This document shows positions 1 through 27,879 of a stretch of 27,879 nucleotides of DNA, one piece after another. The notes beneath the pieces are model-generated. The model worked only from the letters and a program-made list of their open reading frames with translations. It was not told where the DNA came from and made no database searches. Numbering within the stretch: position 1 is the stretch's first letter; each line of letters opens with the position of its first letter. The translations under genes and the position numbers were made by a program. Source of the DNA: a virus. Location of the stretch: positions 1-27,879 of IMG/VR virus record IMGVR_UViG_3300044631_001963, one strand, 5' to 3'.

Positions 1-32
1 TTATCCACAGGTGGCCGTAACGCTGTGGATAA
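1..32. repeat. Inverted pair of perfect DnaA-box 9-mers
   Basis: TTATCCACAG at 1-10 and its exact inverse CTGTGGATAA at 23-32 form a 10-bp inverted repeat with a 12-base spacer. Each arm contains the consensus DnaA box TTATCCACA. It could be a DnaA-binding element or a gene-end hairpin. The right arm also forms the tail of the weak hairpin at 33-50. The window starts at its first base, so its left context is unseen. Confidence 0.5.
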
Positions 33-61
33 CCCCTCACCATTGGGGGCCGAGCTCGGGA

Positions 62-322
62 TTAACTCCCGAATTCGATCCTTGTAGCCTTGCTTAGTAA
101 TTGTTTATTGAAGTTCACAATAGATTCATCTAAGAACATTGCGGTTGTCTTCTTTTTCTTTACGTTGTCAAAAACGTAAGCATTTATTTTGCCGCTGAAT
201 TTATTTAGATTGCTAAAAACTAATTCAGTTAGGTATTCCTTATCAACACCTTGCTCAGAATAAATTGTTACATCATTGAGTTTGTTTGCGTCATAGATTT
301 CGACACGATAGCGATTTGCCAT
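62..322 (-). CDS. Hypothetical protein, 86 aa
   Basis: I do not recognise this protein. It is mixed alpha/beta in composition, has a lysine run near residue 56 (four K), and shows no signal peptide or membrane helix. The ATG at 322 follows an AAAGG ribosome site by 8 bases, which supports the start. No TGTCAG-type promoter is visible directly upstream, so it may be read with the 431-847 gene. Downstream of its stop, the minus strand has a GGGA/TCCC hairpin and a CCCC/GGGG hairpin at about 33-75 that could end the transcript. Confidence 0.7.
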   Translation of the reverse strand: MANRYRVEIYDANKLNDVTIYSEQGVDKEYLTELVFSNLNKFSGKINAYVFDNVKKKKTTAMFLDESIVNFNKQLLSKATRIEFGS

Positions 323-430
323 TTGTTTTGCCTTTGTTAGTAGTTTCCCGAAGGAGAGCAGTTTGGCGACTTACTCAGGTCGTTTGGGTTCAGGTGTCTA
401 GACTTTGTGTGCTAACCCCCCAAAACCTAT

Positions 431-847
431 TTAGAGATACTTAGCAATTTGCTTCATTGTAGAAGCATTTACTGTTTCCTCATCTGTCATCTTGAGAATT
501 GTTAGGGCATTTGTGATGTCCTCTTTCATCTCACGATACTGATGCTGATGGATAACCTCAAAATCCTTTTCAGGTTCAGCAGGGAAAGTTCCCTCTTTTG
601 TGATGATGTCAAAATCAACATTGAGAGTGTTGTTCCAAGCACGATAGTTTGTGCGAAGGTTCTCAGCCTTTGAGAAGTTGGCAATAGCCCACTTACCAAT
701 TTCCTTGCGCCACGCTTCTTGCGCTTTGCCGAACTTTACTTCCTTTGCGGTCTGTGTGTTGTAATCGTTTTCTAGCGTTGCTAGACGAGCCTCTAGTGCC
801 TTGATTACTTTGGTCGTTGCGACCTTTACTGTGATTTGTCTGCTCAT
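431..847 (-). CDS. Hypothetical protein, 138 aa, helical
   Basis: Unknown function. The sequence is predicted to be mostly helical, with a charged coiled-coil-like N-terminus (about residues 10-35) and several Trp/Tyr in the middle. The start at 847 follows a GAAAGG ribosome site inside a leader (858-870) that recurs before several neighbouring genes. A TGTCAG-N10-TATACT promoter lies at 883-904, giving a predicted 5' leader of about 29 bases. It is one of the larger proteins of the small-gene cluster. No catalytic motif is visible. Confidence 0.8.
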   Translation of the reverse strand: MSRQITVKVATTKVIKALEARLATLENDYNTQTAKEVKFGKAQEAWRKEIGKWAIANFSKAENLRTNYRAWNNTLNVDFDIITKEGTFPAEPEKDFEVIHQHQYREMKEDITNALTILKMTDEETVNASTMKQIAKYL

Positions 848-882
848 TTATTTATTACCTTTCGTTGGTTGTTGTTATGGAT

Positions 883-904
883 AGTATAGCAGGGGGGTCT
901 GACA
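883..904 (-). promoter_or_regulatory. Phage promoter, TGTCAG-N10-TATACT
   Basis: The TGTCAG box is at 899-904 and the extended -10 (TGC TATACT) at 883-888, spaced by exactly 10 bases, with the transcription start predicted near 876. The position where a normal -35 should lie has no TTGACA-like sequence. It drives 431-847. No TGTGA palindrome is seen upstream of this copy. Confidence 0.75.
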
Positions 905-983
905 TTTCCACCCGAAGGTGGAGAGTTCTTACTTACGACATTGGACTAGAACACTCTCTAAACTGTCCCTGTTTCGTTCTAGG

Positions 984-1166
984 TTATGCGCCTAGAAGGG
1001 TCTTTGCCGATACTGAAGTCCAGCGAGTTTCTCTCGTTGGCATTTCTAGTAGGACACGCACCGAGCCAGATGCTTGTGGGTGTATCTCTTTGATAACGCC
1101 CGTCTTTTTTGACTTTAGGGTGGTGAATAAATCGCCAACCTGATAGAGTTTTCCTTCTATTGTCAT
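984..1166 (-). CDS. Hypothetical small protein, 60 aa, beta-rich
   Basis: Unknown. The composition (short beta strands around YQVGDLFTT and SVRVLLEM) suggests a small beta-barrel of the KOW/SH3 kind, but this is only an impression. The ATG at 1166 follows AGAGG. The TGTCAG-N10-TATACT promoter at 1195-1216 gives a leader of about 22 bases. An open frame of similar size exists on the opposite strand (865-1143), but it runs through two minus promoters and has no ribosome site. Confidence 0.7.
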   Translation of the reverse strand: MTIEGKLYQVGDLFTTLKSKKTGVIKEIHPQASGSVRVLLEMPTRETRWTSVSAKTLLGA

Positions 1167-1194
1167 TTTTGCCTCTTTTCTTTGTTAGGTGGTA

Positions 1195-1216
1195 AGTATA
1201 ACATTGGGGTCTGACA
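1195..1216 (-). promoter_or_regulatory. Phage promoter, TGTCAG-N10-TATACT
   Basis: TGTCAG is at 1211-1216 and TATACT at 1195-1200 with TG-T before it. The spacer is exactly 10 and the start is predicted near 1188. A TGTGA palindrome sits at 1255-1270, centred about 74 bases upstream. Confidence 0.75.
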
Positions 1217-1254
1217 TTTGTCTAGCCCTATCTCACTATTTGAGAATCTTAGCG

Positions 1255-1270
1255 TGTGACCTTAGTCACT
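1255..1270. promoter_or_regulatory. CRP/GlxR-like palindrome TGTGA-N6-TCACT
   Basis: One mismatch to TGTGA-N6-TCACA. It overlaps the stop codon of the upstream gene 1262-1528 and lies about 74 bases before the start predicted for the promoter at 1195-1216. Confidence 0.45.
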
Positions 1271-1528
1271 TTCTTGTAGCCAAGCGTGGAGGTGGTGTTG
1301 GTCTACGATAGCCGATGCAGGTGCGAATTTTTCTCCACGATAAAATACGCCTTCAGGCATTTCGATCAATTTGTTGTAGTCCTCATCCCAATAAGCGTCA
1401 ATAGCCTCGATGCAAGGTTGCACCATAGATAGTGGAACGGGCGGGTAATGATTACCCTGTAAGTGATAAGCGATACCTTGTTCTAAATCGAACTCGCTTG
1501 CTAAATCTAGCGCAGTGTTATTTCCCAT
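1262..1528 (-). CDS. Hypothetical protein, 88 aa
   Basis: Function unknown. It is an acidic soluble protein with a recognisable core around residues 18-50 (HLQGNHYPPVP, then an Asp/Tyr/Trp-rich stretch). The pattern resembles hypothetical proteins I associate with actinophage early regions, though I cannot assign a family. It follows 1531-1755 with only two bases between stop and start, and AAGGAAGG lies upstream of its ATG. The two are therefore co-transcribed from the promoter at 1784-1805. Confidence 0.8.
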   Translation of the reverse strand: MGNNTALDLASEFDLEQGIAYHLQGNHYPPVPLSMVQPCIEAIDAYWDEDYNKLIEMPEGVFYRGEKFAPASAIVDQHHLHAWLQESD

Positions 1529-1530
1529 TG

Positions 1531-1755
1531 TTAGTTACCTTCCTTAATTGTTACTTCAGCCCAAGTGTTATTTTCATTAGCAATTTTTAATAAATTAGAC
1601 TCAGTAAGTGCGTGTAGTGTTGCTTCCTTACACATAGTAAGTAAATCTGTTTCATTAAGTTTTAGTAATGCAGGTAGTAAGTTAGCAGGTATTTTATCAA
1701 GGTCAATACTGGCCTCGAAAGTTACTGTGTGTGGAACTGTCATTAGATTAGACAT
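1531..1755 (-). CDS. Hypothetical protein, 74 aa
   Basis: Unknown. A beta-like N-terminus (VTFEASIDLDKIP) is followed by a Leu-rich helical middle (about residues 26-58) and a short C-terminal strand. The ATG at 1755 is preceded by the repeated leader with a GAAAGG ribosome site (1762-1774) and the promoter at 1784-1805. It is the first gene of a two-gene operon with 1262-1528. Confidence 0.8.
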   Translation of the reverse strand: MSNLMTVPHTVTFEASIDLDKIPANLLPALLKLNETDLLTMCKEATLHALTESNLLKIANENNTWAEVTIKEGN

Positions 1756-1783
1756 AGATTACCTTTCGTTGGTTGATAAGAGT

Positions 1784-1805
1784 ATTTTAGCATAGGGCAC
1801 TGACA
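1784..1805 (-). promoter_or_regulatory. Phage promoter, TGTCAG-N10-TAAAAT
   Basis: TGTCAG is at 1800-1805 and extended -10 TGC-TAAAAT at 1784-1789, with spacer 10 and start near 1777. A perfect TGTGA-N6-TCACA palindrome at 1839-1854 is centred about 70 bases upstream. It drives the 1531-1755 operon. Confidence 0.75.
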
Positions 1806-1838
1806 TTACCTAATCCATTCTCGGCGTGTCGCAGCTTT

Positions 1839-1854
1839 TGTGAGATTAATCACA
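1839..1854. promoter_or_regulatory. CRP/GlxR-like palindrome, perfect arms
   Basis: TGTGA-GATTAA-TCACA. Both five-base arms match the CRP-family consensus. A CGGCGTGTCG decamer lies next to it at 1822-1831. Confidence 0.55.
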
Positions 1855-1867
1855 AATTTTCAGGGTC

Positions 1868-1897
1868 TGTGGATAACTCTCGTAAGCCTGTGGAAAA
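1868..1897 (-). other. DnaA-box 9-mer plus near match
   Basis: TGTGGATAA at 1868-1876 is the exact inverse of the DnaA box TTATCCACA. TGTGGAAAA at 1889-1897 differs by one base. The pair lies next to a terminator hairpin, as at the left edge of the window. It may be a DnaA-binding site or simply the conserved tail of a gene-end element. Confidence 0.4.
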
Positions 1898-1916
1898 ACC
1901 CCCACAATATTGGGGG
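1894..1916 (-). terminator. Rho-independent terminator
   Basis: Read on the minus strand, a CCCCCA/TGGGGG stem with a six-base loop is followed by TTTTT. It ends the GP88 operon (2816 to 1948). The palindrome TGACAATTGTCA at 1923-1934 sits just upstream. Confidence 0.75.
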
Positions 1917-1947
1917 CCGAGCTGACAATTGTCAACTCGACACGCCG

Positions 1948-2097
1948 TTACTTATCCCAACGATTAGGCAAATCTTCTTTCCCGTCACCATCGTTATCTA
2001 TTTTGGCCCCATTCCACATGTACACGGCCAACACAATTGGTGAGCACAAGAATGCAATTAATATAATTGCAATAACAGATCCAATAATATCAATCAT
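1948..2097 (-). CDS. Single-helix membrane protein, 49 aa, acidic Ca-loop-like tail
   Basis: The ATG at 2097 overlaps the stop of the GP88-like gene (TAATG), so it should be translationally coupled. Residues 4-27 form a hydrophobic helix (Ile/Leu/Ala-rich). The tail has DNDGDGKED, which resembles the Asp-rich loop of EF-hand or dockerin calcium sites, followed by a Trp near the end. It is probably an inner-membrane protein with a short soluble tail. Function is unknown. Confidence 0.7.
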   Translation of the reverse strand: MIDIIGSVIAIILIAFLCSPIVLAVYMWNGAKIDNDGDGKEDLPNRWDK

Positions 2098-2816
2098 TAT
2101 TTTTTACTCGCAGAAAATCTAATATCGGCTTTACCGTAAACACAGAGACCACAAGATACACATGCGGACCCATTGCTAGAGATTAGCGGAATGCTTTTCA
2201 TATTCTCAGGACACTTAGCGCCAGGCTTGCCCGTTAACTCTTTCATTGTGTCTTCGGTTGAAGCAAATGTCTTTCCAAGGTAGGCCAGGCGGACCTTAGA
2301 ATTCTTTTTTAAATCGAATGCTATTTCTTTATTTTCATCATCCGTAGAATAGTACAGTGAAAGATTAGCAACATCCTTGATAATAAGCGCTGCAGACTTT
2401 ACACGTGTATACACCCAAAACTGAATATCGGAATGGTTTTCAATAACAGTCTTCCACGCATATGTATAAGTATCGCTAAAGAAATCCCCGTCCCAGTGGA
2501 TACGGAATAACTTTGGCGCATTCTTCTTATCACAATCAGTGACAAAATCAACAATCATCTCTTCTAATAGGCGGACCATGGTTTCGCTATCGGCGTCCTT
2601 AAGTAGGGCCCAATTGTGGAGCAGATTAGTTTTTACTCCTGGGAATAGCTTTTCAAGTTTTCCTGCGTAGCAAACGCTCTCACAAATACTAGTGGCACCA
2701 GGGCATGAGTAAGCCTTTCCAGCAGGGAGACCGAACGTGTTCGCAATTGCGGCTTGCTTTCCATTTTTTGTGACAAGGTTAGCCACCTTTCTATCGTTGG
2801 AGCGTTTCAGTTTCAT
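2097..2816 (-). CDS. GP88-family protein, 239 aa, Cys-rich
   Basis: This resembles the phage gene product 88 family. Key features are a Cys cluster near the N-terminus (C38, C45, C49 in a CPGA-x4-C-x3-C pattern), an IHWDGDFFS segment in the middle and a C-terminal CxxCxxC (C219, C222, C225). The Cys groups suggest a bound metal or Fe-S cluster, but the family's function is not established to my knowledge. I chose the start at 2816, not an upstream in-frame ATG at 2885. The promoter at 2824-2845 has its -10 ending 8 bases before this ATG, which predicts a leaderless mRNA, and the longer frame would run through the promoter. Confidence 0.8.
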   Translation of the reverse strand: MKLKRSNDRKVANLVTKNGKQAAIANTFGLPAGKAYSCPGATSICESVCYAGKLEKLFPGVKTNLLHNWALLKDADSETMVRLLEEMIVDFVTDCDKKNAPKLFRIHWDGDFFSDTYTYAWKTVIENHSDIQFWVYTRVKSAALIIKDVANLSLYYSTDDENKEIAFDLKKNSKVRLAYLGKTFASTEDTMKELTGKPGAKCPENMKSIPLISSNGSACVSCGLCVYGKADIRFSASKK

Positions 2817-2823
2817 AGGGGTA

Positions 2824-2845
2824 ATTATAGCGGTGACGTCTGACA
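2824..2845 (-). promoter_or_regulatory. Phage promoter for leaderless GP88 gene
   Basis: TGTCAG is at 2840-2845 and TATAAT at 2824-2829, spacer 10. The predicted start near 2817 coincides with the ATG at 2816. No TGTGA palindrome is seen upstream. The promoter overlaps the final bases of the 2848-3057 gene region. Confidence 0.7.
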
Positions 2846-2847
2846 TA

Positions 2848-3057
2848 TTAGTAATCCTCATCCATACCGTGGCCAGCGGAAGCAAGAGCGTCGCTATCAG
2901 ACCAGCCTATAGTTTCAAAGAATTCCATTTCCTCAGATGCATAGCATTCAGCACAAATATAGTCATCGCCATAAATTTCATATTCTGCATCGTTATCAAA
3001 AGTTTCTTGAGCACCACAAATTTCATAGTTCAAGCAAGCAACAGTAAAATTATCCAT
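2848..3057 (-). CDS. Acidic zinc-ribbon-like protein, 69 aa
   Basis: The Cys pattern C9/C14 followed by a CAEC knuckle (about residues 35-38) suggests one structural zinc site. The protein is very acidic, with many Asp/Glu throughout. The ATG at 3057 follows the repeated GAAAGG leader (3065-3077) and promoter 3086-3107. Function is unknown. Small acidic zinc proteins of this kind are common in phage early regions and could bind a host protein, but that is inference. Confidence 0.8.
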   Translation of the reverse strand: MDNFTVACLNYEICGAQETFDNDAEYEIYGDDYICAECYASEEMEFFETIGWSDSDALASAGHGMDEDY

Positions 3058-3085
3058 TAGTTAGCCTTTCGTTGGTTAAGTGGCA

Positions 3086-3107
3086 AGTATAGCAGAATGG
3101 ACTGACA
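3086..3107 (-). promoter_or_regulatory. Phage promoter, TGTCAG-N10-TATACT
   Basis: TGTCAG is at 3102-3107 and extended -10 TGC-TATACT at 3086-3091, with start near 3079. The palindrome at 3149-3164 is centred about 77 bases upstream, and a CGACACGCCG decamer lies between them at 3117-3126. Confidence 0.75.
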
Positions 3108-3148
3108 GATCAAAATCGACACGCCGAATTTTCAGGGTATTTTTAAAA

Positions 3149-3164
3149 TGTGACGTAATTCACA
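3149..3164. promoter_or_regulatory. CRP/GlxR-like palindrome, perfect arms
   Basis: TGTGA-CGTAAT-TCACA lies upstream of the promoter at 3086-3107. Confidence 0.5.
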
Positions 3165-3206
3165 CTGGACCCCCCACAAAAGAGAGGGCAGCTGCATATT
3201 TATGCG

Positions 3207-3338
3207 CTACTCTGAATATTTATTTTTGTGTTTGATCTTGCGTGTGTATTTCTTTTTATTACGAACAGGTTGCGCCGCATTACTGCGGCGCAATTCCTGA
3301 ATTCGTTTTACTTTATCTTGAAGTGAAGTTAGGAACAT
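3207..3338 (-). CDS. Basic small protein, 43 aa
   Basis: This short frame starts inside the end of 3313-3504 (26-base overlap) and encodes a strongly basic tail with many Lys/Arg in the last 20 residues. That suggests nucleic-acid binding or a ribosome-like tail. A perfect 9-bp inverted repeat, TTGCGCCGC with GCGGCGCAA (3270-3293), lies inside the coding sequence. It could be a gene-internal hairpin. The ribosome site is weak, so the gene is less certain than its neighbours. Confidence 0.45.
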   Translation of the reverse strand: MFLTSLQDKVKRIQELRRSNAAQPVRNKKKYTRKIKHKNKYSE

Positions 3339-3504
3339 GATACCCACTCGCTTCGTGAAATCGTTTTACATCAAATCGTTCATTATCAACCGCAAACATT
3401 TGAGCAAAATCATTTACGATTTTAGAAAATAAAGCGGGGTGCATTTTATCGCTTGCATACTTTAGAATTTCTGCGGTTGCGACATAATCCTTGCGTGTCA
3501 TCAT
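3313..3504 (-). CDS. Hypothetical protein, 63 aa
   Basis: Unknown, helical in appearance. It overlaps the stop of 3501-3707 (ATGATGA), so the start may be either of two adjacent ATGs at 3504 and 3501. It belongs to the operon running 4231 to 3207. No motif is recognised. Confidence 0.75.
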   Translation of the reverse strand: MMTRKDYVATAEILKYASDKMHPALFSKIVNDFAQMFAVDNERFDVKRFHEASGYHVPNFTSR

Positions 3505-3707
3505 TTTGCTACCACCATTCCGCTACGATAGAAAACTTTTGTGTAGCATTTCAATGCTGGTGTGTAAATATTTACAGTTGAGTATTCGTTAGCCATTCCC
3601 CAATCGGTGAATGAGAAAAAAGATTTCCACGCTTCGAATTCATCTTCGTAGTTAGCAGACCAATGAGGGCTCTCCTCAAAATCATACTGGCAAGTTACTT
3701 TATACAT
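3501..3707 (-). CDS. Hypothetical protein, 68 aa, aromatic-rich
   Basis: Unknown. It is rich in Trp, Tyr and Phe (for example HWSANYEDEFEAWKSFFSF), which suggests a compact alpha/beta fold. A GAAAGG ribosome site of the repeated leader type precedes the ATG at 3707 (leader motif 3715-3727). No promoter of its own is evident, so it is probably read from the promoter at 4267-4288. Confidence 0.8.
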   Translation of the reverse strand: MYKVTCQYDFEESPHWSANYEDEFEAWKSFFSFTDWGMANEYSTVNIYTPALKCYTKVFYRSGMVVAK

Positions 3708-3721
3708 TAGTTTCCCTTTCG

Positions 3722-3859
3722 TTAGTTAAAAAATGAGTCTTGCTCTTTGCCGAAATCGCAATCGCAAGTTTCGACATCAAAATTATTGTTATCGCCAAAA
3801 AAGATTAGTCCAGTAGAATTACACTCTGAACAATCTATACGCATTACTGAGTTTATCAT
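3722..3859 (-). CDS. Zinc-ribbon mini-protein, 45 aa
   Basis: CSEC at residues 10-13 and a CDC pair further on (about residues 32-34) suggest a four-Cys zinc site. The ATG at 3859 overlaps the stop of the gene upstream (TAATG), which supports translation. A shorter alternative start exists at codon 6. The reading frame on the opposite strand here is only a shadow. Confidence 0.65.
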   Translation of the reverse strand: MINSVMRIDCSECNSTGLIFFGDNNNFDVETCDCDFGKEQDSFFN

Positions 3860-4023
3860 TATTCATCACACTCGCATTTCGCATAAGGGTCAAATTCGCA
3901 AAATTGACAACCCATTATTTCCTCACAATTTCGGCATTGGTATTTGAATTGGTGTTCATCACAACACACAAATAATAAATCCCAAATAAAATAAAATTCA
4001 TTTTTATCTATTACAGTAGCCAA
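3859..4023 (-). CDS. Cys-rich zinc-binding protein, 54 aa, TTG start
   Basis: The frame contains nine Cys: a CC pair at 20-21, CxxC at 30-33, CxxC at 39-42 and CxC at 50-52. That is enough for two zinc sites. No ATG gives the full frame. A TTG at 4023, one base after the stop of 4025-4231 and with AAGG about 11 bases before it, gives a natural MATVIDKNEF start. It is coupled to the next gene by TAATG. Confidence 0.6.
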   Translation of the reverse strand: MATVIDKNEFYFIWDLLFVCCDEHQFKYQCRNCEEIMGCQFCEFDPYAKCECDE

Positions 4024-4024
4024 A

Positions 4025-4231
4025 TTATTCACCGACCTTTACTGCGATTGTTGCGAATTTATTTCGCAGACCACCTGTGCGAACCTCAATTAAAAAGGCT
4101 TCGGTTTTATCGCCATACCAAATTGCTGGGCGAGGTTTTGCAGAAACAATTTCGCCTGAAAAGTGGCGAGAGTTTGAGCGATAGTTTTTCCCTACAAGTA
4201 GGCTTTCGATTGTATAGAGTTTGGTAGCCAT
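4025..4231 (-). CDS. Hypothetical protein, 68 aa, beta-rich
   Basis: Unknown. Alternating hydrophobic strands and a C-terminal FATIAVKVGE suggest a small beta-barrel. It is the first gene of a six-gene operon (4231 to 3207) under the promoter at 4267-4288, with a leader of about 29 bases containing CTTTCGTT on the plus strand (GAAAG ribosome site when read on minus). Confidence 0.75.
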   Translation of the reverse strand: MATKLYTIESLLVGKNYRSNSRHFSGEIVSAKPRPAIWYGDKTEAFLIEVRTGGLRNKFATIAVKVGE

Positions 4232-4266
4232 TGGCAGACCTTCTTTCGTTTGTTGTTATGTATGGA

Positions 4267-4288
4267 ATTATACACGAGCCTACTGACA
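4267..4288 (-). promoter_or_regulatory. Phage promoter, TGTCAG-N10-TATAAT
   Basis: TGTCAG is at 4283-4288 and extended -10 TGTATAAT at 4267-4272, with start near 4260. The palindrome at 4337-4352 is centred about 84 bases upstream. Confidence 0.8.
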
Positions 4289-4336
4289 TTTTCACATTAC
4301 TAGCCAGTAATTCCAAATATTGAGACGCTCAAGCCA

Positions 4337-4442
4337 TGTGATAAATCTCACAAAATTCCAGGGGTTTTATAACTCTTTCATAACGACACGCCCGACCCCG
4401 TGCTTTTGCGGGCGGATCACCTTTTGTCAAGGCGACACGCCG
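4337..4442. repeat. 106-bp duplicated intergenic module, copy 1
   Basis: This copy matches 5081-5186 without gaps (constant offset 744). Conserved blocks are the TGTGA-TAAATC-TCACA palindrome (4337-4352), CGACACGCCC (4384-4393), a CCCCGTGC/GCGGG hairpin (about 4396-4412), TTGTCAAG and CGACACGCCG (4433-4442). Mismatches cluster in two stretches between the blocks. It separates the operon 4987-4447 from the promoter of the operon 4231-3207. Confidence 0.8.
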
Positions 4443-4446
4443 CTAG

Positions 4447-4545
4447 TTATTGAAAATCTTTTAAGATTTCCTCTAGCTGATTTATTTGCTCATCGCTAAG
4501 ATGATCTAATTGAATTGATTTTTCAAATCCGAATAAGTCGCTCAT
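4447..4545 (-). CDS. Micro-protein, 32 aa
   Basis: It starts in an ATGA overlap with the stop of 4542-4736, which suggests coupled translation. It is an acidic, helical sequence with a Leu/Ile heptad-like tail. Function is unknown. It is the last gene of the four-gene operon 4987-4447 and ends five bases before the duplicated module. Confidence 0.5.
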   Translation of the reverse strand: MSDLFGFEKSIQLDHLSDEQINQLEEILKDFQ

Positions 4546-4736
4546 TCGTTTTCCATTTCTGCTAAATAATCTTCGTGTTCAATTAGTCCGATAGAAAATG
4601 CGATTGGGTCGCAACATTCCAAAATCTCGGCGGGAGTAAAAGTTGAATAACCAATCTTTACAGTAGGATAAACATCATTTAGCAAATCAATAAAACTTTC
4701 CTTGATTTCTAAATCTCTTTCCAATTCTGATTTCAT
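4542..4736 (-). CDS. Acidic hypothetical protein, 64 aa
   Basis: Unknown, strongly acidic at both ends, with adjacent Cys (ECCDP) near residue 41. It is linked to both neighbours by overlapping stop/start codons (TAATG upstream, ATGA downstream), so it is clearly part of the operon 4987-4447. Confidence 0.75.
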   Translation of the reverse strand: MKSELERDLEIKESFIDLLNDVYPTVKIGYSTFTPAEILECCDPIAFSIGLIEHEDYLAEMENE

Positions 4737-4858
4737 TAGATAGCCCCTTCTTGAAATAAACCGATTTCTAAATCTAGTAATTCGTTAGGTGTTGCCTCGG
4801 ATAAATCTACCCAGCCAGCACCCTCATCATCTATGCGAAAGATTTCTACATAACCCAT
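4736..4858 (-). CDS. Micro-protein, 40 aa
   Basis: An acidic 40-residue frame with an AAGGAGG ribosome site about 10 bases upstream of the ATG at 4858. Its stop overlaps the next start (TAATG). The N-terminal YVEIFRID and GWVDLS segments look like beta strands. Function is unknown. Confidence 0.65.
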   Translation of the reverse strand: MGYVEIFRIDDEGAGWVDLSEATPNELLDLEIGLFQEGAI

Positions 4859-4987
4859 TTATTCTGCCTCCTTAGTATTGAATAGAGAGGACATCTTATC
4901 ATTAGCCTCTGACATTGTTGCGATAGCCTTTAAAAGGCTAGCCTTGCGTTGCGCCTCTACGTGCGCCTTGTATTCTTCAAGTGTCAT
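4859..4987 (-). CDS. Helical micro-protein, 42 aa
   Basis: First gene of the operon 4987-4447. The ATG at 4987 follows the GAAAGG leader (4996-5010) under the promoter at 5020-5041. Charged and helical, it may be a short coiled coil. Function is unknown. Confidence 0.65.
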   Translation of the reverse strand: MTLEEYKAHVEAQRKASLLKAIATMSEANDKMSSLFNTKEAE

Positions 4988-5019
4988 TTTAACGACCTTT
5001 CGTTGTTGTTATAGTAGGA

Positions 5020-5041
5020 ATTATACACGAACGCACCGACA
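5020..5041 (-). promoter_or_regulatory. Phage promoter, TGTCGG-N10-TATAAT
   Basis: The box is TGTCGG (one change from TGTCAG) at 5036-5041, with extended -10 TGTATAAT at 5020-5025, spacer 10 and start near 5013. The palindrome at 5081-5096 is centred about 75 bases upstream, and a CGACACGCCG decamer lies at 5051-5060. Confidence 0.75.
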
Positions 5042-5080
5042 TTTACCAATCGACACGCCGTATTTCGGTAAATCTTTTTA

Positions 5081-5186
5081 TGTGATAAATCTCACAAAAT
5101 TCAAGGGGTTTGGTAGCGTATCCGTAACGACACGCCCGACCCCGTGCCTTTGCGGGCCAGCTTGACTTTGTCAAGCCGACACGCCG
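5081..5186. repeat. 106-bp duplicated intergenic module, copy 2
   Basis: This is a copy of 4337-4442 with the same block order. It holds the palindrome (5081-5096), CGACACGCCC (5128-5137), the CCCCGTGC/GCGGG hairpin, a perfect GCTTGAC-TTT-GTCAAGC hairpin (about 5159-5175) and CGACACGCCG (5177-5186). It lies between the operon 5791-5192 and the promoter of the operon 4987-4447. Confidence 0.8.
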
Positions 5187-5191
5187 TAGCG

Positions 5192-5302
5192 TTAGCGTAA
5201 TTTATTGTGAATTAGATCACGAATTACTAGGCGTAGCATAATTAGGGCGGGGATACCGATACCTAATTGGACTAGCGTAGTTAGTATGCGATTAGTAGTC
5301 AT
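5192..5302 (-). CDS. Single-helix membrane micro-protein, 36 aa
   Basis: A hydrophobic helix covers about residues 6-27, followed by a short basic tail. The ATG at 5302 overlaps the stop of the preceding membrane protein gene (ATGA). Two such small membrane proteins in tandem could act together, for example as a membrane-targeting pair. That is a guess from layout. Confidence 0.55.
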   Translation of the reverse strand: MTTNRILTTLVQLGIGIPALIMLRLVIRDLIHNKLR

Positions 5303-5454
5303 TTACGATTACCCCATTTCTTATAAGCCTTGTAGGCTACTACCGCTAAGGCGGTAAGAATAATAGTGTGCCAAGGTAGGTAGATAGCCCCTAAGAAACT
5401 ATCTAACTCTAATCCGTATTCGTTTAGTTCTAATAGTATTCCGCTTATTGTCAT
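5299..5454 (-). CDS. Small membrane protein, 51 aa
   Basis: A 20-residue hydrophobic segment (about residues 24-41) is followed by a positively charged tail (KAYKKWGNRK), which predicts an N-out, C-in single-span protein. The ATG at 5454 lies two bases after the stop of 5457-5639. Function is unknown. Confidence 0.65.
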   Translation of the reverse strand: MTISGILLELNEYGLELDSFLGAIYLPWHTIILTALAVVAYKAYKKWGNRK

Positions 5455-5456
5455 TA

Positions 5457-5639
5457 TTAGTTATCCCAACTTAGTGCGAATACTTTTGCTAATTCATCAT
5501 CATCAAAATCATCAAAGTCATCAACGGGAGGTTGCTCCTCATCTACCTCATCAAGGTAAGCGTATGCGTCTGATACATCTGATTGGATTGACTCGTATTT
5601 ATTTATTGAGTTAGTATTGTAAGAGTATGCGTATGACAT
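5457..5639 (-). CDS. Very acidic protein, 60 aa
   Basis: A Tyr/Ser-rich N-terminus is followed by a tail with about 18 Asp/Glu, including repeated FDDFDDDE. Such highly acidic phage proteins often mimic DNA or bind basic host proteins, but no family is recognised. The ATG at 5639 overlaps the stop of 5639-5791 (TAATG). Confidence 0.75.
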   Translation of the reverse strand: MSYAYSYNTNSINKYESIQSDVSDAYAYLDEVDEEQPPVDDFDDFDDDELAKVFALSWDN

Positions 5640-5791
5640 TAGTTCTGTTCTACCTTTCGCATGTGTGCTACAACATTTTTAGAAACCTTTTGTAGGTCTG
5701 CTACAACCTTATTCATTTCGTCTGCGCTATTAGCGGTAAAGCCTGCGCCTAGTAGTTGAGCGCCGTCCCATAGTGAGTAAGTGATAGTCAT
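5639..5791 (-). CDS. Hypothetical protein, 50 aa
   Basis: First gene of the four-gene operon 5791-5192. It has a helical, basic C-terminus. The ATG at 5791 follows a GAAAG ribosome site. The leader from the promoter at 5911-5932 is long for this cluster (about 113 bases) and carries two copies of a 17-base direct repeat. Confidence 0.65.
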   Translation of the reverse strand: MTITYSLWDGAQLLGAGFTANSADEMNKVVADLQKVSKNVVAHMRKVEQN

Positions 5792-5838
5792 TGTCTGTTC
5801 TTCTTTCGTTAGTAGTTAGTTGGTTATGTGTTGAGCGG

Positions 5839-5880
5839 TTATTTGCTAGGCTCACCTTTCGGATTATTTGCTAGGCTCAC
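5839..5880. repeat. Two 17-base direct repeats in an mRNA leader
   Basis: TTATTTGCTAGGCTCAC occurs at 5839-5855 and 5864-5880 with no mismatch, 25 bases apart, inside the leader of the operon 5791-5192. When read on minus, a 13-codon GTG frame spans both copies. It may be chance or a leader peptide. Confidence 0.7.
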
Positions 5881-5910
5881 GCTCTAATTCTTATTTAGTT
5901 GTATGTCGTT

Positions 5911-5932
5911 ATTGTAGCCGATAGGGCTGACA
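5911..5932 (-). promoter_or_regulatory. Phage promoter, TGTCAG-N10-TACAAT
   Basis: TGTCAG is at 5927-5932 and TACAAT at 5911-5916, spacer 10, start near 5904. The palindrome at 5961-5976 is centred about 64 bases upstream. Confidence 0.7.
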
Positions 5933-5960
5933 TTTAGGGGGACTTAGACCCTAGTGTCCG

Positions 5961-5976
5961 TGTGATTTACCTCACA
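5961..5976. promoter_or_regulatory. CRP/GlxR-like palindrome, perfect arms
   Basis: TGTGA-TTTACC-TCACA. It overlaps the stop codon of 5967-6119, the same placement as the site at 1255-1270. Confidence 0.5.
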
Positions 5977-6119
5977 CAACAAGCGCAATAGGTCGGTAGG
6001 CTAAAGAGGTGCTTTAGCAACGCCTTGCGTTCATAGGTAGTCAATTCGGGGTGGTTAGACTTCACGCCCCCGTGTTGGTATTCATAGACGATTGTGTCTA
6101 GTGTGTTTTGAGTGAGCAT
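5967..6119 (-). CDS. Small protein, 50 aa, C-terminal Cys cluster
   Basis: An AAAGGAG ribosome site lies about 8 bases before the ATG at 6119. The protein ends with a CACC cluster (about residues 45-48), which could bind metal. It is a one-gene unit under the promoter at 6176-6197 and the outermost of the minus-strand cluster. Function is unknown. Confidence 0.65.
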   Translation of the reverse strand: MLTQNTLDTIVYEYQHGGVKSNHPELTTYERKALLKHLFSLPTYCACCVR

Positions 6120-6175
6120 TTGATTGCTCCTTTCTTTAGCGGATTTCTTTACCGCTTGTTTTTCTTTATATATTT

Positions 6176-6197
6176 ATTCTAGCAGGGGGGACTGACA
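6176..6197 (-). promoter_or_regulatory. Phage promoter, TGTCAG-N10-TAGAAT
   Basis: TGTCAG is at 6192-6197 and extended -10 TGC-TAGAAT at 6176-6181, with start near 6169. A degenerate TGTGA-N6-ACACA lies at 6246-6261, centred about 84 bases upstream. It drives 5967-6119. Confidence 0.7.
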
Positions 6198-6380
6198 TTT
6201 AGAGGTGTTTCTCGGGCGTGTCGCAAATAAATCTTAGAAAACCCATGTGATATAGGACACACTCACGCTCATTATGTGCGGTCTATCCTAAATGTCCGAT
6301 TTCTTTTTAGGTGTGTATCGTACAAGATAAAAATATATTAACATTTTATGAAATCTGAAAAGGCGGTTAACTGAAAAAGC

Positions 6381-6408
6381 TTGACATAGAATTTACATTT
6401 AGTATACT
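6381..6408 (+). promoter_or_regulatory. Sigma-70-like promoter
   Basis: TTGACA at 6381-6386, a 16-base spacer and TATACT at 6403-6408. It should start the plus-strand genes from 6514. A second -10-like TACAAT at 6503-6508, six bases before the ATG, could also give a leaderless transcript. Confidence 0.6.
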
Positions 6409-6513
6409 TCCAATAGGGGGGTCGGGGGGTCAGTAAATCAATAAATAATAAATATTAAATATATAAGACCTAAGACCTAAGATCAAGTGATATCTAGAAT
6501 GATACAATGAAGT

Positions 6514-7149
6514 ATGAGAAAATTATACCTAATAGGTGATTGTCAGTCAACTAGAATATATGAGAACCATATTGATGGAGATTTCATTGTATGGGGTAAA
6601 GGCGGAATGTCTGCTTGGAATTTTGATCCTAAAAAATTCACTCAGCAAAATTTAAGGTCATCTTCGCCAGAATCTCCAAGATTTAATAGAAAAAAAATAA
6701 ATTGGCGGGAAATCAAAGACGACTCAGTCATCATGTTTTGGTTTGGCTACATAGACGTAAAGTATTTATTGCCCAAATACAACAATGCTGACGAATGCGC
6801 TAAAAGATATATAGAAACCATAATGGAGAATTTCCCTAATTCCAAAAAAATTATTTTGGAGCCACACCCTCAGTTCCTAGAAAATATGATCCTATATTGG
6901 GAAGATGTTGAAGAGTATAGCTATGCTGACCGTATGACTCAGAATGACTTGTTCTGCGCCGCACTTTTTCACTATGCTTCCGCTCACGGCCTGGAGATAA
7001 TTACTCAAAAACAGATACTTGAATGTATTGGCGTGGATCAATTGACTATAGAGCATGCTAATTCAAATGATATACATACGGTTGATGGTCTAAAAGAGGA
7101 GTATACTAAAAAGATATACAATATGCTTATTGACTACAATCTGCGGTAA
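6514..7149 (+). CDS. SGNH/GDSL-like hydrolase-fold protein, 211 aa
   Basis: The N-terminus LIGDCQS (residues 6-12) resembles block I of SGNH hydrolases, and also the GNCQ start of WcbI-type acyltransferases. FGYID near 77-81 fits block III, and NDIHTVDG (D186, H188) fits the block V Asp-x-x-His region, although the spacing is D-x-H. If the fold is right, it may remove or add acyl groups on a surface polysaccharide or phage glycan. A Cys occupies the usual Ser position (GDC), with Ser at 12, so the nucleophile is uncertain. It is preceded by promoters at 6381-6408 and possibly 6503-6508. Confidence 0.5.
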   Translation: MRKLYLIGDCQSTRIYENHIDGDFIVWGKGGMSAWNFDPKKFTQQNLRSSSPESPRFNRKKINWREIKDDSVIMFWFGYIDVKYLLPKYNNADECAKRYIETIMENFPNSKKIILEPHPQFLENMILYWEDVEEYSYADRMTQNDLFCAALFHYASAHGLEIITQKQILECIGVDQLTIEHANSNDIHTVDGLKEEYTKKIYNMLIDYNLR

Positions 7150-7157
7150 AGCAACAG

Positions 7158-7166
7158 TGCTATAAT
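7158..7166 (+). promoter_or_regulatory. Extended -10 promoter TGC-TATAAT
   Basis: TGCTATAAT lies immediately after the 6514-7149 gene. The start is predicted near 7173, followed at once by a GGAGG ribosome site and the ATG at 7185, so the leader is only about 12 bases. Confidence 0.5.
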
Positions 7167-7184
7167 TGAGTATGGAGGAATATA

Positions 7185-7841
7185 ATGTTTGATTTTACTG
7201 GTTGGGAAAAAACAAATGAGTCAGCGTATGTATACAGGGGATTTTTATCCAACGAACTGTGCGATTTGGCTTTTGAGCAATCTAGAATTGCACAAGAAGA
7301 AGGCGATATAAACGAAAATCCTCAAAATAAAGGAATCCTGTTACTAGGAGTCCCCATGCTCCAGCAAGTTGTAGATAAAGTTAAAGAAATTTTTAATGAA
7401 GATGAATATGATGTAAATACTTTTTTACACTGGTACTCAGTCCCAGGCAAACCATTTGGAATACATAGCGATGACCAGGCATACGATCCTCACCCAAACA
7501 AAAAAACTTACGGTGGAGTCATATACTTAGCAGAAATGGATGGCGGAAGACTCTACTATCCAGAAACAAATACATGGATGCAGCCACACAAAGGTGACCT
7601 TGTAGTTCAATCTTCTGCTGTATTACACGGCGCAGAATCTGCAGCAGGAGACAATAAAAGAACAGTTACATTTGTAGTGTATGATAAAACTAAGCCAGGA
7701 ACGAATTGGGATCAAGAAGAATACCTAAAATGGAGAAATGATATTATTAAAGGATCCAAGGACTGGCTGTCTTCAGAAACTGGAAAACGCTGGGCAGAAG
7801 AATGGCCTTTTTGGGCAAGAGACATATTAGGAGACAAATGA
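7185..7841 (+). CDS. 2-oxoglutarate/Fe(II) oxygenase, 218 aa
   Basis: This is a member of the 2OG-Fe(II) oxygenase (prolyl 4-hydroxylase-like) superfamily. Predicted iron ligands are H94 and D96 (GIHSDD) and H148 (LHGAES), with R159 as the likely 2-oxoglutarate-binding residue (NKRTVTF). GGRLYYP near 120-126 is the usual strand before the distal His. Such enzymes hydroxylate amino-acid side chains or small molecules. The substrate here is unknown. GGAGG sets the start. Its stop overlaps the next start (ATGA), so the two oxygenase genes form an operon. Confidence 0.8.
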   Translation: MFDFTGWEKTNESAYVYRGFLSNELCDLAFEQSRIAQEEGDINENPQNKGILLLGVPMLQQVVDKVKEIFNEDEYDVNTFLHWYSVPGKPFGIHSDDQAYDPHPNKKTYGGVIYLAEMDGGRLYYPETNTWMQPHKGDLVVQSSAVLHGAESAAGDNKRTVTFVVYDKTKPGTNWDQEEYLKWRNDIIKGSKDWLSSETGKRWAEEWPFWARDILGDK

Positions 7842-8749
7842 AACACGAACTGTTAGCAAAAGATGTAATCCTTTTTAAAAATACTTTAAAGGATCCAAAG
7901 GCAACGCAAGATTTTATTATTAGATCTAAAACTAATAATGATCAATGGTTTGGAGATTGGCAAGATTGGAGACCATGGGGTCAATATTCAAAAGCATATC
8001 CATATGAAGATACGTCATATGAAGTATGTAAAAATGAAGGCGGAGCCTACCTTAGAGAATTTTTAGATATTTTCTGGGATGCTATTAAGATATATAAAGA
8101 GAACTATTTAAACGAAGATTATTTTAAACTAATAAATGAAGATCCAAATATTCCAACATCAATGCAAGAAGCTAGAGAGCATGCTTCATACTGCTCTGCA
8201 GATGTAGTTATTTTAGAATCAGAAAATACGGATCCAAAATTACCATTATCAATGGAATATCATCAAGATCGCAGACCTTGGTTTGGAGGAACTCCTCACA
8301 TCTTCAATTTCAACATCTATACAAACGATGACTACGAAGGTGGAGATATACTTCTTATAAATACTGAAGATGCAGATTTATCGACATATATAGATGCGGC
8401 AGGAGTAGAGCAGGAATGTCATATGATTGATCCACCAATTAGATATAAGATGGAAGCAGGAGATGGACTTCTATTTAGAACAGATTTATATCATGCAGTA
8501 ATGCCAGTTGTCGGTAATAAATTTTATGTTCGTCAATTTTTAACAGGATTATTTAAGAAAGAGTATGAAGACAAAAAAGCATCAATGTCAGAAGAAGAAT
8601 TTAATGAATTTTTAAAACAAGAAGAAAAAGAGGGATTTGCAAAGTTCGGCTGGCAGTGCAGAGTATATGATTCTTTGGATCAAGCTAAAATGAGTCATAA
8701 CAAAGATGGCGCAATGATATGTGTGGTTAAAGATAAAGCAGTTGACTAG
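7838..8749 (+). CDS. 2-oxoglutarate/Fe(II) oxygenase-like protein, 303 aa
   Basis: A larger, divergent relative. The HxD pair is H142/D144 (EYHQDRR), the distal His is H219 (LYHAVMP) and R232 (YVRQF) is the probable 2-oxoglutarate ligand. GGDILLIN near 168-175 precedes a long insert. A Glu/Lys-rich segment (about 250-275) and a C-terminal extension are specific to this protein. The start at 7838 overlaps the previous stop and has AGGAG upstream. An in-frame start at 7802 lies inside the preceding gene and lacks a ribosome site. Substrate unknown. Confidence 0.7.
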   Translation: MKHELLAKDVILFKNTLKDPKATQDFIIRSKTNNDQWFGDWQDWRPWGQYSKAYPYEDTSYEVCKNEGGAYLREFLDIFWDAIKIYKENYLNEDYFKLINEDPNIPTSMQEAREHASYCSADVVILESENTDPKLPLSMEYHQDRRPWFGGTPHIFNFNIYTNDDYEGGDILLINTEDADLSTYIDAAGVEQECHMIDPPIRYKMEAGDGLLFRTDLYHAVMPVVGNKFYVRQFLTGLFKKEYEDKKASMSEEEFNEFLKQEEKEGFAKFGWQCRVYDSLDQAKMSHNKDGAMICVVKDKAVD

Positions 8750-8754
8750 AATTA

Positions 8755-8763
8755 TGGTATACT
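8755..8763 (+). promoter_or_regulatory. Extended -10 promoter of a leaderless gene
   Basis: TGG-TATACT ends at 8763, seven bases before the ATG at 8770, so the start is expected at the ATG itself. Confidence 0.5.
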
Positions 8764-8769
8764 AATATC

Positions 8770-8886
8770 ATGAAATGTGACTTCTGTGAAAACCCAAAGT
8801 ATGTAGAGCGTATTAACTCTAAAGGCATACTTGAGAACTTTTGCACATCTTGCATCGAAAAATTAGTAGCAAACCGAATACGCTAG
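8770..8886 (+). CDS. Two-CxxC zinc mini-protein, 38 aa, leaderless
   Basis: CDFC at residues 3-6 and CTSC at about 25-28 form a four-Cys zinc knuckle separated by a short beta-hairpin-like stretch, followed by a basic tail. There is no ribosome site. The ATG instead coincides with the predicted transcription start of the -10 at 8758-8763. The gene ends seven bases before the tRNA. Function is unknown, but nucleic-acid or protein binding is plausible. Confidence 0.6.
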   Translation: MKCDFCENPKYVERINSKGILENFCTSCIEKLVANRIR

Positions 8887-8892
8887 TCCCTA

Positions 8893-8967
8893 GGGGATAT
8901 AGCTTAATCTGGTTAAAGCACTTGTCTTATATACAATAGATTCTGGGTTCAAATCCCAGTATCCCTA
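8893..8967 (+). tRNA. tRNA-Ile (anticodon UAU)
   Basis: The sequence folds as a 75-base cloverleaf. The acceptor stem is GGGGATA with TATCCCT (one G-U pair). The D stem is GCTT/AAGC with GG in the loop. The anticodon stem is TTGT/ACAA with loop CTTATAT, the variable loop has five bases, and the T stem is CTGGG/CCCAG with TTCAAAT. The anticodon reads TAT, decoding AUA. The top pair of the anticodon stem (C-U) is mismatched. No CCA is encoded. AUA codons are common in the phage genes, which explains its use. Confidence 0.85.
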
Positions 8968-8978
8968 CAAGGAGATAT

Positions 8979-9131
8979 ATGAAAAAAGTATGGGCATCAA
9001 TAGCAATAATTGCGACAGCAATTCTTTCTGGAGCTTTGCTATCTAGATTCTTAAATTGGGCGGGAAACGTAGAAATCTTTGATTTCGACCTAGATGAAGA
9101 TATAGATCAAGAATCTAATCCCTTTGCATAG
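8979..9131 (+). CDS. Small membrane protein, 50 aa, acidic tail
   Basis: AAGGAG precedes the ATG at 8979. Residues 4-24 form an Ile/Ala-rich membrane helix, and the tail has a run of Asp/Glu (DFDLDEDIDQE). The gene lies directly after the tRNA and overlaps the 3' end of the convergent sulfotransferase-like gene by 25 bases. Function is unknown. Confidence 0.65.
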   Translation: MKKVWASIAIIATAILSGALLSRFLNWAGNVEIFDFDLDEDIDQESNPFA

Positions 9132-9784
9132 TTATATACATACTCATCAATATCAGATATAGATCTAATTGCTTCAACTTCTTCAGCGGTCAAAGACTCA
9201 TATAAAAGTCTAGAGCTATTGTTCACATTGATCTTATGGTTCACCTTATCCTTTTCAAGGTAACTTGGAACAGGAAGATCCATATCCTGTAATATACTTC
9301 GCATTGTGTCATTTGGGTTAGTTGATTCTAATATGAATTTATTGACTCTCTTACTTCGCCGCACTGCACTATTAATATTAATTTCAGTTGACTGCAATAT
9401 ATCCTTACCATATACATCTGAATGACTAACTAGATACCTAGACATATTGTTAGCATATGTATTTACATTCTGCATAAATGCTTCTTTATCTGGAAGATCA
9501 TTACTATAATATTTTGTTTCTGATTTGTTGGATGATTTAAATTGATCACAATACTTGCTGACTATTTGTTTTACTGGATCTCTAAATGTTGATGCTACAT
9601 ATGTATCTTTATCTATTTCTGGATGCCACCCCGTTATTAAAGGATTGCTATATTGGTCCCACATATTAAGAAATTCAATGCCATGTTTATTAAACTCATC
9701 TTTTAATGGTGAGTACATGTTGCTTATGAAGTATTTAGATCCTGTTTTAGGTATCTGTAAATAATAAAAGGACTTGTAAGCCAT
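9107..9784 (-). CDS. Sulfotransferase-like protein, 225 aa
   Basis: IPKTGS (residues 11-16) matches the 5'-phosphosulfate loop of PAPS-dependent sulfotransferases, and TFRDP (66-70) matches the 3'-phosphate-binding Arg-x-Pro region. This fits the sulfotransferase family 2 type that modifies carbohydrates. Predicted activity is transfer of sulfate from PAPS to a glycan or protein Tyr. I chose the ATG at 9784 because GAGGG lies 7 bases before it. An upstream in-frame ATG at 9829 would add 15 residues without a clear ribosome site. It is convergent with 8979-9131. Whether it modifies virion or host surface is unknown. Confidence 0.65.
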   Translation of the reverse strand: MAYKSFYYLQIPKTGSKYFISNMYSPLKDEFNKHGIEFLNMWDQYSNPLITGWHPEIDKDTYVASTFRDPVKQIVSKYCDQFKSSNKSETKYYSNDLPDKEAFMQNVNTYANNMSRYLVSHSDVYGKDILQSTEININSAVRRSKRVNKFILESTNPNDTMRSILQDMDLPVPSYLEKDKVNHKINVNNSSRLLYESLTAEEVEAIRSISDIDEYVYNYAKGLDS

Positions 9785-9850
9785 TCTAAGACCCTCTTTT
9801 ATTGATTTGCATACTTCGGGGTAGACCATATGTTCTAAAATTGCTATATG

Positions 9851-9867
9851 GCCCTTTGAGGGCTTTT
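9851..9867 (+). terminator. Possible weak terminator
   Basis: GCCCT-TTG-AGGGC is followed by TTTT on the plus strand. It lies beyond the start of the minus-strand sulfotransferase-like gene and could stop antisense read-through from the plus-strand tRNA region. The stem is only five pairs. Confidence 0.3.
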
Positions 9868-9928
9868 AATAACATTTGAAAATGTCTTCTACCGCCGCAC
9901 TTTTCGCACTTTCGCACTATATGCTCAA

Positions 9929-10753
9929 TTATTTCTTATATTTAAGTTTGTTTACTATCTTATGAGTATTGTCGCAATAAGGAAAGTCAGCAGAGTCCCC
10001 GCATACACATTTCTTTTTGCAGAAAGTTGTTTCAGGATAAACAGTGTTGTTCCAGTTTATGATTTCTTTTGGATCTGTCATAAATGGATGTTTATCTGGA
10101 TCAAATAGCTCATATGTTCCTGGAGCGTGTTCCTTTTCCATGCAGAAGTTAGAGTATGCAAATCTAATCCCACTTGTTATTTTCCTTACTCCATGTTCCC
10201 ATGGATGAGTTGCTCCATGTATTGCTACATCTCCAGGTCTTACGTCTACCTGCAAGCAATCATCAGGATCTCCTGGTCTATCTTTAATTCTTCCATCTGC
10301 TTCAATATTTGGATAAAATATTTCTCCGCCTTCGTAGTCTCCCATATAGGCAACTACTCCATGGCTTAATCTGCAGCAAGTTGACCATCTGTCTAGTTGA
10401 GTTAGGTCATGCTCCATGTTCATTCCTGGACTATCGGCATGCACAAACATTCCTTCATCGCCAGGACGCATTACATTTACAAATAGCTGTGGATGAATAT
10501 AGTGTTCTGGATAAAGCATCATTGAAAGCCTGTCCCAGATTGGTTTTAGCTCAGGCATTGATGGGCCAGTCTTGTCCTTGTACCAGTCTATATACTGATC
10601 TCTAAATACAAATGCATCTTTTGAATCTTTGTAGGCAGCCTCATGCTCTCTCATTAAACGCATGATATTTTCATTTTCTTCTGGTGTTATAAAGCCTCTG
10701 TAAATCCAGACCTGCTCTGCAACTTGCTCCACCTTTGGATTATCTGTAAACAT
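9929..10753 (-). CDS. 2OG/Fe(II) oxygenase fused to CDGSH-type Fe-S motif, 274 aa
   Basis: Residues 1-205 are a prolyl 4-hydroxylase-like oxygenase: H105-x-D107 (FVHADS), distal H187 (PWEHGV) and R197 ten residues later as the 2-oxoglutarate ligand. YMGDYEGGEIFYP (136-148) is the usual preceding strand. The C-terminus carries C249-x-C251-x2-S254-x3-P258-x-C260-D-N-T-H264, which fits the CDGSH iron-sulfur consensus with Asn in place of Gly. The four predicted 2Fe-2S ligands (three Cys, one His) are all present. The ATG overlaps the stop of the upstream gene (TAATG). The fusion suggests a built-in electron source or redox sensor for the oxygenase. Confidence 0.75.
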   Translation of the reverse strand: MFTDNPKVEQVAEQVWIYRGFITPEENENIMRLMREHEAAYKDSKDAFVFRDQYIDWYKDKTGPSMPELKPIWDRLSMMLYPEHYIHPQLFVNVMRPGDEGMFVHADSPGMNMEHDLTQLDRWSTCCRLSHGVVAYMGDYEGGEIFYPNIEADGRIKDRPGDPDDCLQVDVRPGDVAIHGATHPWEHGVRKITSGIRFAYSNFCMEKEHAPGTYELFDPDKHPFMTDPKEIINWNNTVYPETTFCKKKCVCGDSADFPYCDNTHKIVNKLKYKK

Positions 10754-10911
10754 TATTTTTTACCAACTATTCTTTTTAATTTAGAAAATATTTTTGAGAA
10801 AAATAATTCAATCTTTATTTCTGACAGGGATTCTTTAGATTCCTGATTAGTATAAAACCTACTCTGATACCTAGGATTCTTAGATGCTTGTGAAAAATGA
10901 TCCCTTGCCAT
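10753..10911 (-). CDS. Small basic protein, 52 aa
   Basis: Unknown. The N-terminus is polar and Arg/Ser-rich, and the C-terminus is a Lys/Arg-rich amphipathic helix (about residues 30-52). The start at 10911 is chosen because an extended -10 (TGG-TATAAT at 10921-10929) lies 9 bases before it. That gives an almost leaderless mRNA. A longer frame from GTG at 11007 runs through a terminator and this promoter. It is coupled to the oxygenase-CDGSH gene. Confidence 0.6.
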   Translation of the reverse strand: MARDHFSQASKNPRYQSRFYTNQESKESLSEIKIELFFSKIFSKLKRIVGKK

Positions 10912-10920
10912 ATTAATATT

Positions 10921-10929
10921 ATTATACCA
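10921..10929 (-). promoter_or_regulatory. Extended -10 promoter TGG-TATAAT
   Basis: This promoter lies directly downstream of the terminator at 10940-10974 and 9 bases before the ATG at 10911. It drives 10911-9929. Confidence 0.55.
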
Positions 10930-10939
10930 CCAGAGATGT

Positions 10940-10974
10940 AAAAAACCCCCTTCGGAGGCGGATCCAAAAGGGGG
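10940..10974 (-). terminator. Strong rho-independent terminator
   Basis: On minus, an AAGGGGG/CCCCCTT-type stem of seven pairs with a 15-base loop is followed by TTTTTT. It ends both the endolysin operon and the short transcript predicted from the promoter at 11011-11039. Confidence 0.85.
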
Positions 10975-11004
10975 CTTTACAATTGGGAGACGAGTCTCGA
11001 CCAA
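10940..11004 (-). ncRNA. Candidate small RNA, about 65 nt
   Basis: A consensus promoter (11011-11039) predicts a start near 11004, and a strong terminator ends at 10940. The RNA would hold a GAGAC/GTCTC hairpin flanked by TTGG/CCAA (about 10982-11003) and the terminator hairpin. No convincing coding frame ends within it. It could be a regulatory RNA or an attenuated leader for the genes that follow. Confidence 0.5.
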
Positions 11005-11010
11005 CACTTT

Positions 11011-11039
11011 ATTATAAGTTAATAAAGATTCAATGTCAA
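11011..11039 (-). promoter_or_regulatory. Consensus sigma-70 promoter
   Basis: TTGACA at 11034-11039, a 17-base spacer and TATAAT at 11011-11016 match both hexamers perfectly. It overlaps the stop of 11036-11224. Confidence 0.8.
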
Positions 11040-11224
11040 GGAATAATTACGCCTTTTTCAACAAGTGTGTCATACATGTTATTCATCTGCCATTGCAAAA
11101 ATGGCTGATTTTTAATAATCTGCTGTTCAACATCTGCAATATCTGCACCACTGGACACACCAGCAAATCTTGTATCGTTATTTAATTTTTCAAGCATTAA
11201 AAGTACTACTTTTTCTTTTTCCAT
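11036..11224 (-). CDS. Hypothetical protein, 62 aa
   Basis: Unknown, mostly helical, with a charged N-terminus. The ATG at 11224 follows the stop of 11226-11438 by one base. It is the last gene of the endolysin operon (12290 to 11036), and its stop overlaps the -35 of the small-RNA promoter. Confidence 0.7.
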   Translation of the reverse strand: MEKEKVVLLMLEKLNNDTRFAGVSSGADIADVEQQIIKNQPFLQWQMNNMYDTLVEKGVIIP

Positions 11225-11225
11225 T

Positions 11226-11438
11226 TTATTCTTCCTCGTTTGGTCTAAATGATGGGGCTGGTCCTAGTAGATAGCCCTTATTATGATATTCTACCATTTT
11301 TTGCGTGTCTTCTCCACCAACAATTTTATTGGACATCAGAGTTAGCAAATCGTATATCCTATGTAGCATTATATAATTTACCATAGGAAGGTTGTCCTCT
11401 AAATCAGAGGTATTTATTTCATTCAGGTCTTCCTGCAT
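11226..11438 (-). CDS. Hypothetical protein, 70 aa
   Basis: Unknown. An acidic N-terminus, a helical middle (about residues 18-48) and a Pro/Gly-rich tail (LLGPAPSFRP). It overlaps the end of the 36-residue gene upstream by 20 bases. It has no ribosome site stronger than AGAGGC and is probably coupled. Confidence 0.7.
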   Translation of the reverse strand: MQEDLNEINTSDLEDNLPMVNYIMLHRIYDLLTLMSNKIVGGEDTQKMVEYHNKGYLLGPAPSFRPNEEE

Positions 11439-11529
11439 CTAACCAAAAAGCCTCTCTACCCATTGCATCGGTTACCCGCATTGGGGCCGATTCGTTTTCT
11501 AAATTACAAATACAATTATCTTCACACAT
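11419..11529 (-). CDS. Micro-protein with CxxxCxC, 36 aa
   Basis: The ATG at 11529 overlaps the stop of 11522-11737 (ATGTGTGA), and the frame ends inside the next gene. It encodes an N-terminal CEDNCIC and a polar remainder. The interlocked starts and stops make it a likely gene, but it is short and unrecognised. Confidence 0.5.
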   Translation of the reverse strand: MCEDNCICNLENESAPMRVTDAMGREAFWLDAGRPE

Positions 11530-11737
11530 TTTTATGTTTATTTACCTCATCGACTATTTTTTGATAGCTAGCTGAACCAAGTGCTTTTTTATAGTCACAC
11601 TCTAGGCAATATAAGTATACCTCATCTAAAAGGTTTTGATTTGAAAAAAGAAGGGATTGGTCTACTGGGCATAAAAGCTTTTCAACCAATCCTTCTTCTG
11701 ACATGGAGATGTAGGTTGATACATACTGTACCCTCAT
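11522..11737 (-). CDS. Zinc-ribbon protein, 71 aa
   Basis: CPVD at about residues 23-26 and CLEC at about 44-47 flank a beta-rich stretch. Only three Cys are in the obvious knuckles, so a fourth ligand (Asp or His) may complete the site. AGGAG lies upstream of the ATG at 11737, and the gene follows the endolysin stop by ten bases. Function is unknown. Confidence 0.75.
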   Translation of the reverse strand: MRVQYVSTYISMSEEGLVEKLLCPVDQSLLFSNQNLLDEVYLYCLECDYKKALGSASYQKIVDEVNKHKNV

Positions 11738-11747
11738 CCCATCTCCT

Positions 11748-12290
11748 TTACTTTGTCGGAAATTTTAAATAAAATTCCTTAGCTCTTGGGGTCATACCCT
11801 TCCAAGCCGACCAATCATTTCCGCCATTGGTCATGTAGTACGTTATCTCTGCGTTTGTTACTGGGTCGAATAACTCCTTGTTACTCTGTAGATCAAATTT
11901 CTCAAGTCTTGTAGGACCAAGATTTCCAATCATGTTTATCTGAAACAGTCCGTAAGAACTATCTCCTGTATTCTTATTCCCGTTATATGCAAGCGGTCTT
12001 CCATTAGATTCACGCTTTGCTATTGACCATGCTTTCTTAAGGCCTAGTCCTTCGAATCCTACAGCCTTAAGTAATGTTACTAACTCTTCGTCTGTAAGCA
12101 TCTCAGATGGCTTGTAAATCTCTTTACTAAAACTATCTAAGACTTCTTGCTTTAATTGGGCTTCAGTTTTCACTAAAGGTTTTACAGTCAAAGCATTTGC
12201 TGGGCTTCCAGAAAACAAAAACAGTGTTGTCACTGCTATTATTGTCCAGTCACGAACCAAATCGCTAAACTGTTGTTTTATATTCTCCAT
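11748..12290 (-). CDS. Secreted lysozyme-like endolysin (SLT type), 180 aa
   Basis: A hydrophobic N-terminal helix (residues 15-27) ends in SPANALT, a likely signal peptide or signal-arrest segment. The lysozyme-fold domain (about 60-165) has the catalytic Glu94 in AKRESNGR and the SYGLFQIN motif at 112-119, typical of soluble lytic transglycosylases. It should cut the glycan strands of peptidoglycan outside the membrane. I prefer the ATG at 12290 because AGGAGG is 8 bases before it, whereas at 12296 the gap is only 2. It heads an operon of small genes under the promoter at 12324-12353. Confidence 0.85.
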   Translation of the reverse strand: MENIKQQFSDLVRDWTIIAVTTLFLFSGSPANALTVKPLVKTEAQLKQEVLDSFSKEIYKPSEMLTDEELVTLLKAVGFEGLGLKKAWSIAKRESNGRPLAYNGNKNTGDSSYGLFQINMIGNLGPTRLEKFDLQSNKELFDPVTNAEITYYMTNGGNDWSAWKGMTPRAKEFYLKFPTK

Positions 12291-12323
12291 TGGCATTTCC
12301 TCCTATAGAGATAACGAACTCTA

Positions 12324-12353
12324 AGAATAGCATTGAATATAAGTAACTGTCAA
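12324..12353 (-). promoter_or_regulatory. Sigma-70-like promoter of the endolysin operon
   Basis: TTGACA at 12348-12353, an 18-base spacer and extended -10 TGC-TATTCT at 12324-12329. Confidence 0.6.
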
Positions 12354-12411
12354 GTTAGTTAACTGAAACTATATCTCACATATTGATACTTATAAAAGTA
12401 TTTTTTGCCCC

Positions 12412-12440
12412 TAGACCATTAAATAAAAGTTTGATACACT
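12412..12440 (+). promoter_or_regulatory. Probable nrdJ promoter
   Basis: TAGACC at 12412-12417, a 17-base spacer and TGA-TACACT at 12435-12440. The leader of about 46 bases has a short CCGC-AAG-GCGG hairpin but is far too short for a cobalamin riboswitch. Confidence 0.45.
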
Positions 12441-12492
12441 AGGACTTCATTCAAAATTAGCACCGCAAGGCGGAGAAAAGGTCGTATAGTAA

Positions 12493-14427
12493 ATGTCACA
12501 AACTATTGAAAATCCTTATGAAAACTTTATTGCTTTATCTAGATATGCAAAATGGGTAGAAGCAGAAGGTCGTAGAGAAACATGGGGAGAGACAGTAGAC
12601 AGATATTTTTCATTTATGACTAACCATTTAAAGACAAACCATAATTATATTCCAAATGAAAAGCTAGTTGCGGAATTAAAAGAGTTTGTATTTCAACGAA
12701 ATGTTATGCCGTCCATGAGATCTGTAATGACTTCTGGAGCTGCACTTGAAAGAGATAATGTTGCTGGGTACAATTGTGCTTTTCTGCCAGTTGACTCACC
12801 ACGATCATTTGATGAAACAATGTATGTTCTGATGTGTGGAACAGGCGTAGGGTTTTCGGTAGAATATAAGTATATTAATAAGCTACCGCCAGTACCAGAA
12901 AAACTAGAAAAGTCAGATACTGTAATTGTTGTAGAAGATTCTAAACAGGGCTGGGCAAAAGCATATCGTGAACTGCTTGCATTGCTTTGGACTGGACATA
13001 TTCCAGCAATTGATGTTTCAAAAGTTAGACCTGCAGGCGCAAGACTTAAGACAATGGGTGGAAGGTCTTCAGGACCACAACCACTTGTAAATCTATTTGA
13101 TTTTACAATTGCAAAGTTTAAAAATGCCACAGGAAGAAGCCTTAAGCCAATCGAGTGTCATGACATTATGTGCAAGATTGGTGAAGTTGTTGTAGTAGGT
13201 GGAGTTCGCAGATCAGCAATGATTTCTCTTTCAAACATTAACGATATTGAAATGGCTCAAGCAAAATCTGGAAATTGGTGGGAGCAAAGCCCACAACGTG
13301 CACTATCAAATAACTCTGTTGCATATTCTCGCAAGCCAGAGATGGAACAATTTATAGCAGAATGGAAATCTTTATATGACTCTAAGTCGGGAGAACGAGG
13401 TATATATAATGTGGCCGCAGCTCAGGCCCAAGCAGCAAAGTTTGGAAGAAGAGATCCAGATATACACTACGGAACTAACCCATGCTCAGAAATTATCTTA
13501 CGTCCTTACCAGTTTTGTAACCTTTCAGAAGTCGTATTACGTGAAAACGATACAAAGAAAGATATTCAACGCAAAGTTGAGCTTGCAACAATTCTTGGGA
13601 CTTGGCAATCAACACTAACAGACTTTAAGTATCTTCGCAAGATCTGGAAAGACAATACAGAAGAAGAGCGACTGCTTGGAGTTTCTTTGACTGGGCAATT
13701 TGGACATAAGTTTATGTCTGGCAAAGAAGACCTAATTTCACTTGAGGCATTTCTTATGACTTTGCGTGAAAAAGCAAGAGAAGTAAATAAAGAAGAGTCT
13801 TCCAAAATAGGTATTCCAGAATCGGCAGCTATTACATGCGTAAAGCCTTCTGGAACAGTTTCTCAATTAGTTGGAGTTTCTTCTGGAATGCATCCATGGC
13901 ATTCTCCATATTACATTCGTACGGTTCGTGGATCAAAGGGAGATCCAATTTCAACTTTCTTAAAGGAAGTCGGAATCCCAGTAGAAGACGACGTAATGAA
14001 GCCAAACGATACATACGTATTTTCATTTCCAGTAAAAGCACCAGAAGGAGCAATTGTAAGAAATGATCTTACAGCAATTGACCATTTAAACATTTGGTTA
14101 GTGTACCAACGTGCTTGGTGTGAACATAAGCCATCAATTACTGTTTCCGTAAAAGAAGATGAGTGGATGGAGGTAGGGGCCTGGGTTTATAAGAATTTTG
14201 ATGAAGTTTCTGGAATTTCTTTCCTCCCCCATTCAGAGCATACATACAAGCAAGCGCCATACCAGGAAGTTTCTAAAGAAGAGTATGATGCTCTTGTTGA
14301 AAAAATGCCAAAAAATATTCGTTGGGAAGATTTGTCTTTCTATGAAACAGAAGATGGAACATCACCCTCTGCCACCCTTGCCTGTAGCTCTGACGGCAAC
14401 TGCGAACTTGTAGATATTTCAGCATAG
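12493..14427 (+). CDS. nrdJ: Class II (B12-dependent) ribonucleotide reductase, 644 aa
   Basis: This protein reduces ribonucleotides to deoxyribonucleotides using adenosylcobalamin. It looks like the monomeric RTPR type known from Lactobacillus leichmannii. NPCSE holds C331 (thiyl radical site) and E333. C95 (GYNC) and C342 (QFC) fit the redox pair, and the C331-C342 spacing of 11 equals that of C408-C419 in the reference enzyme. The C-terminal C631-x5-C637 would be the re-reduction pair. It is somewhat shorter than the roughly 740-residue reference. It supplies DNA precursors during infection and depends on host or environmental cobalamin. It lies between the endolysin operon and the holin. 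Confidence 0.9.
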   Translation: MSQTIENPYENFIALSRYAKWVEAEGRRETWGETVDRYFSFMTNHLKTNHNYIPNEKLVAELKEFVFQRNVMPSMRSVMTSGAALERDNVAGYNCAFLPVDSPRSFDETMYVLMCGTGVGFSVEYKYINKLPPVPEKLEKSDTVIVVEDSKQGWAKAYRELLALLWTGHIPAIDVSKVRPAGARLKTMGGRSSGPQPLVNLFDFTIAKFKNATGRSLKPIECHDIMCKIGEVVVVGGVRRSAMISLSNINDIEMAQAKSGNWWEQSPQRALSNNSVAYSRKPEMEQFIAEWKSLYDSKSGERGIYNVAAAQAQAAKFGRRDPDIHYGTNPCSEIILRPYQFCNLSEVVLRENDTKKDIQRKVELATILGTWQSTLTDFKYLRKIWKDNTEEERLLGVSLTGQFGHKFMSGKEDLISLEAFLMTLREKAREVNKEESSKIGIPESAAITCVKPSGTVSQLVGVSSGMHPWHSPYYIRTVRGSKGDPISTFLKEVGIPVEDDVMKPNDTYVFSFPVKAPEGAIVRNDLTAIDHLNIWLVYQRAWCEHKPSITVSVKEDEWMEVGAWVYKNFDEVSGISFLPHSEHTYKQAPYQEVSKEEYDALVEKMPKNIRWEDLSFYETEDGTSPSATLACSSDGNCELVDISA

Positions 14428-14480
14428 TGGTAGAATTGTAGTATTCGGCCACAGCCGAAAATTCCAAGGGCAAATTGCCC
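14408..14480 (+). promoter_or_regulatory. Holin promoter and two-hairpin leader
   Basis: TTGTAG at 14408-14413, a 17-base spacer and extended -10 TGG-TAGAAT at 14431-14436 overlap the end of nrdJ. The leader carries two hairpins: TTCGGC-CACA-GCCGAA (14444-14459) and GGGCAA/TTGCCC (14468-14480). They lie before the AAGGAG ribosome site, and neither has a T run. Confidence 0.55.
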
Positions 14481-14496
14481 ACAAGGAGATAATAAA

Positions 14497-14736
14497 ATGG
14501 CTAAATTTGCAAAAGCAGATTTAAATAAAGATGGGAAAGTAACTATGCAAGAACAAATCCTAGCAGCATTGGCTAGCTACGGAAGAGCATTTCTTTCAGC
14601 AGCGCTAGCTTTATACATGACAGGCAATACAAATCCTAGAGATTTATTGCTTGGCGGAGTGGCAGCAGTAGCACCCGTAATTTTAAAGGCATTAAATCCA
14701 AATGATAAAAATTTTGGATTTACCAACAAAGCCTAA
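14497..14736 (+). CDS. Holin-like protein, 79 aa
   Basis: An N-terminal DLNKDGKVTMQE (residues 8-19) resembles an EF-hand loop. It is followed by two hydrophobic segments (about 31-41 and 50-64) separated by NPRDLL, and an ALNPNDKNFGF tail. This layout matches small holins of actinophages that I recognise by pattern only. It would form the membrane lesion that releases the endolysin. AAGGAG precedes the ATG. The gene has its own promoter and is followed by a terminator. Confidence 0.7.
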   Translation: MAKFAKADLNKDGKVTMQEQILAALASYGRAFLSAALALYMTGNTNPRDLLLGGVAAVAPVILKALNPNDKNFGFTNKA

Positions 14737-14743
14737 GTTATAG

Positions 14744-14787
14744 TTGATTAGGAACGCCTTTATGCTAAAATTGGCATAAGGGCTTTT
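14744..14787 (+). terminator. Terminator with a nested promoter-like -10
   Basis: GCCTTTATGC/GCATAAGGGC (14756-14783) forms a 10-pair stem with one G-U, followed by TTTT. It ends the holin transcript. The loop contains TGC-TAAAAT (14763-14771), and TTGATT lies 16 bases upstream (14744-14749), so a promoter for the tail genes may be folded into the terminator. Confidence 0.7.
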
Positions 14788-14804
14788 CTAATTTAGGGGT
14801 AAAT

Positions 14805-15149
14805 GTGGCAGCGCAAAAGAATTTTGAAGTTGATCAAAATACAACGTTTACGTTTGAGGTCCAGTACCTAGACGAAGATCAGACACCTATTCAACTTCAT
14901 AATCACACAGCAAAACTTCAAGTTAGAGATACTCAAGGCGGTAAAAAGCTAGCGTTTACTTTAACAGAACAAGATGGTTTAACAATAAGTCCAGTAGAAG
15001 GAAAAATACAAATTTCTATATCTCCAGATAGAACAAACAAAATGTTTTTCCCAAAATCCGCATACGACCTAGTATTAGTTGATCCAAGCGTAAACAAGAC
15101 TAGGCTCCTAGAAGGATATATGACATTGAATAGATCGGTAACAGTGTAA
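14805..15149 (+). CDS. Small structural beta protein, 114 aa (baseplate-like)
   Basis: A beta-sandwich-like protein with alternating strands. The opening FEVDQNTTFTFEVQYLD and AKLQVRD recall the N-terminal domain of baseplate upper proteins, which suggests a virion attachment piece. That is a resemblance, not a firm assignment. The start is GTG at 14805 with AGGGG upstream. The stop overlaps the next ATG (TAATG). It opens the tail-fibre array. Confidence 0.65.
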   Translation: MAAQKNFEVDQNTTFTFEVQYLDEDQTPIQLHNHTAKLQVRDTQGGKKLAFTLTEQDGLTISPVEGKIQISISPDRTNKMFFPKSAYDLVLVDPSVNKTRLLEGYMTLNRSVTV

Positions 15150-15583
15150 TGGCAACAAAATTAATAGTTACAGAAAATAACCCACTTGTAGTAGTTAGGT
15201 CTACTGGAGCGCCTGGAAGAACAATAATAAGTGGAGGCGGAAACCCAGATGCCACCCTTGGAGTCCCAGGAGACTTTTATTTTGATACAAACACAACAAG
15301 GTTTTGGGGCCCAAAGGCTTCAACAAATACTTGGAATATAAACAATAGCTTTATCTTGGATAAACAAATTTCATTGACATATCCATGGGAAATGGCACAA
15401 ATAACTGGGCCAGTCTCTGGAGTCTATTCAGTTCAGATAAATCACAACCTTGGGTTCCACCCAAACGTAACCGTCAAATCTAGCGCTGGGGACATCCTAG
15501 AAACTGGAATAGACTATAATAGTATTAATCAAATAACACTGACAATGGCGCAACCGTTCTCAGGGACAGCATATCTGTCATAA
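15149..15583 (+). CDS. Short tail-fibre-like protein, 144 aa
   Basis: GVPGDFYFDTNTTRFWGPK (about residues 38-56) is a motif seen in many fibre proteins with collagen-like or wrapped peptides. The C-terminus has INHNLGFHPNVTV, a small beta domain that also ends the 15596-16567 protein. It is probably a trimeric fibre tip or adaptor, coupled to the previous gene. Confidence 0.7.
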   Translation: MATKLIVTENNPLVVVRSTGAPGRTIISGGGNPDATLGVPGDFYFDTNTTRFWGPKASTNTWNINNSFILDKQISLTYPWEMAQITGPVSGVYSVQINHNLGFHPNVTVKSSAGDILETGIDYNSINQITLTMAQPFSGTAYLS

Positions 15584-15595
15584 GGGAGAAAGAAA

Positions 15596-16567
15596 ATGGC
15601 AAAAAAGTTTTTAGTTAGCATTGATCTTAACAAGAATGAGTTACTCAATGCTAGAATTCAGAATTTAGGGTCAGCCCCTTCATCACCAGTTGCAGGTCAG
15701 ATTTACTTTGATACAGGCACACATGTACTATATTTCTACAATGGAACAGAGTGGACACCAACCTCTGGTTCACAAGAAGTAATTCAAGATTTAATCGGAT
15801 CGACAGTTGTTGGCGGAACAGGATTAACAGCAACATATAGCGACACAGCAGGAACAAATACAATAAAATTAAATGATACCGCAGTAACAGCTGGAACTTA
15901 TGGCTCAATTACAAAGGTACCAACATTTACAGTAGATCAGCAAGGTAGATTAACTGGAGCAAGCGAAGCAAATTTAGTTATACCACTAGATTCACAAACA
16001 ACAGGTGACTATGTAGCAACTATTATTGGAACAACAAATGAAGTTACAGTTTCACCAAATAGCGGACACAACGCAGCAGTAACTATTGGTCTTCCAGATA
16101 ACGTAGAAATTACTGGCAACTTACAGGTTGGTGGAAACTTAAATGTTATTGGAACTGTTAACTCTGTAAACACTACACAGATTAACATTGAAGATAATAA
16201 GGTAAAACTCAATAGCAATTTTACTGGAACTCCAACAACAGATGCTGGATTAACTGTAGAGCGTGGCTCAGAGACAGATGTAGAGATTCTGTGGAATGAA
16301 ACATCTGATACATGGACATTAACAAATAACGGAACAGCATATCACGCAATTGCTAGAAAATATGCAGAGACGCTAGGCGCATCTGCTACATCATACGCAA
16401 TTACTCACAATCTTGGCACAACTGATGTAACTGTTCAAATTTTTGAAGCAGCTTCCCCATTTGCACAGATTGAGGCAGATGTAAAAAGAACAAGCTTAAA
16501 CGTTGTTACAGTAGATTTTGCAATTGCACCAGCAGCTGGAGAATATAAAGTAGTAGTTGTAGGTTAA
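15596..16567 (+). CDS. Tail-fibre protein, 323 aa
   Basis: The N-terminal module has PVAGQIYFDTGTHVLYFYNGTEW (about residues 31-54), common in phage fibres. A beta-rich shaft follows (QGRLTGASEANL, then GNLQVGGNLNVIGT). The C-terminal domain has ITHNLGTTDVTVQIFE, similar to 15149-15583. The AGGGAGAA ribosome site is clear. It is likely a trimeric receptor-binding or accessory fibre. Its 3' neighbour starts four bases after its stop. Confidence 0.8.
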   Translation: MAKKFLVSIDLNKNELLNARIQNLGSAPSSPVAGQIYFDTGTHVLYFYNGTEWTPTSGSQEVIQDLIGSTVVGGTGLTATYSDTAGTNTIKLNDTAVTAGTYGSITKVPTFTVDQQGRLTGASEANLVIPLDSQTTGDYVATIIGTTNEVTVSPNSGHNAAVTIGLPDNVEITGNLQVGGNLNVIGTVNSVNTTQINIEDNKVKLNSNFTGTPTTDAGLTVERGSETDVEILWNETSDTWTLTNNGTAYHAIARKYAETLGASATSYAITHNLGTTDVTVQIFEAASPFAQIEADVKRTSLNVVTVDFAIAPAAGEYKVVVVG

Positions 16568-16571
16568 TAGT

Positions 16572-17030
16572 ATGTCAAGACAGATGAAGGTTGCCCTTAA
16601 TCTTCTTACCTCCATGGAGAATCCAGATATAGGCACAGCTGGAGACATTTATTTTAACATAGTAACTAAAAACTTAAGAATATATAACGGATTAGTTTGG
16701 GTTGAATTGACCCCACCAAGTACAGACCCAACTCCATTTTACATGCACACACACACGTTTGATGGAGATGTTCATACAATTGACGTACAGAACAAGATAA
16801 CATTTAAAGATACAAACGTTATAGACACCCCCGCAGTATCATTACCAATTATAGTTGGCTATGACGGGCAAAATGCTTCATCTCTTAATGATGGCGGATC
16901 AATAACAGACCAAACATTACTTGATGGCGGAAACGTTGAAGGACAAGCACAGCAAGTAGAAGATCAAATTCTAGAAGGAGGTAACTCTGCAGACATAGAT
17001 GGTATAATTGTTGATGCAGGGGGTTCATAA
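16572..17030 (+). CDS. Small fibre-like protein with His-rich motif, 152 aa
   Basis: It shares the AGDIYFNI-x-TKNLRIYNG module with 15596-16567. MHTHTFDGDVHTID (about residues 57-70) contains an H-x-H pattern like the metal-binding HxH of phage spike tips, so an iron or other metal site is possible. The C-terminus is acidic and repetitive (DGGS, DGGN, EGGN units). Function otherwise unknown. Confidence 0.65.
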   Translation: MSRQMKVALNLLTSMENPDIGTAGDIYFNIVTKNLRIYNGLVWVELTPPSTDPTPFYMHTHTFDGDVHTIDVQNKITFKDTNVIDTPAVSLPIIVGYDGQNASSLNDGGSITDQTLLDGGNVEGQAQQVEDQILEGGNSADIDGIIVDAGGS

Positions 17031-17031
17031 A

Positions 17032-19161
17032 ATGGCATTAAGAATACAACTAAGAAGAGATACAGCAGCAAATTGGGTAACAAATAACCCTATATTGCTT
17101 TCTGGAGAATTAGGCTTCGAAACAGACACACTAAAATTTAAAGTTGGTAACGGCTCTAGATGGAATGCAACAGCCTCATATGCATTGAAATTAGGAGAAG
17201 CAAACGGAGTAGCAACACTTAACTCTATTGGTAAAATTCCAACATCTCAGCTTCCAGACTCTATTTCTGCATCCGTAGATTTAAATGGAGCAATTGCTGC
17301 ATTGACAACAAATTCAATTGCAGAAGGATCAACCAATAAATATTTTACAAATCAAAGAGCAATTGACGCCGCTGCTTCTGCAATATCAGCAGCTCTTGCA
17401 ACAGAAATAATAAATAGAAATAGCGCAATTACAGCTCAGGCAGCCACTACTACAACTGCAATTGCAACAGCAAAATCTCAAGCGATTACAGCAGCAGCAG
17501 ATGATGCTTCTGCAAAAGTTATTGCTGCTAAATCTGATCTAACTACAATAATTCAATCAAATACGACAGCAGTAAATTCTTACACAGATGCAAAAATTGC
17601 AACAGAGGTAACAAATAGAAACACAGCAATTTCAACAGCAGTGTCTGGAATTACATCTGGATCTGGAACAGTTGGACCAGCAGGACCACAAGGTTTACCT
17701 GGACTAGATGGCGCAGCAGGCGCAACAGGAGCTCAAGGACCAAAAGGCGACACAGGAGATCAAGGACCAAAAGGCGACACAGGATTAACTGGACTGACAG
17801 GACCAGCAGGTACAAATGGCACTAACGGAACTAACGGATCATCAGCAACCATAGTAGTTGGCTCAGTAACAACTGGAAATCCTGGAACTTCTGTATCTGT
17901 AACAAACTCTGGAACCTCCTCAGCAGCAATATTAAATTTTACAATTCCAAAAGGTGATGTAGGCGCAGCAGGCTCAGGAACTTCAACTTTTTCAGGAACA
18001 ACCGACGCAGTAGCAGAAGGAACAAGTAATCTTTATTTTACAGACGCAAGAGCACTTTCAGCAACAAATCAAAGATTTACAGATGTCTATGTTAACATAA
18101 ATCAAGCAACCGATGACTTGATGGCGTATGGCGCTTCTAACTATTTAACATCTTCAAGCTTGGGAAACACCCTAGACGGATATGTAATGGAAGCAGATGC
18201 AGATTTAGCAGGAGGATATGCAAAACTTGGGGCATCAAGCGGTAAAATTCTAGACTCTGTAATTCCTTCTACAATTGCAAGAACATCAGATATAACATCA
18301 GCAATAGCAAATGTTGTAAATGCAGCACCAGCTTCATTTGATACACTTAAGGAAATTTCAGACTATATTGCCTCAGACCAAACAGCAGGAACAGCATTAA
18401 CAACATTAGTAGGGACTAAGCTTTCTTCAACAGATGCAGCATCCACATATGCTCCAATTGCTTCCCCTACATTCACTGGTACAGTGGGTGGCATAACAAA
18501 GACAATGGTTGGCTTAGGAAATGTTGACAATACAACAGATCTATTAAAGCCTATATCTACTGCAACCCAAACAGCATTAGACACTAAATTGGCTACATCA
18601 ACCGCATCAACAACATATGCGCCAAAAGCATCACCAACATTTACTGGTACAGTAGATTTTTCTGGTGCAACAGTAACTGGCATCTCAGCACTACCAACAC
18701 AATTAAATAATGAAGGAAAATATTTAACAACTAATGGAACGTCATCATCATGGGCAACTCTTAATTTAGCAGCCTATGCTCCAATTAACAACCCATCATT
18801 TACTGGAACAGTAGACTTTACCAATGCAGCGCTTTCTGGCATTGTTGGTGGAATTACAACAGACATGATTGCAAATGGAACGATTACAAATTTTGATATA
18901 AACGCAGCAGCAGCAATTGATCAAACAAAAATTGCTGGAACAGCGGTAGTAAGAACAGACACAGCTACAGTAACAAATGAAATGCTTGCTGGCTCAATAA
19001 CCAACAGCAAGCTAGTAAATTCATCTATTACTGTAAATGGAACTACAGTAGCTCTTGGTGGTACCGCAACAATAGCTGCGGGTGCAAAAACATTCTATAA
19101 TAACACTGGCACATTACCTACTACTGGAATGGTTGCTGGAGATATTTATATACAGTACTAG
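17032..19161 (+). CDS. Long tail fibre with collagen-like segment, 709 aa
   Basis: The first 50 residues (RIQLRRDTAANW...FKVGNGSRWN) form the same N-terminal module as 23769-25571 and resemble the N-terminus of the major tropism determinant. An Ala/Thr-rich coiled coil follows (about 90-205). Next are Gly-x-y triplets (about 212-268, nt 17665-17838) with PKGDTG units, then SPTFTGTV-type repeats. The C-terminus is a small beta domain. Start 17032 is preferred over an upstream in-frame TTG because AGGGGG lies about 9 bases before it. The collagen-like part is a possible prolyl hydroxylase substrate. Confidence 0.85.
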   Translation: MALRIQLRRDTAANWVTNNPILLSGELGFETDTLKFKVGNGSRWNATASYALKLGEANGVATLNSIGKIPTSQLPDSISASVDLNGAIAALTTNSIAEGSTNKYFTNQRAIDAAASAISAALATEIINRNSAITAQAATTTTAIATAKSQAITAAADDASAKVIAAKSDLTTIIQSNTTAVNSYTDAKIATEVTNRNTAISTAVSGITSGSGTVGPAGPQGLPGLDGAAGATGAQGPKGDTGDQGPKGDTGLTGLTGPAGTNGTNGTNGSSATIVVGSVTTGNPGTSVSVTNSGTSSAAILNFTIPKGDVGAAGSGTSTFSGTTDAVAEGTSNLYFTDARALSATNQRFTDVYVNINQATDDLMAYGASNYLTSSSLGNTLDGYVMEADADLAGGYAKLGASSGKILDSVIPSTIARTSDITSAIANVVNAAPASFDTLKEISDYIASDQTAGTALTTLVGTKLSSTDAASTYAPIASPTFTGTVGGITKTMVGLGNVDNTTDLLKPISTATQTALDTKLATSTASTTYAPKASPTFTGTVDFSGATVTGISALPTQLNNEGKYLTTNGTSSSWATLNLAAYAPINNPSFTGTVDFTNAALSGIVGGITTDMIANGTITNFDINAAAAIDQTKIAGTAVVRTDTATVTNEMLAGSITNSKLVNSSITVNGTTVALGGTATIAAGAKTFYNNTGTLPTTGMVAGDIYIQY

Positions 19162-19168
19162 GATATAA

Positions 19169-20722
19169 ATGAAAATAAATGATGGTTCATCCTGGAAAGA
19201 AGCAAAAGCCTTAAAAATAAACACTGGCTCAGGATTTGCCGCCGCAAAAAAAGCTTACGTCTATAATAATGGCTGGCAAATTGCATATCCGAATCTACCA
19301 TCAACTACAGGACTTACATTAACATATTCAGGTACAACATTTCCAACTGTAGGAACAGTTTGGGCTGTGCAGGGAAACTGGAATATGGATCCAGCAAATG
19401 CCCCAGTTTCATATACATATCAATGGAAGCGTGGCTCTAATAATATTTCAGGAGCTACATCATCCACATACACAACAGTTGCTGCAGACGTTGATTCTAC
19501 TATAGGAGTAACAGTAGTTGCAACAAATTTAAGAGGCAGTACAACAGCGAGTCAAACTAATGGAGCCGTAACTTCCCCAACAGTAACTTCCGTTACGGCG
19601 ACAGACATTACTGCTACCCCATTAGCAACCTCTGTATCAATTAGCAAGTCAGGTCTTTCTTATAGCGGAAGCTTTACTGCATCTTCAAATGCAACCACAT
19701 ATAGCGTAACTACAAATAATGGTTCAGTTACACAGTCTGACCTAACATTTAGCGGGTCTGGATCTGCTGGATCAACTACAGTTTCAGTTACACCAATAAA
19801 TACAAATAAGATGGTATACCTTACGTGGCCAGCAGCACCAGGTGCAGTATCCTATGATGTATACAAAGGCAATACATCAGTAAATGTTCCTTCTTCTCAA
19901 CTAAATTATACTTGGGCGTGGGCAGATGGAGATCCAACTGCATTTACTGTATATCCAAGAACTGCTACTCATCAAGGATACGGAGCCCAAACAACTTTAA
20001 CTCCTTCAAATAAATCTGCCGCAACTGCAACAGGAACAATAACAATAGGCTGTACAGCAGGATGGGTAGATGCTGATTGGACATATGGCGGAGTTACATG
20101 GAGCGGAAGCTGTGTAAATAGCACTGAGGCTGGAACCTACAGTTGGAGATACAGACTCTATAGATATGCAGACTGCACAGAAGATAATTTAATTGAATAT
20201 GGAAGCTATGCAACTTCAAGAGCATGCACACCAACATGTACAGCAGGATGGCAGGCTGGATCTGATTATACATATAACAATATAACCTGGTCTGGCACAT
20301 GCTCATCAGATAGCATAGAAGGCGGAACAGCTGCAAATAGAACAAGAACTTGGGTTCTTGCAAACTGCACAACAGAGACTAGAACTGAGTTTGGCCCATT
20401 CTACCAAGAAAGAGCATGTGTATACACCCCACCAGCAACATGTGTATGTAATTATTTCACTTCACCTACAATGAGCTACCATAATTCTTTCGATTGCTGT
20501 GGGCAGACAGGTGCACAAAGAACAGGATCCCTCAGTGGAACAGTCCCTGGCTCAGGGACATGTTGTCCAGGTGTTTATAATAAAACCGCTACTGGAAAAT
20601 ATGCATGTAAGTCATACGACGTAACAAACCAAGCAAGCTCAAACTATTCAACTTGTTATACCGTAGGCGATTGCGATGCTCGATATAACTCAGACGGATC
20701 AAGAGACGCTTGTTATGCATAA
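19169..20722 (+). CDS. Ig/FN3-like adhesin with Cys-rich repeats, 517 aa
   Basis: An N-terminal module (about 1-45, KINDGSSWKEAKALKI) is typical of phage tip proteins. It is followed by an Ig-like domain (about 48-135), further beta domains (to about 290) and two Cys-rich tandem repeats. Each repeat begins CTAGW (C295 and C357) and has TWSG-x-C and R-x-C or RAC endings. A Cys-rich tail follows, making about 18 Cys after residue 294. Disulfides are unusual in virion proteins folded in the cytoplasm, so metal binding or oxidation after lysis is possible. It is probably a host-adhesion protein. Confidence 0.75.
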   Translation: MKINDGSSWKEAKALKINTGSGFAAAKKAYVYNNGWQIAYPNLPSTTGLTLTYSGTTFPTVGTVWAVQGNWNMDPANAPVSYTYQWKRGSNNISGATSSTYTTVAADVDSTIGVTVVATNLRGSTTASQTNGAVTSPTVTSVTATDITATPLATSVSISKSGLSYSGSFTASSNATTYSVTTNNGSVTQSDLTFSGSGSAGSTTVSVTPINTNKMVYLTWPAAPGAVSYDVYKGNTSVNVPSSQLNYTWAWADGDPTAFTVYPRTATHQGYGAQTTLTPSNKSAATATGTITIGCTAGWVDADWTYGGVTWSGSCVNSTEAGTYSWRYRLYRYADCTEDNLIEYGSYATSRACTPTCTAGWQAGSDYTYNNITWSGTCSSDSIEGGTAANRTRTWVLANCTTETRTEFGPFYQERACVYTPPATCVCNYFTSPTMSYHNSFDCCGQTGAQRTGSLSGTVPGSGTCCPGVYNKTATGKYACKSYDVTNQASSNYSTCYTVGDCDARYNSDGSRDACYA

Positions 20723-20726
20723 CATA

Positions 20727-20755
20727 TTGACACCATCTGTGTTGGAAGGTATAAT
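20727..20755 (+). promoter_or_regulatory. Consensus promoter of a leaderless gene
   Basis: TTGACA at 20727-20732, a 17-base spacer and TATAAT at 20750-20755. The ATG at 20761 lies six bases after the -10, so the mRNA should begin at or beside the start codon. Confidence 0.75.
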
Positions 20756-20760
20756 AAACT

Positions 20761-21135
20761 ATGATTAATTTAAACGAAGAAGACTGGTTTCTCGAAGGAG
20801 TAAAACAGACACATATTGCAGCGGGCAGAACCGCAATGCAGATAGCTTTAATTATAGATGGAACGATTGCTTCATTTATAGGAGTTAGCCCAGAGATAGC
20901 AGAGAAGTTTTTAAATGCATCTACGATATCTGATATTGGGGAGATAAGCCCAGGAATATTTGAATTTAATCTTGATGGCGAGACAGTAAAATCAAATGAA
21001 AAAATATACTCAATTATGCTCTCAGATCCAACTATTGTTCATGTAAGCCTAGATGCCCAAAGACATGCAGACAAGGCAGAAGAGGGCTGGTTATACCAAG
21101 GAGGCCAATTCGTAATTCCAGGAGTTTATGAATGA
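20761..21135 (+). CDS. Hypothetical protein, 124 aa, leaderless
   Basis: Unknown. A mixed alpha/beta protein with a hydrophobic middle (ALIIDGTIASFIGVS, about 29-43) that may be a core strand and not a membrane span. No ribosome site is present. The perfect promoter at 20727-20755 predicts leaderless translation. The stop overlaps the next start (ATGA). Confidence 0.75.
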   Translation: MINLNEEDWFLEGVKQTHIAAGRTAMQIALIIDGTIASFIGVSPEIAEKFLNASTISDIGEISPGIFEFNLDGETVKSNEKIYSIMLSDPTIVHVSLDAQRHADKAEEGWLYQGGQFVIPGVYE

Positions 21136-21362
21136 CCAGTAAGTGGCAGGAATACAAAGAAAAGTTGGGTGAGACAAGGCCCTGGGATATATTAAACCCT
21201 AACACAGAATATGTCGAAGAAGCGGAAGCAACAAGAAGATATGATATATGTAAGGCATGCCCAGAGCTTATAGATTTAACCAAGCAGTGCAAACAATGTG
21301 GATGTGTGATGCCATTAAAAACAAAGCTTGCAAAAGCTACATGCCCACTATCAAAATGGTAA
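21132..21362 (+). CDS. Zinc-ribbon protein, 76 aa
   Basis: CKACPEL (about residues 40-46), CKQCGC (53-58) and a final CPLSKW form a multi-Cys pattern I recognise from small phage proteins of unknown role. It probably binds one or two zinc ions. It is coupled to 20761-21135. Its place among fibre genes suggests a role in assembly or a virion tip, but that is not shown. Confidence 0.75.
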   Translation: MTSKWQEYKEKLGETRPWDILNPNTEYVEEAEATRRYDICKACPELIDLTKQCKQCGCVMPLKTKLAKATCPLSKW

Positions 21363-21432
21363 ATATTGCAATTTGAATAAAAGATATACGGTATAATAAG
21401 ATAACACGCAACACCGCCAGGAGGATTTATAA

Positions 21433-21984
21433 ATGGCAACGGTTTTTCCAACAAGTAAAGACAATCTCAGCAATCCCTCATCTTCAAGCGAATTGGTGGG
21501 CCATGCCCAGCAACACGCAGATGCCAACGATGCAATTGAAGCACTTGAAACAGCAGTTGGTGTAACTAACTCATCCGATTCAAGTTCTTTGACGTACAAG
21601 GTAAATACACTATCAACAGCAGTTGCAGGAATTGCAAGTAACGCCGATGTTACAACAACTCTTCTTGGACTGGATGGAAATAACGATCTTGAAGTAAACG
21701 GTATTGAAAACCCTACTAACGTAGATTCATTTTCAAAAACTGCATGGAGAACAGTCCATTACAAGATACAGGTTAAAAAAGGAATTGATGTTTACTCTTC
21801 AAACATCACAGCAACACATGATGGAACGGATGTTCTAGTATCAGAATCAGACATCATTTCAACAACAGGTAATTCATTGTTTACTTATACCTTTGAAGAA
21901 AATTCAGGTATAATTAGTCTAAGAGTCACCCCTAATGGTGGATCTATTACTTTTAAGTATTATAGAACCGCAATTAAGGCATAA
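21433..21984 (+). CDS. Fibre-like protein, 183 aa
   Basis: The N-terminal VFPTSKDNLSNPSSSSELV...HAQQHADANDAIEALE pattern is typical of phage tail-fibre attachment modules, with a short helix near 25-42 suited to trimer formation. The C-terminal half is beta-rich and ends in ITFKYYRTA, like the end of 22014-23282. The AGGAGG ribosome site is clear. A TATAAT (21393-21398) upstream has no good -35. Confidence 0.75.
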   Translation: MATVFPTSKDNLSNPSSSSELVGHAQQHADANDAIEALETAVGVTNSSDSSSLTYKVNTLSTAVAGIASNADVTTTLLGLDGNNDLEVNGIENPTNVDSFSKTAWRTVHYKIQVKKGIDVYSSNITATHDGTDVLVSESDIISTTGNSLFTYTFEENSGIISLRVTPNGGSITFKYYRTAIKA

Positions 21985-22013
21985 TAAAAAAAGCAATAAG
22001 AGGAGTCATATAA

Positions 22014-23282
22014 ATGGCAACAGTAGTCAAAAATTTTAGAATTAAATCAGGCCTCATTGTTGAAGGTACAACAGGTACAATCAATGGCCAAAACATACTT
22101 ACAGAAACAGGCGGAGACGCCTACATCCTCAACCTTGTTGGCGGAGCGACTCTTGTAAAATCAGTAGAAGCCACACAGCTTGAAGTTAATGGTGCAGGTA
22201 AGCTTTCCGTAAAGTCTGGCGTATTTGATGCAGCAGGCGCAGCAGCAGCTGCACAGACTGCAGCAGAAGCAACTGCATCAGCAGATGCAACATCAAAGGC
22301 TAATGCCGCATCATCATCTGCAATTTCAGCAGCCTCAACAGATGCTACAACCAAGGTAGCTGCAGAAGCAGCACTTAGAGTATCAGGCGATGCAGCTTCA
22401 GTTTCAACTGCAGCAGCAGATGCTACAACTAAAGCAGATGCAGCTCAAGCAGCAGCAATTTCTGCAGCATCAGCAGACGCTACAACCAAGGCCAATGCAG
22501 CAAAAGCAGGAGCAGAAGCTACTGCAGCAGCAGCACTTTCAACTGCAATCTCAACAGAGGTTACAAACCGTAATACAGCAATTTCATCTGCAGTAGATTC
22601 ATTAGTAGACGGTGCACCAGCACTTCTCAATACATTAAATGAATTAGCAGCAGCAATTAACGATGATGCTAATTACACAACAACTCTTACATCAGCATTA
22701 GCAACAAAGGCTAATTCATCTGACGTTACAACAGCAATTGCAACTGCAAAAACTGCGGCAGAAGCCACAGCTTCAGCAGACGCTACATCTAAGGTAGCCG
22801 CAGAAGCAGCCCTCAGAGTATCAGGAGACGCAGCCTCAGTTGCTACAGCATCAGCTGATGCAACATCAAAAGCTAACGCCGCTCAAGCAGCAGCAGAAGC
22901 AACAGCAGCAGCTGCTAACACAGCTCAGCAAGCAGGAACAACAGCATTTACAGCGCTAAACGTAAATGATCAAGCAAAGCAAATTGCAGCTTCATCATCT
23001 GGAACAGCATCAGTTGCTGGAACAGCTTACCAGTGGGCAAAGGCTGACTATCGTTCAGCTAAGCTACTTGTTAAGATTGATAACGCAACACACAATGAAA
23101 TATCTGAAATTCTATTAACACTAGATGCATCAGATAACGTAGCAATTACAGAATATGCAATTGTTGGAACTAATGGATCAAGAGGAACGATTACAGCAGA
23201 AGTATCTGGTGCAGATGTTCTTGTAAAGGTCACACCAACAAATAACTCAACAGTTAAAGTATCTGGAACACTACTTAAATAA
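22014..23282 (+). CDS. Ala-rich coiled-coil tail fibre, 422 aa
   Basis: The N-terminal module ATVVKNFRIKSGLIVEGT is shared with 23354-23713. Two long Ala-rich coiled-coil regions (about 73-185 and 243-305) are built from ADATTKANAAQAAA-type units, with a loop APALLNTLNELAAAIN between. The C-terminal beta domain is like that of 21433-21984. It is probably a trimeric fibre. The coil DNA repeats nearly match those of 23769-25571. Confidence 0.8.
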   Translation: MATVVKNFRIKSGLIVEGTTGTINGQNILTETGGDAYILNLVGGATLVKSVEATQLEVNGAGKLSVKSGVFDAAGAAAAAQTAAEATASADATSKANAASSSAISAASTDATTKVAAEAALRVSGDAASVSTAAADATTKADAAQAAAISAASADATTKANAAKAGAEATAAAALSTAISTEVTNRNTAISSAVDSLVDGAPALLNTLNELAAAINDDANYTTTLTSALATKANSSDVTTAIATAKTAAEATASADATSKVAAEAALRVSGDAASVATASADATSKANAAQAAAEATAAAANTAQQAGTTAFTALNVNDQAKQIAASSSGTASVAGTAYQWAKADYRSAKLLVKIDNATHNEISEILLTLDASDNVAITEYAIVGTNGSRGTITAEVSGADVLVKVTPTNNSTVKVSGTLLK

Positions 23283-23297
23283 TTAAATAAAGGTTTT

Positions 23298-23320
23298 GGG
23301 GGATTCCTTAAAAATCCCCC
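23298..23320. other. Intergenic hairpin without T tail
   Basis: GGGGGATT/AATCCCCC with a seven-base loop sits between the stop of 22014-23282 and the next gene. There is no T run on either strand, so it may protect an mRNA end and not terminate. Confidence 0.5.
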
Positions 23321-23353
23321 ACAATAAAACAATTAGGGGATAAGTGAACTTAA

Positions 23354-23713
23354 ATGGCAACAGTTAATAAGAATTTTAGAGTAAAGAATGGATTGAATGT
23401 GGCTGGTACAGCTACGTTTGATTCTAATATTGTATTAGGCACCGCCCCGATAGCATTTGATGAAACAACAGGGAGACTACAGGTTCAGATTAATGGAACT
23501 TGGGTCTCTTTAGCACATACAACAGATGTAGTAGATACATCTGGAGCAATTAGCTTTATGGATATTGGATTAGCAATCGATTACGATGGCAATCCAGTCT
23601 ATACAGTTCAGGCAAACGGGGTTGTAACAACAGCGACTAAATTCGCTGACGGCGGAACCCCTTCAACAACTTCATACGATCTATCCTTTGACTCCAGCAC
23701 AATTAATGCTTAA
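23354..23713 (+). CDS. Short fibre-like protein, 119 aa
   Basis: Its N-terminus (ATVNKNFRVKNGLNVAGT) matches that of 22014-23282, so both probably attach to the same virion site. The remainder is beta-rich with no coil. It may be a short accessory fibre or a trimming product of domain shuffling. An AGGGGAT ribosome site lies upstream at a somewhat long distance. Confidence 0.7.
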   Translation: MATVNKNFRVKNGLNVAGTATFDSNIVLGTAPIAFDETTGRLQVQINGTWVSLAHTTDVVDTSGAISFMDIGLAIDYDGNPVYTVQANGVVTTATKFADGGTPSTTSYDLSFDSSTINA

Positions 23714-23728
23714 TTGTAATGGGCTCAG

Positions 23729-23737
23729 TGGTATAAT
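23729..23737 (+). promoter_or_regulatory. Extended -10 promoter TGG-TATAAT
   Basis: This extended -10 is 32 bases before the ATG of 23769-25571. No clear -35. The leader ends in an AAGGGG ribosome site. Confidence 0.5.
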
Positions 23738-23768
23738 TTACAAATAATATAAAATAAGGGGTGGCATA

Positions 23769-25571
23769 ATGTCAACAGTAAGAATTCAAGTAAGAAGAGG
23801 CGTCGCAGCAGACTGGACCTCAGTTAACCCAATACTAGCAGCAGGAGAAATGGGTTACGAATCAGATACAAACAAGTTTAAATTTGGTAACGGTACAGGA
23901 ACATGGAGCACACTTTCATATGGTGCATCAGATACACCTGGCGTTACAGAAATTGCACAAGATGCAATAAATTCAGCTCTTTCAGTTGGAACAGGTCTTA
24001 CAAAGACATACAATGATGGCGCTAACACAATTACAGTAGCTATCAATGATGCAGTTTGGGCAACTAGGGCATATGTAGATTCAGCCAATACAGGCCTAGT
24101 AAGCACAGCGGACTTAACATACATTCCATTTGAAGACAGAGGGGTTGCAAACGGAGTTGCTTCACTAGATGCAAATACCACAGTACCATCAGCTCAAATA
24201 AGCGATTCTTCAGTAAGAAGCAAAATTAGTGCTTCTGGAGATGGTATTTCATACAACTCATCAACTGGAGCGCTATCACTTGATTTTTCAAACGCAGCAA
24301 CATCTGTTGCAAGCCAAGGATATGTAGCAACACAAATTGCAAATACTGTAAACGGTGCACCAGGAGCACTAGACACTCTTCTAGAGCTTTCAAATGCATT
24401 AGGAGCAGATGCAAATTTTGCAACAACAGTAACAAATAACCTTGCAACAAAATCACCAATTAATTCACCAACATTTACTGGAATAGTAACAATCCCAACG
24501 GGAGCAGTTATTTCAGGATACGACCTTCAAGCAGATAGAGAGTCTGCAGTAACAGCAGCAGTTTCAACAGCAGCAACAGACGCAACATCAAAGGCTAACG
24601 CCGCTCAAGCAGCAGCAATTTCTGCAGCAGCAGCAACTGCATCAGCAGATGCGACAGAAAAAGCCAACGCAGCCCAGTCTGCAGCAGCAACAGACGCTAC
24701 TACAAAGGCAAACGCCGCTCAAGCATCAGCAATTTCTGCAGCAGCAACAGACGCTACTACAAAGGCATCCGCCGCTCAAGCAGCAGCAATTTCTGCAGCA
24801 GCATCAGACGCTACAGGCAAGGCTGACGGAGCAGTTGCAACTGCATCAGCAGATGCGACAGCAAAAGCCAACGCAGCACAAGCCGCAGCAATTGCAGCAG
24901 CAGCAACTGCAGCAGGATCTGCTCTTTCATCACATGAATCAGATACAACAAACGTTCACGGAATTTCGGACACATCACTTCTAGCACTTAAGTCAGAGGT
25001 TGCAGCAGTAACAGCAGCTACACTAGGTCTTGGAAACGTAAACAACACAGCAGATTCAGCAAAGCCAGTATCTACAGCACAGGCTACAGCAATCGCAACT
25101 GCTAAGTCAGAAGCAATTGCAGATGCAACAGCACAGGTAAATGCAGTTATCGCAGCAGCACCAGCAGCAATGAACACACTTGATGAACTTGCAGCAGCAC
25201 TTGGCGATGACGCTAACTATGCAGCAACAATAACAACTGCGCTTGCAGGCAAAGTTCCTTCAGCTACACCAATTTCACAGAAGACAGCAAGCTACACTCT
25301 TTCATCAGTAAATGAAAAAGACTCAATGATCGAAATGAATGCAGCAGGTGCAACGACAGTCACAATCCCAACAGATTCGGCAGTTGCGTTCCCAATCGGT
25401 ACATCACTAGATGTTCTTAGAGTGGGAGCAGGCGCAGTAGACATTGCAGCAGCAGGCGGAGTTACAGTAAATGCAACTCCAGGATTAAAGCTTCGTGCAC
25501 AGTGGTCATCAGCAACATTAATAAAGAGAGCAGCAAATACTTGGGTACTTGTTGGCGATCTGTCAGCTTAA
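23769..25571 (+). CDS. Long Ala-rich tail fibre, 600 aa
   Basis: The N-terminus (RIQVRRGVAADW...FKFGNGTGTW) matches the module of 17032-19161. A beta part (about 55-245, with SPTFTGIV) is followed by a long Ala-rich coiled coil (about 265-390) of repeated DATTKANAAQAAAISAAA-type units and LDELAAAL loops. A C-terminal beta domain (about 495-600) ends the protein. Near-identical DNA repeats of about 57 bases lie at 24577-24830. It is probably a major trimeric side fibre. Confidence 0.8.
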   Translation: MSTVRIQVRRGVAADWTSVNPILAAGEMGYESDTNKFKFGNGTGTWSTLSYGASDTPGVTEIAQDAINSALSVGTGLTKTYNDGANTITVAINDAVWATRAYVDSANTGLVSTADLTYIPFEDRGVANGVASLDANTTVPSAQISDSSVRSKISASGDGISYNSSTGALSLDFSNAATSVASQGYVATQIANTVNGAPGALDTLLELSNALGADANFATTVTNNLATKSPINSPTFTGIVTIPTGAVISGYDLQADRESAVTAAVSTAATDATSKANAAQAAAISAAAATASADATEKANAAQSAAATDATTKANAAQASAISAAATDATTKASAAQAAAISAAASDATGKADGAVATASADATAKANAAQAAAIAAAATAAGSALSSHESDTTNVHGISDTSLLALKSEVAAVTAATLGLGNVNNTADSAKPVSTAQATAIATAKSEAIADATAQVNAVIAAAPAAMNTLDELAAALGDDANYAATITTALAGKVPSATPISQKTASYTLSSVNEKDSMIEMNAAGATTVTIPTDSAVAFPIGTSLDVLRVGAGAVDIAAAGGVTVNATPGLKLRAQWSSATLIKRAANTWVLVGDLSA

Positions 25572-25599
25572 TTAGATAAAAGATAATAGGAGATAAAAA

Positions 25600-26925
25600 A
25601 TGGCAAATAAGAAAATCGGTATTAAGTCTTCAGCACAGGATAACTTCCTAGAGCCAAAGGCCGTTACTGGATTTACTGCCACTGGTGTTAACGGAGGGGC
25701 GTTCAATAGCGGTTCAGCGAATTTAGCTTGGACGCTTCCATCCGATTCACCAGCAGCAACACTATATACAATAGTGTCAAGTCCAGCAACAACAACACAA
25801 ACATCAACTTCTACCACAAAGGCTTTTACAGGCCTCGCTGGTGGAACATCATACACATTTACAATAACTCCATCTAATGCAGTTGGCAACGGTCCGACCA
25901 CTACTTCAGGTGCTACAACACCTACTACTGTCCCAGCTCAAGTTGGTGTTGTTTCAGCATCATCTTCAACAGCAGGAACAGACGTAGTGTCATGGTCAGC
26001 ACCAGCAAATGGTGGATCAGCAATTACGGCATATTACTGGGCATCATCAGACGGAAAGTCTGGCAGTACAGCATCAACATCCGTATCAGTTGCTCAAGAA
26101 CAAGGAACTGCACAGACATACACTGTTTATGCAGCCAATGCTAACGGAAATGGTGCTGCATCAGGTGCCTCTGCTTCAGTTACAACCTTCTTCTCACCAC
26201 CTTCATTCTTTTCCCCTCCAGGGTTCTTTTCCCCTCCAGGGTTCTTCGCACCTCCAGGGTTCTTTTCACCTCCAGGGTTCTTCGCACCTCCAGGGTTCTT
26301 TTCACCTCCAGGGTTCTTCGCACCTCCAGGGTTCTTTGCACCTCCAGGGTTCTTTTCACCTCCAGGGTTCTTTTCCCCTCCAGGGTTCTTTTCACCTCCA
26401 GGGTTCTTTTCCCCTCCAGGATTTGGCGGATGCATAGAAGAAAACACACTTATTAAAACAACAACAGGAATGAAGGCTATTAAAGATCTAGCAGTTGGAG
26501 ATACAATTGTCTCAGTAGATTTAGCTGGAATCCCATTAGTTGGCTCACAAGAAGAGTCAGAGTTTGATCTAGCACTATGGAATTCAGACAACCTAGTCTC
26601 TTCAGGAAATGTTGAAGCTACAGTAACTTCAAAGATTGGTAAAATTGTACCGCAGGTAATGTATTTTAATGGCAATGAGTCAAAGAAGGTATCTCTAGTA
26701 CAGCATGTATTTATTAAAAGAGATGGCATGTACCAGGTTCAAGTTTCAGCAGACGTAGTTGAGGGAGATTACCTTGTTCATGTAAATGAAGACGGATCCC
26801 TTACAGACGAGCTAATCGAATCAATCACACTGGTTGATGGAGTAGCAACAGTATATAGATTAAATACAGAGCCACAAGACTGGTTCGTTGCAGATGGAAT
26901 TCTGCTACATAATTTAAAGATCTAA
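25600..26925 (+). CDS. FN3 - PPG-repeat - Hint domain protein, 441 aa
   Basis: Two fibronectin-III-like domains (about 17-110 and 111-196) are followed by thirteen FF(S/A)PP(G/S) hexads (197-274), then FGG and a Hint domain (278-438). The Hint part begins with C278 (CIEENTLIKTTTG), has DLAVGDTIVS (296-305), a block-B-like H369 and a terminal H437-N438. Only LKI follows. The residue after Asn is Leu, so protein splicing is unlikely, but N-S acyl shift and cleavage at G277/C278 are possible. That would leave a C-terminal Gly-Gly or a thioester. There is no endonuclease insert. AGGAG precedes the ATG. The next genes encode prolyl-hydroxylase-like enzymes. Confidence 0.85.
   Translation: MANKKIGIKSSAQDNFLEPKAVTGFTATGVNGGAFNSGSANLAWTLPSDSPAATLYTIVSSPATTTQTSTSTTKAFTGLAGGTSYTFTITPSNAVGNGPTTTSGATTPTTVPAQVGVVSASSSTAGTDVVSWSAPANGGSAITAYYWASSDGKSGSTASTSVSVAQEQGTAQTYTVYAANANGNGAASGASASVTTFFSPPSFFSPPGFFSPPGFFAPPGFFSPPGFFAPPGFFSPPGFFAPPGFFAPPGFFSPPGFFSPPGFFSPPGFFSPPGFGGCIEENTLIKTTTGMKAIKDLAVGDTIVSVDLAGIPLVGSQEESEFDLALWNSDNLVSSGNVEATVTSKIGKIVPQVMYFNGNESKKVSLVQHVFIKRDGMYQVQVSADVVEGDYLVHVNEDGSLTDELIESITLVDGVATVYRLNTEPQDWFVADGILLHNLKI
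26188..26421 (+). repeat. Thirteen 18-base tandem repeats (FF-S/A-PPG)
   Basis: Thirteen in-frame 18-mers encode FFSPPS once, then FFSPPG or FFAPPG. Variation is limited to the Ser/Ala codon and synonymous changes, so recent expansion and strong selection on the peptide are both likely. Twelve of the units contain Pro-Pro-Gly. Confidence 0.95.
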
Positions 26926-26952
26926 TATACAAAAGCTGTTTATTTTTAATAA

Positions 26953-26981
26953 TTGACATTTATATACTTAAATGTCATAAT
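26953..26981 (+). promoter_or_regulatory. Promoter of a leaderless oxygenase gene
   Basis: TTGACA at 26953-26958, a 17-base spacer and TGT-CATAAT at 26976-26981. The ATG at 26988 is seven bases after the -10, so translation is predicted to be leaderless. Confidence 0.7.
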
Positions 26982-26987
26982 AAATAA

Positions 26988-27695
26988 ATGATAGGCTTAA
27001 TGGCAGAAATGCAAAATGATTTATCGGAGACATGGTCTTCAAAAGAACAGCTTTTCCCTGGACTTTGGGTTTACAGAGATGTAATTAAAAAAGATTTAAA
27101 TCTTTCCCAAAGACTAGAGGAAGAGCTTTCTTTGTCTAAAGGATACAGGTGGCAACGAGCTACGGTTGGCGGAAGTAAGAAATCTATAGACTATAGAGAC
27201 TGCTTTGATTTTAAAATTGAAAAGACAAGCTTTCCCGAAAAAGACAAGCATCAAGTTGTATTTGAAAAAATATGGCAAGACTCGTATGACGCACAAAACC
27301 CAGCTCTTCAAGACTATTGCAATATGTATAGCATACAAATGAATTTCTGGGAAAAAATGAACTTTGTTAAATATGGTCCAGGTAATTACTTTAAAGAGCA
27401 TGCAGATCATGGGTTTTCTTACGTCTCAACAGTCTCATTAGTTGGCTATATAAACGATGACTATGTTGGCGGAGAAATTGTTTTTCCAAAACTTGGTTTA
27501 CAAATTAAACCTAAAGCTGGAGACCTTTATATATTTCCTTCAACATATTTGTTTTCACATGCAGCCATGCCAGTTTCTGATGGCATAAAGTACTCTGTGG
27601 TAACAATGACAGATTATAATGATAATTCTCACGGAGATGAGTTTGACAGCTTTGTTAGACTAAAAAATAAAAGCAAATTGAATATGGGAGGGTAG
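26988..27695 (+). CDS. Prolyl-4-hydroxylase-type 2OG/Fe(II) oxygenase, 235 aa
   Basis: The iron ligands are H138-x-D140 (FKEHADHG) and H191 (FSHAAMP). The predicted 2-oxoglutarate ligand is K201, ten residues after H191. Collagen prolyl 4-hydroxylase has the same H-x-D...H-x9-K spacing with Lys, whereas the other oxygenases in this window use Arg. GYINDDYVGGEIVFP (153-167) is the usual strand. The gene lies 62 bases after the PPG-repeat protein gene and has its own promoter. Peptidyl-prolyl hydroxylation is the leading prediction. An in-frame ATG at codon 5 is an alternative start. Confidence 0.8.
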   Translation: MIGLMAEMQNDLSETWSSKEQLFPGLWVYRDVIKKDLNLSQRLEEELSLSKGYRWQRATVGGSKKSIDYRDCFDFKIEKTSFPEKDKHQVVFEKIWQDSYDAQNPALQDYCNMYSIQMNFWEKMNFVKYGPGNYFKEHADHGFSYVSTVSLVGYINDDYVGGEIVFPKLGLQIKPKAGDLYIFPSTYLFSHAAMPVSDGIKYSVVTMTDYNDNSHGDEFDSFVRLKNKSKLNMGG

Positions 27696-27696
27696 T

Positions 27697-27879
27697 ATGA
27701 ATCAGCCAGAGATGTTAGCACCAGGAGTTCTTGTATATAGAAATGTATTTCCAAAAGAAATGGATTTGATTAACAGGCTTGAAGAATGTTTATCCAGAGA
27801 CCCAGATGCCGAAGGTGTCGGATACTCAGACTCACCACATGCAACTTATAAATGGAAACAGGCCACAACTGGTTATGCT
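27697..27879 (+). CDS. Second P4H-like oxygenase, N-terminal part (runs off the window)
   Basis: The ATG at 27697 follows GGGAGG, one base after the previous stop. The 61 visible residues resemble the start of 26988-27695 (APGVLVYRNVFPKEMDLINRLEE versus FPGLWVYRDVIKKDLNLSQRLEE, then YKWKQATTG versus YRWQRATVG). It is therefore a tandem paralogue. The catalytic residues lie beyond the window and cannot be checked. Confidence 0.7.
   Translation, partial: MNQPEMLAPGVLVYRNVFPKEMDLINRLEECLSRDPDAEGVGYSDSPHATYKWKQATTGYA

Follow-up and report, generated by a model that had tools for sequence, protein, structure and literature searches.

2OG oxygenases catalyze many reactions, of which prolyl hydroxylation is the best-known activity of the fold, and in aquatic phages, where they are common, they are usually classed as metabolic genes. 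Among the prolyl 4-hydroxylases (P4Hs), the alpha subunit of the collagen type carries a peptide-substrate-binding domain beside its catalytic domain, the algal P4H is, unlike the phage enzyme described here, an enzyme of cell-wall proteins, and vCPH of chlorovirus PBCV-1 acts on Pro-rich repeats such as PAPK, not on aromatic Pro-Pro tracts. Viral use of P4H is termed "cryptic" (PMC9301287), a P4H transcript is annotated (PMC9611531), and some phage 2OG oxygenases adjoin ferrochelatases (PMC9599517). The accessible portions of the literature on cyanophage and pelagiphage 2OG oxygenases contained no linkage to fiber tracts, and no report of prolyl hydroxylation of phage fibers was found in the portions of the open-access literature covered; nor did we find, for tailed phages, a description of a receptor-binding surface that is both combinatorial and post-translationally modified.

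Here, we analyzed a viral contig of 27,879 nucleotides (the window) that ends in a fiber gene followed by P4H-like oxygenase genes. The features of this locus, and a collagen-like segment elsewhere in the window, are as follows:

17665..17841, + strand: collagen-like G-X-Y segment of the 17032-19161 fiber (P0007; PF01391, 36 bits)
25600..26925, + strand: tail-fiber-type protein P0001, 441 aa, with an fn3 part, a Phe-Phe/Pro-Pro tract, and a Hint-like C terminus (ORF, Pfam)
26188..26421, + strand: tract of 13 hexads FF[S/A]PP[G/S], 12 with a PPG end (aa 197-274); proposed substrate
26425..26922, + strand: Hint-like domain, Cys276 through the C-terminal LLHNLKI (Cys276 and HN by sequence; Pfam scores below cut-off)
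26953..26981, + strand: promoter-like TTGACA-17-CATAAT inside a TGACATTTA/TAAATGTCA palindrome, 6 bases 5' of the oxygenase ATG (consensus match)
26988..27695, + strand: OG1 (P0002), P4H-like 2OG/Fe(II) oxygenase, 235 aa (PF13640, residues, model, fold matches)
27697..27879, + strand: OG2 (P0003), another oxygenase of this clade, of which the first 61 codons precede the contig end (full copy on contig L004; clade tree)

P0002 resembles vCPH (PDB: 5c5t) in being a small virus-encoded P4H-type enzyme (profile match E 5e-4; against the P0002 model, fold Z 17.8, rmsd 2.4, 159 residues, 20% identity), but vCPH comes from a virus of a eukaryotic alga. The best profile match was to the Bacillus P4H (PDB: 5hv0, 3itq; E 3e-7), which is small as P0002 is, and PPHD, likewise a small prokaryotic P4H, of Pseudomonas putida (PDB: 4iw3), for which elongation factor Tu is named as partner in the titles of 4iw3 and 5v7y, matched the model with Z 19.6, rmsd 2.9, 187 residues, and 19% identity; unlike P0002, both are cellular enzymes with no fiber link. 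The top row of the structural list, in which rows within 1 Z count as tied, was the algal P4H with (Ser-Pro)5 (PDB: 3gze; Z 20.6, rmsd 2.2, 173 residues, 18% identity), which binds a low-complexity Pro peptide, as is proposed for OG1. The cyanophage and pelagiphage 2OG oxygenases (phrog_61) belong to the same superfamily (match 1.6e-25). In INPHARED, 260 records, mostly of Synechococcus phages, matched P0002, all at <60% identity and all with query coverage short of 80%, and two clade relatives likewise had only matches of <60% identity, mostly to cyanophages. The RNR of a phage with this locus type is 66% identical to that of Streptomyces phages, from which an actinobacterial freshwater host is at most a conjecture.

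The fiber protein and the oxygenases 3' of it

P0001 is probably a structural protein, judging by its fn3 domain (Pfam, 32.5 bits; cut-off 25) and by the neighboring fiber genes (17032-19161 and 23769-25571), both of which have a Pfam Mtd_N domain. It had no INPHARED match by BLAST with the low-complexity filter on. The twelve PPG units that the original prediction described in one protein are indeed there, at aa 206-272 and one per 6 residues, and the tract opens with an FFSPPS unit, giving 13 Pro-Pro hexads in total; in the DNA, TRF reports an 18-bp unit in 11.9 copies with 91% matches. G-X-Y triplets are absent from the tract, the period of which is 6 (FFxPPG), and the tract is not collagen-like; it also contains no Lys or Arg. 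At the C terminus, Cys276 and LLHN are present, and the Pfam scores for Intein_splicing (18.2 bits; cut-off 35.8) and Hint_2 (16.2 bits; cut-off 28.4) lie below cut-off.

P0002 has intact catalytic residues and, in its predicted model, a prolyl-hydroxylase-like fold. The protein matches PF13640 (44.4 bits; cut-off 27), and the HxD...H metal triad and 2OG Lys that had been predicted (H138, D140, H191, and K201) were confirmed in the sequence and are invariant when P0002 is aligned with clade members (95/95, 95/95, 93/93, and 93/93 ungapped rows, respectively). The model (pLDDT 91.0) contains the double-stranded beta-helix, all 50 of the 50 chains listed in a fold search with it are 2OG-type oxygenases by title, and the nearest solved structures by profile and fold matches are prolyl hydroxylases. 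At 235 aa, P0002 consists of the catalytic domain only, with no peptide-substrate-binding domain. Two tandem oxygenases had been predicted after the fiber gene; the first stands, and the second is present here as 61 codons that alone had no Pfam match. It is completed by a matching contig, L004, which shares the same 61 residues and runs on to 232 aa (L004:8710-9408; PF13640, 49.3 bits).

The promoter-like element between the fiber gene and OG1 has 11/12 consensus matches and recurs in L128, L194, L200, and L222; the region holds 8 promoter-like sites versus 5.6 in shuffles.

Linkage of one oxygenase clade to Pro-Pro tracts

Loci were collected by tract DNA alone, without reference to the enzyme, and a 2.6 kb downstream window was searched. 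Three tract scans gave at least 120 matches each, and the sampled sets were drawn from among the matches listed. The numbers of loci, tract ORFs, deduplicated ORFs, and those with at least 3 kb downstream were 119, 116, 71, and 52 for FFxPPG; 118, 117, 102, and 70 for FFPP; 120, 103, 99, and 62 for collagen; 117, 122, 74, and 47 for FSPFG; 24, 25, 17, and 10 for FTPY; and 93, 84, 58, and 40 for FGA. The FFxPPG and FFPP sets leave out L024 and L137, which had been fetched earlier. We chose how to deduplicate, which distance limits to apply, and where to cut the tree to delimit the P0002 clade (support 0.908).

Among the matches listed, 47/52 FFxPPG and 47/70 FFPPFFPP genes (94/122 together) had a member of the P0002 clade at most 2.6 kb downstream, versus 0/62 collagen (PPG)n and 0/47 FSPFG genes. 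The counts for FTPY and FGA genes were 0/10 and 0/40; these tracts, together with FSPFG and collagen, serve as matched negative controls. By chance, approximately 2 of the 52 FFxPPG genes among the matches listed would have the clade this close, an estimate based on 24 clade-profile matches of at least 254 bits in 20 tract-bearing records (1,625 kb). The enzyme is hardly ever upstream: among the matches listed, any 2OG gene was found upstream of 0/36 FFxPPG, 2/40 FFPP, 2/55 collagen, and 0/35 FSPFG genes, and downstream of 2/62 viral (PPG)n collagen genes, counts made with a 2OG profile derived from the surroundings of P0001 and P0002, which distant 2OG genes may escape and for which PF13640 checks of whole records are a partial answer. 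FSPFG fibers have a different companion, F215, a family with a 2OG-like fold and no Pfam match over cut-off, which was near 33/47 of them among the matches listed; oxygenases in general are therefore not bound to Pro-Pro.

In whole records with FFxPPG, the best clade match reached at least 280 bits in all cases (20/20); this set was non-random (20 of 119 loci, of mixed sizes, including some whose fetched stretch lacked the enzyme), and 5 of the 20 had supplied rows to profile A2. In 20 FSPFG records, there was one clade match of 241 bits, in record G018 and with no tract beside that gene, and the others had matches of at most 144 bits or none. PF13640 genes were found in 19/20 FSPFG and 4/20 collagen records, sets chosen mainly for long contigs and likewise non-random (20 of 117 and 20 of 120 loci, respectively). 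General 2OG richness of the genome is thus insufficient to account for the clade.

The feature that the clade tracks is Pro-Pro between Phe pairs, neither Pro before Gly nor collagen. Proline before glycine had been predicted as the target, but the same clade goes with FFPPFFPP tracts, where Pro-Pro is followed by Phe, and among the matches listed Gly follows Pro-Pro in 492/835 hexads of FFxPPG-type proteins. A second predicted target, the collagen-like segment at 17665..17841, is unlikely because it has a single Y-position Pro (GLP), and the clade is missing from the viral (PPG)n genes sampled. Co-occurrence of the two gene types across homologous loci accordingly fails for PPG as such and holds for Pro-Pro within the fiber family.

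Within the family defined by the P0001-type N terminus, clade presence depends on Pro-Pro tracts: among the matches listed, the enzyme was nearby in 36/36 FFxPPG and 38/47 FFPP members (74/83), and in 0/36 with FSPFG; with FTPY (0/7) and FGA (0/26), the total without Pro-Pro is 0/69. The N terminus itself is thereby rejected as the determinant. So is the Hint domain; the clade accompanies 9/9 family members that end at most 40 aa after the tract, chains that have no room for Hint. In one locus (L603), a 60-aa ORF that is nearly all tract occurs in the same setting. A tree of the family contained six independent tract switches on supported branches, with the enzyme changing the same way in 5.9 and the opposite way in 0 (median p 0.031). 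With only six independent switches, shared descent accounts for many of the raw counts. Nine FFPP fibers of the family and five FFxPPG genes had no clade member nearby among the matches listed.

In unrelated proteins with intact starts, the clade was near 7/12 FFxPPG genes but only 3/16 FFPP genes among the matches listed, and for the 13 FFPP exceptions it was elsewhere in 3/13 records and absent from 10 (fragments of 9-88 kb). The tract alone, in any protein, is therefore only partly upheld as the determinant.

Candidate substrate and competing explanations

The co-occurrence of tract and enzyme in aquatic phages suggests that the proteins with which phages bind their hosts are chemically modified by the phages themselves. 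We consider it somewhat probable that the locus is a fiber-modification module in which the P4H-like enzyme hydroxylates tract prolines. The tail fiber bears a low-complexity tract of Phe pairs alternating with Pro-Pro (here, 13 FF[S/A]PP[G/S] units), and the next gene encodes a small 2OG/Fe(II) oxygenase that resembles prolyl hydroxylases and belongs to the clade tied to that tract type. During infection, the enzyme, with host 2OG, O2, and Fe(II), would hydroxylate tract prolines before virion assembly; the second clade member, other oxygenases, and DUF6065-type proteins might add further or final modifications to the same or neighboring fibers. Hydroxyproline could alter tract conformation and place polar groups on a very hydrophobic element that probably touches the host. 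The phage's own fiber tract is the most likely hydroxylation target; we infer the fiber as substrate, proline as the residue, which prolines are affected, what the other genes do, and what the phage gains. The weaker linkage outside the fiber family counts against such a module.

An unlikely variant keeps the module and changes the chemistry, so that Phe, Ser, or Gly of the tract is what the block modifies, or the reaction is a desaturation or a cross-linking. The wide reaction range of 2OG oxygenases would allow this, six oxygenases for one tract leave space for several reactions, and FSPFG, a tract without Pro-Pro, goes with F215. However, the clade follows Pro-Pro and not Phe, being absent from the Phe-rich FSPFG genes among the matches listed and from the FGA genes, and by fold OG1 matches best to prolyl hydroxylases that act on peptides, such as 3gze with (Ser-Pro)5.

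We also doubt that the oxygenases are auxiliary metabolic genes with host molecules or small metabolites as their substrates, sharing a cassette with the fiber merely through joint passage in related phages. Phage 2OG genes are usually read in this way, and predicted effects on host nitrogen metabolism are cited in PMC9602691. Whole records (n = 11) hold 2-14 PF13640 genes each, some of them away from fibers, and FFPP tracts outside the family are linked to the clade only weakly. Against this, tract type predicts enzyme clade within one fiber family, six independent switches are in step, and FSPFG phages hold 2OG genes although the clade adjoins none of the 47 fibers among the matches listed.

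A collagen-type P4H that acts on Pro before Gly, in the PPG units and the collagen-like fiber, would account for the 12 PPG of P0001, the P4H-like residues, and the segment in P0007, but it is very improbable given the same clade at FFPPFFPP tracts, its absence from (PPG)n genes (0/62 among the matches listed, with few 2OG genes of any kind there), the scarcity of PF13640 in such records, and the lone catalytic domain of P0002.

If proline hydroxylation of the tract is correct, it would be a further means for phages to diversify the surface with which they bind hosts, and fiber maturation would probably depend on the oxygen, iron, and 2OG of the infected cell. The linkage gives one 2OG clade a concrete candidate substrate, the phage's own fiber tract. 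More tentatively, phage adhesins may follow a tract-enzyme code, in which exchangeable low-complexity aromatic tracts end the fibers and tract chemistry sets the accompanying oxygenases; the receptor-binding surface would then be combinatorial and post-translationally modified. In the pairings seen, the P4H-like clade and companion paralogues accompany Pro-Pro tracts, and the F215 family accompanies FSPFG tracts.

The wider oxygenase block

Fiber and P4H had been described as a pair. Their adjacency is not accidental, but "pair" is too narrow, since the locus is the start of a multi-oxygenase block: longer relatives have six oxygenases and two DUF6065-type genes, and the six oxygenases are visible on L004. 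For the DUF6065/P242 set, profile iteration fused two families, the resulting sets of 473 and 473 having 470 in common, and no paper on DUF6065 was found in the open-access literature. Three further 2OG-like ORFs lie elsewhere in the window:

7185..7841, + strand: P0004, 2OG-like ORF (PhyH, 24.0 bits; cut-off 22)
7802..8749, + strand: P0005, 2OG-like ORF (no Pfam match; matches the custom 2OG profile)
9929..10753, - strand: P0006, 2OG-like ORF with a CDGSH-like end (CDGSH, 26.0 bits, below the cut-off of 29.5)

Gene order and enzymes at the right end of the window

The window is a 27,879-base viral record. The original prediction described a PPG-repeat protein beside two tandem genes for oxygenases of the prolyl 4-hydroxylase (P4H) type. 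The observation was confirmed: 12 PPG units, within a tract of 13 FF[S/A]PP[G/S] hexads, the catalytic residues of the first oxygenase and the start of the second were all present, with 62 bp separating the fibre gene from the first oxygenase.

25600–26925, + strand: P0001, 441-aa tail-fibre-type protein; fn3 part, then hexad tract, then Hint-like part from Cys276
26953–26981: promoter-like TTGACA-17-CATAAT within the TGACATTTA/TAAATGTCA palindrome, with its end 6 bases ahead of the ATG of OG1
26988–27695, + strand: OG1 (P0002), PF13640 oxygenase with H138, D140, H191 and K201
From 27697, + strand: OG2, interrupted at the contig end
L004:9395–10817: within the block of oxygenases, genes for a DUF6065 protein and a 242-aa relative

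OG1 is indeed followed by OG2, but the contig end cuts OG2, and a contig identical across P0001 and P0002 carries on rightwards in viral locus L004 with the order OG1, OG2, DUF6065 protein, 242-aa relative, OG3–OG6, a protein with an S74-chaperone end and a LamG protein. What the window shows is therefore the left end of a block of six oxygenases between fibre-type genes. PF13640 matches numbered 2–14 per record in 11 related records, and three more ORFs resembling 2OG/Fe(II) oxygenases (2OG) lie inside the window. The promoter-like element is the same in four relatives and is placed as if for a leaderless, regulated oxygenase transcript; adjacency of fibre and oxygenase therefore need not be mere co-transcription.

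Judged by profile and predicted fold, P0002 is a PF13640 superfamily member that resembles small P4Hs. Its nearest solved relatives by profile were the Bacillus (E 3e-7) and chlorovirus (5e-4) P4Hs, and prolyl hydroxylases headed both structural lists for its AlphaFold model (pLDDT 91.0): algal P4H with (Ser-Pro)5 (Z 20.6, rmsd 2.2, 173 residues), P. putida PPHD (Z 19.6, rmsd 2.9, 187 residues), PHD2 (Z 19.5, rmsd 3.6, 201 residues) and chlorovirus P4H (Z 17.8, rmsd 2.4, 159 residues). A collagen P4H was ruled out by architecture.

Oxygenases near tract genes sampled by tract alone

P0001 relatives share its N-terminal part and vary in the tract (FF[SAG]PPG, FFPPFFPFF, FSPFGFSPFG, FTPY or FGAFGA), and several P0002 relatives adjoin fibres lacking PPG; loci were therefore sampled by tract alone. 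Viral contigs were scanned with DNA patterns derived from the tract peptides alone; oxygenase sequence played no part in the queries. The FFxPPG tandem pattern matched two stretches in 84,980 prokaryote genomes, and no 2OG ORF was found near either. In a tree of 475 oxygenases, P0002 and OG2 fell in the same clade of 94 tips (support 0.908), which held 33 FFxPPG-linked, 44 FFPP-linked and no FSPFG-linked members. H138, D140, H191 and K201 were kept in 95/95, 95/95, 93/93 and 93/93 ungapped clade rows, respectively.

Table. Neighbours of tract genes. Any 2OG: deduplicated genes with at least 2 kb available, 2OG ORF within 1.6 kb. Clade: within 2.6 kb downstream. Family: clade nearby, genes with a P0001-type N terminus. 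FFxPPG, FFPP and collagen gene counts are among the matches listed.
Tract (pattern); stretches matched; any 2OG downstream; any 2OG upstream; clade; DUF6065/P242 downstream; F215 downstream; family
FFxPPG; at least 120; 53/58; 0/48; 47/52; 45/52; 7/52; 36/36
FFPP (FFPPFFPPFF); at least 120; 56/77; 1/48; 47/70; 45/70; 1/70; 38/47
Collagen (PPGPPGPPG); at least 120; 2/65; 2/68; 0/62; 0/62; 0/62; –
FSPFG; 117; 11/54; 0/41; 0/47; 22/47; 33/47; 0/36
FTPY; 24; –; –; 0/10; –; 0/10; 0/7
FGA; 93; –; –; 0/40; –; 7/40; 0/26

The feature that the clade tracks is a Pro-Pro flanked by pairs of Phe and not a Gly that follows Pro: FFPPFFPP tracts have the clade, (PPG)n collagen tracts do not, and 492 of the 835 hexads in FFxPPG proteins end in Gly. 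Pro before Gly, as originally proposed, is thus not the shared feature; the interpretation is partly supported and sharpened.

Linkage inside and outside the fibre family

Among genes with a P0001-type N terminus, a clade member was nearby in 74/83 with Pro-Pro tracts (among the matches listed) and 0/69 with other tracts, compared with 7/12 FFxPPG and only 3/16 FFPP genes with other, intact starts (among the matches listed); the linkage therefore holds firmly inside the family and only in part outside it. On a FastTree tree of 143 P0001-type N termini, tracts with and without Pro-Pro replace one another. Well-supported branches yielded six independent pairs; the enzyme followed the tract in an average of 5.9 of them and went against it in 0 (median p 0.031, range 0.031–0.0625). 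An earlier FastTree tree, built from 112 rows, had yielded five pairs at p 0.0625.

Nine FFPP family fibres lacked the clade (among the matches listed), with another 2OG gene there in six and none in three. Five of 52 FFxPPG genes had no clade member within 2.6 kb (among the matches listed: L134, L148, L196, L198 and L237). The L237 product is a fibre of 889 aa; L089–L091 are examples of loci in which a similarly large fibre is followed, ~5 kb downstream, by a second tract gene that does have the block. The sampled stretches of L144, L148 and L198 showed no clade member close to the tract; their whole records contain one. Positive FFxPPG cases outside the family include proteins of 122–150 aa, most adjoining a convergent oxygenase, and a 60-aa ORF made almost entirely of FFxPP hexads (L603:3342–3524, also L165 and L148), which adjoins a convergent oxygenase and a clade member. 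For the 13 negative FFPP cases, a clade match of at least 298 bits occurred elsewhere in 3/13 records, leaving 10 without one at that level.

The best clade-profile match reached at least 280 bits in 20/20 FFxPPG whole records; among 20 FSPFG whole records one reached 241 bits, with no tract seen beside it in a 10-kb stretch, and the rest gave 144 bits or less or no match. PF13640 genes occurred in 19/20 FSPFG records versus 4/20 collagen records.

Proposed role, candidate modifiers and other window genes

On the simplest reading, prolines in the tract of the adjacent fibre would be hydroxylated by OG1 and OG2 ahead of assembly; the remaining block oxygenases and DUF6065-type proteins may act on the same fibres. 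The chemistry, Pro as the target residue and a benefit to the phage are what we infer. With a genetic linkage this strong and specific in one fibre family, what a common class of phage enzyme does can be put to a direct test. Open-access searches found no literature linking phage oxygenases to a fibre tract. Cyanophage S-SCSM1 has 24 2OG genes and, according to the same paper, no study has looked specifically at such functions in viruses (PMC9602691). A pelagiphage study places some 2OG genes beside ferrochelatases (PMC9599517), and a Baltic Sea study counts P4H among abundant viral genes, mentions collagen in viral tail fibres and calls P4H use "cryptic" (PMC9301287).

F215 proteins (200–225 aa; L485:4379–5026, L492:6774–7418 and relatives) sit beside FSPFG-tract fibres. 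Three members scanned gave no Pfam match over cut-off; the F215 model (pLDDT 89.8) has a 2OG-like fold (3bvc, Z 16.5; P4H 4j25, Z 13.4). The 242-aa relative of the DUF6065 protein (phrog_7084) has HxH and other conserved motifs by eye, and 48 of its 50 INPHARED matches are from haloarchaeal viruses. In L158:3800–5072 and similar FFxPPG loci, other genes lie between the tract fibre and the oxygenases. Among the matches listed, these encode a sulfotransferase (5/52) and a protein of the Asp/Asn beta-hydroxylase type (5/52), or a GNAT-like protein (7/52), all possible further modifiers.

Elsewhere in the window, 9929–10753 (− strand) encodes a 2OG-like protein whose C terminus carries a CDGSH iron-sulfur-type motif just under cut-off (26.0 versus 29.5 bits), an unusual fusion. 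By eye alone, the 9107–9829 (− strand) product starts (IPKTGS...) like phage proteins of the sulfotransferase type; it has no Pfam match. The ribonucleotide reductase at 12493–14427 shares 66% identity with the Streptomyces phage enzyme, a likeness hinting at an actinobacterial host.
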